From Streptomyces morookaense (GTDB lineage: Bacteria; Actinomycetota; Actinomycetes; Streptomycetales; Streptomycetaceae), in contig NZ_JABBXF010000012.1 in assembly GCF_013030945.1 (NCBI RefSeq), forward strand, positions 1 through 64,000: a DNA stretch of 64,000 nucleotides. Direction: 5' to 3'. Made by a program: the position numbers and the translations under genes. Of the stretch, positions 1 through 64,000 are shown one piece after another (position 1 is the stretch's first letter; each line of letters begins with the position of its first letter). The notes under the pieces were generated by a model, which searched no databases, was not told the origin of the DNA, and saw only the letters and a program-made list of their open reading frames with translations.

Positions 1-761
1 ACGGGGCCCGCCGTCGCGGTCAGGGCCGTCGCGGGGCGGTGCCGGGACGGGGCCGCGGAGGCGGCCAGGGCCGCGCGGCCGACCGCGCGGGCGGCCAGAC
101 AGCGGTCGCCGACGGTGGCGGCGGCCGCCTCGTCCGCCCAGCGCTCCAGTTGGAAGGCGAGCGGCGCGCGCAGTGCGCGGAGGGCCGGGTGCAGGCATCC
201 GGCGAGCTCCGCGCAGAGCAGCAGCAGGTGGTGGCGCCCGGCGAGGTGGGCGCGTTCGTGGGCCAGCAGCACCGCGCGCTCGTCGGCGTCCAGGCTGCGC
301 AGCATCCCCGCGGTGACGACGACCCGGCCGGGCCGCCCGGGCAGGGCGTAGGCGTCCGCTGCGTCGTCGGGCAGCACCGTCAGGTCGCCCGCGCTGGAGC
401 GGCCCGCCGCCTCCGCCCCGGCGCGCAGCAGCTGCCGGGCGTGGCGCAGGAGGGTGCGGGCGGTGTCCGCGGTCACCGCGAGGGCGGCCGCGGTCGCGGC
501 CAGCCCGAGCGGGACGGCGAAGGCGGGGTCGTGCGGCAGCAGGGCCACCCTGACGTGGCCGAGCGCGGCCACGAACGGCAGGTGCAGCAACGCGGCGACG
601 GTCAGCAGGGCCAGGGCCGCGGCGCCGAACGCCCCGAGAGCGGCCGCGGAGGCGGCCAGCAGCAGGGCCGCGGCGCGCGGCGGCAGCAGCGCCGCCAGCC
701 TGCGGGCGGCGGGCACCGCGAGGAAGGGCGCGAGCAGCGGCGCCCACACGGCCCAGATCAT
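1..761 (-). CDS. M56 family metallopeptidase, BlaR1-like (partial, C-terminus outside window)
   Basis: This is a membrane zinc peptidase of the M56 (BlaR1/MecR1) family, expected to sense an envelope signal and inactivate the neighbouring repressor. The first 253 residues are visible. They begin MIWAVWAPLL and run through several hydrophobic, Ala/Leu-rich segments. A LLAHERAHL stretch supplies the HExxH zinc motif near residue 170. The ATG at 761 overlaps the TGA of the upstream blaI-like gene in an ATGA arrangement, so the two are translationally coupled, as is normal for BlaI/M56 pairs. The reading frame runs off the left edge, so the stop codon and any C-terminal domain are not seen. The family call is firm; the signal it senses is unknown. 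Confidence 0.85.
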   Translation of the reverse strand, partial: MIWAVWAPLLAPFLAVPAARRLAALLPPRAAALLLAASAAALGAFGAAALALLTVAALLHLPFVAALGHVRVALLPHDPAFAVPLGLAATAAALAVTADTARTLLRHARQLLRAGAEAAGRSSAGDLTVLPDDAADAYALPGRPGRVVVTAGMLRSLDADERAVLLAHERAHLAGRHHLLLLCAELAGCLHPALRALRAPLAFQLERWADEAAAATVGDRCLAARAVGRAALAASAAPSRHRPATALTATAGP

Positions 762-1141
762 CCCGGCTCCCCGGAGCCCCCGGCCCGGCGCAGCAGGTCG
801 CGCAGGAGCGCCTCGTCGTCGGTGGAGAGCCGGGAGACGAAGCGGGCCAGCACGCCGGGCCGGTCCGCTCCCTTGTCGAGTTCGCTGTGCATGCGGTGGG
901 CGGCGAGGGCCGCGTGGTCCTCGACGGCCGGGCTGTACGCGTAGGCGCGGCCGCTGCGGATACGCCGCACGGTTCCCTTGTCGTGGAGCCGGGCCAGGAT
1001 CGTCGCCACCGTCGTGCGGGCCAGCGGGCCGCCGAGCGCCTGCTGGACCTCGGGCGGGGTCAGCGGGCCGTCGGCCGCCCAGAGTGCGGAGAGCACTGCG
1101 GCCTCGAGTTCGCCCGCCGGGCGGCGTATGGACTCGGTCAC
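758..1141 (-). CDS. BlaI/MecI/CopY family transcriptional repressor
   Basis: This 127-residue winged-helix repressor would bind TACA/TGTA-type dyads and be inactivated by the M56 peptidase encoded just after it. It begins VTESIRRPAGELE, and the family's DNA-binding region is recognisable in LARTTVATILARL followed by the wing at RRIRSGRAYAYSP. I chose the GTG at 1141 because a strong AGGGAGGGAG ribosome site lies eight bases upstream. The longer frame starting at 1177 would begin inside the first operator and has no ribosome site. Its stop overlaps the next gene's start by four bases. Two operator-like palindromes sit directly upstream, which suggests autoregulation and control of the divergent DedA/PAP2 operon. 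Confidence 0.9.
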   Translation of the reverse strand: MTESIRRPAGELEAAVLSALWAADGPLTPPEVQQALGGPLARTTVATILARLHDKGTVRRIRSGRAYAYSPAVEDHAALAAHRMHSELDKGADRPGVLARFVSRLSTDDEALLRDLLRRAGGSGEPG

Positions 1142-1165
1142 GGGAACCGCTCCCTCCCTGGAATC

Positions 1166-1202
1166 GTCTACAGTCACGTAGACCGTCTACGGGATTGTAG
1201 AC
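1166..1202. promoter_or_regulatory. Two tandem BlaI-type operator palindromes
   Basis: Two perfect copies of GTCTAC-N6-GTAGAC lie at 1166-1183 and 1185-1202, 19 bp apart start to start. Each contains the TAC/GTA core typical of BlaI/MecI operators. They fall between the blaI-like start (1141, minus strand) and the DedA start (1252, plus strand), so one repressor could control both directions. Binding is inferred from motif and position. Confidence 0.75.
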
Positions 1203-1251
1203 AGTCGGGGCCCGTCCGGCCCTGTCCTCGATTATGGGAGGCCTCGCGCTC

Positions 1252-1938
1252 GTGCCCGCACCCCCCGTGGCCACCTTGGCCGTCAATGTCCTGGATGCGT
1301 CCTCGCTGCTGGCGGCCTTCGGGGCGCTCGGCATCGCCGTGGTCCTGTTCGCGGAGACGGGTCTGCTCGTCGGCTTCTTCCTGCCCGGCGACTCGCTGCT
1401 GTTCACCGCCGGCCTGCTGTGCCGGCCGGGAATCCACTCCGGTCCGCACCTGAACCTGCTGCAAGTGCTGGCCGCGGCCGTCGTCGGGGCGCTGGCCGGC
1501 GCCCAGTGCGGTTTCGTGCTCGGCCGGCGCGGCGGCAGGGCGCTGCTCTCCCGCTCCCGCAACAAGCGTCTGCACGAGGGCGTGGAGCGGGCCGAGGAAC
1601 TGCTGGGCAGGTACGGACACGCCCGCGCGATCGTGCTGGCCCGGTTCGTGCCCGTGGTGCGCACCGTACTCAATCCGCTGGCCGGGGCACTCGGCATCCC
1701 TTCCCGTACGTTTGCGGTGTGGCAGATGGCCGGCGGTGCGGTCTGGACGGTCGGACTCGTCCTGGGCGGTTACGCGCTGGGCTCGGCCATCCCGAACGTG
1801 GACCGCTACCTGCTCCCCGTCGTCGGCCTCGTGGTGCTGCTGTCACTGCTGCCGGTCGGCATCGAGCTGCTGCGCGGCCGGCGCCGGGCAGCAGCCGCGG
1901 CGGCGTCGGCCGCCCCGGGGAGCACGGACGGACAGTAA
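1252..1938 (+). CDS. DedA family membrane protein
   Basis: This 228-residue integral membrane protein belongs to the DedA/SNARE-associated (VTT) family, members of which act in lipid carrier recycling, including undecaprenyl phosphate flipping. Family features are the FAETGLLVGFFLPGDSLLF stretch near residue 40 and the ARFVPVVRTVLNPLAGAL segment with its conserved Arg and Pro. Several hydrophobic helices are present. I prefer the GTG at 1252, preceded by GGGAGG ten bases upstream, over the in-frame ATG at 1234, which has no ribosome site. It is followed after eight bases by two PAP2 phosphatases, which fits a role in the same polyprenyl-phosphate cycle. The BlaI-type operators upstream suggest induction under envelope stress. 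Confidence 0.85.
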   Translation: MPAPPVATLAVNVLDASSLLAAFGALGIAVVLFAETGLLVGFFLPGDSLLFTAGLLCRPGIHSGPHLNLLQVLAAAVVGALAGAQCGFVLGRRGGRALLSRSRNKRLHEGVERAEELLGRYGHARAIVLARFVPVVRTVLNPLAGALGIPSRTFAVWQMAGGAVWTVGLVLGGYALGSAIPNVDRYLLPVVGLVVLLSLLPVGIELLRGRRRAAAAAASAAPGSTDGQ

Positions 1939-1946
1939 CGACAGAA

Positions 1947-2597
1947 ATGACGGGAATGACTGCAACAACCATCGGCTTGGCGGCGGGCACTGCGCCTGCC
2001 TTCGACGGCTCGGGCATCGACGGCAGCCTCTACACGGACGTCACCGAAGAGGCCCGGCACGCTCCCGCGCTCCTGAACGACGTCATCTCCGCCTGGACCT
2101 CCTACGGCCTGGCCCTGTTCGCCGTGCTGATGCTCGTGGCCTGGTGGCGCGCGCGGCGGCAGGACGCTCCGGTGATGGCCCGGGCGCTGGCGGTGCCCGT
2201 GGTGGTGGTCGCCGTGTTCGGGGTGGACATGGTGCTGAAGTCGCTGGTGCAGGAGGACCGGCCGTGCCGGTCGCTGCCGGGCAGCTTCACGCTGGAGTCC
2301 TGCCCCGCACCGGGTGACTGGTCGTTCCCCAGCAACCACTCGGTGATCGCCTTCTCCGCGGCTGCGGCCCTGTGGATGATCGACCGCAGGCTCGGCGCGG
2401 TCGGGCTGCTCGCGGCGGTGGCGATGGGCTTCTCCCGGGTGTGGGTGGGTGCCCACTACCCGCACGACGTCCTCGCCGGTGCGCTGGTCGGCATCGTGCT
2501 GGCACCGATCCTGACGCTGCTGGCGACGCGTGCCGCGCCCTGGGTCGCGCGGGCGCGCAGCGGTCCGCTGCGGCCCTTGCTGACCGCCACGGCGTGA
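1947..2597 (+). CDS. PAP2 superfamily lipid phosphatase (first of pair)
   Basis: This 216-residue membrane phosphatase of the PAP2/acid phosphatase superfamily is probably an undecaprenyl-diphosphate or phosphatidate phosphatase. All three catalytic motifs are visible: KSLVQEDRP (KX6RP), FPSNHS (a PSGH variant with Asn for Gly) and SRVWVGAHYPHD (SRX5HX3D). The hydrophobic segments around them are typical of the six-helix fold. A longer frame extends upstream but overlaps dedA out of frame and is not coding. Two in-frame ATGs, 1947 and 1956, are possible and neither has a clear ribosome site. The gene follows dedA closely and its stop overlaps the start of the second PAP2 gene. Confidence 0.85.
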   Translation: MTGMTATTIGLAAGTAPAFDGSGIDGSLYTDVTEEARHAPALLNDVISAWTSYGLALFAVLMLVAWWRARRQDAPVMARALAVPVVVVAVFGVDMVLKSLVQEDRPCRSLPGSFTLESCPAPGDWSFPSNHSVIAFSAAAALWMIDRRLGAVGLLAAVAMGFSRVWVGAHYPHDVLAGALVGIVLAPILTLLATRAAPWVARARSGPLRPLLTATA

Positions 2598-3247
2598 GAC
2601 GTCTCCCGGCCACGGCAGCTCCGGCTGCCGTGGCCTTCGCATGCGCGGCCCTGGGGCTGGCCGTCCTGACGGTGTGGGTGACCGCCGCGCACGGCGCCCC
2701 GCCGGCCGTGGACACCGCCTTGCACCGTGCGGCGCTCACCCACCGGAGCGGCGCCGTGAGCACCGTGGCGAAGGCCCTCACCGCGACCGGCACGGGCGTC
2801 GTGCCCTGCCTGGTGGCGGCGGTTGCCGGTGGGATCGCGTGCCGGCCGCAATCCACTGCGCGACGCCGGGTGCTCATGATGTGCGCCGCGTCGGCCGTGC
2901 TGCTGCTCGGTCAACTGGTCCGCATCGGCATGCGGGACGCGGTCTCCCGGCCTCGGCCGCCCGCCGCCGACTGGGCCGCCGAGGCCTCCGGCGCGGCCTT
3001 CCCCTCCGGTCACGCCGCGACGAGCGCGCTCGCCGCGGGGCTGCTGGCCTGGGCGGTGCTGCGGGCGCTGCCGGGGAATGCGGGCCGGGCCGGCGCCGCG
3101 TGCTGCGTGCTGTGGACGGCCGGGGTGGGGGCCACGCGCGTGTACCTGGGTGTCCACTGGCCCACCGACGTGGCCGCCGGCTGGCTGTTCGCCGGCTGCT
3201 GGCTCGTACCGGCGCTGTGGTTCCTCACGCGCACGGTCGACCGGTGA
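2594..3247 (+). CDS. PAP2 superfamily lipid phosphatase (second of pair)
   Basis: This 217-residue membrane phosphatase starts at a GTG that overlaps the preceding stop in a GTGA arrangement, implying translational coupling. Catalytic motifs are the Arg-rich MRDAVSRPRP block, FPSGHAATS (canonical PSGH) and TRVYLGVHWPTD. It is clearly distinct in sequence from its neighbour, so the pair is not a recent duplication. Two PAP2 enzymes next to a DedA protein suggest an operon handling membrane phospholipid or polyprenyl diphosphate. The gene ends 27 bases before the convergent deacetylase gene. Confidence 0.85.
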   Translation: MRRLPATAAPAAVAFACAALGLAVLTVWVTAAHGAPPAVDTALHRAALTHRSGAVSTVAKALTATGTGVVPCLVAAVAGGIACRPQSTARRRVLMMCAASAVLLLGQLVRIGMRDAVSRPRPPAADWAAEASGAAFPSGHAATSALAAGLLAWAVLRALPGNAGRAGAACCVLWTAGVGATRVYLGVHWPTDVAAGWLFAGCWLVPALWFLTRTVDR

Positions 3248-3274
3248 CGCACCTCCCGTGCCGGTGCAGTGCGT

Positions 3275-4171
3275 TCAGCACTGCAGCGGATAGGGCACCC
3301 GGTCGCCGACCGGGCCGGTGTTGCGGCACAGGTGGTAGCCCTGGTCGTGCAGGTCGCCGATGATGCCGGGCAGGGCGTCGGGGAAGTTGCTGAAGAGGTG
3401 GCCGAGGATGACGCCGTTGTGCTTCTCCTCGGGGGTGGCGTTGCGCACGTTGGTCCGGATGGCGTCCACGCTCGTGAAGCTGCCGCCCGGCTTCTCCCAG
3501 TCGTGGGTGTCGATGGTCCAGTTGCAGAGCCGGTAGCCCATGTCGGCGGCGATGTCCTGCTCACGCTCCCCGGCGTCCCCGTAGGGCGGGCGGAGCATGT
3601 TGCTGGGCAGACCGCCGGCGATCTCGTCCTTCAGGGCCTGCTCCGAGAGCGAGCTCAGCTTCGCGTGCGAGAAGGAGTGGTTGGCCACCCAGTGGCCCTG
3701 CTGCCGCAGGGTGGCGACGATCTGCGGGTACTTGGCGGCGAACTGGTTGATCAGGAAGAAGGCGGCACGGATGCCCTGCGACTGCAGCTGCGCCCCGACG
3801 CGCACGGCACGGTCCGGGTCGTTGTAGGGCCAGTCGTCCAGGGTGAGCAGGATCCGGTTGGAGGTGTTGCCGCAGCGTTCGCGGTCGTAGACGACGTCCG
3901 GCTCCACGGCGTTCTGGTCCGAGCCGTTGCGGGGGGCGTCGTCGGGACCGCCCGTCCTGCGTATGCCGGCCGCCCGCTGGGCGTTGCGCCCGCTGCAGGC
4001 GGCTCCCGGGCCCTTCTTGCTGCATTCCGGCGGCGGATCGTCCAGCGAGGCGGCCGCGAACGCGGAGCAGGTGACCAGCACGGTGACGGCGGCGGCCGAC
4101 TTCACCGGCGGGCGCCGGCGGCGCCGGTGCCGTCCGCTGCCTCTCCGGAGGGCTGCACGGTATCCGGACAT
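3275..4171 (-). CDS. Secreted polysaccharide deacetylase (NodB domain)
   Basis: This 298-residue exported protein has a carbohydrate esterase family 4 (NodB) domain expected to remove N-acetyl groups from chitin or peptidoglycan. The start at 4171 (MSGYRAALRRG) has a GAGGAG ribosome site and leads into a very basic n-region and a hydrophobic segment, VTVLVTCSAFAAAS. NodB motifs are LTLDDWP (motif 1, with Trp where TFDDGP has Gly), NHSFSH (metal His pair) and RPPYGD (motif 3). A C-terminal GHLFSNFPDALPGII segment supplies a further expected His. The motif 1 change leaves both Asp residues intact, so activity is plausible. The longer frame upstream of 4171 lacks coding character. Confidence 0.85.
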   Translation of the reverse strand: MSGYRAALRRGSGRHRRRRRPPVKSAAAVTVLVTCSAFAAASLDDPPPECSKKGPGAACSGRNAQRAAGIRRTGGPDDAPRNGSDQNAVEPDVVYDRERCGNTSNRILLTLDDWPYNDPDRAVRVGAQLQSQGIRAAFFLINQFAAKYPQIVATLRQQGHWVANHSFSHAKLSSLSEQALKDEIAGGLPSNMLRPPYGDAGEREQDIAADMGYRLCNWTIDTHDWEKPGGSFTSVDAIRTNVRNATPEEKHNGVILGHLFSNFPDALPGIIGDLHDQGYHLCRNTGPVGDRVPYPLQC

Positions 4172-4313
4172 GCGCGACTCCTCACGGGTGACGGACCGCC
4201 AGAGGCACGGTCCGCACCGCACCCGGGGCGCCGGGGCACGGACGGGGCGCCGCGCCCGGGCGGACACACCGAGCAGATTGGGTGATCTTCGCCCCCACAC
4301 TTCCGTCAGCCGG

Positions 4314-4335
4314 GGCCCCGCGCAACCGCGGGGCC
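4314..4335 (-). terminator. GC-rich hairpin downstream of the YncE-like gene
   Basis: A perfect 8-bp stem, GGCCCCGC/GCGGGGCC, encloses a 6-base loop (GCAACC). It lies about 60 bases beyond the stop codon of the gene ending at 4397. No T-run follows, as is common in high-GC actinobacteria. Confidence 0.55.
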
Positions 4336-4396
4336 GTCCATCGCTCGGCCGCCCGGGTGGCCTGTTCGGCGTGTCGGGTGACAAGGCGACAAATCG

Positions 4397-5476
4397 TCAG
4401 GCAGCGGTCTCCACGGGCGCGGCGGCGGGGATGTACACGAGGCCGTGGGCCCCGGCCTCGCCCTTGCGGTCGATGTCGAGGGTGGCGAGCACGCGCAGGT
4501 CCACCAGGTCGACCACGGTCACGGTCGAGGACAGCACGGCGGAGACGTAGGCGCGGGTGCCGTCCGGGGACGAGGTGGCCGAGAGCGGGAACCGGCCGAC
4601 GGGGACCTGCCCGACGGGTTCGAGGGTGCCGGGCGCGAAGACGGTGAGCACGCCGTCGGTCTGCGCCCCCAGGACGCCGCCCTTCCCCGGCGCCATGCGC
4701 AGCTCGCCCGCGAGGAGCGCGCCGGTCGCCGTGGTGTGGACGGGGAAGACGATGCCCTCGGTGGGAATGATGCGGACGACCTCGGCGGCGGCGGTGTCGA
4801 CGACCCGGATGCCCGGCTGCACGGCGGGCGGGGCGCCGAAGTCTCCCTTGGGGGCGGCGACGTAGACGTGGGCACCGTCCCGGGAGACGGCCAGTCCCTC
4901 GCTTCCTGCCACGGGGATCCGGCCGGCGAAGGCGTCGCGCTCCAGGTCCACGACGGAGACGAACGGCGCCTCCTTGTTCGTCGCGTACCCCCGGCGCCCG
5001 TCCGGGGTGACCGCGAACCAGTGCGGGCCGTCGGCCATGACCGGGATCCGGCCGATCCGCTGCCGGGTGCGGGTGTCGAAGACCAGCACGCCGCCGGGGG
5101 CGTCCGCGGTCGCCTCGACGCTGACGTAGAGCCGGCAGCGGGCGCGGTCGAGGGCGAGGCCGTGCGGTGCGTGGTCGGGGGCGGTGTCCAGGACGTCCAC
5201 GACCGTGCGGGTGGCGACGTCGATGACGCTGACCTGCCGGGCCCGGCCCTCATGGGCGCCGTAGTAGCCGGAGACGTACGTACTGGCGCAGTAGAGCAGG
5301 CGCCGGTCCGGGTCGAAGCACAACTCGTGGGGATTGGAGGGCACTTCGACGACGTCCAGCCGCTGATGGGTGACGGCGTCGAAGAAGGTGACGGTCGGTC
5401 CGGTCTGGCTGACGACGGCCAGCAGGTCGCGGCCGGATGCGGAAGAGATGCCGCTCTGCGGCGTGTTGGGAGTCAT
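4397..5476 (-). CDS. YncE family beta-propeller protein
   Basis: This 359-residue protein consists of repeated YVTN/YncE-type beta-propeller blades. The repeats are visible as recurring 'VSVIDVATRTVVDVLDT', 'LYVSVEA', 'GGVLVFDTRTRQRIGRIPV' and 'YVSAVLSSTVTVVDLVDLRV' stretches. There is no obvious signal peptide, so it is probably cytoplasmic. The start chosen is the ATG at 5476 (MTPNTPQSGI), with AGGATGAG upstream; the frame extends to 5584 but lacks a better site. Such propellers usually act as binding scaffolds, and no catalytic domain is attached here, unlike the YncE fusion at 29-32 kb. Ligand and pathway are unknown. Confidence 0.75.
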   Translation of the reverse strand: MTPNTPQSGISSASGRDLLAVVSQTGPTVTFFDAVTHQRLDVVEVPSNPHELCFDPDRRLLYCASTYVSGYYGAHEGRARQVSVIDVATRTVVDVLDTAPDHAPHGLALDRARCRLYVSVEATADAPGGVLVFDTRTRQRIGRIPVMADGPHWFAVTPDGRRGYATNKEAPFVSVVDLERDAFAGRIPVAGSEGLAVSRDGAHVYVAAPKGDFGAPPAVQPGIRVVDTAAAEVVRIIPTEGIVFPVHTTATGALLAGELRMAPGKGGVLGAQTDGVLTVFAPGTLEPVGQVPVGRFPLSATSSPDGTRAYVSAVLSSTVTVVDLVDLRVLATLDIDRKGEAGAHGLVYIPAAAPVETAA

Positions 5477-5580
5477 GGACTCATCCTGGGCCGCATCGGG
5501 GCGTGACTCCAGTGCAATATGATCAAGCGAGGATTGCGCCGCACGCAAATGACGGGAGTGGGCCGTGATATGAACCGGCG

Positions 5581-6534
5581 TCACATCGGGGACTCGTCGG
5601 GGAACACCCGGGTGACGACCGTGCCGTCCCGGGTCACATGGCCGTGCACCATGCCCTGACTGCTGTACGGGGCCGCCAGCACGCCGCGGGCGTCCAGGGC
5701 GATGATCCCGCCCGTGCCGCCCAGTCGGGGCAGCCGTTCCATGACGACCTCGTACGCGGCCGAGGCCACGTCCCTGCCTCCGAACTCCATCAGGTGCACC
5801 ACGGTCACGGCCGCCGCGCCGCGCAGAAAACCCTCGCCCTTGCCGGTGGCGCTGACGGCGGCCGTGCCGTCGTGCGCATACGTGCCGGCTCCGATGACGG
5901 GCGAATCCCCCACGCGGCCGGCCTGCTTGCCGGTCATGCCCCCGGTCGACGTCGCCGCGGCGAGGCCCCGCGCGCCGTCGAGGGCGACGGCGCCCACGGT
6001 GCCGGTGATGCCGTGCTCCGCCGCCCCGGCCCTGGCCTTCATCAGCTCGTCCCGGCGGCGCTGCGTCCGGAAGTGGTCCTGGGGCACGGGCGCCAGGCCG
6101 TTGCGCTCGGCGAACGCGTCGGCGCCGCGCCCCGCGAGCATCACATGCCCCGTCCGCTCCATCACCAGGCGGGCCGCGGAAACGGGGTTGCGCACATGCC
6201 GCACCCCCGCGACCGCCCCGGCGGCCAGGTCGGTGCCGCGCATGACGGAGGCGTCGAGTTCGTGCGCGGCGTCCTCGGTGAACACCGACCCGCAGCCCGC
6301 GTTGAACAGTTCGTCGTCCTCCAGCACGCGCACCGCCGCCTCGACGGCGTCCACGCTGCTGCCACCGCCGCTCAGCGCCTCGTAACCGGCCTGCAGGGCA
6401 GCGGCCAGTCCGGTGCGGTAGGCCTGTTCGGTCCGGGCGTCGGTGGTCCCGCGGCGCAGGGCGGTGCCCGCGCCTCCGTGCACGGCGAGGACGACATCAC
6501 GGGCGCGGGGAAGGCGAGTTGACGCAGGGCGCAT
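5581..6534 (-). CDS. Isoaspartyl peptidase/L-asparaginase (plant-type, Ntn hydrolase)
   Basis: This 317-residue N-terminal-nucleophile hydrolase would cleave beta-aspartyl dipeptides and L-asparagine after self-processing. The N-terminal VVLAVHGGAGT block and DAVEAAVRVLEDDELFNAGCG are typical of the alpha subunit. The autocleavage site is GITGTVGAVALD, with Thr179 as the new N-terminal nucleophile, followed by the substrate-binding TSTGG block. All processing residues are present. I chose the ATG at 6534, with AGGG seven bases upstream, over the frame's first ATG at 6570, which has no ribosome site. It reads away from the neighbouring SDR gene by a short gap and may be co-transcribed with it. 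Confidence 0.88.
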   Translation of the reverse strand: MRPASTRLPRARDVVLAVHGGAGTALRRGTTDARTEQAYRTGLAAALQAGYEALSGGGSSVDAVEAAVRVLEDDELFNAGCGSVFTEDAAHELDASVMRGTDLAAGAVAGVRHVRNPVSAARLVMERTGHVMLAGRGADAFAERNGLAPVPQDHFRTQRRRDELMKARAGAAEHGITGTVGAVALDGARGLAAATSTGGMTGKQAGRVGDSPVIGAGTYAHDGTAAVSATGKGEGFLRGAAAVTVVHLMEFGGRDVASAAYEVVMERLPRLGGTGGIIALDARGVLAAPYSSQGMVHGHVTRDGTVVTRVFPDESPM

Positions 6535-6594
6535 GCCTCGACCCTGGACACCGCGCGCCGCGGTGTCCATACGGCATTCGCGCCATGTGCGGGA

Positions 6595-7350
6595 TCAGCG
6601 GGTGGTGTAACCGCCGTTGACGAAGAGGGTCTGCCCGTTGAGCCACCAGCCGTCGGTGAGCAGGAACTTCACGTACGGCACGATGTCCTCGATCTTGGTC
6701 AGTTCGCCGTTCATGGACGAGGACTTGTGGAACGCGACGGAGTCGTCGGTCTCGGCAGGGTAGAAGAACGAGGTGTCCATGGGGCCCGGCGCGATGTTGT
6801 TGACCGAGATGTTGCGGCCGAACAGCTCCTTGGACAGGGCGCGTGTGAAGTGCTCGACGGGCGCCTTGCTGCCCGCGTACACGGAGTAGAGGCCGGTGTA
6901 GGCGGCGAGCAGCGAGGTGACGATGGTGATGATCTTGCCGCCGTCCTCCAGCCGCTTGGCGGCCTCCTGCATCATGAAGTACGCGGCCTTGGAGTTGACC
7001 GCGAACATCCGGTCGTACTCCTCCTCGGTGACCTGCGTCATCGGCTTCTTGACGACCATGCCGGCCGTGTTCACCATGCAGTCGACCTTGTCGAAGGCGC
7101 CGACCGCCACCTCGAAGAGCCCTTCGACCTCGGACACCTTGGTCAGATCGGCCTCGTGGACGATGGCTTCGCCGCCCGCCGCCGCGACGGCCTCGGCGGT
7201 GCGCTGCGCGCCGTCCTTGGAGGACGGGCTGTTGTAGTGGACGACCACCTTGGCGCCGTCCGCCGCGACTTCCTTCGCGATGAGGCTGCCGAGGTTCCTC
7301 GATGCGCCGCCGATCACGACGACCTTGTCCTTGAGCGTGTGCGTGGGCAT
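6595..7350 (-). CDS. SDR family NAD(P)-dependent oxidoreductase
   Basis: This classical 251-residue short-chain dehydrogenase/reductase has an N-terminal VVIGGASRNLGS at residues 11-22 that forms the Rossmann glycine loop (GGASRNLG in place of TGxxxGxG). The NTAG motif is at 94-97, catalytic Ser is near 146, and Tyr158-x-x-x-Lys162 sits in YAGSK. The C-terminal WWLNGQTLFVNGGYTTR is typical of 3-oxoacyl-ACP reductase-like members. The ATG has an excellent GAGGAGGAG ribosome site. Arg in the glycine loop and the HYNSPSSKDGAQRT segment suggest NADP(H) preference. The substrate cannot be told from the sequence. A palindrome 65 bases upstream may be its operator. Confidence 0.88.
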   Translation of the reverse strand: MPTHTLKDKVVVIGGASRNLGSLIAKEVAADGAKVVVHYNSPSSKDGAQRTAEAVAAAGGEAIVHEADLTKVSEVEGLFEVAVGAFDKVDCMVNTAGMVVKKPMTQVTEEEYDRMFAVNSKAAYFMMQEAAKRLEDGGKIITIVTSLLAAYTGLYSVYAGSKAPVEHFTRALSKELFGRNISVNNIAPGPMDTSFFYPAETDDSVAFHKSSSMNGELTKIEDIVPYVKFLLTDGWWLNGQTLFVNGGYTTR

Positions 7351-7729
7351 GTGCTCCTCCTCGAAGAGGGTGACGACGAGGGCAGGCCCACCCTATGAGC
7401 ACATATCGGGATCCGCATGTTCACATGCGCGATGTCCGCATACGCGCCGGCGGGCGGACCCCACCGCCCGCCGGCCGCCCCCACCCTCCCGGGACGCGGA
7501 ACACCCCTGGGGCCGTCTGCGGCACCCCCGAGCCGCATACACCTAGCGTAGCCAACCGATTACCTTGGGTGCATTCCACCGAAAGAGTGAGTTACCGAAG
7601 CGGAATCCGGCGCCGTGGCCGGATTCCGTCCCCCGCGCCGAACCCGGCTCAACCCACGAGCAGTTGGCGGTGTCCTCCTGTACCGGCACACCCACGTGCC
7701 ACCGTGATCGGAGAGGCAGGACCGCACCG
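7351..7729. other. Intergenic region between divergent SDR and serine hydrolase genes
   Basis: These 379 bases hold no credible gene. The left end contains the SDR ribosome site. A perfect 14-bp palindrome GCATGT-TC-ACATGC lies at 7415-7428, in a less GC-rich stretch that is a plausible promoter/operator for the SDR gene. The right half carries the untranslated leader of the serine hydrolase, with GAGAGG and AGGA before the ATG at 7730. Short frames here lack ribosome sites and codon bias. Confidence 0.5.
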
Positions 7730-8935
7730 ATGCGCAAACAGACCGCATACAGAGCCCTGGCCGCGGCAGTGGTGTCCGCAGCGCTCACCGCCACCACCCT
7801 GACCGCGACGGCCTCGGCCGCACCGGCCGGCCCGCACGACGCCACCCAGGCCGCGATGGACGCCCAGGTCCGGGCCGGCGTACCCGGAGTCCTGGGCGGG
7901 GCCCGGGACGGCCGGGACGTCTGGCACGGCTCCTCCGGGGTCGCCGACCTCACCACGCACCGCCCGCGCCTCGCCCACGACCGGTTCCGGATCGGCAGCA
8001 TCAGCAAGGCGTTCACCTCGACCGTCCTGCTGCAGCTGGAGAGCGAGGGCCGGATCGGTCTCGACGACACCGTCGAGCACTGGCTGCCGGGCGTCGTCCA
8101 CGGCAACGGCCACGACGGCAGCCGGATCACCGTCCGGCAGGTCCTGAACCACACCAGCGGGATCTACAACTACACCGAGGATCCCGCCATGCTCGCCCGG
8201 CTCTCGACGGACTTCCTGCGGCACCGCTACGACACCACCACGCCACGGCAGTTGGTGGACATCGCCATGACCCACGCGCCGTATGCCCCGCCCGGCGAGA
8301 CGTGGCACTACTCCAACACCAACTACATCCTGGCCGGAATGATCGTCGAAAAGGTGACCGGCCGCTCCTACGCCACCGAGATCCGCGAGCGCATCATCGG
8401 CCCCCTGCACCTGAACGCCACCACGCTCCCCGGCACCTCGCCCCGGATGCCCGGCCCGCACGGCCGGGCCTACAGCAAGCTCGAGGACACGAAGCCCGAC
8501 GCGAAGATCTACGACGTGACCGAGCTGAACCCCTCCTGGGGCGGGGCCGCGGGTGAGATCATCTCCACCACCGACGACCTCAACCGCTTCTACCACGCGC
8601 TGTTCGGCGGCAGGCTGCTGCCGGAGCAGCAGCAGAAGGAGCTCATGACCACCGTGCCCACGGACGAGAAGAACACCGGGCACTACGGGCTCGGCGTCGC
8701 CTCCGTCACGCTCCCCTGCGGGAAGGACCTCTGGTTCCACGACGGCGGCATCCACGGCTCGCTCTCCGTGGCCGCCTCCACCGCGGACGGCCGGCACACC
8801 GCCGCGTTCAACTTCAACGACGACTGGACGGGTGACAGCACCGGCATGGTCCTGGCCGAGTACTGCGGCACGGCGAAGCCGGCCGACGGCGGCGCGGCGC
8901 GCAGCACCCTGACCCGGCTCGCCGCACTGCGCTGA
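7730..8935 (+). CDS. Secreted serine hydrolase, class C beta-lactamase / DD-peptidase family
   Basis: This 401-residue exported protein has a penicillin-binding transpeptidase fold (beta-lactamase class C/esterase, S12). A Sec signal peptide runs from the basic start MRKQTAYR through AAAVVSAALTATTLTATASA. Catalytic motifs are SISK (SxxK, Ser nucleophile), YSNTN (YxN) and HDGG near the C-terminus in place of KTG. The NHTSGIYNYTEDP block is typical of D-alanyl-D-alanine carboxypeptidase/esterase EstB-like proteins. The frame is open further upstream, but the ATG at 7730 with its ribosome site and signal peptide is the natural start. Likely substrates are D-Ala peptides or esters; beta-lactamase activity cannot be excluded. 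Confidence 0.88.
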   Translation: MRKQTAYRALAAAVVSAALTATTLTATASAAPAGPHDATQAAMDAQVRAGVPGVLGGARDGRDVWHGSSGVADLTTHRPRLAHDRFRIGSISKAFTSTVLLQLESEGRIGLDDTVEHWLPGVVHGNGHDGSRITVRQVLNHTSGIYNYTEDPAMLARLSTDFLRHRYDTTTPRQLVDIAMTHAPYAPPGETWHYSNTNYILAGMIVEKVTGRSYATEIRERIIGPLHLNATTLPGTSPRMPGPHGRAYSKLEDTKPDAKIYDVTELNPSWGGAAGEIISTTDDLNRFYHALFGGRLLPEQQQKELMTTVPTDEKNTGHYGLGVASVTLPCGKDLWFHDGGIHGSLSVAASTADGRHTAAFNFNDDWTGDSTGMVLAEYCGTAKPADGGAARSTLTRLAALR

Positions 8936-8954
8936 CCCGCAGCGGCGCCACGGG

Positions 8955-8978
8955 CCGGCGGGCATCCCCGCCCGCCGG
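8955..8978 (+). terminator. Hairpin after the serine hydrolase gene
   Basis: A perfect 9-bp stem, CCGGCGGGC/GCCCGCCGG, has a 6-base loop (ATCCCC) and lies 20 bases after the stop codon at 8935. It separates this gene from the glutamine synthetase-like operon. Confidence 0.65.
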
Positions 8979-9047
8979 TCCTGTCCATGTGTAATCGGAT
9001 GAGCGACGGTCCAGACTCTCTGGGCAGAGTGTTGCGGAGGAGCCGGT

Positions 9048-10406
9048 ATGCAGAGAGCACAGCGGGAGCGGGCGGAGTCGGCGGCACGGCAGGAGGCCGC
9101 CCAGCTCACCGCGCAGAACGTGCACGGCGTCGCCCTCACATGGGTCGACAACTCGGGCCTGACGCGCGTCAAGGCCGTCCCCGTCTCCCGGCTCGCGCAC
9201 ACCGCCCGGTGGGGCGTGGGCATGTCGCCGGTCTTCGACGTGTACCTCACCGACGACACCTCCGTCATGAGCCCCCACATCGGCGGCCCCGACGGCGACC
9301 TGCGGCTCTTCCCCGACCTGGACCGGCTCACCCTGCTGGCCGGACAGCCGGGCTGGGCCTGGGCGCCCGTCGACCGGTACGAGCAGGACGGCCGCCCGTA
9401 CGCCGCCTGCCAGCGGCAGTTCGCGCGCCGGATGACCGACCGCGCGGCGGAGCGCGGGCTGCGGCTGAGCATGGGCTTCGAGACCGAGTGGGTCGTCACC
9501 CGCACCGGTGCCCCGGGCCCCGCACCCGCCTACGCGGGCACCGGGCCCGCCTACGGCATGGCGCGGATGGTGGAGCTCTCGGACTACCTGCGCGACCTGC
9601 TCGAAACCCTCGCGGCCCAGAGCGTGGACGTGCTGCAGCTCCATCCCGAGTACTCCCCCGGGCAGTTCGAGGTCTCGGTCGCCCCCGCCGACCCGGTGGG
9701 CGCGGCCGATCTCGTGGTGCTCGTCCGCGAGACGATCCGCGCGGTGTCCGCCCGGCACGGGCTGGACGCCGGGTTCGCGCCCGTGGTGGAGGTGGGCAAG
9801 GTCGGCAACGGCGCACATCTGCACCTCAGTCTCTGGGAGGACGGCCGGAACCTGTGCCGGGGCGGGGACGGCCCGTACGGCATGACGAAGGTGTGCGAGT
9901 CCTTCCTCGCCGGGGTGCTCGCCGAACTGCCCGCCCTCATGCTCCTCGGGGCGCCGTCGCCCGCCAGCCACCTGCGGCTCGAACCGTCCCGCTGGGCAGG
10001 GGCGTTCCAGTGCTGGGGACTGGAGAACCGCGAGGCCGCCCTCCGCTTCATCACCGGCGCCCCGGACCACGCCACGGGCGCCAACGCCGAGGTCAAGTGC
10101 TTCGACGCCGCCGCCAACCCGTACCTGGTGACCGGCGCCGTGACAGCCGCCGGGCTCGCCGGCATGGACGCGGCGCTGACGCTCCCGCCGCCCGTCGTGG
10201 GCGACCCCGTCACCGCCACGGGACAGTTGCGCCTGCCGGCCACACCGGACGAGGCGCTGGAGCACTTCGAACGCTCGTCACTGCTGCGCGAGACCCTGGG
10301 CGAACCGCTGTTCCAGGCCATCCTCGCCGTGCGCCGGGCGGAGGCCGAACAGTACGCCGGCGCCGCCCCGCAGGACATCGCCGACGCCGTCCTCCGGCGG
10401 TACTGA
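9048..10406 (+). CDS. Glutamine synthetase-like protein (GS-type ligase domain)
   Basis: This 452-residue protein has the glutamine synthetase fold. The N-terminal beta-grasp part contains VDNSGLTRVKAVPV. The catalytic domain shows MGFETEWVV (metal Glu), a GNGAHLHLSL block equivalent to the NGxGxHxHxS ATP/metal motif, and HLRLEPSRWAGAFQCWGLENREAALR, matching the Arg-rich substrate region. Such proteins are commonly gamma-glutamylating ligases that use amines or amino compounds other than ammonia. GGAGGAG precedes the ATG by five bases. The gene is followed after one base by an amidohydrolase, so the two are surely co-translated. Together they correspond to the two halves of fungal FluG in reversed order. 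The true substrate is unknown. Confidence 0.85.
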   Translation: MQRAQRERAESAARQEAAQLTAQNVHGVALTWVDNSGLTRVKAVPVSRLAHTARWGVGMSPVFDVYLTDDTSVMSPHIGGPDGDLRLFPDLDRLTLLAGQPGWAWAPVDRYEQDGRPYAACQRQFARRMTDRAAERGLRLSMGFETEWVVTRTGAPGPAPAYAGTGPAYGMARMVELSDYLRDLLETLAAQSVDVLQLHPEYSPGQFEVSVAPADPVGAADLVVLVRETIRAVSARHGLDAGFAPVVEVGKVGNGAHLHLSLWEDGRNLCRGGDGPYGMTKVCESFLAGVLAELPALMLLGAPSPASHLRLEPSRWAGAFQCWGLENREAALRFITGAPDHATGANAEVKCFDAAANPYLVTGAVTAAGLAGMDAALTLPPPVVGDPVTATGQLRLPATPDEALEHFERSSLLRETLGEPLFQAILAVRRAEAEQYAGAAPQDIADAVLRRY

Positions 10407-10407
10407 G

Positions 10408-11520
10408 ATGACCCCACCCCGACTGTCCCTGGTGGACCAGCACTGCCACAGCGTGCTCCGCGACGACCCCACCGCGGACTCCTTCGCCGCGCACCTGACC
10501 GAGTCCGACGCGCCTCCCGCGCCCGGCACGAGCCACCTCGACACCCAGCTCGGTTTCGCGGTGCGCCGCTGGTGCCCGCCCCTGCTCGGCCTCGAACCGC
10601 ACTGCCCGCCCGGCCATTACCTCGACCGCAGGCGGGAGTTGGGTGCCGACGAGGTCAACCGACGGCTGCTGGGAAGCACCGGGATCACCGACTACCTGCT
10701 GGACACCGGTCTGGACGGCGGCCTGCTGGACCTGCCCGGGTTCGCGGCCGCCTGCGGCGGCGCCGTCCATGAGATCGTCCGGCTGGAGAGGCTGGCGGAG
10801 CACGCCGCCGACACGGCCGGCAGTGCGGAGGCCCTGGCCGACGGTCTGGCCGGCGCCGTCCGGGAGGCGGCCCGTACCGCCGTCGGCTTCAAGTCCATCG
10901 CCGCGTACCGCCACGGCCTCGACCTCGACCCCGCGGCCCCGTCCCGCGCCGAGGTCCGCGCAGCGGCCGGCCGCTGGCTCGACGGCCGTCCGCCTGGCGG
11001 CCGCCTGACCGACCCCGTCCTGCTGCGGCATCTGCTGTGGTCGGCCGCGGAGACCGGACTGCCGCTCCAGCTGCACACCGGCTTCGGCGACCCCGACCTG
11101 CGGCTGCACCGCTGCGACCCGCTGCTGCTCACCGACTTCATCCGGGCCGTGCGCCCCACGGGCTGCTCCGTGGTGCTCCTGCACGGGTACCCGTACCTGC
11201 GCAGTGCCGGATACCTCGCCCACGCGTACCCGCACGTGTACGCCGACATCGGGCTGTCCCTGAGCTACACCGGGGCCCGGGCGGGCGCGGTCCTGGCCGA
11301 GGCGCTGGAGCTGACGCCCTTCGGCAAGCTGCTGTTCTCCACCGACGCCCACGGCCTGCCCGAACTGTTCGTCGTCGGCACCGAGCTCTTCCGCCGCGGG
11401 CTGACCGGCCTGCTGGCCGAGTGGACGGCCGAGGGCGCCTGGTCCGCGGCCGACGCCGAGCGGGTGGCGGCCATGGCCGGCGGCGGCAACGCCCGGCGCC
11501 TGTACGGCCTGGACGGCTGA
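10408..11520 (+). CDS. Amidohydrolase family protein, FluG N-terminal-like
   Basis: This 370-residue TIM-barrel metal-dependent hydrolase starts one base after the glutamine synthetase-like gene's stop. Metal-site signatures are DQHCHSVL (HxH) at the N-terminus, LQLHTGFGDPD in the middle, LLHGYPY, and FSTDAHGLPE near the C-terminus with the conserved Asp. It matches amidohydrolase 2-type domains seen fused to glutamine synthetase in FluG. The neighbour suggests the pair make and break, or sequentially modify, a gamma-glutamyl or related amide. No signal peptide is present, so it is cytoplasmic. Confidence 0.83.
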   Translation: MTPPRLSLVDQHCHSVLRDDPTADSFAAHLTESDAPPAPGTSHLDTQLGFAVRRWCPPLLGLEPHCPPGHYLDRRRELGADEVNRRLLGSTGITDYLLDTGLDGGLLDLPGFAAACGGAVHEIVRLERLAEHAADTAGSAEALADGLAGAVREAARTAVGFKSIAAYRHGLDLDPAAPSRAEVRAAAGRWLDGRPPGGRLTDPVLLRHLLWSAAETGLPLQLHTGFGDPDLRLHRCDPLLLTDFIRAVRPTGCSVVLLHGYPYLRSAGYLAHAYPHVYADIGLSLSYTGARAGAVLAEALELTPFGKLLFSTDAHGLPELFVVGTELFRRGLTGLLAEWTAEGAWSAADAERVAAMAGGGNARRLYGLDG

Positions 11521-11649
11521 CGGACGCGTCCCGGCGTTCGGACGCACCCCGGCGTTCGGGTGAACCTTCCGCCGAACGGCCCTGCCCGGCCGCCGCCCGC
11601 CCGTAGCGTCACGGCGGACCGGGCAGCGGAGCGGCAGCCGAGGAGAGCC

Positions 11650-12009
11650 ATGCGACGTCCCATCCGGGCCCTGGAGGCCCTGGCCCTCGCCGGGCTGCTC
11701 ACCGCCGTCACCCCCGCGGGCGCCCGTGCGGCCGACGGCACGTTCGTCTACCACACCGGGCAGGGCACCGAACGGCACACCCTCGGCGACCCGGTGGACG
11801 GCCGCTGCTACCCGGTCGGCGAGGCGACCGGCGTCACCGGCAACGAGACCGGCCACGACGCCTACCTGTACGACACGGAGGGCTGCCGCGGCGCCGCCGC
11901 GTACTTCCCGTCCCGCTGGTACGGGTACGAGACCTTTCGCAGCGTCATGTTCGTGTCCCGGTGCGCGGACCGCACGCCGGTCGTGCGCGCCCGCACCGGG
12001 TTCTCCTGA
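11650..12009 (+). CDS. Small secreted protein of unknown function
   Basis: This 119-residue protein has a clear Sec signal: MRRPIR, a Leu/Ala-rich core, and a likely cut after AGARA. The mature part is about 90 residues with three Cys (in GRCYPVG, EGCRGA and SRCAD) and many Tyr and Thr. The start ATG has an AGGAGAG ribosome site; the frame is open further upstream but without one. The alternation of DAYLYD, YFPSRWYGYETF and SVMFVSRC suggests a small all-beta fold. I do not recognise the family. It stands between the FluG-like pair and the small two-gene module, with no evident functional link. Confidence 0.7.
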   Translation: MRRPIRALEALALAGLLTAVTPAGARAADGTFVYHTGQGTERHTLGDPVDGRCYPVGEATGVTGNETGHDAYLYDTEGCRGAAAYFPSRWYGYETFRSVMFVSRCADRTPVVRARTGFS

Positions 12010-12071
12010 AATCGCACTACCCCTTTCGCTACTCTGGTCGGCCGAGCCGCCTACGCGGAAGGGATGGACCC

Positions 12072-12365
12072 ATGAGCACTGGCCGGCCGTGGAGCATCGA
12101 GCGCATCCGCGAGGCCCTCGGCAGCCCCGATCTCGCCCGGCGCTTCACCGACGAGATCGGCAGCGCGCCTGCGCACCGGGTGCTGGCCGTGTTCGCGAAG
12201 TGGCAGGGCATCGCCGAGCGCACCCTGGCCGCGGTCGAGCGCGGCCGGCAGGCCGCCGCGGCCGAGGCGGCGGGGCGCGAGGTGCCCGGGGAGTGGATCG
12301 ACATCACCCGGAAGGTGCAGGAGGAAGCTGCGCTGAATCGCTCCCGCGGAGCGGCCTGCGGCTGA
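12072..12365 (+). CDS. Small helical protein, first gene of toxin-antitoxin-like pair (copy 1)
   Basis: This 97-residue predicted mostly helical protein begins MSTGRPWSIERI. It has a clear paralogue at 49631-49930, whose first residues are MSTGQPWTIDRI and which shares the downstream IDIT/IDVT segment. In both places the next gene encodes a short beta-rich protein carrying YG-x-DDGIMR. AAGGGA stands nine bases before the ATG. The order, sizes and tight linkage are those of a type II antitoxin-toxin operon with the antitoxin first, but no recognised antitoxin DNA-binding domain is evident. The toxin-antitoxin role is inferred. Confidence 0.7.
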   Translation: MSTGRPWSIERIREALGSPDLARRFTDEIGSAPAHRVLAVFAKWQGIAERTLAAVERGRQAAAAEAAGREVPGEWIDITRKVQEEAALNRSRGAACG

Positions 12366-12377
12366 CACCCTGGGACG

Positions 12378-12620
12378 GTGTACGCGCTCAAGTACGATGC
12401 GACGATAGCTGCCGTCTGGGACGCGCTGCCGCAGCCCGTGAGCGAGCAGCTGAACGACGGTCTCGCGGCGGCCTGCGAGGATCCGCTGACGGCAACCGTC
12501 CCGTACGGCGAGGACGACGGGATCATGCGCATGCTCGTCCTGGACGAGGTCTTCGTCGTCATCTATCTGGGGCATCAGACGAAGACGCTGCACATCTACC
12601 AGATCGATTATCTCGGCTGA
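12378..12620 (+). CDS. Small RelE/ParE-like protein, second gene of pair (copy 1)
   Basis: This 80-residue protein starts at a GTG 12 bases after the preceding stop. It reads VYALKYDATI, then a helical LPQPVSEQLNDGLAAAC segment, then VPYGEDDGIMRMLVLDEVFVVIYLG and a final strand. Order and length match RelE/ParE-type toxins (N-terminal strand, helices, then a beta-sheet beginning after a 'dP...pyG' turn), but this is a fold-level impression. The paralogue at 49395-49634 keeps YGVDDGIMR and the dispersed LP, DP and I/V pattern. The 3' end overlaps the convergent aminotransferase gene by 13 bases. Confidence 0.68.
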   Translation: MYALKYDATIAAVWDALPQPVSEQLNDGLAAACEDPLTATVPYGEDDGIMRMLVLDEVFVVIYLGHQTKTLHIYQIDYLG

Positions 12621-13795
12621 CCCTTCTCCAGGAAGAGCGTCAACACCTCGACGGCCCGGTCGAGTTCGTCCTCGGTGGTGTAGTAGTGCGGCGAGAACCG
12701 CACCAGCGGGTGCACGCCGCGGTCCTCCGTGTCGAACTGGGCGTGCCCGGGCACCGTGGTGCTCACGTTGATCCCGTGCCGGGTGAGGGCGGTGGCGACG
12801 TCCGCGGTGGGGATGCCGTCGACCTTGGCGGTGACGATCGCGCACCGTTCGCTGCCCAGGTCGTGCGTGGTCACGCGGGGCACGGCGGCGAGCCGGCGGC
12901 GCAGGTGTTCGCCGAGGGCGGCGGTGCGCCGGCCGATGTCGTCCAGTCCGAGCCGCAGTGCCTGGTGGACGGCGCTGCCCAGTCCGAGGACGTTGGCGCA
13001 GCTCATCTCCCAGGTGCCGAACCGCCGGGCGCCGCGGTGCCAGGTGAAGCCCCGGGCGCCGTCCCAGGCGGCGGAGCCGATCTCGGCGACGTGCGGGGCG
13101 AGGTGTTCGAGCATCTCCGTGCGCACCCACAGGAATCCGGTGCCGCGCGGGCCGCGGAGGAACTTGCGGCCGGTGGCGGCCAGCATGTCGCAGCCGATCT
13201 CGCGGACGTCGACGGGGAACTGGCCCACCGACTGCGTGGCGTCGAGCAGGAACGGCACCCCGGCCCGGCGGGTGATCTCGCCGATGGCGGCGGCCGGGTT
13301 GACCAGGCCGCCGCCGGTGGGCACATGGGTGACGCCGACGAGCTTCACCCTGTCGTCCATGAGGGCGGCCAGCGCGGCGGTGTCCAGGGCGCCGGAGGGG
13401 TCGTTGGGGACCACCACGACCTCGGCCCCGGTGTGCTGCGCGGTCCGGAGGTAGGCCAGCACGTTGCTGCCGTACTCGGCGCGGCCGGTGAGGATCCGGT
13501 CGCCGGGGCCGAAGGAGAGGGCGCAGAAGGCGGCCTGCCAGGCGTGGGTGGCGTTGTCGAAGAGCGCGACCTCATCGGGGCGCCCGCCGAGGAGGGCCGC
13601 GATGTCCTCGTACACCGCCTCGACGGCCCGCTGTTCCTGGGCGGCGGCCTGGTATCCGCCGATGCGGGCCTCGAGTTCGAGGTGGGAGACGACGGTCTCC
13701 AGCGTCGGGCGGGAGAGCAGGCCGCTGCCCGCGTTGTCGAGGTGTACGCGGTGGGCGCAGCCGGGGGTGTCACGGCGCAGGGCGGCGATGTCCAT
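12608..13795 (-). CDS. Class V aminotransferase (cysteine desulfurase/selenocysteine lyase-like)
   Basis: This 395-residue PLP-dependent fold-type I enzyme begins MDIAALRRDT. VHLDNAGSGLLS near the N-terminus is the usual substrate-phosphate region of class V enzymes. LLDATQSVGQFPVDV carries the Asp that pairs with the PLP pyridine nitrogen, and ATGRKFLRGPRGTGFLW contains the PLP Lys. No flexible Cys loop typical of IscS is visible, so a desulfurase, isopenicillin-N-epimerase-like or related role is possible. A very long frame extends beyond 13795 but is antisense to another gene and not coding. The stop overlaps the convergent small toxin-like gene. Confidence 0.85.
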   Translation of the reverse strand: MDIAALRRDTPGCAHRVHLDNAGSGLLSRPTLETVVSHLELEARIGGYQAAAQEQRAVEAVYEDIAALLGGRPDEVALFDNATHAWQAAFCALSFGPGDRILTGRAEYGSNVLAYLRTAQHTGAEVVVVPNDPSGALDTAALAALMDDRVKLVGVTHVPTGGGLVNPAAAIGEITRRAGVPFLLDATQSVGQFPVDVREIGCDMLAATGRKFLRGPRGTGFLWVRTEMLEHLAPHVAEIGSAAWDGARGFTWHRGARRFGTWEMSCANVLGLGSAVHQALRLGLDDIGRRTAALGEHLRRRLAAVPRVTTHDLGSERCAIVTAKVDGIPTADVATALTRHGINVSTTVPGHAQFDTEDRGVHPLVRFSPHYYTTEDELDRAVEVLTLFLEKGQPR

Positions 13796-13859
13796 GGACC
13801 GACCATGCCGGGCGCTCCGCGGGGGCGACACATCGACGCGCCGCCGGTTGCGGCACGTG

Positions 13860-13946
13860 GCGCCCCGTAAGGGGCGCTGGGGGCACATCTGGGGGCACCT
13901 CTGGGGGGAGGAACTGCGCGACCAGCCACTGACGGCCCGCAGTCGA
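13860..13946. repeat. Dispersed GC-rich intergenic repeat, copy 1
   Basis: The element begins with a perfect hairpin GCGCCCC-GTAA-GGGGCGC (13860-13877). It then contains GGAACTGCGCGACC and CCGCAGTCGA blocks (13910-13946). The 37 bases at 13910-13946 match the inverse of 29444-29480 at 35 positions. Related copies are at 53608-53757, and partial ones at 35274-35298 and 39154-39169. It lies in the untranslated space between divergent genes. Confidence 0.75.
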
Positions 13947-14083
13947 CGCTCCACCCCGGGTCCGGGGCGAAGCCCCGAGGGGTGGCACTGATACCACCCC
14001 CGGAACGGATACTGGCGGGATCGATCGGGAGTCCCCCGGACGGAAGGATCGGTGTTGCAACCGAAACCGTCCCAGGAGGACCG

Positions 14084-15649
14084 ATGTTGAAGATCCGGAA
14101 GTCTCGGCGTACCGCTGCCGTCGTGTCGGGCGTGGCCATGGCAGCCGTGACGGCCGCCGTCCTTCCGGCGTCCGCGGCACTCGCCCGCACGCCCGCCGGC
14201 CCCGACGCTCCCTCCGTGCCCTCGCGCTATGCGTCCCAGAAGCTGGACTGGCAGTCCTGCGGCCAGGGTCTGGAGTGCGCCTCGATGGCCGTCCCGCGCG
14301 ACTGGCACCACCCGGACGCGGGCCCGGACATCACCGTCAAGGTCTCCCGGCACCGGGCGGACGACCCGGCCAAGCGGCGCGGCGTGCTGATGATGGCGGC
14401 CGGCGGGCCCGGCGGCACGGGTCTGATGCGGCCCGCGGGCTTCGTCAAGGGCGCGCCCGCCCTGGGCGCCGCCTACGACGTGGTGAGCTTCGACCAGCGC
14501 GGCGTCGGGGAGAGCACCAAGGCGACCTGCCAGACGGACGAGGAGTTCAAGGACTTCTTCGCCGGCGACTTCCGCGACCGGTCGCCCGAGGACATACAGC
14601 GGGTCCTGAACAACTCCCGCAAATTCGTGAACGACTGCGAGCAGCGCAGCGACGGGCTGCTGCCGTATCTGACCACCGAGCAGACGGCCCGCGACATGGA
14701 CCTCTTCCGCTCCCTGCTCGGCGAAAAGAAGATCTCCTACTACGGGCCCTCCTACGCCACGATGATCGGCGCCTACTACGCGACCCTCTACCCGCAGCAC
14801 GTCGAACGCGCCGTCCTGGACAGCAACATAGCCTTCCAGGGCACTTGGGAGGAGTTCGACAAGGGCCAGCCCGCGAGCTTCCAGCGCCGCTTCGAGCAGG
14901 ACTTCCTGCCGTGGCTGGCCAAGTACGACGACGTGTACCACTACGGGCGGACGGCCGCCGAGGCCAAGGCGAAGTGGGAGCAGCGGCGGCAGGCGCTGCA
15001 CGACCACCCCCTGACGGTGGGATCCCTGACGCTGGGCCCCAACCAGTTCGACAACGGCACGATCCAGGCGATGTACTCGGCCGACGACGGCTTCCCCGCG
15101 CTGGCCTCGTCGCTCGCCGCCCTCGACCACTGGGACACCGCGAACGCGGGCGAACAGAAGCTGGTGGCAAAGCTGTTCGGTTCGTACCTCAACCCCGGGT
15201 TCCTCGCCGAGTACTTCTCGGTGACCTGCAACGACACCCCGTGGACGAAGAACGAGCGGTACTGGGTCGACCTCAGCGCCAAGGACACGAAGAACCTGCC
15301 GCTCATGGGCGCACGTTCGCTCGCCTTCGCCTCGGTGTGCGCGTACTGGCCCACGTCGCACGCGCCCGAGGTGAAGGTCACCGGCAAGGGGCTGCCCACC
15401 ACGCTGATGCTCAACTCGGTGCACGACCCGGCCACCTACTACGAGGGCGCGGTGCGGGCCCACCGCGCGCTGCGCAACTCCCGTCTGGTGACGGTCACCG
15501 GCGGCGGCGACCACGGCCAGTTCCTCGACAAGAACGCCTGTGTGGACGGCATCGTCGACGACTACCTCCTCGACGGCAAGGCCCCGGCGCACGACACCAC
15601 CTGTGAGACCAAGCCGCTGCCCGTTCCCGCGGGCGCGGCGGCGAAGTAG
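14084..15649 (+). CDS. Secreted alpha/beta hydrolase, tripeptidyl aminopeptidase (Tap/S33) family
   Basis: This 521-residue exported hydrolase starts at the ATG at 14084, which has an AGGAGG ribosome site and leads into MLKIRKSRRTA and a hydrophobic signal ending PASAALA. The oxyanion region is MMAAGGPGGTG, and VSFDQRGVGES follows as in the S33 peptidases. The nucleophile is Ser in YYGPSYATM (the usual GxSYG has Ala for the last Gly). The acid is in NSVHDPATYYEGA and the base is His in GGGDHGQF, all within the C-terminal TAP-like domain. Length and architecture match Streptomyces tripeptidyl aminopeptidases, which trim secreted proteins. A strong terminator follows. Confidence 0.88.
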   Translation: MLKIRKSRRTAAVVSGVAMAAVTAAVLPASAALARTPAGPDAPSVPSRYASQKLDWQSCGQGLECASMAVPRDWHHPDAGPDITVKVSRHRADDPAKRRGVLMMAAGGPGGTGLMRPAGFVKGAPALGAAYDVVSFDQRGVGESTKATCQTDEEFKDFFAGDFRDRSPEDIQRVLNNSRKFVNDCEQRSDGLLPYLTTEQTARDMDLFRSLLGEKKISYYGPSYATMIGAYYATLYPQHVERAVLDSNIAFQGTWEEFDKGQPASFQRRFEQDFLPWLAKYDDVYHYGRTAAEAKAKWEQRRQALHDHPLTVGSLTLGPNQFDNGTIQAMYSADDGFPALASSLAALDHWDTANAGEQKLVAKLFGSYLNPGFLAEYFSVTCNDTPWTKNERYWVDLSAKDTKNLPLMGARSLAFASVCAYWPTSHAPEVKVTGKGLPTTLMLNSVHDPATYYEGAVRAHRALRNSRLVTVTGGGDHGQFLDKNACVDGIVDDYLLDGKAPAHDTTCETKPLPVPAGAAAK

Positions 15650-15666
15650 CCGGGCCCCGGCCCGAG

Positions 15667-15706
15667 GAGGCGGCCCCCGCACCGTATCCGGTGCGGGGGC
15701 CGCCTC
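15667..15706 (+). terminator. Strong hairpin terminator after the aminopeptidase gene
   Basis: A perfect 17-bp stem (15667-15683 pairing with 15690-15706) encloses the 6-base loop GTATCC. It lies 18 bases downstream of the stop codon at 15649. Confidence 0.85.
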
Positions 15707-15738
15707 GTTGACTTGGGCAGGCGGCGGGAGGGCCGGAC

Positions 15739-16986
15739 ATGCGCATCCAGATCATCACGGCGGGCACCACGGGGTCCGTCGCTCCGTACACCGGTCTCGG
15801 CCACCGACTGGTGGCCGAGGGGCACGACGTGGAGATCGCCACGCATCCGAAGTTCGCGCCGATGGTGACGTGCTGCGGCAGGCTGCGGATGCGTCCGCTG
15901 GAGGCGGACCCGTTCGAGGAACTGATGGGTGCGCACAGCCGGTTCCGGGGCGCGCAGCGCTCGCCGGGCGCGGTGCTCCGGCTCGCCCGGGCGACCGAGC
16001 GGGCCGCGCTGGCGCTGGTCGACGGCATTCTCGCGGCGGCGAATCCGAAGGCCGACGTGTTCCTGCTGTCGACGCTGGCCGCGCCGATCGGCCGGGTGGT
16101 GGCGCAGTACCACTCGGTGCCGAGCATGGGCGTCTTCCTCCAGCCGGACGTGCCCACGTCCGCGTTCCCGCCGTGCACGGCCGCCTGGCGGCCGCCGGGG
16201 TACGGCAACAGGCTGCGCGGGCGCGCCGCCAACGCCCTGCTGGACGCCCTGTATTCCGCCGCCCACCGCAATCTGCACGCCCGGCTCGGGCTGGCGCATC
16301 GCAGCGGTCACCGGCTGCGGCAGGAGCGGGAGCGCGGCCGGTGGCCCATCTGGCACGGGTACAGCCCGTCGGTCGTCCCCCGCCCCGCGGACTGGCGGCC
16401 CGGGCTGAAGGTCGCCGGCTACTGGTGGCCGCACGAGTGCCCGGGCTGGGAACCGCCGCAGCAGGTCGCGGACTTCCTGGCGGCCGGTCCGCCCCCGGTG
16501 TTCATCGGCTTCGGCAGCATGATGCCCGGCGATCCCCGGCGGCTCGGCGCCATCGCGTCGGGGGCGCTGCGCAAGGCCGGGCTGCGGGGCATCGTGCAGT
16601 CCGGCTGGGCCGGGCTGTCGGTGCAGGGGGACGACGTCCTCACGGTCGGCGCGCTGCCGCACGGCTGGCTGATGCCGCGCACGGCCGCCGTGGTGCACCA
16701 CGCGGGTGCCGGGACGACGGCGGCGGGCCTGCGGGCGGGGGTGCCGGCGGTGCCGGTGCCGGTGTTCACGGACCAGCCGTGGTGGGCCGCGCGGCTGACC
16801 AGGCTGGGCGTGAGCCCGGGGGCGCTGCCGTACGAGCAGCTGACGGCCGGCCGGCTGGCCGAGGCGCTGCGGCGGGTGACGTCCGAACCCCGGTTCGCCC
16901 GGCGGGCGGTGGAGCTGGCCGGCCGGCTGGGCCGGGAGGACGGGGCGGGGGCCGTCGCCCGGGCCGTCGCGGAGACGGCCCGGTGA
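15739..16986 (+). CDS. Family 1 glycosyltransferase (UGT/sterol glucosyltransferase-like)
   Basis: This 415-residue GT-B fold glycosyltransferase of CAZy family 1 is similar in layout to sterol 3-beta-glucosyltransferases and macrolide or rhamnolipid-type transferases. The N-terminal MRIQIITAGTTGSVAPYTGLGHRL block binds the acceptor. The C-terminal nucleotide-sugar block contains VFIGFGSMM, VGALPHGWLMPRTAAVVHHAGAGTT and PVFTDQPWWAARL, including the HHxGxGT motif and DQ. GGGAGG lies before the ATG. It is followed by a WS/DGAT-like acyltransferase, so a glycosylated and acylated lipid is a reasonable guess for the product. Confidence 0.88.
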   Translation: MRIQIITAGTTGSVAPYTGLGHRLVAEGHDVEIATHPKFAPMVTCCGRLRMRPLEADPFEELMGAHSRFRGAQRSPGAVLRLARATERAALALVDGILAAANPKADVFLLSTLAAPIGRVVAQYHSVPSMGVFLQPDVPTSAFPPCTAAWRPPGYGNRLRGRAANALLDALYSAAHRNLHARLGLAHRSGHRLRQERERGRWPIWHGYSPSVVPRPADWRPGLKVAGYWWPHECPGWEPPQQVADFLAAGPPPVFIGFGSMMPGDPRRLGAIASGALRKAGLRGIVQSGWAGLSVQGDDVLTVGALPHGWLMPRTAAVVHHAGAGTTAAGLRAGVPAVPVPVFTDQPWWAARLTRLGVSPGALPYEQLTAGRLAEALRRVTSEPRFARRAVELAGRLGREDGAGAVARAVAETAR

Positions 16987-17050
16987 CGGAGCACGGGCTG
17001 TCGGGCCCACGGTCGCGCGGCAGCCGGAGTACCGCGAGACGAGGAGACCC

Positions 17051-18331
17051 GTGAGACCCCATGCCCAGCCGCCCGCCCTCGCCGCAACCGGTGCCGCGCG
17101 GCAGTCCGCGGTGGACATGCCGCCGCTGGACGCCTGGCTGTTCCGGCACCAGAGCAGCGGTGCGATCTGTATGACAGCCGGCCTGCTGGCCTGGTTCGAG
17201 GGGCCGCCGCCGACGCCGGCCGAGCTGCGGGACCGGGTGCGGCAACGCTGGGCGGTGCACGAACGGTTGTGCCTGACGGGCGTCGACTCCCCCGCGTGGC
17301 CGCAGTGGACGCCGGGCCCGGCGTGGGATCCCGCGCATCACGTGGCCGGCCACGACACCTCCCCCGCCGCGCTGAAGACGCTCGCGGCCCAGCTGCTCGC
17401 CCATCCCCTGGGCCCGGCCCGGCCGCCCTGGCAGCTGCATCTGCTGCCCGCCGACGGCGGGTTCGCCCTCTTCCTCCTCGCCCATCACGCCCTGCTCGAC
17501 GGGGTGTCGCTGGTCACGCTGCTGCGCGCCCTGCTCGATGCCCCGGCGGCCGTGCCCCGGCCGCGCTCCGCGGACGGCGCGGCGCCCCTCCTGCCGTCCC
17601 GGCTGGACCGGCTGCGGGCGGTGGCGGACGTGCTGCCACGGGCGCGGCCCCTGCCCTTCCACGGTCCGGTGGACGCGCGGCGCGCGGTGTCGTGGAGCCG
17701 GGTGCCGGTGTCCGAACTGAGCGCCGCGCGCGATGCGCTGGGCTCCGGGCGGGCCTCGGCCAATGCGGTCTTCCTGGCCGCGGCGGCGGGTGCGCTGCGC
17801 ACCGCGGGGCTGACCGGGCGGCTGTCCGGGCTGCCGGGTGTGTGTGCGATGGTGCCGGTCGACGTCCGGGACGGCTCCGGGCCGGTGGTGCTGGGCAACC
17901 ACTACGCGACGGTCCGGGTGCCGCTCCCGGCGGGCGGGGACGCGCGGCGGCGGCTCGCCGCCGTGGACGGTTTCACCCGGCGCGCGGCGCTCAAGCAGCG
18001 GGCGCAGGCGCAGGCGCGGCTGGTGGCGTCCCGGCCGCGGCGGCACGGCCGCTTCGACGCCCTGCTCGGCCGTTATGCCGACTCCCCGTACTTCTCCTCG
18101 CTGTTGTGCACCAGCGCGGCCAGCTATGCGGGCCGGCTGACGCTGGGGCCCGCGCGGTTCACCGCGCTCGCGGGGCTGCCCCCGCTGAGCCCCGGTCATC
18201 CCCTGGCGGTGTCGATGCTGCTGCACGACGAGACCGCGGTCGTGACGGTCGTCACCGATCACGGTCACCGTCACCTGGCGGCGCGGCTGCCCGGTCTCAT
18301 CCGGGAGGAAATCGATGCACTGCGCGGCTGA
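17051..18331 (+). CDS. WS/DGAT-like acyltransferase (condensation-fold)
   Basis: This 426-residue protein carries the HHxxxDG motif (HHALLDGVS, near residue 143) of the condensation/acyltransferase superfamily. It matches the wax ester synthase/diacylglycerol acyltransferase family in order, with PLDAWLFRHQ at the N-terminus, PWQLHLLP before the active site, and LGNHYATVRVPLP and SYAGRLTLG later. Such enzymes transfer an acyl group from CoA to an alcohol. The GTG start has GAGGAG four bases upstream. The gap from the glycosyltransferase stop is 64 bases. The substrate is unknown, and the length is slightly shorter than typical 450-480 residue WS/DGATs. Confidence 0.8.
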   Translation: MRPHAQPPALAATGAARQSAVDMPPLDAWLFRHQSSGAICMTAGLLAWFEGPPPTPAELRDRVRQRWAVHERLCLTGVDSPAWPQWTPGPAWDPAHHVAGHDTSPAALKTLAAQLLAHPLGPARPPWQLHLLPADGGFALFLLAHHALLDGVSLVTLLRALLDAPAAVPRPRSADGAAPLLPSRLDRLRAVADVLPRARPLPFHGPVDARRAVSWSRVPVSELSAARDALGSGRASANAVFLAAAAGALRTAGLTGRLSGLPGVCAMVPVDVRDGSGPVVLGNHYATVRVPLPAGGDARRRLAAVDGFTRRAALKQRAQAQARLVASRPRRHGRFDALLGRYADSPYFSSLLCTSAASYAGRLTLGPARFTALAGLPPLSPGHPLAVSMLLHDETAVVTVVTDHGHRHLAARLPGLIREEIDALRG

Positions 18332-18442
18332 GCCGGACGTCCGTTCCCCGAAAACCCGGGCTGCGGGCGGCACATGGGCAGTAACGTCAAGCCACCGGCT
18401 CTCGTTCCCCCTGGTGAATCCCCCCACGAACGGAGACCGGCC

Positions 18443-19381
18443 GTGACGACGCGCACCGCACTCTTGGAAGAGGTCATCCCGCTCACCCTCCACGGTTACG
18501 CGTACAGCGGCCGCATCGTCCACCGGCCGGATGCCAGAGTGGCGCCCATCGTCCTGGTGGGCGGGGCCTTCCAGCACCAGAACGGGTGGGGCCGGGTGGA
18601 GCGGGCCTTCCTGGAGGCGGCCAGCGTGATCACCGTGGACCTGCCGGGCTGGGGCAGCGCGGACCGGCTGCCCGCGCGGTACGGGTTCGACTTCCTGGCC
18701 GAGGCGCTCGACCAGCTGCTGTCGAAGGTGGCGCCGGGCCCGGTGAACGTCCTCGGCACGTCGTACGGCAGTGCGGTGGCCCATCAGTGGGCGTGCGAAC
18801 ACCCGGGCCGGGCCGAGCGGGTGGCGCTCGTGGGCACCATGGCGCATCTGACGGACCATGCGCGGGCGCGGGTGTCGCACCTGCTGCGGCTGGCGGAGCA
18901 CGGCAGCCGGGCGGAGTTCGTCAACAGTGTGCTGCACACGATGGTGTGCTTCTCGCCGCGTGCCACGGTGCTGCGCCGGCCCACCGTCGTCCGGTGCCTG
19001 ACCCGTGCGCTGAACGAGCTCACCGCGGACGACGTCGCGAAATACCGTGACAACACGCTGCGGTTGCTGATGCACGCGGAGCTCCCCCGCGGCCGCGCGG
19101 TGCGTGCCCCGGTCCTCGTGGCGACCGGCGAGCACGATCCGCTGACCACGCCGGCGCTGAGCCGGGAGGCCGCGACCCGGTGCCCGGACGTCCGGTTCAC
19201 CACGCTCAAGGACGCGGACCACCTCGTCCATCTCGAACGGCCCACGGAGATCGTGGATCTGCTGATCCGCTTCTTCTCCGGCGAGTCCCTCGCCGGGCTC
19301 GACTACTGCCACCCGGTGGAGCACCTGCGGCAGCCGTCGGGCGGGACGCTGCCCTCCCCCCGTCCCTCGCACGGCAGTTGA
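18443..19381 (+). CDS. Alpha/beta hydrolase
   Basis: This 312-residue single-domain hydrolase has its nucleophile in GTSYGSA (GxSxG), acid in TGEHDPLTTP and base in DADHLVHLE. The N-terminal IVLVGGAFQHQNGWGR supplies the oxyanion hole. No signal peptide is evident. I place the start at the GTG at 18443 (VTTRTALLEE) with GGAG eight bases upstream, rather than the ATG at 18374, whose extra residues are low complexity. It follows the acyltransferase in the same orientation and ends at a bidirectional hairpin. Lipase, esterase or haloalkane dehalogenase-like activity cannot be separated by eye. Confidence 0.85.
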   Translation: MTTRTALLEEVIPLTLHGYAYSGRIVHRPDARVAPIVLVGGAFQHQNGWGRVERAFLEAASVITVDLPGWGSADRLPARYGFDFLAEALDQLLSKVAPGPVNVLGTSYGSAVAHQWACEHPGRAERVALVGTMAHLTDHARARVSHLLRLAEHGSRAEFVNSVLHTMVCFSPRATVLRRPTVVRCLTRALNELTADDVAKYRDNTLRLLMHAELPRGRAVRAPVLVATGEHDPLTTPALSREAATRCPDVRFTTLKDADHLVHLERPTEIVDLLIRFFSGESLAGLDYCHPVEHLRQPSGGTLPSPRPSHGS

Positions 19382-19383
19382 GC

Positions 19384-19411
19384 GCCCGGCCCTCCGCGAG
19401 GAGGGCCGGGC
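19384..19411. terminator. Bidirectional terminator hairpin between convergent genes
   Basis: A perfect 12-bp stem, GCCCGGCCCTCC/GGAGGGCCGGGC, has a GCGA tetraloop. It lies in the 51-base gap between the hydrolase (ends 19381) and the convergent DD-peptidase gene (ends 19433), so it can stop transcription from both sides. Confidence 0.85.
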
Positions 19412-19432
19412 TCCGCCGGTTTCCCGTGCGCG

Positions 19433-20356
19433 TCAGTCCTCGTGCGCCGAGGCGGGCAGCCGGCGCAGCTTCAGTGCCGTACGGGTGCGGAAGGCGTAGT
19501 CCAGCATCCTGGCGGCATCCGGGAAGCGGCTCGTCCGGTCGTTGAGGACGACACCGACGACCTCGCGGCCGGAGCGCTTCGCCGCGAACACCAGGCAGGG
19601 GCCCGCGGAGCCGGTCGAGCCGGTCTTGACGCCGATCACCCCGTCGTAGGAGCCGAGCAGCTTGTTGGTGTTGTACCAGGTGTAGAGGCGGTTGACGTTC
19701 TTCGCCTTCTGCTCGCTGCGCATGGACCGCACGACCTCGGCGAAGGTCCGGTTGCCGAGTGCGTGCCGGGAGAGCACGGCCAGGTCGCGCGGGGAGGCGA
19801 CATTGCCGCCGTGCGAGGAGTTGCCGTCGAAGGAGTCGAACCGGGTGTGGTGCAGGCCGAGTTCGCGTGCCTTCTCGTTCATCCGGGCGATGAACGACTC
19901 GGTGCGGTCCGTCTCGGTGTCGCCGGTGCCGAAGGTGTCGGCGAGGGCATAGGCGGCGTCGCAGCCGGAGGGCAGCATCAGGCCGTAGAGCAACTGCCGC
20001 ACGGTGAGCTTGTCGCCGGTGCGCAGGTCGGCCGTGCTGGCCTGGGTGCGGGCCACGTAGTCGCGGTAGGACTGCTGGATGGTGACCTGCCGGTCCAGCT
20101 CCCCGGCGTGGTCGTCGAGGACCACGACCGCGGTCATGATCTTGGTGGTGCTGGCCATCGGCCGCTCGGTGTCGGCCTCCTTGCCCCACAGCTGTCCGGC
20201 CTTGCTGTCCAGCAGGTACGCGCCCTTGGCGTTGATCCCGGCCGGGCCGTCCGCGGCTCCGGCGGTCGCCGTCGGGAGGGCGACGGCGACGACCGCCGTC
20301 GACGCGGTCAGTGCCGCTCCCCAGCGGCGGACCGCACTTCCCCCACGTCGTTCCAT
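19433..20356 (-). CDS. Secreted D-alanyl-D-alanine carboxypeptidase/transpeptidase, K15-like (S11)
   Basis: This 307-residue low-molecular-weight penicillin-binding protein acts on peptidoglycan stem peptides. Signal peptide: MERRGG followed by a hydrophobic run ending TAGAADG. Active-site motifs are Ser69-Thr-Thr-Lys72, Ser130-Gly-Cys132 and KTGS near residue 240. Cys in place of Asn in the second motif is the hallmark of the Streptomyces K15 DD-transpeptidase. The ATG at 20356 has GGGAG five bases upstream; the very long open frame beyond it is antisense to another gene. No membrane anchor is visible at the C-terminus, so it should be free or loosely attached outside the cell. Confidence 0.9.
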   Translation of the reverse strand: MERRGGSAVRRWGAALTASTAVVAVALPTATAGAADGPAGINAKGAYLLDSKAGQLWGKEADTERPMASTTKIMTAVVVLDDHAGELDRQVTIQQSYRDYVARTQASTADLRTGDKLTVRQLLYGLMLPSGCDAAYALADTFGTGDTETDRTESFIARMNEKARELGLHHTRFDSFDGNSSHGGNVASPRDLAVLSRHALGNRTFAEVVRSMRSEQKAKNVNRLYTWYNTNKLLGSYDGVIGVKTGSTGSAGPCLVFAAKRSGREVVGVVLNDRTSRFPDAARMLDYAFRTRTALKLRRLPASAHED

Positions 20357-20485
20357 TGAGTCTCCCGAATTCCTCGTGCATTGGCATGAGTTGAGGGACC
20401 GCATGGTTGCACCCGGTGCCGGTCGGGGAGAAATTCCGGCCACTAAAGAGTGAAAGAGGCTCATCTGAATGCGGAGAGAATACGG

Positions 20486-20515
20486 AGATGCCCGCACCTC
20501 GCGGTACGGGCATCT
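20486..20515 (-). terminator. Hairpin downstream of the phospholipase D gene
   Basis: A 9-bp stem AGATGCCCG/CGGGCATCT with an inner 3-bp extension after one mismatch and a TCGC loop. It begins 21 bases past the phospholipase stop at 20536. Confidence 0.65.
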
Positions 20516-20535
20516 GCGGTGCTGCGCTGCGGGGT

Positions 20536-22152
20536 TCAGCCCTGGCAGACGCCGCGCTCGTAGTCGAAGGTGGCCGTCGCCTTGGCGTACGTCCACTCGG
20601 GGTCGAGCAGCTTGGACTGCAGCTGCTTGGCGGCGTCCTGGTTCTCGACGACGTAGCCGAAGTCCTGCAGCCACGACGGGTAGAGGTTCTTGGAGCCGAT
20701 GTAGAAGGCGGAGCCGTCCACGGAGACCAGCTTGTGGTGCAGGCGATAGGGCTTGCCGTCGGCCCACTTGGGGCTGTCGGCGCTGCGGAACGTCCCGAGC
20801 TGGAGAGTGGAGCACATGGCCGCCTTGGCCTTCTCCTGGCTGCCGGTGACGAGGGCGAGGCGGTTGCGCAGGGTGTCGCTGACCTCGCTCAGTGACTTGA
20901 TCTGCGAGTAGCCGCCGCTGCCGACCGCGCCGCGGTTGGCGGGGTCGCTCACGACGATGCGCACCTTCACACCGGCGGCCATCTTGGCGGCGATGGCGTC
21001 GTAGAGGCGGACGTCGTAGCGGGCGATGGGCGGGCAGGTGGCGTTGAGGTCCTGCTGGGAGATCTCGACGTGGTCGGTCGCACTGGCCACCAGGGCGCGC
21101 AGGGCGCTCTCCTCGGGGTTGACCGTGTCGTAGTCGCGGTCGGCGTTGGTGCTGTCGTGCACGCCGACGACGCACTTGGTGTCCGTGGCGGTGGGCAGGT
21201 CGGGGCTGAACGCCGAGGAGGCGTCCTTGTCCTTGATGCCGATGCCCAGGCCGCCGACGGCGATGACGGGGACGTTGCCGGCCGGCTTGGGGGCAGCGGG
21301 GTTGGCGTCCTTCTCCATGGTGGGCATGCAGTCGCCGTTGGAGCCGGTGAACCAGACGCTGGCCACGTTGCTCTTGTTCCGGCACGTCCACGTCCAGAGC
21401 GTGTCCAGGTAGCGGCCGGCCGAGGCGGCGCCGGGGCCGCTCAGGGCGAGGTCGACGTCGGACACCGGACTGGCAGTGTCGATGTAGTCGCCCTTCCACC
21501 CGTTGATGCCACCGGCGATCACCGACTCCCCGTCGGTGACGAGGAGTTTGGAGTGGTTCCAGGAGAAGCCGGTCTTCGAGGTGGTCATCGACGCGACGTT
21601 GAGCGTGAGGCTGTCGTACGCCTTGCCGAGCCGCTTCTTGAGGTCGTCCCGGTAGGACGAGGGCAGCACGTTGAGGTGGTAGACGGGGGCGGCGCCGACC
21701 ATCACCCGGACCTTGGGCTTGTTCCCGGCCTCGACCGAGGCCTTCAGGCCGGCGGCTATCGCGTCCTGGAACGCGCCGTCGGGGAAGGGCGCGAGGGTGG
21801 AGATGTCCACCGTGCGCTTCGCCTTGGAGATGTTCTCCGTCATCCTGGCGAGCAGCCTCTTCGTGCCCGGCCGGTCGGCGCACGACGCATCGCCCCAGCA
21901 CTCCGGGGTCTGCAGCAGCCAGCCCGCGGGGTCCCCGTCGGGGGCATCCAGCTTGTTGCCGTCGGTGCGCTCCCACACGGTGCCCTCGAGACCGGGCGAG
22001 ACCTGACGCAGCGTCTGCTCGATGGAGTCGAGATGCGGCGCGGCCGAGCTGTCGGCGAACGCGGGGGCCGCGGGCAGCACGGCGAGGACGACGGCCGTGG
22101 CCGTCGCGCTGCGCGCGAGACGGCGGGAACGGCGCGGGGTGTTGCGGGCCAA
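20536..22152 (-). CDS. Secreted phospholipase D (two HKD motifs)
   Basis: This roughly 538-residue exported enzyme of the PLD superfamily hydrolyses or transphosphatidylates phospholipids such as phosphatidylcholine. The two catalytic HxKxxxxD motifs are HSKLLVTD, followed by GGIN, and HHKLVSVD, followed by GSKN, as in well-known Streptomyces PLDs. I favour the TTG at 22152 ([11 protein letters not shown]), with AGGAAG five bases upstream, which gives a standard signal peptide ending APAFA. An in-frame ATG at 22203 would add 17 residues but has no ribosome site. Even Cys numbers in the mature part suggest disulfides. A hairpin terminator follows. Confidence 0.92.
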
Positions 22153-22388
22153 GATGCTTCCTTTTTGAACGAAGTTGGCGAGAACCGGTCGCTTTGCGGC
22201 CATGTAGTGATCATCTTGCCGGAAGGAACCGTTCAGCGGCTAGTGCCTCACCATGCACCAGTTCCGGCCAGCGACATTCCGGCCGCCACCCGTACATCTC
22301 ACGTATGACATGCCGCTGCCGCACCAGTCCCCAGAGGTACGGCGGACGGTCTCGGAGACGGATGACCCGCCCACACCCCTGGCCATAG

Positions 22389-22411
22389 CTTCGTGATCGA
22401 CGGTCACGAAG
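22389..22411. promoter_or_regulatory. Inverted repeat immediately upstream of the TPR gene
   Basis: The perfect 8-bp inverted repeat CTTCGTGA-N7-TCACGAAG abuts the GAGAGG ribosome site of the gene starting at 22423. It could be an operator or an mRNA hairpin affecting translation. Only the symmetry is seen. Confidence 0.4.
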
Positions 22412-22422
22412 AGAGGCACTGC

Positions 22423-23469
22423 ATGTACGGCAAGGCATTCGCTCCCGAATACCGCGGCGCTCTGGGGGAGCTCTCGGTCAACTCCTCGCTGGAGGAGGTG
22501 CTGGAGAAGGCACTGGAGCAACGCGCCCGGGCCGAACAGGACGGCAGCGCCCTGGAGTCGGCGCACGCCGGGCTCGCCGTGGCCGAGGCGAGCCGGCGGC
22601 TCGGCCGGGTGGCCGAGGCCGAGGACGCCTGGCGGAAGAGCTACCGGGCGGCGCGCCGGGCCGGGGACGAGGGCGCCATGGCGTGGGCGGTGTGGAGCGG
22701 CGGCACACTGGCCCGGCAGCGGGGCGCGCTCGCCCTCGCCCGGCGCCTGCTGGCCCTGGCCGCCGAACTGGCCGAGCGCGGCGGGGACATCGTGGCCCGC
22801 GGCTACTCGCTCGCCGGGCTCGCCGAGACCGGCCGCATCCAGGGCGACTACCGGGCCGTCGGCGAACTGCACGAGAAGCTGCTCGCCGAGGCCCGGCGGC
22901 GCGGCGAGGCCCGGCACACCGTGTGGGCGCTGGAGGGCATCGCGCAGATGCACCGCAACACCGGCTCGTACGACACCGCCCTGGCCATGTTCGAGGAGGC
23001 GGCCGCGATAGCGGAGCAGTCCGACGACGCCCGCGGACACGCCTGGGCGCTGCGGGGCATAGCCGACGTGGTGTCCCTGCGCGGCGAGACGGAGCGTGCC
23101 CTGGAGCTGCTCTCCCGCGCCGAGCGCACCTGCCGGGAGATGCGGCTGGTCAGTGCACTGGCCTACAACCACAAGATGCGCGGCAACGTGCTCTTCCGGG
23201 CCGGCCGCCACGAGGAGGCGCGCGACTGCTACAGCGGCGCGCTGGAGGAGTTCCGGGCCATGGGCGAGCCCCGGGGCGAGGCGCTCGCCCGGCTCGGCCT
23301 GGTCAAGTCCCTCGCGCGGCTGGGCCGGGACGGTGCGGAGACCGCGGCCGAGCTCGACGAACTCTCGCACACGCTCGGCGGGTTCGGGCTGCAGCACGCA
23401 CGCGAGATGGTCGACAAGGCGCGCGCCGAGCTGGGACTCGTGACCGCCGGTGCGGGGACGGCGGCCTGA
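22423..23469 (+). CDS. Tetratricopeptide repeat protein
   Basis: This 348-residue all-helical protein is made of TPR-like repeats, for example 'ALARRLLALAAELAERGGD', 'ALAMFEEAAAIAEQSDD' and 'ARDCYSGALEEFRAMGEP', each preceded by 'AWALRGIADV' or similar helices. It has no DNA-binding or catalytic domain and no signal peptide, so it is probably a cytoplasmic adaptor. The ATG at 22423 has GAGAGG seven bases upstream. Its TGA is separated by one base from the ATG of the polyprenyl synthetase, so the two are co-translated. That makes a partner or scaffold for the prenyltransferase a fair inference. Confidence 0.75.
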   Translation: MYGKAFAPEYRGALGELSVNSSLEEVLEKALEQRARAEQDGSALESAHAGLAVAEASRRLGRVAEAEDAWRKSYRAARRAGDEGAMAWAVWSGGTLARQRGALALARRLLALAAELAERGGDIVARGYSLAGLAETGRIQGDYRAVGELHEKLLAEARRRGEARHTVWALEGIAQMHRNTGSYDTALAMFEEAAAIAEQSDDARGHAWALRGIADVVSLRGETERALELLSRAERTCREMRLVSALAYNHKMRGNVLFRAGRHEEARDCYSGALEEFRAMGEPRGEALARLGLVKSLARLGRDGAETAAELDELSHTLGGFGLQHAREMVDKARAELGLVTAGAGTAA

Positions 23470-23470
23470 G

Positions 23471-24544
23471 ATGACCTCCGTCTCCACCTCCGTCCCCATA
23501 TCCGTGCCCACCCTCCCGCACGCCCCTCCCCCGGCCCTGCTCCGCAGCACGGACGCGGTCGGCCCCGCCCTGCGCGCGGCCGTGGCACGGCTGCACCCCT
23601 GGCCGCAGCAGATGGCCGCCTACGCGTTCGGCTGGTGCGAGGCGGACGGCACCCCGTCCGCCGGCGGCAGCGGCGGCAAGGGCGTCCGGCAGGCTCTCGC
23701 GATGCTGGGCGCCGAGGCGGTGGGCGCGCCCGCGTCCGACGGCATCACGGCGGCGGTCGCGGTCGAGTTGGTGCATGCGTTCTCGCTGGTGCACGACGAC
23801 ATCATGGACGGCGACGAGCGGCGCCGGCACCGCGAGAGCGTATGGAAGGCGTTCGGCACGGGGCCCGCGGTGCTGGCCGGGGACGCGCTGTACGCCCTCG
23901 CCGTCGGGACGCTGGCCGGGGCCGGGAGCACGCACGGCGCCGCTGCGGTGCGCGAACTGTCCGGGGCGCTGGGCGAGTTGGTGCACGGCCAGGCCGACGA
24001 CCTGCTCTTCGAGACCCGCCCGTGGACGGGCCCGGAGGCGGTGCGGACCGCCGAGTACCGGGACATGGCGGTGCGGAAGACCGGGTCGCTGCTGAGCTGC
24101 GCCCTGTCCCTCGGCCCCGTGCTGGCGGGGGCCGCGCCGGGCCGGACGGAGGCGCTGGCGGAGGCGGGGCGGCAGTTGGGGACCGCGTTCCAGGCCGTGG
24201 ACGACCTGCTGGGCATCTGGGGCGATCCGGGGATCACCGGGAAGCCGGTGCACAGCGACCTGCTGCGGGGGAAGAAGACGCTCCCGGTGCTCACGGCACT
24301 GGCCTCCGGGACGGAGGCGGGTCACCGGCTCGCCGGGCTACTCGGCGGGGGCCCGCTCCGGGCCGCCGAAGCGGCGGGCGCGGCACGGCTGGTGGAGGAG
24401 GCCGGGGGCCGGGAGGCGGTACTGGCCGAGGCGCACCGCGCGGTCGCGGCGGCACGCCGGTGCCTGGAGAGTGCGCCGCTCGCACCGGGTGCGGTCACCG
24501 AACTCGGGGAGCTCTCCGCGTTCCTGGTGGAGCGGCGCCTCTGA
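23471..24544 (+). CDS. Polyprenyl (geranylgeranyl/farnesyl-type) diphosphate synthase
   Basis: This 357-residue trans-isoprenyl diphosphate synthase condenses isopentenyl diphosphate with an allylic diphosphate. The first aspartate-rich motif is LVHDDIMDGDERRR (DDxxD). The second is AVDDLLGIWGDPGITGKPVHSDL (DDxxGxxxD), followed by GKKTLPVL. The residues just before the first motif (AFSLVHDD) are small to medium in size, in line with C15-C20 products, though chain length cannot be fixed by eye. It is fused translationally to the TPR gene before it. No terpene cyclase lies nearby, so the product could feed menaquinone, carrier lipid or an unlinked terpene pathway. Confidence 0.88.
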   Translation: MTSVSTSVPISVPTLPHAPPPALLRSTDAVGPALRAAVARLHPWPQQMAAYAFGWCEADGTPSAGGSGGKGVRQALAMLGAEAVGAPASDGITAAVAVELVHAFSLVHDDIMDGDERRRHRESVWKAFGTGPAVLAGDALYALAVGTLAGAGSTHGAAAVRELSGALGELVHGQADDLLFETRPWTGPEAVRTAEYRDMAVRKTGSLLSCALSLGPVLAGAAPGRTEALAEAGRQLGTAFQAVDDLLGIWGDPGITGKPVHSDLLRGKKTLPVLTALASGTEAGHRLAGLLGGGPLRAAEAAGAARLVEEAGGREAVLAEAHRAVAAARRCLESAPLAPGAVTELGELSAFLVERRL

Positions 24545-24560
24545 AGGGTCGGGGCCTGGG

Positions 24561-25130
24561 TCAGGCCTTCACCACGACGCTGCTGACGACCTTGTCGTGC
24601 AGGCACTGGCGGTAGGGCTTGTCCCAGGTGCACCACAGGACGTTGAGCAGACCGCCGAAGGGCAGGAAGCCCAGCACATAGGTGATGAGCACACGCCCGA
24701 GGGCAGCACCGAAGGACAGGTTCTGGCCGTCGGAAAGGCGGGCGACGCGCACGCCGCAGATGCGCTTGCCGAAGGTGGCCCCGTACTTGGAGTTCATGTA
24801 GGGCTCGTAGAACAGGAGCGCGGCGAGCAGGCCGACGAAGAAGATGATCGCCGTGACGACGCCCACGGAGCGGTTCGACGACGCCATGGCCGCGTTGATC
24901 ACCCCGAGGACGATCAGGGGCACCATGATGAAGAGCCCGTCGAGCAGACGCGCCCCCAGCCGGGCCCCCTGGTTGGCGAGGGCCTGCTCGGGCGGGCCCT
25001 GCTGGGGGTAGCCCATCGGGTAGCCGCCGCCCATCGGCGGCATGCCGGGCGGCGGGGCCTGGGGGTACTGAGGCGGCTGCGGGGGGCCGTAACCGTAGGG
25101 GTTCTGCGGAGGCTGCTGGTAATTGCTCAC
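24561..25130 (-). CDS. RDD family membrane protein
   Basis: This 189-residue protein has an N-terminal Pro/Gln/Gly/Tyr-rich cytoplasmic tail (about 45 residues) and an RDD domain with three hydrophobic segments. RDD features are GARLGARLLDGLF (Arg and Asp), ATFGKRICGVRVAR after the second helix, and HDKVVSSVVV at the C-terminus. The start is GTG at 25130 without a good ribosome site. Function of the family is mostly unknown; some members are sodium/proton antiporters. It is convergent with the polyprenyl synthetase gene and lies downstream of the MFS gene in the same orientation. Confidence 0.83.
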   Translation of the reverse strand: MSNYQQPPQNPYGYGPPQPPQYPQAPPPGMPPMGGGYPMGYPQQGPPEQALANQGARLGARLLDGLFIMVPLIVLGVINAAMASSNRSVGVVTAIIFFVGLLAALLFYEPYMNSKYGATFGKRICGVRVARLSDGQNLSFGAALGRVLITYVLGFLPFGGLLNVLWCTWDKPYRQCLHDKVVSSVVVKA

Positions 25131-25226
25131 GTGACAGATCCAATAGGAGATCGTATCGATCCTACAAATCGGTTCTACCCGTCAATCTTGATCAACAACG
25201 ACCGGAAGACCGGCTCCGCGCCCTTC

Positions 25227-26483
25227 TTATTCGTCCATCTCCCGCCATTCGGGGCGGAGTCCGCCGACGAGGATCGTAAGCAAATAGAGACCACCGCCCG
25301 CGAGCAGGGCCGGCCCGAGCCCGGCGGCCGCGACCGCCGCACCGGCGAGCAGCCCCCCGAACGGAATGCCGGCCCAGGCCAGTCCGCCGATCAGCGCCCT
25401 CACGCGCCCCAGCATCGGCCGCGGCACCCGCTCGTAGGAGATCGCCCCCAGAATCGGATTGAGGAACCCCGCACCGAACCCCGCCACCGCCAGGAGCGCC
25501 GCCGTCGCCCACAACGGCATTCCGGAGAAGAGGATGAGGAACATCGTCGGTCCCGAGAGCACATATCCGGCGAAGAACACCGGGCGACGCCGCAGCCGGT
25601 GGGCCACCGCGGCCGCGATCAGGCTTCCGCAGACCGCCGCGGCCCCGAACATGCTGTTGTTGAGCCCGATCGCGGCCGGGCCGTGCCCGGAATCCCGCGC
25701 CCAGACGGGCATGAGCACTTGGGAGAAAGCGGCGTTCAGCATATTGGTGCAGCCGACGACCACCGCGATGGTCAGCAGCAGGGGCTCGCCCCGCAGGAAG
25801 GCGTAACCCTGGCGCAGCTGCTGCCCGTAGCCGTCGCGCTCGTCCGCGTCCGTCACCTTGCCGCCCATGCCGCGCGGCAGCGTGCAGGCGACGATCAGCG
25901 AACCGAGCGCGAAGCAGGCCGCGTTGACGAACAGCGCGCCGAGCGGGCCGGCCAGGGCGACCAGGGCGCCGCCCACGGCCGGGCCGACGGTGGCGGCGAG
26001 CTGCTCGATGACCCCGGCGCACCCGGTGGCGCGCTCCAGCGGGATGCCGCCGCGTTCGGCCGCCTCCGGGACCATGACGTCCTTGGCCAGATCGCCGGGC
26101 CCGCGCACCGAGCCGATGAGAGCCACCAGGGCCAGCAGCACCCAGAGATGGAGCACGCCCAGGGCGTGGCAGAGCGGTACGAGCAGGGCGGCGGCAGCGC
26201 TCAGCGAGTCCGCGGCCCAGGAGACCCGGCGCGGTCCGGCACGGTCGACCAGAGGGCCGACGAGTGTCTTGACCACCACGTACGGCACCAGCTCGCAGCA
26301 GGCCACCAGGCCCGTCCGGGTCGCGCTGCCGGTGGTGACCAGGACGAACCAGGGGATGGCGATGGCCGAGACGCGCGTACCGGTGAGGGACACGGTCATG
26401 GCGGCGAGGACGCCGGCCGGCGGGCGGAGTCTGCGGAGCCGTCCCCGCGCCGCGGGTGCGGCATGTCGTTCGGCGACCGTCAC
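25227..26483 (-). CDS. MFS transporter
   Basis: This 418-residue major facilitator with about twelve hydrophobic segments is of the enterobactin-exporter/macrolide-efflux type: GTRVSAIAIPWFVLVTTGSATRTGLV in helix 1-2, and VDRAGPRRV between helices 2 and 3 as the conserved cytoplasmic loop. GTG at 26483 starts the gene, with AGGA seven bases upstream. It overlaps the ArsR-type regulator's stop by four bases (GTGA). This tight coupling to a regulator suggests a repressor-controlled efflux pump. The substrate is unknown. A longer open frame upstream is antisense to the regulator and not coding. Confidence 0.87.
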   Translation of the reverse strand: MTVAERHAAPAARGRLRRLRPPAGVLAAMTVSLTGTRVSAIAIPWFVLVTTGSATRTGLVACCELVPYVVVKTLVGPLVDRAGPRRVSWAADSLSAAAALLVPLCHALGVLHLWVLLALVALIGSVRGPGDLAKDVMVPEAAERGGIPLERATGCAGVIEQLAATVGPAVGGALVALAGPLGALFVNAACFALGSLIVACTLPRGMGGKVTDADERDGYGQQLRQGYAFLRGEPLLLTIAVVVGCTNMLNAAFSQVLMPVWARDSGHGPAAIGLNNSMFGAAAVCGSLIAAAVAHRLRRRPVFFAGYVLSGPTMFLILFSGMPLWATAALLAVAGFGAGFLNPILGAISYERVPRPMLGRVRALIGGLAWAGIPFGGLLAGAAVAAAGLGPALLAGGGLYLLTILVGGLRPEWREMDE

Positions 26484-27091
26484 GACGGGTCCTCGCCGAG
26501 TGTCTCGGGTTCGGGGAGGAAGTGCGTGACCAGCAGGACCTGTTCCGCGTCCTCCGGTGCCTCGGTGCGGTAGCGGGATATCACCTCGCGCAGTTCCGCC
26601 TTGAGGCGTTCGGTCTCCTCCGGGGTGAGGAAGAGGCGGTGGTCGCTCAGGCCGAGGGTGTGGCGCCAAGGCCGCGGCATGAACGGCATGTTGCTCAGGG
26701 CGAGTTGGGTGCGCAGGGCGTGGAGGGTGGCGATGGAGCCGAGGTAGGCGGCGGTGGCCTCGGGTTCCTGGTCCATCAGTTCCTTGTCGCTGAACCAGGT
26801 GGCCCGGTGGGCCGCCTTCCACCAGCGCTCGCGGGCGTTGCCGCGCTCCGGGTCCTCCTCCACGAAGCCGGCTGCGCCGAGCTGCCGGAGGTGGTAGCTG
26901 GTGACACCGGATCCGACGCCGAGCCGCTCCGCGAGGCGGGTGGCGGTGGAGGGGCCGTGGGTGCGGAGGAGGCTGACGAGCTGGACGCGCAGGGGGTGGG
27001 CGAGGGCGCGCAGGCCCTTGGCGTCGAGGACGGCGTCCGTTGCGGGGTCGGGGCGCAAGGAGGCGTCGTGCGGCGGGTGTTCGGTGGTCAT
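26480..27091 (-). CDS. ArsR-type winged-helix transcriptional regulator
   Basis: This 203-residue protein has an N-terminal winged-helix domain: KGLRALAHPLRVQLVSLL, then a recognition helix in GVGSGVTSYHLRQLGAAGFVEED and the wing RGNARERWWKAA. The C-terminal half is helical and acidic, typical of ArsR/HTH_20-type regulators. No Cys metal ligands are seen, so a non-metal ligand is likely. It is transcribed divergently from the ABC transporter at 27.2 kb and coupled to the MFS gene, placing it between two transport systems. Palindromes at 27107-27142 are probable operators. Confidence 0.85.
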   Translation of the reverse strand: MTTEHPPHDASLRPDPATDAVLDAKGLRALAHPLRVQLVSLLRTHGPSTATRLAERLGVGSGVTSYHLRQLGAAGFVEEDPERGNARERWWKAAHRATWFSDKELMDQEPEATAAYLGSIATLHALRTQLALSNMPFMPRPWRHTLGLSDHRLFLTPEETERLKAELREVISRYRTEAPEDAEQVLLVTHFLPEPETLGEDPS

Positions 27092-27106
27092 GGCCGGGAG
27101 CCTAGA

Positions 27107-27142
27107 TCGCGAAGAAGTCTTCGCAAAGAGATTTTCGCGAAG
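27107..27142. promoter_or_regulatory. Probable operator between the ArsR-type regulator and ABC transporter genes
   Basis: This short stretch contains the palindrome CGAAGA-AG-TCTTCG (27110-27123), the palindrome TTCGCGAA (27134-27141), and two direct copies of TCGCGAAG starting 28 bp apart (27107 and 27135). It is noticeably richer in A and T than its surroundings and lies in the divergent promoter region. Confidence 0.55.
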
Positions 27143-27236
27143 GACTCTCGGCAGTTGAACACGGTCCGGCCGATCAGGCGGTGTTGCGCCCGTGGCGCCG
27201 CAGGAGGATGCTCCCTGCGCGAAGGGGGTGCCCGAG

Positions 27237-28136
27237 GTGACGGCGGTCGAGGCACGGGGTCTGACCAAGCGGTACGGGGACGTCGTGGCGGCCGACGGGA
27301 TCGACCTCGTCGTACCCGCGGGCGGGGTGCACGGTCTGCTGGGGCCCAACGGTGCGGGAAAGACCACGTTCCTGCGCATGCTCCTCGGTCTGGTCCGCCC
27401 GGACGCCGGGACGCTGCGGGTCTGCGAGGGCGTGGCCGGGTTCGTCGAGAGTCCGCGCTTCTACCCGTATCTCAGCGGCGAACGGAACCTCGCGCTCCTG
27501 GCCGACCTGGACGGCGGCGACGCGGCGGACCGGATCGACGGCGCCCTCCGGCGGGTCGGACTCGACGAGCGCCGCGGGGAGAAGGCCGGGGGCTATTCGC
27601 ACGGCATGCGGCAGCGGCTGGGGATCGCCGCGGCGCTGCTGCGCGCGCCACAGCTGCTGGTGCTGGACGAGCCGGCGGACGGGCTCGACCCCGCGGGCAT
27701 CCGCGCCATGCGCGCGCTCGTCGCCGAACTGGCCGACGAGGGGCGGACGGTGCTGCTCAGCAGCCATCACATGGCCGAGGCCGAGGAGTTGTGCGACACC
27801 GTGACCGTCATGCGCTCGGGCCGGGTGGTGTACTCGGGCACCGTCGAGGAGCTGCGCGGCCGGGCTCCCGACCCCGCGCACCGACTGCGCACGAGCGACG
27901 ACGACGAAGCGCTCACCCTGGCCGGCGGGCTGCCCGGGGTGCGGGTCGGGCCGCACCCCGAGGGCGGGCTGACGGTGCACGCGGAGCAACCGGCCCTGGA
28001 CGCCTTCGCGGTGGCGCTGGGCCGGGCCGGGGTCGCGGTGCGCGCGCTGCGGCTGGAGGCCACCCCGCTGGAGGCGCTGTTCTTCCGGCTCACCGAGGCC
28101 GTGCCCACCGAAGACGTGCCCGCGGAGGACGCATGA
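27237..28136 (+). CDS. ABC transporter ATP-binding protein
   Basis: This 299-residue ABC ATPase has Walker A GPNGAGKTTF, signature YSHGMRQRL (SHGMR in place of LSGGQ, usual for drug/antibiotic exporter types), Walker B LLVLDEPADGLDP and switch SSHHM. A C-terminal extension of about 80 residues follows, as in DrrA/CcmA-like exporters. I prefer GTG at 27237 (VTAVEARGLTK), with AAGGGGG eight bases upstream, over the GTG at 27192. Its stop overlaps the permease start (ATGA). With the permease it forms an exporter divergent from the ArsR-type regulator. Confidence 0.9.
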   Translation: MTAVEARGLTKRYGDVVAADGIDLVVPAGGVHGLLGPNGAGKTTFLRMLLGLVRPDAGTLRVCEGVAGFVESPRFYPYLSGERNLALLADLDGGDAADRIDGALRRVGLDERRGEKAGGYSHGMRQRLGIAAALLRAPQLLVLDEPADGLDPAGIRAMRALVAELADEGRTVLLSSHHMAEAEELCDTVTVMRSGRVVYSGTVEELRGRAPDPAHRLRTSDDDEALTLAGGLPGVRVGPHPEGGLTVHAEQPALDAFAVALGRAGVAVRALRLEATPLEALFFRLTEAVPTEDVPAEDA

Positions 28137-28939
28137 GGACCGTGTGTCTGTGGGAGCTGGAGAAGCTCGTCGCCCAGTGGCGGGTGCGCGCGGTGCTCGC
28201 GGTGTGCCTGCTCGCTCCGTTCGCCTTCGTGCTGGCCCTGCGGTCGCAGTCGGCGGTTCCCTCGGACACGCTGTTCGGGCGGTGGGTGCACGACTCGGGG
28301 TACGCGGTACCGCTGGTGGTGCTCGGCTTCGCCGGGCAGTGGGCGTTTCCGCTGCTGACCTGTCTGGTGGCGGGCGACATCTTCGCCTCCGAGGACCATC
28401 ACGGCACGTGGCAGACGATCCTGACCCGCTCCCGGTCGCGTGCCGTGCTCTTCGGCGGCAAGGTGCTGGCGTCGGGCATCTTCGCGCTCGTCGCCGTGGC
28501 GCTGGCGGGGGCGGCCGCGCTCGCGGCCGGGGTGCTGCTCGTCGGGCACCAGCCCCTGGTCGTGCTGGACGGCTCCTCACTGGCCTCGGGCCGGGCGGCG
28601 GAACTGGCGGTGTGGGCATGGCTGACGGCGCTGCCCCCGGTGCTGGGGTTCACGGCTCTGGGGGTGCTGTTCTCGGTGGCAGCCCGGCACAGTGCCGCCG
28701 GCATCCTGGGGCCGGTGGTCGTGGGGCTGCTGATGCAGCTGTCCTCGTACGTCAACGGGGTGGACATCGTCCGGCGCGCCCTGCTGACCACGCCGTTCGA
28801 CGCCTGGCACGGCCTGGCGACGGCACGTCCGTACCACGGGCCGCTGGTGGAGGGGTGTGCGGTGAGCGCCGGTTACGTCCTGGTGTGCCTGGCGGCCGCG
28901 TATGTCCTGTTCCGGCGGCGCGACTTCGGCAAGGGGTGA
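28133..28939 (+). CDS. ABC transporter permease (ABC-2 type)
   Basis: This 268-residue membrane protein has about six hydrophobic segments and the layout of ABC-2 permeases. MRTVCLWELEKLVAQWR is a short cytoplasmic N-terminus. A cytoplasmic loop contains FASEDHHGTWQTILTRSRSRAV, typical of the family. It is translationally coupled to the ATPase gene by ATGA. Substrate unknown. It is followed three bases later by a lipoprotein gene that is probably part of the operon. Confidence 0.87.
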   Translation: MRTVCLWELEKLVAQWRVRAVLAVCLLAPFAFVLALRSQSAVPSDTLFGRWVHDSGYAVPLVVLGFAGQWAFPLLTCLVAGDIFASEDHHGTWQTILTRSRSRAVLFGGKVLASGIFALVAVALAGAAALAAGVLLVGHQPLVVLDGSSLASGRAAELAVWAWLTALPPVLGFTALGVLFSVAARHSAAGILGPVVVGLLMQLSSYVNGVDIVRRALLTTPFDAWHGLATARPYHGPLVEGCAVSAGYVLVCLAAAYVLFRRRDFGKG

Positions 28940-28942
28940 CCG

Positions 28943-29374
28943 GTGGGCAGCAGACGTGCACGGACCGGTGCGGCCGCGGCCGCCGTGGCGGCCCTGGCCC
29001 TGACGGCCGCGGGCTGCGGGGGCGGGGGCATCACGGAGGCCCGGCTGGAGGCCGCCGTCGGGCCGGAGTTCCGCAACCTGTACGTGCGGCAGCAGATCGT
29101 GCTGCACGGCGAGCACAACGGGGTCACCCCCGACGCATGGGCGCACTGCACGGAGAGCGGATCGGTCAACGACTGGGCGTGCGTGGTGCGGTGGCCCTCC
29201 GGGGGCGGCATCATCCGGCCGATCAGCTATGAGGTGGAGGTGAGGTCCAACGGGTGCTTCACCGCCCAGGGGCCGGCGGGCGTGGTGGGGCAGCAGCGGG
29301 TTGCCGGTGCGGACGGGGAACGGCATACGAATCCGCTGTATGCGTTCGACGGTTGTTTCGACACCTTCCGTTGA
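28943..29374 (+). CDS. Small predicted lipoprotein
   Basis: This 143-residue protein has a lipoprotein signal: MGSRRARTG, an Ala/Leu-rich core and the lipobox LTAAGC (cleavage before Cys). Three further mature Cys are in HCTES, WACVVRW, SNGCFTA and DGCFDTF. The start GTG lies three bases after the permease stop, with AAGGGG upstream, so it is probably an accessory exported component of the ABC operon. I do not recognise the family. Confidence 0.72.
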   Translation: MGSRRARTGAAAAAVAALALTAAGCGGGGITEARLEAAVGPEFRNLYVRQQIVLHGEHNGVTPDAWAHCTESGSVNDWACVVRWPSGGGIIRPISYEVEVRSNGCFTAQGPAGVVGQQRVAGADGERHTNPLYAFDGCFDTFR

Positions 29375-29411
29375 CTACCGTCAACTTGCTTGCGGCCCTA
29401 CCTTTTTCGCC

Positions 29412-32252
29412 ATGACTGAGCGCACCGCTCGTGATGCAGCACTTCGACTGCGGGCCGTTTGTGGCTGGTCGCGCAGTTCCCCGCGCCCCTTGCGGGGCGC
29501 GAGAACGAGCCGAACCAGGCATAGAGGCACCACCGTCGCCGCTCTGGCGGTCGCCACCGCCCTCGCCACCACCGCCGCCGCCACCGCCGTCGGTATCGGT
29601 GGCGGCTTCGGCAAGGACAAAGTCGGCAGCGAGACCGCCAAGGGCATCCTGCTCCCCTCCAACCAGCGCATCACCCCCTTCGGCGCACGTCATCTCATCG
29701 ACGACGGGCGGCTGTTGTCGAGCACCGTCAGCCCGGACGGCTCCCGTATCGCCGCCGTCACCTGGAAGAGCTTCACCGGCTTCCTCACCGTCTTCGACGC
29801 CCGCACGGGCAAGGTGGTCCAGCGGACGGGCACCGGGCAGGGCAAGGACCAGCGGATCGGCGACGGGTCCGCCGGCACCGACGCGCCCCTCTACTCGCCC
29901 GACGGCCGCACCCTGTGGTTCCCGCAGGCCAGTGACGTGGTGCGGTTCACCGTCGGTCGCGACGGCAAGGTCTCGAAGCCGGTGGTCGTCAAGCTCACCG
30001 GCCCGCACGGCAGCGCCCTGCCGGGCGGCATGGCCCTCTCCCCCGACGGCTCCCGGCTCTACGCCGCCCTCAACGGGAGCAACACCCTGGGGGTCGTCGA
30101 CACGAAGACGAACAGGCTGGTGAAGGAGATCAAGGTCGGCAACGCGCCCCGGCAGGTCGTCCTCTCCGGCGGCAAGGCCTTCGTCTCCAACGAGGGCGGA
30201 CGCCCGGCCGCTCCGGGGGACTTCACCAACCTCTCCGACGGCACCCCGCTCGTCGCCGACCGCACGACGGGCGCCGCGAGCACCGGCAGCGTCTCCGTCG
30301 TCGACCTCGCCGCGGAGAAGGAGACGGCGACGGTGAAGGTGGGTCTGCAGCCCACTGCCCTGTATCTGAACGGCAGTTCGCTGCTCGTGGCCGACAGCAA
30401 CGACGACTCCGTCTCGGTCGTCGACACCGTCAAGCAGCGCGTCACCCAGACGTTCAACACCAATCCGCTGCCCGGCTCCACCGTCGGCAGCCACCCCAAC
30501 GGGCTGACGATGCCGGATGCGCACCACGTGCTGGTCTCCCTCGGCCGGGACAACGCGCTGGCCCAGTACCGCTGGGACGGGCCCCGCTCGCCCGTCCACT
30601 ACGAGGGGCTGATCCCCACCGACTGGTACCCGGTCACCGTCCAGTACGACGAGGCCCTGCGCAAGGTCGTCGTCACCAACGCCCGGGGCATCGGCTCGCG
30701 CGGCCCCGCCTCCACTGTTCACGACGGCCCCGACACCAAGCCCGCGACCGGGCACAACACCTATGACGACACCGGCTCGCTGACCGCCTTCGCCCCGCCC
30801 ACCCGGGCGCAGCTCGGCAGGCTCACGCACCAGGTGTTCGTCGACAACGACTGGGAGAAGCTGCTGGCGCGCGGCAGCGGGCCCGACCGCAAGGCCCCGC
30901 CCGTCCCGGTGCCGGCGCATCTCGGGGAGCGGTCGACGATCGACCACGTCTTCCTGATCGTCAAGGAGAACCGCACCTACGACCAGGTGCTCGGCGACAT
31001 GGGCAAGGGTGACGGCGACGCCTCGCTGGCCCAGTTCGGCAGGCGCGTCACGCCCAACCACCATGCACTGGCCGAGCGGTTCGGGCTCTTCGACAACTTC
31101 TACGACGAGGGGACGCTGTCGGCCGACGGACACAACTGGCTGATGCAGGCCGACGCCAACGACTACCTGGAGAAGGAGTTCGGCGCCTTCTACCGGAGTT
31201 ACCCCTCCCAGGGCGAGGATGCGCTCGCGTACCAGCGCAACGGCTTCCTGTGGGACGCCGCGCGGCGGGCGGGGCGCTCGGTGGAGAACTACGGCGAGTA
31301 CGTCAACCTCCAGCTGCCGGCGACCGGTGCGGTGCCGTCGTGGTCCGACTGGTACAAGGCCTCGCGCATCCTGGAGGGCAAGGAGGGCGGGCAACTGCCG
31401 GTGCCGACCGGGAAGTACCCCAGCACGTCCGACATCCCTTCGCTGACGGCGGTCAGCCGGCCGGACTTCCCGACCTTCGACACCGACATTCCCGACCAGT
31501 ACCGCGTCGACGTGTGGCTGCAGCACTTCCGCCGGGCCGAGAAAAGCGGGACGCTGCCGAACCTGACGCTGATGACGCTGCCGCAGGACCACACCGCGGG
31601 CAGCAGCGGCAAGGACCCGTACCCGACCGCCATGGTGGCCGACAACGACCTCGCGGTCGGGCGGCTCGTGGACGCGGTCTCGCACAGCCGGTTCTGGAAG
31701 TCCTCCGCGGTGTTCGTCGTCGAGGACGACTCGCAGGACGGCGTGGACCACGTCGACGGGCACCGGGCGCCGGTGTGGATCGCCAGCCCCTATGCCCGGC
31801 GCGGGGCCGTGGTGAGCACGTACTATTCGCAGCTCAACGTGGTCCGGACGATCGAACAGATCCTGGGCGTCCCGCCGATGAACCAGCTGGACCGGGCCGC
31901 CGAGCCGATGACCGATGCCTTCACCGGTCGTCCCGACACGGCCCCGTTCACCGCGCTGCCCAACGAGGTGCCGCTGGACCACGGGCTCAAGAAGGCGCAG
32001 GCGGCCCCGACGGCGGAACCGTCCGGCCTGCCGCACGGCATGGCGGCTCTCGCCCGGCAGTGGGAGCTGTGGAGCGCCCAGCAGTCCACCGGGGGCAACC
32101 GGCCGCAGCTCGACCAGGTCAACCCGGCGCAGCTGAACCGGATCGACTGGTACGAGTCCACCGGCTGGCGCCGCCCCTACCCGGGGGACGCGCGCGTCCT
32201 CGGGCCCAATGAGGTGCCGGGAAAGGACAAGCCCCCGCAGGAGCTCGACTGA
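29412..32252 (+). CDS. YncE beta-propeller / phosphoesterase fusion (bifunctional alkaline phosphatase family protein)
   Basis: This roughly 946-residue secreted protein follows a hydrophobic signal (AALAVATALATTAAATAVG). Its N-terminal half is a YVTN/YncE propeller (repeats such as 'LYAALNGSNTLGVVDTKTNRLV' and 'SVSVVDTVKQRVTQTF'). The C-terminal half is an alkaline-phosphatase-fold phosphoesterase: IVKENRTYDQVLGDM, the metal-site FDNFYDEGTLSADGHNWLMQ, and later VFVVEDDSQDGVDHVDGHRAP with conserved Asp and His. It should release phosphate outside the cell. The start is uncertain: the ATG at 29412 has no clear ribosome site, and residues 11-30 are encoded by a copy of the dispersed GC-rich repeat. 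Confidence 0.85.
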   Translation: MTERTARDAALRLRAVCGWSRSSPRPLRGARTSRTRHRGTTVAALAVATALATTAAATAVGIGGGFGKDKVGSETAKGILLPSNQRITPFGARHLIDDGRLLSSTVSPDGSRIAAVTWKSFTGFLTVFDARTGKVVQRTGTGQGKDQRIGDGSAGTDAPLYSPDGRTLWFPQASDVVRFTVGRDGKVSKPVVVKLTGPHGSALPGGMALSPDGSRLYAALNGSNTLGVVDTKTNRLVKEIKVGNAPRQVVLSGGKAFVSNEGGRPAAPGDFTNLSDGTPLVADRTTGAASTGSVSVVDLAAEKETATVKVGLQPTALYLNGSSLLVADSNDDSVSVVDTVKQRVTQTFNTNPLPGSTVGSHPNGLTMPDAHHVLVSLGRDNALAQYRWDGPRSPVHYEGLIPTDWYPVTVQYDEALRKVVVTNARGIGSRGPASTVHDGPDTKPATGHNTYDDTGSLTAFAPPTRAQLGRLTHQVFVDNDWEKLLARGSGPDRKAPPVPVPAHLGERSTIDHVFLIVKENRTYDQVLGDMGKGDGDASLAQFGRRVTPNHHALAERFGLFDNFYDEGTLSADGHNWLMQADANDYLEKEFGAFYRSYPSQGEDALAYQRNGFLWDAARRAGRSVENYGEYVNLQLPATGAVPSWSDWYKASRILEGKEGGQLPVPTGKYPSTSDIPSLTAVSRPDFPTFDTDIPDQYRVDVWLQHFRRAEKSGTLPNLTLMTLPQDHTAGSSGKDPYPTAMVADNDLAVGRLVDAVSHSRFWKSSAVFVVEDDSQDGVDHVDGHRAPVWIASPYARRGAVVSTYYSQLNVVRTIEQILGVPPMNQLDRAAEPMTDAFTGRPDTAPFTALPNEVPLDHGLKKAQAAPTAEPSGLPHGMAALARQWELWSAQQSTGGNRPQLDQVNPAQLNRIDWYESTGWRRPYPGDARVLGPNEVPGKDKPPQELD
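29444..29500. repeat. Dispersed GC-rich repeat, copy 2 (inside a coding 5' end)
   Basis: This is a copy of the dispersed element in inverse orientation to copy 1, containing TCGACTGCGGGCC, TGGCTGGTCGCGCAG and CCCCTTGCGGGGCGC. It matches copy 1 at 35 of 37 positions over 29444-29480. It lies within the predicted N-terminus of the propeller-phosphoesterase gene and is read in frame. Confidence 0.75.
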
Positions 32253-32273
32253 CGGCCGCTCTACCGTAGGCGG

Positions 32274-32852
32274 ATGATCACTGACGCATACGCGATCGAG
32301 CCGTACCCGCTGGCCCCCGGTGTCCTGTTGCGCCCGCTCGCGGCCGAGGACGCCGGGGACCTCGCCCTGGCCTACGTCCGCAATCGCGACCACCTGTGGC
32401 CGTGGGAACCGCGCCGGGACGAGGCGTTCTTCACCGAGGAGGGCCAGGCCGCACGGCTGCGCGACCTGCTGGCGATGCGCCATGCGGGCCGGGTCTCGCC
32501 GTGGGTGGTGACCGACCGACAGGACGGCATCGTCGGCGTGGTGAACCTCAACAACATCGTCCAGGGTGCCTGGCACAGCTGCAATCTCGGCTACTGGATC
32601 GCCGCCGGCCACGCGGGCCGGGGGCTGGCGACGGCGGCGGTGACGGCGGTGTGCCGGGCGGCGGACGAGCGGCTGGGGCTGCACCGGATCGAGGCGGGCA
32701 CGGTGACGGCCAATGCGGCCTCGCAGCGCGTGCTGGCCAAGTGCGGGTTCGAACTCATCGGCACCGCACGGAAGTACCTGCACATCGACGGTGAGTGGCG
32801 GGACCACGTCCTCTTCCAGCGGATCCTCAACGACCGGCGGCCGACGGCCTGA
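32274..32852 (+). CDS. GNAT family N-acetyltransferase (RimJ/RimL-like)
   Basis: This 192-residue acetyl-CoA-dependent N-acetyltransferase of the ribosomal-protein-alanine type is seen in LLRPLAAEDAGDLALAYVRNRDHL, VGVVNLNNI, and the CoA-binding YWIAAGHAGRGLATAAVTAV (motif A, R/Q-x-x-G-x-G/A). The C-terminal ANAASQRVLAKCGFELIGTARKYLHIDGEWRDHVLF matches RimJ-like proteins. Start ATG at 32274. It may acetylate a ribosomal protein or another amine; in this context no partner is evident. A strong terminator follows. Confidence 0.88.
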   Translation: MITDAYAIEPYPLAPGVLLRPLAAEDAGDLALAYVRNRDHLWPWEPRRDEAFFTEEGQAARLRDLLAMRHAGRVSPWVVTDRQDGIVGVVNLNNIVQGAWHSCNLGYWIAAGHAGRGLATAAVTAVCRAADERLGLHRIEAGTVTANAASQRVLAKCGFELIGTARKYLHIDGEWRDHVLFQRILNDRRPTA

Positions 32853-32860
32853 ACGAGGTG

Positions 32861-32903
32861 CGACGGGGCCCCGGACACCGCGGCGGTGTCCGGGGCCCCG
32901 TCG
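32861..32903 (+). terminator. Strong hairpin terminator after the GNAT gene
   Basis: A perfect 20-bp stem (32861-32880 with 32884-32903) and a 3-base loop, starting 9 bases after the stop codon at 32852. It is one of the strongest hairpins in the window. Confidence 0.88.
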
Positions 32904-33087
32904 CGCGATCGCCTCGGAATCTATGTCTCGCCGACGCATGGCTGTTACACAACAGTCGGAAAACCGGAGGGTGCGGATCATAGGATCGACTGCATTGTCC
33001 GTCGGGCAATTGGTACCTGATTGACGCCAATTGTCCATTTTTGTGCACTACCGCGCTGTGTTGGCGCAGGAGATGGGAGAGACACCT

Positions 33088-35265
33088 GTGCCGGGGGGAA
33101 TAGCGCGCCGACGCGTTCTGCAGGTGGCCGGCGGAGGACTCGCCCTCGGGGCGGGCGGCGTGGGCGTCTGGCAGTGGCTGGCGCCCGGGAACGACAGGAA
33201 GCGCCGCGCCGGCGGGGTGTCGGCACAGGTCGCCAAGGCCGCGACGACGGAGTCCTTCGTGCACATCATCGCGCACGCCGACGACTCCCTGTACTTCATG
33301 AACCCCGAACTGGAGCAGGCCGTCACCAGCGGGGCGCCGACGGTGACCGTCTGCATGACGGGCGGCGAGTCCGACGGCCGCAACGCCCTGTCCCACAGCC
33401 CCGGTTACGCCCGCCTCCCGGAGAAGCGCGCCGAGTTCGTCCGCGCCCGCATCAACGGACTGCGCGAGGCCACCGCCCACATGGCCACCGGCGACTGGCT
33501 CAGCCCGTGGACCGTGGAGGCCACCACCCTGCTGCCGGGCTTCCAGGCTGAGCTGCACACCCTCAAGGCCGCACCCCAAGTCCAGCTGATCTTCCTGGAG
33601 CTGATCGAGGCGCGGTTCATCAAGGCACCGCGCAAGGACAGTCTGCGCGGACTGTGGCTGGGGGCCACCCCGAAGCTGACGACGCTCGTGCCGACCGCGA
33701 GCCCGGTCACCCGCCCCTACCTCTACACGCGTCAGCAGGTCGTCGACACGCTCACCGCCGTCTTCGAGCGCTACCAGCCCACGGTGGTGCGCACCCTGGA
33801 CCCCAACCCCACCCACCGCGCGCAGCAGCCGCACGGCCTGCCGCCCGGCCTCCCGCAGGTCCTCCAGGGCATATCCCACTACGACCACCAGGACCATACG
33901 ACGTCGGCCCATTTCGCCCAGGCCGCCCTGGCCCAGTACTGGGGACGCCGGCACTCCCGGCCCACGGCCGTGCAGACGTATGTGGGCTACGAGGTCTCCC
34001 TGCTGCCCGTCAACCTCGACCGGACGACGATCAGGCACAAGCTCGAGGCCCTCGACATCTACGGCTGGGCGGACGGCAAGGACTGCGGCGACCCGGCCGG
34101 CTGCGGCGACCGCAAGGTCGGCAACCGCTCGAAGGACACCCGCTGGTCGGACAACCTGCGCCACCGGGCGACCGGCACCCAGCGCTGGGTGCAGCCGCTC
34201 CCCGACGGCCGGCTCGCCGCCTTCGCCCTGCTGGACGGACGGGCGCAGTGCTGGACGGAGTCCCGGGCCGGCAGCGGCGTCTGGTCCCGGCCCGTCCCGG
34301 TCGACGGCTCGATGCTGGAGGGCCAGGTGCAGGTGCTGCGCCACTCCGACGGCACGCTGCAGCTGTTCTCGGTCCGCACGGTGCTGCCGGCGCAGGACAC
34401 CCCGCACCACCGGGAGATCGTCACCGCCCGGCAGACCCGCCCGGTCCCCCGCGGCGGCACCCCGGCGTTCGGCGCGTGGGAGTCCCTCGGTTCCCCCGAG
34501 GACGACCCCGAGCGGTCGATGGAGGTCGGCTACCCCGTCGCGGTGGCGGCCAAGGACGGCACGGTCCACGTCTTCGTCAAGGACTACTCGGGCGGCATCA
34601 GCACCCGCCGGGGCGCGGGCGGCCGCGACTGGACCGACTGGGAGCAGGTCGACCAGGAGACGGACGACACCCCCGTGAAGATCGAGGACGGTCTCGACGC
34701 GGTGCTCGACGCGAAGGGCCGCGTCCATCTCGTCGCCGCCGACATCAAGACGGTTCTGCACTGGATGTCCGACGAGTCCGGGGGGCCGCTGCGGCTCGCC
34801 GGGCCCACCCGGCTGCCCGCCGCCACGGGTCCGCTGACCCTGGCCGCGCTGCCGGGCGGGGGTGTGCGGATGGTCTCGCGCGAGCCGGCCACCGCCAGGG
34901 TCACCGTCGCCGACCGCCCGGAGAACGGGAGTTGGCGGGTGACCGCGCAGTGCCGCGAGATCGGCGGCTACGGGCGGGTCGCGCTGGAGCAGGCGGGGCG
35001 CACGACCGTGCTCGCCGCCCGCGACGACAAGGGGCTGGTCCGGTTGTCGGCCGGCTCCGGTCGGCCGGGCCCCTGGCAGGACGCGGGGGTCGCCCACTTG
35101 GGGACGGTCGGGTTCACGCAGGATGCGAAGGGCCGCACCGTTGCCGTTGCCCTTGGCCCGGACGGTTCGCTCAGCAGCGTTCGCGGGCGCGCGCCCGGGG
35201 CGGTGGCGTTCGGGGACTGGGTGGACTTCAACGGGAAGACGCTGGGGGACCTTCAGACGTCGTGA
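33088..35265 (+). CDS. PIG-L deacetylase family protein with C-terminal propeller domain, Tat-exported
   Basis: This roughly 725-residue protein starts at the GTG at 33088, with GGAGAG six bases upstream. The N-terminus carries a twin-arginine signal (ARRRVLQVAGGGLALG). The PIG-L/LmbE domain begins VHIIAHADDSLYFM (family motif AHPDDE, here AHADDS) and includes the second metal motif in HYDHQDHTTSA. The last ~350 residues form repeats such as 'LPDGRLAAFALLDGRAQ' and 'VDGSMLEGQVQVLRHSDGTLQLFSV', probably a lectin-like beta-propeller. PIG-L enzymes remove acetyl from N-acetylglucosaminyl substrates. The loss of the acidic final residue of the motif makes the activity uncertain. Confidence 0.8.
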   Translation: MPGGIARRRVLQVAGGGLALGAGGVGVWQWLAPGNDRKRRAGGVSAQVAKAATTESFVHIIAHADDSLYFMNPELEQAVTSGAPTVTVCMTGGESDGRNALSHSPGYARLPEKRAEFVRARINGLREATAHMATGDWLSPWTVEATTLLPGFQAELHTLKAAPQVQLIFLELIEARFIKAPRKDSLRGLWLGATPKLTTLVPTASPVTRPYLYTRQQVVDTLTAVFERYQPTVVRTLDPNPTHRAQQPHGLPPGLPQVLQGISHYDHQDHTTSAHFAQAALAQYWGRRHSRPTAVQTYVGYEVSLLPVNLDRTTIRHKLEALDIYGWADGKDCGDPAGCGDRKVGNRSKDTRWSDNLRHRATGTQRWVQPLPDGRLAAFALLDGRAQCWTESRAGSGVWSRPVPVDGSMLEGQVQVLRHSDGTLQLFSVRTVLPAQDTPHHREIVTARQTRPVPRGGTPAFGAWESLGSPEDDPERSMEVGYPVAVAAKDGTVHVFVKDYSGGISTRRGAGGRDWTDWEQVDQETDDTPVKIEDGLDAVLDAKGRVHLVAADIKTVLHWMSDESGGPLRLAGPTRLPAATGPLTLAALPGGGVRMVSREPATARVTVADRPENGSWRVTAQCREIGGYGRVALEQAGRTTVLAARDDKGLVRLSAGSGRPGPWQDAGVAHLGTVGFTQDAKGRTVAVALGPDGSLSSVRGRAPGAVAFGDWVDFNGKTLGDLQTS

Positions 35266-35273
35266 ACCGACAG

Positions 35274-35298
35274 CCCCGCGCCCCTCAGGGGCGCGGGG
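35274..35298. terminator. Bidirectional hairpin between convergent genes
   Basis: An 11-bp perfect stem CCCCGCGCCCC/GGGGCGCGGGG with a 3-base loop, filling the gap between the PIG-L gene (ends 35265) and the thioesterase gene (ends 35305, opposite strand). Its sequence is also the hairpin part of the dispersed GC-rich repeat. Confidence 0.8.
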
Positions 35299-35304
35299 AC
35301 CACG

Positions 35305-36048
35305 TCAACGCAGCGCGTCCGCCATCGCCTTGATGACCTCCCCCTGGTGCTGCGCCAGGTAGAAGTGGCCGCCCGGGAAGACCCTCAGGGAGAACGGGCC
35401 TTCGGTGTGGCGTTCCCAGGCGGCGGCCTCGTCCACCGTCACCTTCGGGTCGTCGTCGCCGACCAGGCCGAGCACGGGGCACCGCAGCGGCTCCCCCGGC
35501 TCGTAGGCGTATGTCTCGGCCGCGCGGTAGTCGGCGCGGATGGACGGGAGGATCATGCGCAGCACCTCCTCGTCGCCCAGCAGTTGGGTGTCGGTGCCGC
35601 TGAGGCTCTTGACCTCGGCGATGAGGCCGTCGTCGTCGCGCAGGTGCACCGTCTCGTGGCGGTGCGCGGAGGGGGCCCGGCGGCCGGAGGCGAAGAGGGC
35701 GGCCATGGTGATGCCCTTCTCCTGCTCGAAGCGCCGGGCGACCTCGAAGGCGAGCGAGGCGCCCATGCTGTGGCCGAACAGGGCCAGCGGCCGGTCCGCC
35801 CAGGGCAGCAGGGCCGCGTAGACCTTGTCGGCGAGGCCGGGGATGTTGTCGATCAGCGGCTCGGTGCGGCGGTCCTGGCGGCCGGGGTACTGCACGCACA
35901 GCACCTCGGCGAAGTCCGGCATCGACCGCGAGACGGGGAAGTAGAAGCTGGCGGAACCGCCCGCGTGCGGCAGGCAGACCAGCCGGACGGTGGCGTCCGG
36001 GCGCGGGTGGTACCGGCGGATCCACAGGCTGTTGTCGTCGGCGTTCAC
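35305..36048 (-). CDS. Type II thioesterase (alpha/beta hydrolase)
   Basis: This 247-residue thioesterase of the type found beside modular PKS and NRPS genes clears stalled or aberrant acyl groups from carrier proteins. LVCLPHAGGSASFY gives the oxyanion region, nucleophile Ser94 lies in GHSMG, Asp in VGDDDPKV and His228 in GGHFYL. GTG start at 36048. It is the last of three minus-strand genes following a P450 and a cholesterol oxidase, as in polyene clusters. No PKS or NRPS module lies within the window, so its carrier-protein partner must be elsewhere or lost. Confidence 0.9.
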   Translation of the reverse strand: MNADDNSLWIRRYHPRPDATVRLVCLPHAGGSASFYFPVSRSMPDFAEVLCVQYPGRQDRRTEPLIDNIPGLADKVYAALLPWADRPLALFGHSMGASLAFEVARRFEQEKGITMAALFASGRRAPSAHRHETVHLRDDDGLIAEVKSLSGTDTQLLGDEEVLRMILPSIRADYRAAETYAYEPGEPLRCPVLGLVGDDDPKVTVDEAAAWERHTEGPFSLRVFPGGHFYLAQHQGEVIKAMADALR

Positions 36049-36121
36049 GGGAATGGTGCGTTCCTTCCGGGATGGTGCGGTGACCGGGCCGTTCTTCCCT
36101 GCCGGCCCGGTCGGTGCGTGA

Positions 36122-37795
<1,674 letters not shown>

Positions 37796-37835
37796 TCAGG
37801 GGTGGGGAAGGTGGTTCGGGGGGTGACGGGGACGG

Positions 37836-38981
37836 TCACCAGGCGACCGGCAGCCGGTCGGCGCCGTAGACCTGCATGTCGTGGCGGAGCGGGATCTCCG
37901 CCGCGGGGCAGGCCAGACGCAGGTGCGGGAAGCGTTCGAGGAGGGCGGTGAGGGCGACACGCAGCTCGATGCGGGCCAGTTGCCGGCCGAGGCACTGGTG
38001 CATGCCGTGCCCGAAGGCGAGGTGGCCGGTGTCCTCGCGGGTGACGTCCACGGCGTCGGGCCGCTCGAAGCGTGCGGGGTCGCGGTTGGCGGCGCCGAGC
38101 GAGACCACGACGACCTCGCCCGCCTTGACGGGGGTGCCCTCGATGTCGGCGTCCTGCAGCGCGGCACGGGTGGGGCCGTGGTGGACGACGCTCAGGTGGC
38201 GCAGCAGCTCCTCGACCGCGCTCTCCGTCAGGGCGGGCTCGGTGCGCAGCGCGGCCAGCTGGTCGGGGTGTTCGAGCAGCAGGAAGGCGCCGAGGGCGAT
38301 CTGGTGGGCGGTGGTCCCGTGGCCGGCGACCAGCAACAGGAAGGCGATCGAGGCGAGTTCCTCGTCGGTGAGCGCGGGGTCGGCGGCGATCAGGCCGCTG
38401 AGGAGGTCGTCGCCCGGCTCGGTGCGCTTGAGCCGCACGAGGCGCTGCAGTTGGCCGCCGAGGGAGACGAAGGCCTCGGTGACCTCCTCGGTGGACCGGC
38501 CGAAGCCGCCCCACCGGAGGGTGTCGTGCTGGAACTGCTCCCGGTCGGCGGGGGGCACGCCGAGCAGTTCGGCGATGACGAGCGAGGGGACGGGGAGGGC
38601 GAAGTGCTCGACGAGGTCGGCCGGGGAGCCCATGTGCTCCATGGCGTCGAGGTGTTCGCGGACGATCCGCTCGGTCCGCCCGGTGAGCTGCCGCATCCGG
38701 CGGGCGGTGAACTGTCCGGCGATCAGCCTGCGGCAGCGCTCGTCCTCCAGGGTCGCGGCGCGCGGCACGGCGGGGTGCTCGCGTTCTCCGCGGGCGGTGA
38801 AACGGGAATCGGATAACACCGCACGCGCGGCGGAATATCCGGTGACGAGCCAGCCGAGGCGGCCGTCGGCGAAGGCCGTGCGCGTGACGGGTGCCTTGTG
38901 CCGCAGTGCCTGCATCTCCGCCGGCGGACCGAAGTAATTCTCACGGACTGTCGAGAAGGTCACCGGCGCAGCCTGGGTCAT
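37836..38981 (-). CDS. Cytochrome P450 (CYP105-like)
   Basis: This 381-residue soluble bacterial P450 has the I-helix oxygen-activation motif AGHGTTAHQ, a K-helix ExxR in VEELLRH, and the heme loop FGHGMHQCLG with Cys330 as ligand, followed by RQLARIEL. The ATG at 38981 has AAAGGG five bases upstream. It is the first gene of a P450-cholesterol oxidase-thioesterase run, as in the choP-choA operon and at the tailoring end of polyene clusters. A sterol or a polyene-type macrolide are both reasonable substrates. No ferredoxin gene is adjacent. A well-formed promoter lies 47-76 bases upstream of the start. Confidence 0.92.
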   Translation of the reverse strand: MTQAAPVTFSTVRENYFGPPAEMQALRHKAPVTRTAFADGRLGWLVTGYSAARAVLSDSRFTARGEREHPAVPRAATLEDERCRRLIAGQFTARRMRQLTGRTERIVREHLDAMEHMGSPADLVEHFALPVPSLVIAELLGVPPADREQFQHDTLRWGGFGRSTEEVTEAFVSLGGQLQRLVRLKRTEPGDDLLSGLIAADPALTDEELASIAFLLLVAGHGTTAHQIALGAFLLLEHPDQLAALRTEPALTESAVEELLRHLSVVHHGPTRAALQDADIEGTPVKAGEVVVVSLGAANRDPARFERPDAVDVTREDTGHLAFGHGMHQCLGRQLARIELRVALTALLERFPHLRLACPAAEIPLRHDMQVYGADRLPVAW

Positions 38982-39027
38982 GTATGCCCTTTCACGAGTG
39001 ATCGGCCTGTTCGGCGCCGTCGAAATG

Positions 39028-39057
39028 ACCGTATGGAGGCGATGTGAAGGCTGTCAA
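39028..39057 (-). promoter_or_regulatory. Probable sigma-70 type promoter of the P450-choA-thioesterase operon
   Basis: On the minus strand a consensus TTGACA (39052-39057) is followed after 18 bases by TACGGT (39028-39033), a good TANNNT -10. Transcription would start near 39021, about 40 bases before the P450 ATG. Inferred from consensus only. Confidence 0.6.
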
Positions 39058-39153
39058 CGAGATCGTTCCCCCGGCCGGTTAACCCTGCGGGTGCGGACAG
39101 GGGGTTCGGTTACCGGGGGTACCGGTCGGCCGGGGCTTCGGTACGGTTCGGCG

Positions 39154-39169
39154 CGCCCCGTAAGGGGCG
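39154..39169 (-). terminator. Short hairpin after the LAL regulator operon
   Basis: A 6-bp stem CGCCCC-GTAA-GGGGCG starts 7 bases beyond the stop of the regulator ending at 39176. It is the same hairpin unit found in the dispersed GC-rich repeat. Confidence 0.5.
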
Positions 39170-39175
39170 GGGCCC

Positions 39176-41926
39176 CTACGCCGGCCCCGGCAACAGGTGG
39201 GCCAGGGCGGCCAGTTCCGCACGGCCCGTCACCCCGAGCTTTCGGTAGGCCCTGGTGAGGTGCTTCTCCACCGCCCGTGAACTGACGTCCAGCTGTTCGG
39301 CGATGTCCTTGTTGGCGGCGCCGTGGGCGGCGAGTCCGGCGACCCGGCGTTCGGTGGGGGTGAGGGCCTCGACGGCCAGCGAGGTGTGGCCGGAGGCCAT
39401 GGTGTGCAGCTCGCGGCGCGCCCGTTCCACGATCCACGGCGCACCGCACGCGAGGGCCTGGTCGCGGGCCTGGCGCAGCCGTACCTCGGCCTCGGCGGGC
39501 CGTCCCGCCGCCTGCAGCCGCCGGCCGAGCAGCAGCGCGGTGCGGGCCCGTTCCATGGCGTTGACGGACCGGTCCAGGGTGGCGGCGGACTCGCGCAGCA
39601 GCTCGATGCCGCGCTCCCCCTCGGTCACCGCGCCCTTGACCCGCTGGGCGCGGCCGATGGCGACGGGGGTCCCCCAGGCCACGGCGCGCTCGTACTCCTC
39701 GTCGACGAGGTCGTGGGCGTGGTCGGGCCGGCCCAGCCGGTAGTGCAGCCCGGCGGCCCACGAACGCCAGGGGAAGACAGCCGGGTTGCACCAGTCGGCG
39801 CGCTCCGCCGCGCGGCCCCAGTCGAGGAAGTACTCCAGGGCGGTGGGCAGGTCGCCGCGGGCGGCCGCGTTGGAGCCGCGGATGAGCTGGAGCGAGGAGG
39901 GCCGGTAGCCGTGCCCGTCGCCCTCGCGGCGGTGGGAGAGCAGCCGCCGGGCGAGTTCGGCGTCCCGGGTCTGCAGGGCGACCAGGACGACGGCGGTCAT
40001 GGCCTGGAGCGTGGCCCAGTCGGCGATGCCCAGGTCCAGGGCCTCCTCGGCGCGGGCGCGGGCCTCCTCCAGGCGGCCCTGGGCGAGCAGGACATGGGCG
40101 AGTTCGAGGGAGATCGTGGCGTGCGGGACGGTGGCGTTCTCCCTGCGGGCGCGTTCGCGCGCGGTCTCCAGCCAGGGGCCGACGGCCTCGACGGAGTCGG
40201 CGGCGACGAGCACGTGGGCGAGGAGCGGCAGGGCCGTGTGGACGTGGCCCGGTGCGGCGGGCTCGTACTGCAGGACGCGGTTGGCCAGTGGGGCGATCTC
40301 GGCCGCGGTCATGCGCTGTGTCAGGGTGGCGCCGTGCAGCAGCACGGTGACGAGCTCCCGTTCGGCCGCGGTGTCCAGGCGGGGCACGGGGCCGAGGCTG
40401 CGCAACCGGTCGGCGCACAGCACCAGTTCCTCCGGCCCGGCCACCGCCACGTGCCGGGCCCTGGCCTCCATCCGCAGGGCCATCTGCCGCTCGGTGCCGC
40501 GCAGGGCGGCCGGGTCGCCCAGTTCGGCGGCCAGCTTGACGACCGCGTCGACGACCGGCGCGGGGCAGCCGCCGAGCAGTGCGGGGGGTATCCGGGCGGC
40601 CGCCAGGGCGCGTTGGGCGGCGGTGGGCAGCAGCAGGAGGGCCTGGGAGAGGTGCCGCATCGCGGCCTGCGGGTCGAAGGCGCGCTCCACGGCGGCCAGT
40701 TCGACGAGCAGGGTCGCCCGGTCGGGCCCGCCGGGCGCGCTGCCCAGCAGGGCGCGGCGCAGGTAGCGGGCCGCATCCCGGGGCGCACCGCGCCGGACGG
40801 CGGCCGTGGCGGCGGCCCGGAGCACCTCGACGGCCCAGGTGTCGTGGCAGGAGGTGGCGGCGAGGAGCTGGGTGGCGGCCAGTTCGGCGGGGTGGCCGCC
40901 GCTGTGCAGGAGCAGGGCGGCGTAGACGTGGATGTCCTCCTGTTCCGCGGGGGTCATCGACTCCTCGACGGCGTCGCGCACGGCCCGGTGGGCGAAGCGC
41001 AGGCCGGGCCCGTCGGCCAGCAGGCCGAGGCGGCGCAGCCCGCGGGCGGCCTCGTCCCGGCCGGTGCCGTCGAGTCCGGCGAGGCGGCCGGCCAGCTCCG
41101 GGTCGGCGGTCTCGTCCAGGACGGCGAGGGCCTTGGCGAGTTCGCGGACGGGCGCGGGCTGGGAGCGCAGGGCGACGGCGAGCCGTTCGCGCAGGGAGGC
41201 CAGGCCGGGTTCGCGCACGGTGTGCGCGCGGGCGGCCACGGGTTCGCCGGTGCCGGCGAGGGCGGCCAGCGTGGCGGTGAGGAACATCGGGTTGCCGCCG
41301 GTGGCCTCGTGGCAGGCCGCCACGTAGGCGGGGTCGCCGACGCGTCCGAAGCGGTCGGCGACCAGGGCCGCGGTGCTCGCCGGGGACAGCGGGCCCGGGC
41401 GCAGGACGTGTGCGGCGCGGTCGGTGATGTCGTACACGCGGGGCTCGTCGGCGCCGGGGTCGCCCTCGCGCACGGTGGCGACCACGGCGACGTGCAGCGC
41501 GCCCAGCCGTTTGGCCAGCCGTCCCAGCCAGCGCAGCGAGGGCGCGTCGGCCCACTGGAGGTCGTCGACGAGCATCAGCAGCGGGGTGCGCGCGCTGCGC
41601 TCGGCGACGAGGGAGAGGAGTTCGCCGTGCAGCTCGGGACCGTTGGGGTCGCCGGGCGGGTCGGCGGGCATCCCGGGCAGCAGGGGATCCAGCAGCTGGC
41701 TCACCACACCGAGCGGGAAGTCCCGTTCGAGCAGGGCGCCGCTGGCGGTGACGACCTGTATCCCGCGCCGCTCGGCGGCCGCGGGCAGGGCGCGCAGCAG
41801 TGCGGTCTTGCCGTTGCCGATGCCGCCGGTGACGACGACGAGGGATCCGGCACCCCGCTCCGCTCCCTCCATCGCGGCGGTGATCAGGCCGAGTTCGTGC
41901 TGCCGGTCGAACAGCAGGGGGGTCAT
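39176..41926 (-). CDS. Large LuxR-family regulator (LAL type), third in tandem operon
   Basis: This 916-residue LAL regulator has an N-terminal AAA-type ATPase with Walker A GGIGNGKTALL (canonical Lys) and Walker B LLMLVDDLQWAD, and a long helical middle part rich in TPR-like repeats. The C-terminal LuxR helix-turn-helix reads LTPTERRVAGLAAHGAANKDIAE followed by VSSRAVEKHLTRAYRKLGV. Such proteins are pathway activators, above all in polyene clusters (NysRI-III, AmphRI-III, PimR-associated). It is the third gene of three; its ATG overlaps the stop of the second (ATGA). A second, longer open frame on this strand is not used. Confidence 0.92.
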   Translation of the reverse strand: MTPLLFDRQHELGLITAAMEGAERGAGSLVVVTGGIGNGKTALLRALPAAAERRGIQVVTASGALLERDFPLGVVSQLLDPLLPGMPADPPGDPNGPELHGELLSLVAERSARTPLLMLVDDLQWADAPSLRWLGRLAKRLGALHVAVVATVREGDPGADEPRVYDITDRAAHVLRPGPLSPASTAALVADRFGRVGDPAYVAACHEATGGNPMFLTATLAALAGTGEPVAARAHTVREPGLASLRERLAVALRSQPAPVRELAKALAVLDETADPELAGRLAGLDGTGRDEAARGLRRLGLLADGPGLRFAHRAVRDAVEESMTPAEQEDIHVYAALLLHSGGHPAELAATQLLAATSCHDTWAVEVLRAAATAAVRRGAPRDAARYLRRALLGSAPGGPDRATLLVELAAVERAFDPQAAMRHLSQALLLLPTAAQRALAAARIPPALLGGCPAPVVDAVVKLAAELGDPAALRGTERQMALRMEARARHVAVAGPEELVLCADRLRSLGPVPRLDTAAERELVTVLLHGATLTQRMTAAEIAPLANRVLQYEPAAPGHVHTALPLLAHVLVAADSVEAVGPWLETARERARRENATVPHATISLELAHVLLAQGRLEEARARAEEALDLGIADWATLQAMTAVVLVALQTRDAELARRLLSHRREGDGHGYRPSSLQLIRGSNAAARGDLPTALEYFLDWGRAAERADWCNPAVFPWRSWAAGLHYRLGRPDHAHDLVDEEYERAVAWGTPVAIGRAQRVKGAVTEGERGIELLRESAATLDRSVNAMERARTALLLGRRLQAAGRPAEAEVRLRQARDQALACGAPWIVERARRELHTMASGHTSLAVEALTPTERRVAGLAAHGAANKDIAEQLDVSSRAVEKHLTRAYRKLGVTGRAELAALAHLLPGPA

Positions 41927-44619
41927 GAATGCTCCATCGGTAGGGGGTGCTCCGGACTGTCCAGCGCGGTGGCCAGCTGCGGGCGCCCCCGGATGCCCAG
42001 TTTGCGGTAGGCCTTGGTCAGGTGGAGTTCGACGGTGCGCAGGGTGACCTGCAGTTCGGCGGCGATGGCGCGGTTGGCCATGCCGTCCGCGGCGAGTGCG
42101 GCCACCCGCAGTTCGGCGTCGGTGAGCCCGTGCGGCGAGCCCGGGACGCGCGCGGCGGGCGGCTTCGCGGGGGCCGGGCGGGCGGCCGTGGCTCCGCTGC
42201 CGAGGAGGGAGTCGATGGTGCGGTGACCGGAGAAGGGCGCGGTGCCGAGGGCGACGAGTGCCTGCCGGTACTGCCAGCTGGCCGGTGCCCCGGCGTCCGG
42301 GTGCGTATGGTGCAGCCGGCCGCCGGTGAGGGTGCCGAGCAGGGACTCGGTGACGACGCCGGGGGCGCCCCAGGCGAGGGCGAGGCGGCGCTCCTCGGCG
42401 AGCAGTCCGGCGGCCACCGGGCAGTCCGGTGCCGGGCCGTGGGCCAGGGCGGCGGCCGAACGCCAGGGCAGCAGCGCCGGATTGGTGACGCGGCGGGCGA
42501 GCAGCAGCCGTCCGCACTCCAGCAGGTCGGCCAGCGCCTCCTCGCGCTGTCCGCCCGCGAGGCGCACCCGGCCGCGGGTGTAGAGCAGGTAGGCCCAGGC
42601 CAGGCCGCCCTCGGCACCGGTCGGGCGGGCCAGGGCGAGACTGCGCTCGGCCGCGGCCCGGTCGCCGCGCTCCAGGCACCGCAGGGCCATGAGGGCGACG
42701 AGTCCCGGGGTCATCAGCGGGTGCCAGCAGTGCGGGGGCATGACCTCCTGGGCCCGGGCCAGGGCGACGGTGGCCGCCTCGGGCCGTTCACGGCGCAGTT
42801 CGGTGAGACCCGCGACGAGCAGCGCGAGCCCGGCGACCGCGCGGGAGTCGGTGTGCTCGGCGTAGACCAGCACCCGGTCGAGGGCGGCGCGGGCCTCGGC
42901 GAAGTCGCCGCTCAGCACGAGCGCGTGACAGGCCGCCACCTGGAGGGTCGGCGGGACCACCTGCCGGGCCTCGGGGCCGAGGGCGGCGCGGGCCAGCTGC
43001 CGGGCGCGGGTGACGTCGCGGCCGAGCAGGGCGGTGCGCCAGGCGGCCGCGGCTGCTTCGGCGGGCTGCTCCGGCAGTTCCGGGAGCTCGTCGACGGGGG
43101 GACGGTCCAGTTCGTGGGCGGCTTCCGGCTGGCTCTGCTCGGCGAGCCAGTACAGCGCGCGCAGGGCGGCGCGGTCCGCCGAGCCCGGTTCCGTCCGGCC
43201 GATGCACTGGGCGATCAGCGGCTGCGCGGCGACGACGTCGCCGCGGGCCACGAGCAGTTCGGCGGCCCGTACCCAGAAGGGCCCGGCGCCGGCGTCGGCG
43301 GGGACGAGCAGGGCCTGGCGCAGATGCCGGTCGGCGGCCTCGGGTTCGGAGAGCAGGACGGCCGCGCTCAGTTCGGTCAGCAACCGCACGCGCAGCGGCG
43401 GGGGCATCGGTTCGCGCAGGGCGCGCTGGAGCAGCCGGGCCGCGGCGGCCCGCTTCCCGGCGAGGCGGCAGCGGGCGGCCTCCCGGCGCAGGACGTCCAC
43501 CGCCCAGGCGGCGCCCAGCACCCGGGCGCCGAGCAGCATGCGCGCCACGCCGCTGTCGGGGACGGCCCACCGGTGTGCCCAGTCGGCGGCGCGGGCGTGC
43601 AGTTCCTCGCGCCGCTCGGTGCTGAGCCGGGCCAGCACGGCCTCGGCCGCCTTGGGTTCGCGGAAGGCGGGCCGGGGGCCGGGGGTGAGCAGGCCGGTGC
43701 CGGACAGCAGGGTGAGCGCGCGGGCGGCGCCGGTGGTGCGGGGCTCGGCGAGGGAGGCGATCATGCCGGTGCTGCAGTCCTCCCCGGCCGCGGCGACGAC
43801 GCGCAGGACGTCCAGGAGTTCCTCGGGGAGCATGGCGAGGGTGCGCAGGGTGCGTTCGCGGACGGCCTCGGCGGCGCTGTCGGTCAGGTGGGGCAGGTGG
43901 TCGACCCACGGGCGCCAGCCGTGCCGGCCGAACCGGCGGACGACCGAGCGCAGCACGGCGGGGTTGCCCTCGACGGCCTGGGCCGCCGCCTCCCGGAAGC
44001 CGGGGTCGACCGCCGTGCCCCAGGCCCGGGCCAGGATCTCGCCGACGGCGTCCTGGGCGAGCGGGCCGAGGTCGAGGGTGTGCCGGGCGACGGCGTGTCC
44101 GTCGGTCAGCGGGCAGGGTTCGATGCGGTCGTCCGGGCCGGGGGGCAGGGCGTCGCTGCGGGCGGTGAGCAGCATCAGGGAGGTGCCGGCGAGCCGGCGG
44201 GCCAGGGCCTGGAGCGCGCGCAGCGAGGGGGTGTCGGCCCACTGGACGTCGTCGACGACGACGAGCAGGGGCTGTTCGCGGGCGGCGGCGAGCAACGCCC
44301 GGCACAGGTCGGCCGGTTGCCGGCCGGTGCCGAGGGCGGCGTGCAGCTGTTCGGCGACGCCGTGGGGCAGGTCCGTCTCCTCGCGGCAGGCCTGGGCCGC
44401 GACGGTGCGCACGCCGGCCCGCTCGGCGAGGGCGGCCGCGCGGTCCAGCAGGGCGCTGCGGCCGATGCCCGGCGGGCCGTGCACGCCGACGAGCGCGGGC
44501 CGGCCCCGGCGCAGGGCCGACAGCAGGGAGTTCAGCAGGTCTTCTTCGTCCCGGCGTCCGGGAAGCGGTGACATTCCGTCCGGGACGTTGCCCGGTGGTG
44601 CCGTTGTCGTGCGTCTCAT
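41923..44619 (-). CDS. Large LuxR-family regulator (LAL type), second in tandem operon
   Basis: This 898-residue LAL regulator has Walker A GPPGIGRSALL, in which Arg replaces the nucleotide-binding Lys. Walker B LLVVVDDVQWAD is intact. The C-terminal LuxR HTH is LTDAELRVAALAADGMANRAIA followed by TLRTVELHLTKAYRKLGI. The middle is Ala/Leu/Arg-rich helical repeats. The start could be ATG at 44619 (MRRTTTAPPG) or the in-frame ATG at 44574 (MSPLPGRRDE); neither has a classical ribosome site, though GGGGGGA precedes the first. The preceding gene ends 14 bases before it, and the next gene overlaps its stop, so all three form one operon. Confidence 0.9.
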   Translation of the reverse strand: MRRTTTAPPGNVPDGMSPLPGRRDEEDLLNSLLSALRRGRPALVGVHGPPGIGRSALLDRAAALAERAGVRTVAAQACREETDLPHGVAEQLHAALGTGRQPADLCRALLAAAREQPLLVVVDDVQWADTPSLRALQALARRLAGTSLMLLTARSDALPPGPDDRIEPCPLTDGHAVARHTLDLGPLAQDAVGEILARAWGTAVDPGFREAAAQAVEGNPAVLRSVVRRFGRHGWRPWVDHLPHLTDSAAEAVRERTLRTLAMLPEELLDVLRVVAAAGEDCSTGMIASLAEPRTTGAARALTLLSGTGLLTPGPRPAFREPKAAEAVLARLSTERREELHARAADWAHRWAVPDSGVARMLLGARVLGAAWAVDVLRREAARCRLAGKRAAAARLLQRALREPMPPPLRVRLLTELSAAVLLSEPEAADRHLRQALLVPADAGAGPFWVRAAELLVARGDVVAAQPLIAQCIGRTEPGSADRAALRALYWLAEQSQPEAAHELDRPPVDELPELPEQPAEAAAAAWRTALLGRDVTRARQLARAALGPEARQVVPPTLQVAACHALVLSGDFAEARAALDRVLVYAEHTDSRAVAGLALLVAGLTELRRERPEAATVALARAQEVMPPHCWHPLMTPGLVALMALRCLERGDRAAAERSLALARPTGAEGGLAWAYLLYTRGRVRLAGGQREEALADLLECGRLLLARRVTNPALLPWRSAAALAHGPAPDCPVAAGLLAEERRLALAWGAPGVVTESLLGTLTGGRLHHTHPDAGAPASWQYRQALVALGTAPFSGHRTIDSLLGSGATAARPAPAKPPAARVPGSPHGLTDAELRVAALAADGMANRAIAAELQVTLRTVELHLTKAYRKLGIRGRPQLATALDSPEHPLPMEHS

Positions 44620-44633
44620 GTCCCCCCGTCGGG

Positions 44634-47468
44634 TCAGTGGCCCGGCAGGGCCGGGCCGGGGCCCATGCCCAGGCCGCCGGGCAGGTCGGCGCGGCCGCGG
44701 ACCGCCAGCTTGCGGTAGACGTTGGTGAGGTGCATCTCCACGGTGCGGGTGGTGATGAACAGCGCCTCGGCGATCTTCTTGTTGCTGACCCCGCCCTGGG
44801 CGAGGGCGGCGACGCGGCGCTCGCTCTCGGTGAGGGAGTCGAGCGGGCTGGTGGCGAGCTGCGGCATCCGGCCGCCCGCGGTGACGAGCAGTTCGCGGGC
44901 AAGCGCGGCGAGGACGTGGTAGCCGCAGCGGGTGGCCAGCTCGATGGCCCGGCGCAGGTGGCTGCGGGCCCCGCGGGCGTCGTCGCGGCCCAGCAGTTCG
45001 CGGCCCAGCAGGTATTCGGCCTTGGCGAGTTCGAGGCGGGCCGGGGAGGCGGCGAGGGCGTCGACGCCCTCGGCGAGCAGCTGCAGCCGGGGCCGGCCGC
45101 GGGCCGCGGTGGCGGTGGCGAGCAGGCCGAGGCCGACGGCGCGCGGGGTGCCCCAGCGCCGGGCGCGGACCTGGGCCTCCTCGGCGATGGCGGCGGCCTC
45201 CGCGGTGCGGCCGAGCCGGACGAGGGTGTCGGCGGCGGGCAGCCACCAGGGGGCGAGCACGGGGTTGGCCACCCCGGCCTCGTCCAGGCTGCGTCCGCAG
45301 CGCTGCCAGGTGTCCAGGGCGCCTTCCAGGTCGCCGAGTTCGCGCTGCACCCGGCCACGCGCGTAGAGGTACTGGTGCCACTCCCAGATGCGCCCTTCCA
45401 GGTCGCCGCCTGCGTCCGCGATCCGGTCGAGGACGGTGCGGGCCTCCTCGGCCTCGCCCTGGGAGAGCAGGGCGTTGCCCAGGGCGATGTGGGCCATGGG
45501 CACGGCGCCGGTCATCCCGGTCTGTTCGGCGAGGGCGACGGCGGCCCGGGCGTCGTGCAGCGCGCCGGTGACGTCGCCGGTGCCGTGCAGGGTGAGGGAG
45601 CGGCCGGCCAGGGCGGCGACCTGCATCCACGGGGCGTAGCACAGCTGGCCGTTGGACAGCGAGCGTTCCAGGCCGGCCTGGGCCTCGTCGACGGCGTCGG
45701 CGAGGGAGAGGACGACGGAGGAGGCCAGCACCCACCATCCGGCGGGGGCCGCCTCCTCGACCCGCAGGGCGCGCCGGGCGAGGGCGGCCGCCTGGTCGGC
45801 GGGGCGGCCCTCCAGCGCGGCGAACGTGCTCAGGGCGGACAGCAGTTGGCGTTCGGCGGGGCTGTCGCCCTGCGGTACCGGCCAAGTGGCGGCCCGTTCG
45901 CGGGCCACGGACATCGCGGTCCGGTCGTTGGCGGCGGTCACCAGGAGGGCGGAGGCGACGGTGGTGTGCAGCTCGCGGTCGGCGGGGGCGGGGTCGGTGC
46001 CGAGCTCGCCGGTGAGGCCGTCGAGGACGTGGCCGAGGGCGCGGACGGCGTCGGGGGCGCAGCGGGTGCCGAGGGCCGCCATGCCGTACTCCACGGCGAT
46101 GGGCGCCTGTTCGCGGGGTCCGGCGGCGGTGGTGAGGGCCCGGCGCAGGTGCCACAGGGCGGTGGCGGGGGCCGTCGGGACGGAGGCCCGGGCCAGTTCG
46201 ACGTGGACGTCCTTGCGTTCGGCGGCCGTCAGCCGGGACTCCAGGGCGCGGCGCAGGCAGCGGACGGCGGCCCGGGTCGCGGCCCGGCTGGGGGACTCGG
46301 CGATGGCGTCGCGGAGCACGGCGAGCATCCAGGGCTCGTCGAGCCGGTCCAGGAGCACGAGTTGGCCGGCGACCTCGGTGGCGGGCCGGCCGGCGTCGCT
46401 GAGGACGCGGGCGGCGCGTATGCGCAGCTGCTGGAGCGTGGGGGCGGCGATGCCGCCGAGGACGGCCTCGCGGACGGCGTCGCGCATCTCGGCGGGGGCA
46501 CCGGGGAGGACGGCCTCGGCGCGGCGCAGGTCGCCGAGGGCGGACTCGACGCGGGTGCCGGTCACACCGCAGAGCGCGCCGAGCAGGTCGGCCTCGCCGC
46601 GGCCGAGGACGGCCAGGGCGATGGCCACCCGGCGTACGTGGCGCGGCTGTCCGGCCAGGAAGTCCGGGATCATCGAGGCGAGGATCCCCTCGTACACCGC
46701 TCCGAGGCGGCGCAGTCCGGCGGCGTCGGGGCGGACTCCGGCGCCGCGCAGTGCGGCGAGCAGCCGGCCGAGGACGAGCGGGTTGCCGCCGCTGACCTCT
46801 GTGCAGCGCCGGACGAAGTGGTCGTCGACGGGGCCGCCGAGGGTGCGGTCGATCATGCGGGCCGTCTCGGACGGGTCCAGCGGCCCGAGTTCGAGCAGTG
46901 CGCAGCGGTCGTGGGCGAGGAGTTCGGCGAGGACGGGTGTGCCGGGGCCCTCGCACTCGGTGCGCTGGGAGAGCAGGACGAACAGGGGGCGGGCGGCGGC
47001 CCGGCGCAGGACGAAGTCGAGGCAGCGCAGGGAGGTTTCGTCGCACCACTGGGCGTCGTCGACGACGAGGGCCAGCGGGCCGGTGGACAGCAGGCCGAGG
47101 AGATGCCGGTGGAGGCGGAGCCGGTCGGCGTGCGCGTCGGCGGGGACGGGGGCGGGGTCGGAGAGGGAGGCGGAGTGCGGGGCGAGAAGCACATCGACGG
47201 CGCGGCGGGGTGCCGTGCCGTCGTTGTCGCCGGGGCGTCCGCCGAAGCGCCGTACGGTTACTCCTTCGGCCGGAAGGTGTTCGGCGACGGCGGACAGCAG
47301 GCTGGTTCTGCCCATCCCGGCCGGGCCCCGGACGAGGACGGCGCGGGCGGCGCCCGCGCGGGTCCGGGCGGCCTGCCGCAGCAGGGTGTTCAGTTCGGTG
47401 GAGCGGCCTGGGGGGATCCGGGGCGGGACCCGTTGCGTCCCGATTGCTGTCTCGAAGGTGACCGCCAC
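44634..47468 (-). CDS. Large LuxR-family regulator (LAL type), first in tandem operon
   Basis: This 944-residue LAL regulator heads the operon. Walker A is GPAGMGRTSLL (Arg for Lys, as in the next gene); Walker B is LALVVDDAQWCD. The LuxR HTH is LTESERRVAALAQGGVSNKKIAE followed by TTRTVEMHLTNVYRKLAV. I placed the start at GTG 47468 (VAVTFETAIG), with GAGGAAA seven bases upstream, rather than the ATG at 47495. It is divergent from the phosphopantetheinyl transferase across a 414-base region. The three regulators share only domain architecture and moderate similarity, so the tandem set is old. Confidence 0.9.
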   Translation of the reverse strand: MAVTFETAIGTQRVPPRIPPGRSTELNTLLRQAARTRAGAARAVLVRGPAGMGRTSLLSAVAEHLPAEGVTVRRFGGRPGDNDGTAPRRAVDVLLAPHSASLSDPAPVPADAHADRLRLHRHLLGLLSTGPLALVVDDAQWCDETSLRCLDFVLRRAAARPLFVLLSQRTECEGPGTPVLAELLAHDRCALLELGPLDPSETARMIDRTLGGPVDDHFVRRCTEVSGGNPLVLGRLLAALRGAGVRPDAAGLRRLGAVYEGILASMIPDFLAGQPRHVRRVAIALAVLGRGEADLLGALCGVTGTRVESALGDLRRAEAVLPGAPAEMRDAVREAVLGGIAAPTLQQLRIRAARVLSDAGRPATEVAGQLVLLDRLDEPWMLAVLRDAIAESPSRAATRAAVRCLRRALESRLTAAERKDVHVELARASVPTAPATALWHLRRALTTAAGPREQAPIAVEYGMAALGTRCAPDAVRALGHVLDGLTGELGTDPAPADRELHTTVASALLVTAANDRTAMSVARERAATWPVPQGDSPAERQLLSALSTFAALEGRPADQAAALARRALRVEEAAPAGWWVLASSVVLSLADAVDEAQAGLERSLSNGQLCYAPWMQVAALAGRSLTLHGTGDVTGALHDARAAVALAEQTGMTGAVPMAHIALGNALLSQGEAEEARTVLDRIADAGGDLEGRIWEWHQYLYARGRVQRELGDLEGALDTWQRCGRSLDEAGVANPVLAPWWLPAADTLVRLGRTAEAAAIAEEAQVRARRWGTPRAVGLGLLATATAARGRPRLQLLAEGVDALAASPARLELAKAEYLLGRELLGRDDARGARSHLRRAIELATRCGYHVLAALARELLVTAGGRMPQLATSPLDSLTESERRVAALAQGGVSNKKIAEALFITTRTVEMHLTNVYRKLAVRGRADLPGGLGMGPGPALPGH

Positions 47469-47882
47469 AGTGTTTCCTCTTTCATGAAGCCACACGCGAC
47501 CTCTGGCGCCTGGTCGTACGGGAAGATGCCGGATTGTCCGGTGACGTTCCGCAAGTGGGGCGCGAAAGAGCCGACTTGCACGACCAAGATCGGAAAACGA
47601 CGGTAACAGGGGAACTCGTGGTCACCCACCACGTTTGAGCCAGAATAAAGACGGCGGACGGCCGGAGTCGGCCATCCTGCTTCCCTCCGGGGCCGGTATG
47701 TGCCCCCATGGCCGGGTGTCCATACGCGACCATGACGTGACGGATTGAGCCCGAAAATGCTCGTGCCCGGCGGACCCGATATCCGATGGACATATGACTC
47801 GGGTACGCTGCGTCGTTCTGTCCGTCCGGCCGGGCACGACCCCGCCGCCGAAAGCGCCGTCACCGAAACACCGGAGCGACCC
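47469..47882. promoter_or_regulatory. Divergent promoter region between LAL operon and phosphopantetheinyl transferase
   Basis: These 414 bases contain no credible gene and are less GC-rich than the coding DNA. A perfect inverted repeat CGTGGT-CACCC-ACCACG lies at 47617-47633. I did not find a clear match to the CTVGGGAWWTCCCBAG box bound by PimM-type regulators. The right part carries the leader of the transferase gene. Confidence 0.45.
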
Positions 47883-48671
47883 GTGCAGCTTCACCTGGAC
47901 CCCGCCGCCGCCCTCCGCCCGGAGCCCTCCCCCGCCGCCACACCCTGGCCCGACGCCGTGGCCGAGCCGGCCGAAGGGGCCCTGGATCTCTGGCTGCTGC
48001 ACACCCCGGACGCCTGGCTGCGCTCCGCCGATCCCGACCGCTCCCCGCTGGACGCGGGCGAACGCGAGCGGGCCGAGGCCTTCGTGCACGACCTCGACCG
48101 CGCCAAGTACGTGGCCGCGCACCTCATGCTGCGCCGGGTGCTGGGTGCCTATCTCGGAGTCGCCCCCGGCGAGGTCGAGTTCACCCGCGAACCCTGCCCG
48201 TGCTGCGGCAAGCCGCACGGGCGGCCCGCCGTGACGGCCGCCGGGGCACCGCACTTCTCGATGTCCCACGGCGGCAACCTCGTGCTCGTCGGCGTGGCCG
48301 CCGCTCCGGTGGGCGTCGACACCGAGCAGCTCGCCGCCGCGCACACCGTCGAGCAGGTCTCCCAGGCGCTCCATCCCGCCGAGCACCGCGAGGTCATGGC
48401 CGCGCCCGCAGTGCGCCGCCCGGCGGTCTTCACCCGGCTGTGGGTGCGCAAGGAGGCCTACCTCAAGGGCCTGGGCACCGGCCTCGGCCGCTCCCCCGAC
48501 CTCGACTACCTGGGCAACGGCGGCCCCGGCACGCCGGCTTGGCCCGCGGGCTGGACCATCGTCGACGTACCGGTCGGCACGGGCCACGCGGCCGCCGCCG
48601 TGCGCGGCCCGCTCACCAGCCGCTACGAGGTGAAGCGGCTGAACCCCGAAGGACTGTGCGTCACTTCTTGA
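47883..48671 (+). CDS. 4'-phosphopantetheinyl transferase (Sfp type)
   Basis: This 262-residue enzyme activates carrier proteins of PKS, NRPS or fatty-acid synthases by adding phosphopantetheine from CoA. Sfp-family signatures are the FSMSHGGNLVLVGV block, GVDTEQL (metal/CoA Asp and Glu), and WVRKEAYLKGLGTGL (WxxKEAxxK). Size and neighbourhood match NysF-like enzymes of polyene clusters. I start it at GTG 47883 (VQLHLDPAAA), with GGAG six bases upstream; the open frame reaches 47745 without a ribosome site. The last 11 bases overlap the convergent lipoprotein gene. Confidence 0.9.
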   Translation: MQLHLDPAAALRPEPSPAATPWPDAVAEPAEGALDLWLLHTPDAWLRSADPDRSPLDAGERERAEAFVHDLDRAKYVAAHLMLRRVLGAYLGVAPGEVEFTREPCPCCGKPHGRPAVTAAGAPHFSMSHGGNLVLVGVAAAPVGVDTEQLAAAHTVEQVSQALHPAEHREVMAAPAVRRPAVFTRLWVRKEAYLKGLGTGLGRSPDLDYLGNGGPGTPAWPAGWTIVDVPVGTGHAAAAVRGPLTSRYEVKRLNPEGLCVTS

Positions 48672-49248
48672 CGGCCCACTGCCCGGGCTGCGACGCGAGC
48701 CCCGAGTTCATCGCGAACTGCACGGTCTTCACGGTGTCGTTCTCGGGCACCGTGAAGACGATCCAGCCGGTCGCCTTCTGCCCCGCCGCCAGCTTCAGGT
48801 CCGCGCCCAGGGACGCCCCTTCGGCGACACTGGCGAGCGTGCTGGCGTTGGTCTTCTGCCCCTGGGCGTCGATGACGCTCGCGCTGTTCTGGGGGCTGTC
48901 GGCATAGGGTGCCGTGCCGGTGTTGACGATCTCGAACTCGGCGGCGACGTACTTCTTGCCCGGCTTCGGCGGGGTGTACTTGTTGTCGCTCTTGGCCGGG
49001 TCCGCCCAGTTCTTGAGGGTCACATCGAGCTGTTCGCCCGACTTGTTCCCCTTGACGGTGACCTTGCCGCCGACGGCCCCGGACTTCCCGTCGCCCTGAC
49101 CCTGCGCAGGAGCCGAAGGCGCCTGCGCGGCGGGGCCCTTGCCGGTGGCGGCCGGGTCGGCGGGCTTGGTGTTGTCGTTGCAGGCGGTGGCCGTGGCGGC
49201 GACCGCCAGGACGACGGCAACGGCTGCGAGAGGACGGCGCATATTCAT
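48661..49248 (-). CDS. Predicted lipoprotein with DUF4352-like domain
   Basis: This 195-residue exported protein has the signal MNMRRPLAAVAVVLAVAATATAC, with the lipobox ATAC (Cys anchor) in its last residues. A Pro/Gly/Ala/Gln-rich linker (residues 24-60) precedes a beta-rich domain with 'VAAEFEIVNTGTAPYADSPQNSASVIDAQG' and 'WIVFTVPENDTVKTVQFA', the telltale pattern of DUF4352/telokin-like extracellular domains. The function is unknown; such domains are seen in immune-like or adhesion-type surface proteins. It is convergent with, and overlaps by 11 bases, the phosphopantetheinyl transferase gene. Confidence 0.8.
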   Translation of the reverse strand: MNMRRPLAAVAVVLAVAATATACNDNTKPADPAATGKGPAAQAPSAPAQGQGDGKSGAVGGKVTVKGNKSGEQLDVTLKNWADPAKSDNKYTPPKPGKKYVAAEFEIVNTGTAPYADSPQNSASVIDAQGQKTNASTLASVAEGASLGADLKLAAGQKATGWIVFTVPENDTVKTVQFAMNSGLASQPGQWAVKK

Positions 49249-49394
49249 TTCCCCCGTGGGTGGTTCGTGATGACCGGCTCATTCTTACGTCACTTTCCAG
49301 CCAAGATCATCAGAACCGGCCCCCTGTCGCCGTCCTGTGACATGCACGCGATAAATCCATCGCGCCGGACACGCTCCGGTGACCGCGTCAGCCC

Positions 49395-49634
49395 TCAGCC
49401 GGCATGCGTGAGCTGCACCAGCGTGATGGTGTCGGCGCCGATGAGGATGACGCCCGCCACCCGGCCGCGGGCGATGATCCGCATGATGCCGTCGTCGACG
49501 CCGTACGGCGCGGAGTGGGCGACGGGGTCGATCAGGGCGTCGAGGAGACACACGGCGAGGTCGCGGCGCGGCTCGTCGGGCAGGCCCTTGTAGGAGTGGT
49601 GGAGCGTCGGGTCCATGCGGAGCCGGTAGGTCAC
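49395..49634 (-). CDS. Small RelE/ParE-like protein, second gene of pair (copy 2)
   Basis: This 79-residue protein starts at GTG 49634, overlapping the preceding stop by four bases (GTGA), so it is translationally coupled. It begins VTYRLRMDPTLHHSYKGLP and ends in a beta-rich part with APYGVDDGIMRII and VAGVILIGADTITLVQLTHAG. It shares YG-x-DDGIMR and the same strand-helix-sheet layout with the protein at 12378-12620. Toxin activity is inferred only from architecture. Confidence 0.68.
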   Translation of the reverse strand: MTYRLRMDPTLHHSYKGLPDEPRRDLAVCLLDALIDPVAHSAPYGVDDGIMRIIARGRVAGVILIGADTITLVQLTHAG

Positions 49635-49930
49635 GCGGCACCCCGGTCGTTGCGGTCGGCGGCGGAGTGCAGCTCGTCGGGCGTGACGTCGATGAGGCCC
49701 GCCGTGTAGGCGGCCGGCGGCCGGCCGTGTTCGTGGACGAGCTCCCGCAGATGCTCCAGCCGGGGCCGTTCCGCCTCGAAGGCCTCGACGAAGGCGACCC
49801 ACCGGTCCAGGACGGCGCCGATCTCGCGCACGTCGGTGAAGGACACCTCGCGCATGAAGGTGGCCCTCAACTCGGGGTGCGGCAGGGCGTGGCCGATCCT
49901 GTCGATCGTCCACGGCTGGCCGGTGCTCAT
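49631..49930 (-). CDS. Small helical protein, first gene of toxin-antitoxin-like pair (copy 2)
   Basis: This 99-residue predicted helical, charged protein begins MSTGQPWTIDRI, with GGAGG five bases upstream. It is the paralogue of the protein at 12072-12365 (MSTGRPWSIERI). Both contain a coiled, Arg/Glu-rich middle and a GLIDVT or EWIDIT segment before an acidic or Arg-rich tail. It is coupled to the next gene by a 4-base overlap. A type II antitoxin role is inferred from gene order, size and coupling, not from a recognised DNA-binding domain. Confidence 0.7.
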   Translation of the reverse strand: MSTGQPWTIDRIGHALPHPELRATFMREVSFTDVREIGAVLDRWVAFVEAFEAERPRLEHLRELVHEHGRPPAAYTAGLIDVTPDELHSAADRNDRGAA

Positions 49931-50057
49931 CGGTCCTCCAGGCGTCGGCGCGGTTCGTGGATCACACCGTAGCGGACGGTGCACCGGGCACACGGCACGG
50001 CCGCCGCGCCCATGTGGGGGTGGGGCGCAGCGGCCGGCCGGGGTACTGCTCCGGGGG

Positions 50058-51287
50058 CTACTTGGTGACGCGCAGCAGCTTGTTGGGCGTGCCCTGGCCC
50101 GGGTTGGAGATCTTGTCCGGGGTGGCGGCCGCGACCAGTGCCGACTGGACCTGCGCCGGGGTGGCGTCCTTGTGCTCGGCGAGGTAGACCGCGGCGGCGC
50201 CCGTCACGTGCGGGGTGGCCATGGACGTACCGGAGATGGTCTTGGTGCCGGTGTCGCTGTCGTTCCAGTCGGAGGTGATGTCCGTGCCGGGGGCGTACAG
50301 CTTGACGACGCTGCCGAAGTTGGAGAAGTCCGACTGCTGGTCGTCCTTGGTGCTGGAGGCGACCGTGATGGCCTCCTTCACACGGGCGGGAGAGCTGTTG
50401 CCCGCGTCGGTCGACTCGTTGCCCGCCGCCACGGCGAAGGTGACGCCCGAGGCGATGGCCTTGGAGACGGCCGCGTCGAGTGCCTCGTCGGCACCGCCGC
50501 CGAGGCTCATGTTGGCCACCGAGGGGCCCTTGTGGTTCTTGGTGACCCAGTCGATGCCGGCGACGACCTGCTCCGTGGAGCCGGAGCCCTGGGCGTCCAG
50601 CACCCGGACCGCCACGATCTTCGCCTTCTTGGCCACGCCGTGCTCGGTGCCGGCGATGGTGCCCGCGACGTGCGTGCCGTGGCCGTTGCCGTCGTCCGCG
50701 TTGTCGTTGTTGTCGATGGCGTTGAAGCCGTAGGAGGCGCGTCCGCCGAAGTCCTTGTGGCTGATGCGCACACCGGTGTCGATGACATAGGCGGTGACGC
50801 CCTCGCCCGCGCTGTCCGGGTAGGTGTACTTGCCGTCGCCCTGGGTCTCGGTCTGGTCGATCCGGTCCAGACCCCAGGACGGCGGCTTCTCCTGCGTGGT
50901 GTTGATGGTGAAGCGGTGGTTCTGGACCACCTTCGCGACCGCCGGGTCGGCGGCGAGCCGCTTGGCGGCGGTCCGGTCCAGGCCGCTGGCGGAGAAGCCG
51001 TGGATCGCGGAGCTGTAGGTGCGGTTGACCTTGGCTCCGTACCGCTCGGCGAGGTTCTTGCTCTCCTTGCCGGTGGCCTGGGCGGCAGCCATGCCCTTGC
51101 CGTCCTTCAGCATGACGATGTAGCTGCCGTCGATGGCGCCCTTGGCCTCCGTCCCGTAGACGGTGCCTTCCTTGGGCGTCGATGCACCGGCGGGCAGGAC
51201 CAGCAGCGTGGCTCCTGCCGTTGCGGCCGCCGCGGTGGCTATCGCCAGGACGAGACGCCGCTTCCCGGTGCGTTTGTGGGTTGCCAT
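50058..51287 (-). CDS. Secreted subtilisin-family serine protease (S8) with I9 propeptide
   Basis: This 409-residue secreted protease has the signal MATHKRTGKRRLVLAIATAA and an I9 inhibitor/chaperone propeptide (SYIVMLKDG... HGFSASG). The catalytic domain shows Asp in AYVIDTGVRISH, His in NGHGTHVAGTIAG and Ser in GTSMATPHVTGAAA, with the oxyanion Asn in AAGNEST. Start at ATG 51287 with GGAGGAA upstream; the open frame begins at 51347 without a ribosome site. No C-terminal extra domain is present. An SSI-family inhibitor gene lies 7.6 kb away, a common Streptomyces pairing. Confidence 0.93.
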   Translation of the reverse strand: MATHKRTGKRRLVLAIATAAAATAGATLLVLPAGASTPKEGTVYGTEAKGAIDGSYIVMLKDGKGMAAAQATGKESKNLAERYGAKVNRTYSSAIHGFSASGLDRTAAKRLAADPAVAKVVQNHRFTINTTQEKPPSWGLDRIDQTETQGDGKYTYPDSAGEGVTAYVIDTGVRISHKDFGGRASYGFNAIDNNDNADDGNGHGTHVAGTIAGTEHGVAKKAKIVAVRVLDAQGSGSTEQVVAGIDWVTKNHKGPSVANMSLGGGADEALDAAVSKAIASGVTFAVAAGNESTDAGNSSPARVKEAITVASSTKDDQQSDFSNFGSVVKLYAPGTDITSDWNDSDTGTKTISGTSMATPHVTGAAAVYLAEHKDATPAQVQSALVAAATPDKISNPGQGTPNKLLRVTK

Positions 51288-51493
51288 AACGAGGGTTCCT
51301 CCTCGTGGAGTTGTGTGGGGGATTGCGCGGTGCACGCGCAACAACACCCGGAACAGCGGATGATCCGCGTCCGGGTGCCCACGACCCTGTCAGGCTTGAC
51401 ACGCTCAGATCAAACCTTCACGGGGAGGTGTGAGATAGGCAACGTCGTTGCGTAACTACAAACCCCTTTGAAAGACGGCAATTTGGAAAGGTC

Positions 51494-51518
51494 TTGCGTT
51501 CAACTGCCATGAACGCAA
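51494..51518. terminator. Hairpin between the subtilase and acyl-CoA dehydrogenase genes
   Basis: The perfect 9-bp inverted repeat TTGCGTTCA-N7-TGAACGCAA begins 7 bases past the dehydrogenase stop (51525). It may terminate that gene or act as an operator for the subtilase promoter; symmetry alone cannot tell. A second palindrome, GCAACG-T-CGTTGC, lies at 51439-51451. Confidence 0.45.
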
Positions 51519-51524
51519 AGCACT

Positions 51525-52757
51525 TTAACGGATGGGCACCCCGGAAACCGCCCGGGCGATGACGAGTCGCTGGATCTCGCTCGTGCCCTCAAATACCGTG
51601 TAAATGGCGGCATCCCGGTGCATGCGCTCCACGGGGTATTCGCGGGTGTAGCCGTTGCCGCCCAGGATCTGCATCGCCTGCGCCGTGACGGACTTCGCCG
51701 TCTCCCCCGCGAACAGCTTGGACATCGAACCCTCGGCCGCCGTGAAGGGTTTGCCCGCGGCCGCCATCCAGGACGCGCGCCAGACGAGCAGCCGCGCCGC
51801 GTCGATCCGCGTGCGCATGTCGGCGAGCTGGAAGGCGACGCCCTGGTTGTCGATGATCGGGCGGCCGAACTGCACCCGCGTCTGCGCGTAGTCCAGGGCC
51901 ACTTCGTACGCGGCCCGGGCGGTGCCGACCGCCTGCGCGCCCACGGCGGGGCGGGAGGCCTCGAACGTGGCCATGGCGGCGTTCTTGACACGCTCGCCCC
52001 CGCCGCCCGCGGCGGCGCGCTCACGGGCGCGCGCCAGGCGCTCGTCCAGCTTCTCCTTGCCGCCGAGCAGACAGCTGCCGGGCACCCGCACGTCCCGCAG
52101 GACCACCTCGGCCGTGTGGGAGGCGCGGATGCCGTGCTTCTTGAACTTCTGCCCCTGGGAGAGCCCGGCCGTGCCCGGCGGCACGATGAAGGAGGCGTGG
52201 CCGCGCGGGCCGAGTCCGGGGTCGACGACGGCGACGACCACGTGCACGTTGGCGATGCCGCCGTTCGTGGCCCAGGTCTTGGTGCCGTTGATCACCCACT
52301 CGTCCTTCGCCGCGTCGTACACCGCGCGGGTGCGCATCGCCGCGACGTCCGAGCCGGCGTCGGGCTCGGACGAACAGAAGGCGGCCACCTTCACATCGTC
52401 GGCGTCGCCGTACATCTGCGGGATCCAGGTGCCGATCTGCTCGTCGGTGCCGTTGGCGAGGACACCGACCGCCGCCAGGGCGGTGCCGGCGATCGCCAGG
52501 CCCAGGCCGGCGTCGCCCCAGAAGAGTTCCTCCAGGGCCATGGGGATGCCGAGACCCGTCGGGTCGAAGAACTGCTGGGCGTAGAAGTCGAGCGAGTAGA
52601 GACCGATCTTGGCCGCCTCCTGCACGACGGGCCAGGGGAACTCCTCGCGCTCGTCCCACTCGGCCGCGGCCGGCCGCATCACATCGGCGGCGAAGCCGTG
52701 GATCCAGTCCCGGACGGCTTTCTGATCCTCGTTCAGCTCCAGGGCGAACTCGGCCAT
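51525..52757 (-). CDS. Acyl-CoA dehydrogenase
   Basis: This 410-residue flavoprotein introduces a trans-2 double bond into acyl-CoA thioesters. Domains in order are an N-terminal helical domain ([19 protein letters not shown]), a middle beta domain ([19 protein letters not shown] and [18 protein letters not shown]), and a C-terminal helical domain. The catalytic Glu lies in [13 protein letters not shown] near the C-terminus, with FAD/substrate residues in [22 protein letters not shown]. The ATG at 52757 has GGGAGGGG three bases upstream. It is divergent from a TetR regulator across 184 bases that contain two tandem palindromes, so local control of fatty-acid catabolism is likely. Confidence 0.92.
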
Positions 52758-52774
52758 GTCCCCTCCCAGCCATC

Positions 52775-52812
52775 GTTACCATCGGTAACGCGAGTATGTT
52801 ACCCGTCGGTAG
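52775..52812. promoter_or_regulatory. Duplicated TetR-type operator
   Basis: A perfect palindrome GTTACC-ATC-GGTAAC lies at 52775-52789 and an imperfect second copy GTTACC-CGT-CGGTAG at 52798-52812, 23 bp apart start to start. They sit just upstream of the acyl-CoA dehydrogenase start and face the divergent TetR gene. The second copy keeps the left half-site and most of the right. Confidence 0.7.
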
Positions 52813-52941
52813 GAGGCGTCAAGAGGCCATCGTCTCCGCCCGCCCCTCGAATCCGTTGCGTGGAGCGGGTGTTACGTTGCGCAGGCGTCATGCACCACGG
52901 GTCGTGACGCCATGAACCACAGGGGCGGGGAGGCACGTCAT

Positions 52942-53586
52942 ATGGAGACCAGCCAGCGGGAAGACCAGCAGCGGGCGGCGGAACAGCGGCGCAAGGAGCT
53001 GCTGGAGGCCGCGGACCGGGTGGTGCTGAGGGACGGGCCGGGGGCGTCGATGAACGCCATCGCGGCCGAGGCGGGGATCACCAAGCCGATCCTCTACCGG
53101 CACTTCGGCGACAAGGGCGGGCTCTACCGGGCGCTCGCCGCGCGGCACACCGAGGCACTGCTGGACGGGCTGCGCGCCGCACTCGACGCGCCCGTCGGCC
53201 GGCGCGAGCGGGTCGAGTCGACGCTCGACACCTATCTCGCGGCCATCGAGGCACGGCCCCAGGTGTACCGCTTCCTGATGCATCCCGCGGAGGAGGAGCC
53301 GCCCTCGGAGCAGGGCTTCGACGTGGGCAAGCACTCCGCGCCGCTGCTCCGGCGGCTGGGCGAGGAACTGGCCGAGGTGATAGCGGAACGGGTCGACCTC
53401 GGCCCGGACGGCGGAGAGCTGGCGCGGGCCTGGGGCCACGGGATCGTGGGCATGATGCACGCCGCCGGCGACTGGTGGCTCCGTGAGCGGCCGTTCCCCC
53501 GCGGGAGGCTGGTGCGGCACCTGGCCGATCTGCTGTGGGGCCGCCTTGCCGTTGCCGGCGACCTGGCCGGGGGGCCGGGGTTCTGA
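52942..53586 (+). CDS. TetR family transcriptional regulator
   Basis: This 214-residue regulator carries a standard N-terminal TetR helix-turn-helix, RKELLEAADRVVLRDGPGASMNAIAAEAGITKPILYRHFGDKGGLYRALAARH, with the recognition helix in KPILYRHFGDKGG. The C-terminal ligand domain is helical, ending in a WWLRERPFPRGRLVRHLADLLWGRL segment. The ATG at 52942 has GGGGAGG eight bases upstream; an in-frame ATG at 52912 is less likely. It is divergent from an acyl-CoA dehydrogenase and the duplicated palindromes between them are its likely operator. A ligand such as an acyl-CoA is a reasonable inference. Confidence 0.9.
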   Translation: METSQREDQQRAAEQRRKELLEAADRVVLRDGPGASMNAIAAEAGITKPILYRHFGDKGGLYRALAARHTEALLDGLRAALDAPVGRRERVESTLDTYLAAIEARPQVYRFLMHPAEEEPPSEQGFDVGKHSAPLLRRLGEELAEVIAERVDLGPDGGELARAWGHGIVGMMHAAGDWWLRERPFPRGRLVRHLADLLWGRLAVAGDLAGGPGF

Positions 53587-53607
53587 ACGGGGGCCTCGCC
53601 CCGTGAC

Positions 53608-53757
53608 GCGCCCCGTAGGGGCGCGGGGAACTGCGCGACAAGTCACGACGCTCCCGCAGTCGAGGTACCCGGGCTGGGCCCCGGACCCCTGGGGTGGTGC
53701 GTCATCTGCGGGTCGGCGGGGGCTGATCGCGCAGTTCCCCGCGCCCCTACGGGGCGC
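53608..53757. repeat. Dispersed GC-rich repeat as a 31-bp perfect inverted pair
   Basis: Two 31-bp arms (53608-53638 and 53727-53757) are exact reverse complements. They contain GCGCCCCGTAGGGGCGC and GGGGAACTGCGCGA. Between them lie further pieces of the same element. It sits between the TetR gene (ends 53586) and the convergent deformylase gene. The right arm overlaps the last codons and stop of the deformylase, so the element probably also serves as a bidirectional terminator. Confidence 0.85.
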
Positions 53758-54316
53758 CGGTGCGCAGCATCTCCGTACGCCCCGCCCACGGCGCCCTGCG
53801 CGCAGCGCGAAGGACGCGCCACCGGCGCATACCGGCGAGCCGGTCCACGTACAGCCCACCCTCCAGGTGGTCGCACTCGTGCTGCAGGCACCGCGCGAAG
53901 AACCCGGTGCCGCGCACCCGCACGGGGTCACCGTCCACGGTGACCCCCTCCACGACGGCCTCGTCGAACCGCTCGGTCCCCGCCTCCAGCCCCGGCAGGG
54001 AAAGGCAGCCCTCGGGCCCGCGCACCGTGATGCCCCCGGTCTCGACCAGCCGCGGGTTCACGATGTGGCCGACGTGGCGCACGTCCTCGTCGTCGGGGCA
54101 GTCGTAGACGAAGACCCGCAGCCCGACCCCGATCTGGTTGGCGGCGAGCCCCACCCCGTTCGCCGCGTACATCGTGGCGAACATGTCCTCGACAAGCCGG
54201 CCCAGGTCCGGGCCGAATGCGGTGACCTCGGCGCAGGAGGCGGCCAGCCCTCGGTCCCCGAGGAGCCTCATGGGTCTGACTTGTCCGGAACTGCCGGGTA
54301 TCGAGCCTCTGCGCAT
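53747..54316 (-). CDS. def: Peptide deformylase
   Basis: This roughly 189-residue metalloenzyme removes the formyl group from new proteins. All three family motifs are present in order: GVGLAANQIG (GxGxAAxQ), EGCLSLPG (Cys metal ligand) and QHECDHLEG (HExxH metal His pair). The C-terminal extension is basic and Arg-rich. I used ATG 54316 (MRRGSIPGSS), but the ATG at 54271 (MRLLGDRGL) would give a more typical length; neither has a strong ribosome site. The last three residues and stop lie inside a copy of the dispersed GC-rich repeat. It is divergent from the murT-gatD operon. Confidence 0.92.
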   Translation of the reverse strand: MRRGSIPGSSGQVRPMRLLGDRGLAASCAEVTAFGPDLGRLVEDMFATMYAANGVGLAANQIGVGLRVFVYDCPDDEDVRHVGHIVNPRLVETGGITVRGPEGCLSLPGLEAGTERFDEAVVEGVTVDGDPVRVRGTGFFARCLQHECDHLEGGLYVDRLAGMRRWRVLRAARRAPWAGRTEMLRTGAP

Positions 54317-54480
54317 GGGCTCAAGAGTACGTTCCTGCAGGCGGCCGGTTCGGGGCCCGGCCGGGATCTCGATAGGCTGATCCCGACCGAGGCCTCCTGG
54401 CCGGCGATTCGGCACGGGGGGAGCGTTCCACCGGCGGACCAGGATCGGGCCCGGCGCGGATGCAAGGAGGATCTAGGACG

Positions 54481-55719
54481 ATGGCAGGCAACACGGGGCC
54501 GATGTCGCCGCGGGCCAAGCTGGCCGTGACGGCGGGCAAGGCTGCTGCGGCGGTGTCTCGGGCCGCGGGGCGCGGCAGCGGATCGGTGATCGGCGGCAAG
54601 GTCGCGCTCAAGCTCGACCCCGACCTGCTGGCCCGGCTGGCGACCCACCTGGACGTGGTCCTGGTGTCCGCCACCAACGGCAAGACCACCACGACCCGGC
54701 TGATCGCCGAGGCGCTGCGGGCCAGCGGACCGGTGGTGTCCAACGCCCTGGGCGCCAACATGCCCGCGGGCATCACCTCCGCCCTGGCCGGCGGCTCGGA
54801 CGCGCGCTACGGCGTGATCGAGGTGGACGAGAAGTACCTGGCGGGCGTCGCGCGCGATGTGAACCCCAAGGCCATAGCGCTGCTGAACCTCTCGCGCGAC
54901 CAGCTCGACCGCGCCGCGGAGACCCGCATGCTGGCCGAGAAGTGGCGCGAGGGCCTGACCGGCACCAAGGCCGTGATCATCGCCAACGCCGACGACCCGC
55001 TGATCGTGTGGGCCGCCTCCTCCTCGCCGAACGTGGTGTGGGTCGCGGTGGGCCAGGAGTGGAAGGACGACGCCTGGTCCTGCCCGTCGTGCGGCGGCGT
55101 GATGCAGCGTCCCGGCGACGACTGGTTCTGCGGCGAGTGCGGCTTCCGCCGGCCCACCCCGAGCTGGGCGCTGTCCGGCGACTACGTGCTCGACCCGCAC
55201 GGCTCGGCGTGGCCGATCCATCTGCAGCTGCCGGGCCGGGCCAACAAGGCCAACGCCACCACCTCCGCCGCCGTGGCCGCCACCTTCGGGGTGCCGCCGC
55301 AGGTCGCGCTGGAGCGGATGTACCAGGTGCAGGCGGTGGCCGGCCGGTACGACACGGTGAACTTCCTGGGCCGCGACGTCCGGCTGCTGCTGGCGAAGAA
55401 CCCGGCCGGCTGGCTGGAGACCTTCTCCCTGATCGACGGCCCCCCGGCCCCGGTGATCCTCTCGGTGAACGCCCGCGGCGCGGACGGCACCGACACCTCC
55501 TGGCTGTGGGACGTCGACTACACCCGGCTCGCCGGGCACCCGATCTTCGTCATCGGCGACCGCAAGCTCGACCTGGCGGTGCGCCTGGAGGTCGCGGGCG
55601 TGGACTTCCGGGTCTGCGAGACCGTGGACGAGGCCGTGCAGTCGGCGCCGCCCGGCCGGATCGAGCTGATCGCCAACTACACGGCGTTCCAGGACGTCCG
55701 CCGCCGCGTCGGCAACTGA
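54481..55719 (+). CDS. murT: Lipid II isoglutaminyl synthase, MurT subunit
   Basis: This 412-residue Mur-ligase-fold protein pairs with GatD to amidate D-isoglutamate in lipid II. The ATP-binding P-loop is VSATNGKTTTTR near residue 62. A Cys4 zinc-ribbon insertion (CPSCGG and CGECGF, around residues 200-225) is typical of actinobacterial MurT. The C-terminal domain holds RYDTVNFLGRDVRLLLAKNPAGW, in the family's Mur-ligase C region. ATG at 54481 has AGGAGG upstream. It is followed 26 bases later by gatD. Confidence 0.93.
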   Translation: MAGNTGPMSPRAKLAVTAGKAAAAVSRAAGRGSGSVIGGKVALKLDPDLLARLATHLDVVLVSATNGKTTTTRLIAEALRASGPVVSNALGANMPAGITSALAGGSDARYGVIEVDEKYLAGVARDVNPKAIALLNLSRDQLDRAAETRMLAEKWREGLTGTKAVIIANADDPLIVWAASSSPNVVWVAVGQEWKDDAWSCPSCGGVMQRPGDDWFCGECGFRRPTPSWALSGDYVLDPHGSAWPIHLQLPGRANKANATTSAAVAATFGVPPQVALERMYQVQAVAGRYDTVNFLGRDVRLLLAKNPAGWLETFSLIDGPPAPVILSVNARGADGTDTSWLWDVDYTRLAGHPIFVIGDRKLDLAVRLEVAGVDFRVCETVDEAVQSAPPGRIELIANYTAFQDVRRRVGN

Positions 55720-55745
55720 AGACCCACCACGGAAGGATTGTGAGC

Positions 55746-56474
55746 ATGAGCCAGAACAGTCTGCGCGTGGTCTGGGTCTACCCCGACCTGCTCAGCACCT
55801 ACGGCGACCAGGGCAACACCCTGGTCCTGGAGCGGCGGGCGCAGCAGCGCCGGCTGGACGTCCAGCGCCTGGACGTCCGTTCCGACCAGCAGATCCCCAC
55901 CTCGGGCGACATCTACCTGATCGGCGGCGGCGAGGACCGCCCGCAGCGGCTGGCCGCCGAGCGGCTGCGCCGCGACGGCGGCCTCAACCGGGCCGTGGCC
56001 AACGGCGCGATCGTCTTCTCGGTCTGCGCCGGCTACCAGATCCTGGGCCACGAGTTCGTCAACGACCTGGGCCGGCGCGAGCAGGGCCTGGGCCTGCTGG
56101 ACGTGATCAGCACCCGCGGCGAGGGCGAGCGCTGCGTCGGCGACGTGCTCGCCGACATCGACCCGCAGCTCAACCTGCCGCCGCTGACCGGGTTCGAGAA
56201 CCACCAGGGCGTCACCCACCTGGGCCCGACGGCCCGCCCGTTCGCCCGGGTCCGCTTCGGCAAGGGCAACGGCACGGGCGACGGCACCGAGGGCGCGTTC
56301 AACGACACGGTCTTCGGCACCTACATGCACGGCCCCGTCATGGCCCGCAACCCGCACATCGCGGACCTGCTGATCAAGCTGGCGCTGGACGTCAACGCCC
56401 TGCCCCCGGTGGACGACCGCTGGTACGAGGCACTCCGCAACGAGCGCATCGCGGCGGCGACACAGCCCGCATGA
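55746..56474 (+). CDS. gatD: Lipid II isoglutaminyl synthase, GatD glutamine amidotransferase subunit
   Basis: This 242-residue class I (triad) glutamine amidotransferase supplies ammonia to MurT. Nucleophile Cys lies in FSVCAGYQILG, following the GGGEDRPQ oxyanion region, and catalytic His in TYMHGPVM. The fold is the CobB/CobQ-like GATase-3 type. Start ATG at 55746, with AAGGA nine bases upstream. It forms a two-gene operon with murT, which is the standard arrangement in Gram-positive bacteria. Confidence 0.92.
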   Translation: MSQNSLRVVWVYPDLLSTYGDQGNTLVLERRAQQRRLDVQRLDVRSDQQIPTSGDIYLIGGGEDRPQRLAAERLRRDGGLNRAVANGAIVFSVCAGYQILGHEFVNDLGRREQGLGLLDVISTRGEGERCVGDVLADIDPQLNLPPLTGFENHQGVTHLGPTARPFARVRFGKGNGTGDGTEGAFNDTVFGTYMHGPVMARNPHIADLLIKLALDVNALPPVDDRWYEALRNERIAAATQPA

Positions 56475-56488
56475 CGGACGGTCGCGGT

Positions 56489-56521
56489 CCCCGCCGCCCA
56501 CTCTGAACTAGGGTGGCGGGG
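56489..56521 (+). terminator. Hairpin after gatD
   Basis: An 11-bp stem (CCCCGCCGCCC with GGGTGGCGGGG, one G-T pair) and an 11-base loop, 15 bases after the gatD stop. It also lies 55 bases before the phosphofructokinase start, so promoter elements may overlap. Confidence 0.55.
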
Positions 56522-56576
56522 ATTCCAGCCGGACGACGGGGTCCGGTCTCCGGCCCTGTTGTGAAGGTTCCCTGTC

Positions 56577-57602
56577 ATGCGCATCGGTGTACTCACCTCC
56601 GGCGGCGACTGCCCCGGACTCAACGCCGTCATCAGGTCCGTCGTGCACCGTGCGGTCGTCGACCACGGTGACGAGGTCGTCGGCTTCCGCGACGGCTGGC
56701 GGGGCCTGCTCGAAGGGGATCACCGGCCGCTCGGCCTGGAGGACGTGGCCGGCATCCTGGCCACCGGCGGCACGATCCTGGGCTCCTCGCGCGTGCAGCC
56801 CGCCCAGCTGCGGGACGGCGTCGAGCGAGCCAAGGAGCACGTCGCCGCCCTCGGCATCGACGCCGTGATCCCGATCGGCGGCGAGGGCACCCTCAAGGCG
56901 GCCCGGCTGCTGTCGGACGCGGGGCTGCCCGTCGTCGGCGTCCCCAAGACGATAGACAACGACATCACCTCCACCGATGTGACCTTCGGCTTCGACACCG
57001 CGGTCGGCGTGGCCACCGACGCCCTGGACCGGCTCAAGACCACCGCCGAGTCGCACCAACGGGTCCTCATCGTCGAGGTGATGGGCCGTCACACGGGCTG
57101 GATCGCCCTCAACTCCGGTATGGCCGCGGGCGCCCACGCCATCGTCGTGCCCGAGCGGCCCTTCGACATCGAGGAACTGGCCGAGGTGGTCGGCAAGCGC
57201 TTCGCCGACGGCAAGCGCTTCGCGATCGTCGTGGTGGCCGAGGGCGCGAAGCCGCGCGAGGGCACGATGGCGTTCGAGACGGGCGGTACGGACGTCTACG
57301 GGCACGAGCGGTTCGCCGGTGTGGCACGGCAGTTGGCCGGCGAGCTGGAGCGGCGGCTCGGCAAGGAGGCCCGTCCGGTCATCCTCGGGCACGTGCAGCG
57401 CGGCGGCACGCCCAGCGCCTACGACAGGGTGCTGGCCACGCGCTTCGGCTGGCACGCGGTGGAGGCGGTGCACCGCAAGGAGTTCGGCATGATGACGGCG
57501 CTGCGCGGCAACGAGATCACGCTGGTGCCACTGGCCGATGCGGTCGCGCAGTTGAAGACGGTGCCGGAGGACCGATACTCCGAGGTCGAGTGCGTGCTGT
57601 GA
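56577..57602 (+). CDS. pfkA: 6-phosphofructokinase
   Basis: This 341-residue glycolytic kinase phosphorylates fructose 6-phosphate. The N-terminal MRIGVLTSGGDCPGLNAVIR contains the nucleotide-binding Gly block, PIGGEGTLKAA is the phosphate-donor loop, PKTIDNDITSTDVTFGFDTA is the F6P/catalytic block (with the conserved TIDND), VMGRHTGWIA and GHVQRGGTPSAYDR finish the sugar-binding site. The GGEGT loop is the form seen in actinobacterial PFKs; ATP versus pyrophosphate use cannot be settled by eye. It is an independent transcription unit. Confidence 0.93.
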   Translation: MRIGVLTSGGDCPGLNAVIRSVVHRAVVDHGDEVVGFRDGWRGLLEGDHRPLGLEDVAGILATGGTILGSSRVQPAQLRDGVERAKEHVAALGIDAVIPIGGEGTLKAARLLSDAGLPVVGVPKTIDNDITSTDVTFGFDTAVGVATDALDRLKTTAESHQRVLIVEVMGRHTGWIALNSGMAAGAHAIVVPERPFDIEELAEVVGKRFADGKRFAIVVVAEGAKPREGTMAFETGGTDVYGHERFAGVARQLAGELERRLGKEARPVILGHVQRGGTPSAYDRVLATRFGWHAVEAVHRKEFGMMTALRGNEITLVPLADAVAQLKTVPEDRYSEVECVL

Positions 57603-57630
57603 GGCCACCCCGCGGCTGATCGCCCGCGAG

Positions 57631-57656
57631 TGCGCCTCTACTCTGGTCGAGGCGCA
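57631..57656 (+). terminator. Hairpin after phosphofructokinase
   Basis: An 8-bp stem TGCGCCTC/GAGGCGCA with a 10-base loop, 28 bases after the pfkA stop and just upstream of the next gene's ribosome site. Confidence 0.5.
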
Positions 57657-57680
57657 TTGGTCCGAATTGGGAGAGAGTGG

Positions 57681-58640
57681 ATGGATCACAGCGGGCATCA
57701 CGGCATGATGATGATGGACATGCCGCCGTTCACGCTGGGACGGGGCCTGGAGTTCAGCGGCGACCCGTTCTTCATGATCGGCAGCCTGCTGGGCCTGGGG
57801 CTCTACGGCTGGGCCGTGGTGCGACTGCGGCGGCGCGGCGACAAGTGGCCGGTCGGCCGGACCGTGGCGTGGGTCCTGGGCGTGCTGTCGGTGGCCCTGG
57901 TGATGTGCACCAAGCTCAACGACTACGGCATGGTCATGTTCAGCGTGCACATGGTGCAGCACATGGTCATCAGCATGCTCTCCCCCATCCTGCTCCTGCT
58001 GGGCGCGCCGGTGACGCTGACGCTGCGCGCGCTGCCGGCGGCGGGCCGCGGCCGCAAGGGCCCGCGCGAGTTGCTGGTCGCCCTGCTGCACAGTCGCTAC
58101 ATGCGCGTCATCACGCACCCGGCGTTCACGATCCCGCTGTTCATCGCGAGCCTCTACGCGCTGTACTTCAGCCCGCTCTTCGACTTCCTGATGGAGACGA
58201 AGACCGGACACATCGCGATGATGGTCCACTTCCTCGCCGTGGGCCTGGTGTTCTTCTGGCCGATCATGGGCGTGGACCCGGGTCCGCACCGGCCGGGCTA
58301 TGTGATGCGGATGCTGGAGCTGTTCGCGGGCATGCCGTTCCACGCGTTCTTCGGCATCGCGCTGATGATGGCGACCCAGCCGATGATCGGCACGTACATG
58401 CACCCGCCGGCCTCGCTGGGCATCGACGCCCTGTCCGACCAGACGGCGGCGGGCGGCATCGCCTGGGCGTTCAGCGAGATCCCCTCGGTCGTGGTGCTGA
58501 TCGCGCTGGTCTACCAGTGGTACCGCTCCGAGCAGCGGCAGGCGAAGCGGAGCGACCGCAACGCGGCCCGGGACGGCGACAAGGAACTGGCGGCCTACAA
58601 CGCCTACCTGGCCTCGCTCCGGGCGCGCGAGCAGCAGTAG
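57681..58640 (+). CDS. CtaG-like (cytochrome c oxidase assembly) membrane protein
   Basis: This 319-residue multi-pass membrane protein of the caa3-type CtaG family is thought to help copper or heme insertion in cytochrome c oxidase. The N-terminus is His/Met-rich (MDHSGHHGMMMMDM), suggesting metal binding. Conserved features follow: FSVHMVQHMVISMLSP in helix 3, MMVHFLAVGLVFFWPIMGVDP and MPFHAFFGIALMM. There are about seven to eight hydrophobic segments and a charged C-terminus. ATG at 57681 has GGGAGAG five bases upstream. A strong terminator follows. Confidence 0.87.
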   Translation: MDHSGHHGMMMMDMPPFTLGRGLEFSGDPFFMIGSLLGLGLYGWAVVRLRRRGDKWPVGRTVAWVLGVLSVALVMCTKLNDYGMVMFSVHMVQHMVISMLSPILLLLGAPVTLTLRALPAAGRGRKGPRELLVALLHSRYMRVITHPAFTIPLFIASLYALYFSPLFDFLMETKTGHIAMMVHFLAVGLVFFWPIMGVDPGPHRPGYVMRMLELFAGMPFHAFFGIALMMATQPMIGTYMHPPASLGIDALSDQTAAGGIAWAFSEIPSVVVLIALVYQWYRSEQRQAKRSDRNAARDGDKELAAYNAYLASLRAREQQ

Positions 58641-58662
58641 GCGGTCACCAGGGTGTGGCGGA

Positions 58663-58704
58663 CGGACCGCGGCAAGGAGACCATGGACTCCTGGCCGCGG
58701 TCCG
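58663..58704 (+). terminator. Long hairpin after the CtaG-like gene
   Basis: An 11-bp perfect stem CGGACCGCGGC/GCCGCGGTCCG with a further 5 bp inside after one mismatch and an 8-base loop, 22 bases after the stop codon. Confidence 0.7.
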
Positions 58705-58711
58705 CGCGTTT

Positions 58712-58725
58712 GTACAGTGCTGTAC
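58712..58725. promoter_or_regulatory. Palindrome upstream of the small membrane protein gene
   Basis: The perfect 14-bp palindrome GTACAG-TG-CTGTAC includes TACA-N4-TGTA, the core seen in BlaI/MecI-type operators. It lies 33 bases before the small gene's start. It may be an operator, but only the symmetry is seen. Confidence 0.35.
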
Positions 58726-58758
58726 GGCTGTGCGGAACCGCAGTTGAGGAGGTGCGGG

Positions 58759-58917
58759 ATGCCCGGCTCGACCAAGGCGATGGCGGTACTGACGGTGGGC
58801 GCGCTGATCGCGGTGACCGCCTATTCCGTCGCGCTCGGCAGCAACGGCTGGCTGTGGTTCACGTGGCTGGTGCTGGGGGCGGCGACGGTGGGGGTCGCGG
58901 TGGCCCGCAGAACGTGA
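58759..58917 (+). CDS. Small membrane protein (52 residues)
   Basis: This 52-residue protein begins MPGSTKAMAV and has two hydrophobic segments, AVLTVGALIAVTAYSVAL and WLWFTWLVLGAATVGVAV, separated by SNGW, ending in a basic ARRT. It would be a two-helix inner-membrane protein. ATG at 58759 has GAGGAGG seven bases upstream. It stands alone between terminators and is of unknown function. The start at 58717 is not supported by a ribosome site. Confidence 0.72.
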   Translation: MPGSTKAMAVLTVGALIAVTAYSVALGSNGWLWFTWLVLGAATVGVAVARRT

Positions 58918-58938
58918 CGCCTCCGGGGGGCTCCGGGG

Positions 58939-59328
58939 TCAGAACCGGAAGACCGGTCCGGTGGCGGCGTCGAGCACGCAGGCGTTGCCGAAGGCCTTCC
59001 GCCAGTGGATGTCCTGCCCGTGCCACTCCCCCTGCGCGGTGGCGATCACCGGGTCCTCCTCCAAGGTGCACGGGTGCGGGTCGCCGCGCAGCGCGTCCGG
59101 CCGCCCGCCGGCCGCGATCAGATCCCGGCAGGCCTCGGCCCCGTGCGGGTGCTTCCCGTGCGCTCCGGGGCAGCCGAGCCGGACACCGCGGATCCAGCTG
59201 TGCTCGGCACCGGAGACGGTCAGCAGGAGCCGCCCCTCCTCCTGCTCGTCGGCCGATGCCGGGACGAGCGGCAGGGCGAGCAGCGCGGTGGCGGTCGCCG
59301 CAGCGGCCGCGGCGGAGCATACGGACAT
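58939..59328 (-). CDS. Subtilisin inhibitor-like (SSI family) secreted protease inhibitor
   Basis: This 129-residue secreted protein has a signal ending around PLVPASA and the SSI fold signatures: RLLLTVSG at the start, LGCPGAHGKHPHGAEAC, then the reactive-site loop PHPCTLEEDPV, and a final AFGNACVLDAATGPVFRF. In SSI the reactive bond is the P1-P1' pair after the Cys-Pro/Thr step; here the P1 residue is Leu and P1' Glu. Four Cys form the two family disulfides. The ATG at 59328 has GGGAGG seven bases upstream. It may protect against or regulate subtilisin-type proteases, including the one at 50-51 kb. Confidence 0.9.
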   Translation of the reverse strand: MSVCSAAAAAATATALLALPLVPASADEQEEGRLLLTVSGAEHSWIRGVRLGCPGAHGKHPHGAEACRDLIAAGGRPDALRGDPHPCTLEEDPVIATAQGEWHGQDIHWRKAFGNACVLDAATGPVFRF

Positions 59329-59561
59329 GGACGGGCCTCCCGGGCACGGGGATACGGATACGGGGTGGTGCGGGGTCGCGGGCCAGGCCACCGCGCGCGG
59401 GCACACCGCGGCAAGCGGCCGCACCGCCCGCGTCGCCCGTCCGGCGGGCGCGGGCCACTCGGTTGGCGGTGGCCGTGTGACCTGCGGAAAAGCCGTCGCG
59501 GTGCGGGGCGGTGGGCCGTACGCTCGGTGCCTTCGACACGGCCCGGGAGGGGAATCCACGG

Positions 59562-60392
59562 ATGAGCGCACGACTGCGCGAGATGGCGAAGGCGACGGAG
59601 CAGATCGTCGCCGCGGGCGGCTGGACGACGCCGGACGGCCGCAGGACGGACATCGCGCAGGCGGTGGCCCGGGCCCGGCGGGGGACACGGCTGTACGGGC
59701 CGGAGCCGGTCGCCGTTCCGGCGTGGGAACCGGTGGCCGGTACAACGGAGTTCGAGGTGACGGCGGAAGGCAGCCTGGAGGCGGCCCGCCGGCTGGCCGC
59801 CACCGCTCCGGTGGCGGTCCTCAACTTCGCCTCGGCCCGCAATCCGGGCGGCGGCTACCTCAACGGCGCACAGGCGCAGGAGGAGGCTCTGTGCCGGGGC
59901 TCGGCCCTCTACACCTGTCTGCGCGAGGCACCGGACTTCTACGCGGCCCACCGGGCGGACGCGAGCCCCTTCTACAGCGACCGGGTCATCCACTCCCCCG
60001 CCGTCCCGGTCTTCCGGGACGACCGCGGCACGCTCCTCGACACGCCCTTCGAGGCGGGCTTCCTCACCTGCCCGGCCCCCAACGCGGGCGTGATCGCACA
60101 GCGCATGCCGGGCGTGAGCGCCCGCGTCCCGGGCGCCCTGGTCACCCGCGCGGAACGCGTTCTGGAGGTGGCGGCTGCGCATCATTACCGTCAACTGGTG
60201 CTCGGTGCCTGGGGATGCGGGGTCTTCCGCAACGAACCGGCCGACGTGGCAACGGCGTTCGCCACGCACCTGACCGGCGGGGGCCGCTTCGCGGACTGCT
60301 TCGAGCGGGTCGTCTTCGCCGTCCTGGACCGGCGCACGGACTCGCCGGTGCGTGAGGCGTTCGCCCGGCGGTTCCCGCGGGCGGAAAGCTGA
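59562..60392 (+). CDS. TIGR02452/DUF2263 protein, bacterial PARG-like macrodomain
   Basis: This 276-residue cytoplasmic protein has the PARG signature GGG-x(6-8)-QEE seen in NPGGGYLNGAQAQEEAL. LNFASARNPGGG, GSALYTCLRE and VLGAWGCGVFRNEP are further macrodomain features. Such proteins hydrolyse poly(ADP-ribose) chains; the catalytic Glu pair is present. No toxin or ADP-ribosyltransferase partner is adjacent. ATG at 59562 has GGGAGGGG upstream. A bidirectional terminator separates it from the convergent lanthipeptide precursor. Confidence 0.87.
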   Translation: MSARLREMAKATEQIVAAGGWTTPDGRRTDIAQAVARARRGTRLYGPEPVAVPAWEPVAGTTEFEVTAEGSLEAARRLAATAPVAVLNFASARNPGGGYLNGAQAQEEALCRGSALYTCLREAPDFYAAHRADASPFYSDRVIHSPAVPVFRDDRGTLLDTPFEAGFLTCPAPNAGVIAQRMPGVSARVPGALVTRAERVLEVAAAHHYRQLVLGAWGCGVFRNEPADVATAFATHLTGGGRFADCFERVVFAVLDRRTDSPVREAFARRFPRAES

Positions 60393-60394
60393 CG

Positions 60395-60430
60395 GCCGGC
60401 CCGTCCCGTACGGCCACGGGACGGACCGGC
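60395..60430. terminator. Bidirectional terminator between PARG-like gene and lanthipeptide precursor
   Basis: A 9-bp stem (CCGTCCCGT/ACGGGACGG) extended by 5 bp after one mismatch, with a 6-base loop. It starts 3 bases after the PARG-like gene's stop (60392) and ends 28 bases past the precursor's stop (60458, opposite strand), so it can terminate both. Confidence 0.75.
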
Positions 60431-60457
60431 GTCACTCACCGGCCCGGAAGCCGGTTC

Positions 60458-60580
60458 CTAGAAGTTGGTCCAGGAACAGCTCCACGAACAGCTCCATGAA
60501 CAGCTCGACGGGCAGTCGATGCTGTCCTCGGACTCCTCCTCGGACGGGAGCAGTTGCAGCAGGTTCACATCGTCGGCCAT
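60458..60580 (-). CDS. Class IV lanthipeptide precursor peptide with tandem Cys-Ser-Trp-Ser core
   Basis: This 40-residue peptide was missed by a longer out-of-frame ORF. The leader (residues 1-22) starts MADDVNLLQLLP and is acidic, with EEE and ED; the NLLQLLP stretch resembles the leader helix of class III/IV lanthipeptide precursors. The core (23-40) is CPSSCSWSCSWSCSWTNF: Cys at 23, 27, 31 and 35, seven Ser, one Thr and three Trp, exactly periodic by four. Cys plus Ser/Thr are substrates for lanthionine or labionin formation. A full anti-16S ribosome site (AGGAGGTGATC) lies upstream. It is 70 bases downstream of the LanL gene, same strand. The core's three 12-bp units differ only at the third base of one Ser codon. 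Confidence 0.83.
   Translation of the reverse strand: MADDVNLLQLLPSEEESEDSIDCPSSCSWSCSWSCSWTNF
60470..60505 (-). repeat. Three 12-bp tandem repeats in the precursor core
   Basis: On the plus strand the three adjacent units are CCAGGAACAGCT, CCACGAACAGCT and CCATGAACAGCT. They differ at one base only, the wobble base of a Ser codon (TCC, TCG, TCA on the coding strand), so the peptide repeat SCSW is perfectly kept. This pattern of silent change is evidence that the reading frame is under selection. Confidence 0.9.
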
Positions 60581-60584
60581 GTCG

Positions 60585-60595
60585 GATCACCTCCT
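60585..60595 (-). promoter_or_regulatory. Ideal ribosome binding site of the lanthipeptide precursor
   Basis: On the minus strand, AGGAGGTGATC (11 bases) matches the full anti-Shine-Dalgarno complement of 16S rRNA, ending about 4 bases from the ATG at 60580. It marks the precursor start and indicates high translation. Confidence 0.85.
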
Positions 60596-60650
60596 CTCGC
60601 AATGCGGCGGGTCTCCACACCGGGGGGCGGCCGGCGTGGAGGGGCCGGTG

Positions 60651-63344
60651 TCACCGGGCGCTCGGCGGCCCGGTGAAGGATGTGGGCAGCCAGAGGCGGG
60701 GGCCGCCGTCGCGCAGGCGCAGCAGGAAGGCCAGTACACCGGCGAGGCCCGTGTTGTAGTCGGCGGAGACGGCGGCGCCGGTCTCGTCCGGGACGAGGAC
60801 GCGGCCGTCGTGCACGGCGTGGCGGGCGTAGATGCCGACGGCGAGCTCCTCGGCCCAGCCGCGGTACGTGTCCTGTCCGGTCGCCTCGGCGAGGTCGAGC
60901 AGGAACTCGCCGTCGCCGGCCAGTCCGTGGCACTGCGAGGTGCCGGCGTGCCACCGGGAGCGGCGTACGGCGACGGCCGCCCGGTGGCTCGCCTCGCGCA
61001 GTCGCTCGTCCCGGGTCTCCTGCCAGAGGCGGATCAGGAAGGTGCCGATCCCGGACGATCCGCTGCACCAGTGCGTCTTGAGGACCCGGCCGGAGGGACC
61101 TTCCGGCCAGTAGGCGGCGCCGTCCTTCGACTGGGCCGTCGCGAGCAGGGTTTCGCCCGCTTCGGCCGCCATGGCGAGGTGACCGCTGTCGTGGGCGGCC
61201 CGGCCCGCGGCGAGCAGGAACGCTCCGGCTCCGGCGACCCCGTGGGCGAAGCCGTAGTGGACGAGGCCGGCCAGCCGGGACGCCGAGCCGCGGGGTACCG
61301 GCCAGTAGGAAAGGGTCTCCCTGCGCTCGCGTGCCGCCGCGACCGCGTCGGCGGCCTCCCGGGCCCGGTCCAGGAAGCGGTCGCTGCCCGTGTCCTCCCA
61401 GAAGCGGAGCTGGGTCATGCCCGCCCCGGCCGCCCCGTGGCAGATGTCGGGGTTGGGCGGACGCAGCGGTACGCGCCCGGCGAGCTCGTGCGCCTGCGCG
61501 ACCAGTTCCTCGTCGCCCAGGGCCCGGCCGGCTGCGAGCAGCGCCCATGCGGTGCCGGAACGGCCGAAGTGGAGTCCGGGCAGCACGCGCGGTTCGCGGC
61601 CCACCGTGCGGCCGGTCCAGTGCGCTGCAGCGGCAACGGCCTCCCGCAGGGCGGGGTCCGGGGCGGACTCGTACGCGCGGACCAGTACGCCGAGGATGCC
61701 CGCGGCGCCGTGCTGGACGTTGCACGGGTCGGTCGTGGCACCGAACGGCGAGGGCGGCCACAGGTGTTGCGGCGCGGCGGGGTCCATCGTGGTGAGCAGG
61801 TGGTCCAGCGCGTCGCCGATCAGCTGCTTCAGCTCCGCGTCGCCCAGCCGGCCGGGGCGGCGCAGCGGCGTGCCGCCGCCGAGGAGGCCCCGTACGGCGC
61901 CGGGTCCGGGACGCCGTGCGGGGTCGTCGTGCATCAGGGCGACGATGGCGGGGGCGAGGCGCCGTGCGGCGGGGTTGCCGGCGCACAGGGTGCCGAGCCA
62001 GTCCTGGATCCGCCGGTGCCCCGGGCGCACCATGGGCCGGTCGGGCGGCAGTTGGGGATCGACGCCGGTGGCGGCGTGGAAGAGGGTGGCGCCCAGGCTG
62101 TAGCAGTCGGCCGTGGGCCCGGGTGCCGTGCCGATGTACGGGGAGGCGATCTGCTCCGGGGCGGCGTAGCCCGGCGTGTACACGCGGGTGACCGGGTCGC
62201 CCGGGCGGGCGAGGTGTTCCAGGTCGATCAGGCGGAGTTCCTCGTCCGGCAGCACCATGACGTTGCCGGGGTTGAAGTCCCGTAACACGAGGCCGTGGCC
62301 GTGGACGAGCTCCACGAGTTCCAGCAGTTGCCAGGCGATCCGTTCCACGGCGTCGTCCGGCGGACCCCAGGTGCCGCCGTCGTGCGCGATGTTGTCGGCC
62401 ACCCATCTGCGCAGGGTGACGCCCGGCAGTTCCTCCTGGACTAGGAAGAGGTCGTGCTGCTGCTCGAAGAGGCCGAGCGGGCGAGGCGTGATGCCGGTCG
62501 GTTCCAGCAGTTCGAGCATGGCGGCTTCGTTCCGCCGAGCGTCCCGCACGTCCTGGCCGGTGAGGGTGGCGCCGGTGTGCGGGCGGGCCTGCTTGATGAC
62601 GACGGGCAGCCCGGTCTCGTCGTCCGTCGCCCGGTACACCCCGCCCGTGAACGCGTGGCGGACGACCTGCCGTACGGTGTACCGGCCGTCGAGCCGGACG
62701 GCTCCGGCGGCTGTGCCGCCGTGCGCGACGGACGGCGAGGCGAAAGGATCGTGGGGCGCCCAGCGCGGCGGGGAGAACCAGGCGTGGCGCTCGTCCCGGG
62801 CCAGGGTCCCGTCCGGGGCCATCAGCATGGCTTCGTACGAACCGTCGTCGCCCAGGACCGGAACCCCGTCGTGGACCCCGAATCGGTAGTGCACCAGGCT
62901 GCCCGCCCGATAGGGACGGTCGGAGAGAATACCGGGACCTGGCAGCCCCAGGGTCGCCCGATGCAGTTCCGCCGCAAGTTCCCGGAGTCGGTTCTCGTCC
63001 CCGTCCGGATATGCGGTGATGAATTTCCCGCCGCTGCCCCGGCCGTACCCCCGGGAGAGCAGTTCGGTCACCCGCGCGAGAGAGCCGGCGAACTTGAACG
63101 CGCAGCGGTGTCCGACGAGTACGTCCGCTGCCCGCGCGAGCACGAGCGGCGCGGACAGCGGGGTCGCGGAAAGGTGCAGTTTCCATCCCTGGACCCCGGG
63201 GCGCTTGCCGCACGGTGCGACGTGGCACCAGAAATCCCCCTGGACGATGTGCCATTCCGTGGCGCCATGACGGGCGAGGGCAGCTCGGACGCATCCGCGG
63301 AGCAGCGGGGCATCACCGGGGAATTCACGGTCGTCACAGGTCAT
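60651..63344 (-). CDS. lanL: Class IV lanthipeptide synthetase (LanL): lyase, kinase and LanC-like cyclase
   Basis: This 897-residue three-domain enzyme dehydrates Ser/Thr and cyclises with Cys. Lyase-like N-terminus, 1 to about 215. Kinase about 220-490: VVIK with Lys251, LVLRDFNPGN with Asp356, LIDLE with Asp374, and YAAPEQ. LanC-like cyclase about 520-897: zinc ligands Cys760 in THWCSGSSGIG, and Cys805 with His806 in SQCHGLAGDGE; these three define class IV and are absent from class III LanKC. RBS GGAAGGTGG before the ATG at 63344. It lies just upstream of the precursor gene, on the same strand, with a 70-base gap. No transporter or leader protease follows in the window. Confidence 0.92.
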   Translation of the reverse strand: MTCDDREFPGDAPLLRGCVRAALARHGATEWHIVQGDFWCHVAPCGKRPGVQGWKLHLSATPLSAPLVLARAADVLVGHRCAFKFAGSLARVTELLSRGYGRGSGGKFITAYPDGDENRLRELAAELHRATLGLPGPGILSDRPYRAGSLVHYRFGVHDGVPVLGDDGSYEAMLMAPDGTLARDERHAWFSPPRWAPHDPFASPSVAHGGTAAGAVRLDGRYTVRQVVRHAFTGGVYRATDDETGLPVVIKQARPHTGATLTGQDVRDARRNEAAMLELLEPTGITPRPLGLFEQQHDLFLVQEELPGVTLRRWVADNIAHDGGTWGPPDDAVERIAWQLLELVELVHGHGLVLRDFNPGNVMVLPDEELRLIDLEHLARPGDPVTRVYTPGYAAPEQIASPYIGTAPGPTADCYSLGATLFHAATGVDPQLPPDRPMVRPGHRRIQDWLGTLCAGNPAARRLAPAIVALMHDDPARRPGPGAVRGLLGGGTPLRRPGRLGDAELKQLIGDALDHLLTTMDPAAPQHLWPPSPFGATTDPCNVQHGAAGILGVLVRAYESAPDPALREAVAAAAHWTGRTVGREPRVLPGLHFGRSGTAWALLAAGRALGDEELVAQAHELAGRVPLRPPNPDICHGAAGAGMTQLRFWEDTGSDRFLDRAREAADAVAAARERRETLSYWPVPRGSASRLAGLVHYGFAHGVAGAGAFLLAAGRAAHDSGHLAMAAEAGETLLATAQSKDGAAYWPEGPSGRVLKTHWCSGSSGIGTFLIRLWQETRDERLREASHRAAVAVRRSRWHAGTSQCHGLAGDGEFLLDLAEATGQDTYRGWAEELAVGIYARHAVHDGRVLVPDETGAAVSADYNTGLAGVLAFLLRLRDGGPRLWLPTSFTGPPSAR

Positions 63345-63731
63345 GGGCCGCCCACCTTCCGGATATCCGTGCCTGTCGTGCGGCTGCTCAACATAGCCGT
63401 CCCGACGGACCGTTGACCCACCCCCTCACAGCACCCCGTGTACCGGCCACCCGAAAACAGCCAGAGGAATGATCGATTTCATTTCCGCGCATTTCATTTA
63501 TGCTTCATCGCACGCGTGCGATCTCCGCTGGCCAATGGTTTTCGCGGGCGGACCGGAAGGCTACGTTTCAGCGGATCCCGGCGGACCGCGCGACGGTCGA
63601 TCCGACGCAAAAGGACTGCCCGGCCCGGCCCGTGCTGTTGCCGCTGCTCCGGAACCTGTGCAAGCCTGAACAGAAGGAGCGGTCGACCGCCTGCTGAAGT
63701 TATCTGTCCGACTTCAGGAGAGGCGAATGCC
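63345..63731. promoter_or_regulatory. Divergent regulatory region between lanL and HdeD-like gene
   Basis: These 387 bases contain no convincing gene. The left part has the lanL ribosome site. Around 63470-63560 the base composition drops well below the average (TTTC and ATTT runs), as in promoters, and a GCACGCGTGC palindrome is present there. The right part has the HdeD-like gene's leader and a hairpin. A 66-codon frame at 63469 has no ribosome site or codon bias and was not called. Confidence 0.45.
63694..63717 (+). promoter_or_regulatory. Hairpin abutting the HdeD-like gene's ribosome site
   Basis: The inverted repeat CTGAAGT-N10-ACTTCAG ends at the start of AGGAGAGG. The right arm shares bases with the ribosome site, so the structure could limit translation. 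Symmetry only; no experimental basis. Confidence 0.4.
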
Positions 63732-64000
63732 ATGACATCCTCCCCGCACACACCCGGCGAACACCACGGCACGGAGCCACAGGGCTTCGGACCCGGCGGT
63801 GGGCTGGAGGCGCTGGCCCGTGCCGGCTGGCAGATTCTGCTGAGCACCGCCGTGGCGTCCGTGGCCCTCGGCGTCATCGTCCTGGCCTGGCCCAGGGCCA
63901 GTCTCACCGTGGTCGGTGTCCTCTTCGGCATCTACCTGCTGGCCGTCGGGGTCTTCCAGCTGGCGGGCGCCTTCGGGCACCACATCCCGGGGCACATGCG
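63732..64000 (+). CDS. HdeD/DUF308-like membrane protein (partial, 3' end outside window)
   Basis: The first 89 residues are visible. MTSSPHTPGEHHGT is a hydrophilic N-terminal tail. A helix QILLSTAVASVALGVIVLAWP then a second, LTVVGVLFGIYLLAVGVFQLAGAF, have the pattern and the WP turn of the acid-resistance HdeD family. The ATG at 63732 follows AGGAGAGG by eight bases. The gene runs past the right edge. Biological role in actinobacteria is not established. Confidence 0.75.
   Translation, partial: MTSSPHTPGEHHGTEPQGFGPGGGLEALARAGWQILLSTAVASVALGVIVLAWPRASLTVVGVLFGIYLLAVGVFQLAGAFGHHIPGHM

Follow-up and report, generated by a model that had tools for sequence, protein, structure and literature searches.

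Two genes on the minus strand of the window (the whole stretch of 64,000 nucleotides that was analysed) form the locus described here: lanL, encoding a lanthipeptide synthetase, and lanA, encoding its putative precursor peptide, downstream of lanL across a gap of 70 bases (60581-60650). Both genes and the distance between them lie exactly where the original prediction had put them. Their positions and those of the features in and around lanA are collected in Table 1.

Table 1 Features of the lanL-lanA locus, with their positions in the window and the basis of each assignment.
Feature	Position	Strand	Basis
lanL, class IV lanthipeptide synthetase (lyase-kinase-zinc cyclase), 897 aa	60651..63344	(-)	NF038150, Pfam domains, invariant residues
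lanA, precursor peptide, 40 aa, MADDVNLLQLLPSEEESEDSIDCPSSCSWSCSWSCSWTNF	60458..60580, stop codon included	(-)	Translation, NF038157 match, homologues beside LanL
Ribosome binding site of lanA, GGAGGTGATC	60585..60594	(-)	Ends 4 bases before ATG
Predicted LanA core C23-F40, CPSSCSWSCSWSCSWTNF	60461..60514	(-)	Sequence and alignment of precursors
12-bp tandem repeat, 3.5 copies, in-frame AGC TGT TCN TGG	60469..60510	(-)	Tandem Repeats Finder and codons
Strong hairpins past the lanA stop, possible terminator without T run	60390..60460	(-)	-51.3 kcal/mol, z -5.4 against 200 shuffles

The lanA gene is short, has no annotation and is overlapped by longer open frames on both strands; its earlier description as hidden by other frames was fair. 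Its ribosome binding site presumably matches ten bases at the 3' end of 16S rRNA, and the GC3 of the gene is 0.85. That so short and unannotated a frame, lying under longer ones, arose by chance and has no role is hardly credible: a search of all six frames met the four-unit pattern (C..[ST])x4 a single time in the window and never in 60 windows simulated with its dinucleotide composition, and homologues occupy the same place beside LanL, and on these two grounds a chance frame was ruled out. The three-unit pattern C..[ST] was found twice in the window, as overlapping triples of the one four-unit array, and once across the 60 simulated windows. We regard lanA as a real gene because of its strong ribosome site, its GC3 of 85%, and the counterparts that adjoin LanL in other genomes. 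At the hairpins past its stop codon a simple terminator scan found no site. Convergent with lanA lies a gene of the microbial PARG type (PF10021; 59511-60392, plus strand), and a minus-strand frame at about 58939-59745 may encode a secreted protein of the subtilisin-inhibitor type.

LanL is assigned to class IV because it passes the cut-off of the curated class IV model NF038150 (1113.3 bits; cut-off 650), stays below that of the class III model NF038151 (445.8 bits; cut-off 575), and has invariant zinc ligands, Cys760, Cys805, and His806 being unchanged across the nine LanLs that were aligned. The Cys-Cys-His zinc ligands of the cyclase domain are lost in class III. Both the class and the intact ligands had thus been named correctly at the outset. 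The LanM model TIGR03897 gave 108 bits, below its cut-off of 304; RamC_N, Pkinase, and LANC_like domains each scored above Pfam's cut-off; the best match among solved structures was 8car (chain of 865 residues, aligned over residues 50-887 of LanL). The reading frame is intact, and the PADLOC matches land on the kinase domain. Kinase residues K251, E273, D356, N361, and D374 are invariant in the nine LanLs, as are lyase residues K55, H57, and Y112, which correspond to catalytic residues of VenL by motif and spacing, VenL itself standing outside the alignment; by the same spacing the place of VenL Arg83 falls on Gly87, which is varied, with the nearby K84 invariant. For the VenL lyase the catalytic residues are given as Lys51, His53, Arg83, and Tyr108 in PMC2843593.

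Within the core of LanA, the three repeat copies read AGC TGT TCA/TCG/TCC TGG and differ at a synonymous position only, and their three TGT codons stand out against LanL, which has TGC 10 times and TGT once. Since the copies vary only synonymously and the TGT codons are atypical, the core may have been lengthened by copying of one 12-bp unit, the copies then drifting while the protein sequence stayed under constraint; the changes being so few, we take this as a hint, not as proof. For comparison, 74 precursors were used, namely all unique matches of a second precursor profile at E ≤ 0.001, from 36 of 40 loci. At least four Cys spaced exactly four residues apart were found in 12 of the 74, window LanA included, and the exact spacing, at first held to be special to LanA, was dropped as a unique trait. 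What sets LanA apart is a run of three uniform CSW units: tandem C[ST]W[ST] units occur in seven of the 74 precursors, LanA among them, and three in succession in LanA only.

The leader of LanA matches NF038157 (ALQxL family class IV lanthipeptide) with 17.7 bits and E 0.003, which misses the cut-off of 19, and for this reason LanA, which by its sequence resembles the ALQxL group, is not filed in it. This second curated group was overlooked in the statement that venezuelin-type class IV precursors look different; the VenA model NF038147 is absent from the LanA matches up to E 1. Shared with the NF038157 precursors are a class IV LanL partner, a leader of the D-x-[AL]-L-Q-x-L type and, for many of them, a short core of C-x-x-S/T units; LanA differs from them in its uniform CSW units, in NLLQLL where the family has DALQxL, and in its score below the cut-off. 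When ten precursors were scanned against NCBIfam, all eight of the ALQxL type passed NF038157, one belonged to the VenA family, and one stood above no cut-off. At each of two loci, L120:8560-10220 and L122:8268-9514, at least eight ALQxL precursors, all different and with cores of the form (C-x-x-S/T)4-5, make up an array.

LanA does not stand alone. BLAST of the peptide matched six of 392 genomes of the genus at E ≤ 0.01, its own included and far ahead; the weak matches in G249, G171, G035, and G049 were missing from the results of the profile search and were discarded as kin, and the locus of the first (L005) shows a presumably glucanotransferase-like gene. Across the order, three of 245 genomes matched at E ≤ 0.001: its own, Actinocrinis puniceicyclus DSM 45618 (G395), and Streptomyces sp. 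JJ36 (G437). A profile of ten precursors found matches in 16 of 392 genus genomes and the second precursor profile in 23 of 394 family genomes, the own genome included each time. When the species-genome collection (84,980 species) was scanned with a profile of the precursors matched in the order, three loci came up, the third of them in Streptomyces varsoviensis; such a scan requires a short pattern to match exactly and possibly omits the own genome. The viral-contig scan found no relative, and the PDB and the plasmid collection had none of the precursor. A short frame of Streptomyces varsoviensis (L067:10001-10033) with STCSWTCSWT in frame was rejected as kin; no LanL was recognised in its 20-kb frame list, and the likeness is probably coincidence. 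The Actinocrinis (L065) and JJ36 (L066) loci are like that of the window in their cores (CTSTCSWTCSWT and CGITCTWTCSWT / CASTCTWTCSWT) and have LanLs 49-50% identical to that of the window, but their precursors have three Cys and two CSW or CTW units, and their clusters combine two precursor copies with an ABC transporter and with an S9 peptidase of the prolyl oligopeptidase family.

Among 40 LanLs placed in a tree, that of the window groups with those of G387, G254, G299, and G469 (64%, 63%, 60%, and 59% identity, respectively) with support of 100/100. A DNA search matched 70 of 392 genus genomes, the own one included, and the best matches include four more close LanLs of 57-60% identity, of which G168 has two, G377 has one, and G299 has one as its second copy. 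The tree leaves out loci L154-L157, whose kinship rests on 57-60% identity. Seven of the eight other orthologous loci have a precursor immediately downstream of LanL, in agreement with the expected gene order; in G469 the precursor found sits upstream of genes for ABC, radical SAM, and LanL proteins. Leaders are conserved across these loci and cores are variable, as is usual for such peptides. The proposed check against orthologues gave a mixed outcome: close relatives keep a precursor beside LanL, and of the eight other loci three have cores with C-x-W/F-T units (CTWTCPWTSTSAED, CTFTCPWTSTSAEAE, CAWTCPGTA), whereas five have different ones (CCGTC; TAGSCCSTF, twice; TTKCSCCCYE; one longer). 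Genome G387 has a locus of short C-T-W-T type (L074) and also, at L075:8665-9772 beside a LanL, a row of four ALQxL-type precursors whose long tails are poor in Cys.

Such strong variation of the core among orthologues would also suit a degenerate or non-producing locus, in which LanL is intact and the repeat has grown by slippage, with a peptide that is not made or yields no useful product. The surroundings of the pair can be read in the same direction: no protease or transporter gene was recognised beside lanL-lanA, and, in contrast to the NF038157 ALQxL systems, the locus (contig 55000-74500) gave no S9 match and one weak ABC match; this, the nearest ABC ATPase gene found, is of DrrA type and is located some 8 kb upstream of lanL, outside the window. 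Five S9 family matches were found in the own genome, none of them on the window's contig. We nevertheless consider degeneration improbable, for the LanL frame and the examined catalytic residues are intact, the repeat copies have changed at a synonymous position only, lanA has a good ribosome site and GC3, and the loci of G387 and G254 and the first locus of G299 likewise show neither S9 nor ABC matches. Less probable still is that a radical SAM enzyme also, or instead, targets the Cys-rich repeat, with LanL as one of several modifiers. Two members of the LanL clade do have a radical SAM gene directly before lanL (G254, L076:4897-6078; G469, L130:11545-12603; 57% identical mutually), and one related precursor grazes the Cys-rich repeat model TIGR04114 (E 0.15, below its cut-off), but no such gene was recognised among the frames listed for contig 55000-74500, part of which were Pfam-scanned, and none appears in the frame lists of the clade loci L074 and L077.

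Genes, enzyme class, homologous precursors, and repeat can be read from the sequence itself, and we interpret lanL-lanA, with a probability of roughly 0.85, as a minimal class IV lanthipeptide locus with an expanded-repeat core. For its product, rings in a row had been proposed, and the related precursors support this: in the 74 precursors Ser or Thr stands at +3 of 212 of 258 Cys (best of 200 shuffles, 93), including the first Cys in 66 and the last in 64. All Cys can be paired forward, over 2-6 residues, in 70 of the 74 (shuffles, at most 37). These counts carry a bias, as the selecting profiles themselves contain the C-x-x-T pattern; among the 57 precursors outside the profile alignments, 160 of 204 Cys have Ser or Thr at +3, and 53 precursors are forward pairable vs 15 backward. 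The rule is weaker in a set chosen by LanL and leader (35 unique precursors; 55 loci, being part of the LanL matches, with a leader match in 28), in which 69 of 112 Cys conform and 27 of 35 precursors pair forward and 21 of 35 backward; the leader profile missed the precursor of L157. A hand-picked count of 40 precursors (125 of 133 Cys; 40 of 40 forward) was replaced, as both duplicates and many less regular rows had been left out of it.

Forward rings are favoured because of these 212 Cys, and they have class IV precedent because three of the four venezuelin rings run forward from Cys (Cys34-Dhb39, Cys45-Dha49, and Cys32-Dhb43, as assigned in PMC2843593). For LanA, four separate forward rings, C23-S26, C27-S30, C31-S34, and C35-T38, have about an even chance of being the true pattern. 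Taken by itself, the LanA core allows all four Cys to be paired in either direction, and the same class IV locus could make rings of the opposite sense, with Dha or Dhb N-terminal to Cys and interlaced or overlapping between units (S20-C23, S26-C31, S30-C35, or S28-C31 with S32-C35). That direction is described as usual for LanC and most LanM enzymes, the ProcM clade doing both (PMC13060382), and the venezuelin ring Cys50-Dhb31 is reported to run so (PMC2843593). We hold it to be the less likely arrangement: full backward pairing over 2-6 residues is reached in 26 of the 74 precursors, no better than the shuffled mean of 29.7, and precursors such as MTIDVDALQALESDESEAEGLIPVCPWTCSWTSF pair none of two Cys backward within that span.

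From the sequences we infer all of the chemistry, including the pattern of the rings, and likewise how the leader is removed and the product's export and activity. LanL would bind the ALQxL-like leader of LanA; its kinase would phosphorylate Ser and Thr of the core, its lyase would eliminate the phosphate to give Dha or Dhb, and its zinc cyclase would couple Cys to these residues. Most likely, each Cys would close forward on the residue at +3, so that four small rings result, each separate from the others and three with a Trp inside, and Ser25, 28, 32, and 36 may stay Ser or turn into Dha. The leader would probably be cleaved by proteases encoded elsewhere. A bolder proposal, to which we give somewhat less than an even chance, is that LanL closes a chain of repeated C-x-x-Ser/Thr units, like a zipper, into a continuous one-way ladder of four Cys-first (i to i+3) rings, with Trp in three successive ones and a length that changes as 12-bp units are gained or lost. 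If so, nature would have made a stapled peptide that is modular and adjustable in length, and the forward ring rule would be common to all class IV precursors of the C-x-x-T group.

As a kind of system the locus is, judged by its genes, known; its lengthened tandem version is unusual. Venezuelin (VenA/VenL) shares the LanL architecture and has its three forward rings from Cys, and it differs in an overlapping, globular ring pattern (PMC2843593), in a precursor family of its own (NF038147 VenA), and in the ABC transporter genes venTH of its cluster. For SflA of Streptomyces sp. NRRL S-1022, also of class IV, two non-interlaced rings have been reported already (PMC8358304), in a cluster described as having no aminopeptidase gene (PMC8358304, PMC10885120); its cleavage motif PDLLK, as given in PMC10885120, is absent from LanA. 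Few class IV lanthipeptides have been characterised so far: the venezuelins, SflA, and two of its own are those named in PMC9576775. In the genome survey of PMC7268733, 86% of the predicted class IV precursors were not annotated as genes. The open-access literature yielded no relevant paper on the LanA core pattern (one unrelated) and none on an "ALQxL" lanthipeptide family. With its two genes lanL-lanA is a minimal system, the core of which is repetitive and easy to alter, and the sequences of the precursor group around LanA point to a single simple ring rule. Other lanthipeptide loci are probably present in the strain as well, since five further LanC-like matches were found in its genome, on contigs C169, C5, C182, C177, and C46.
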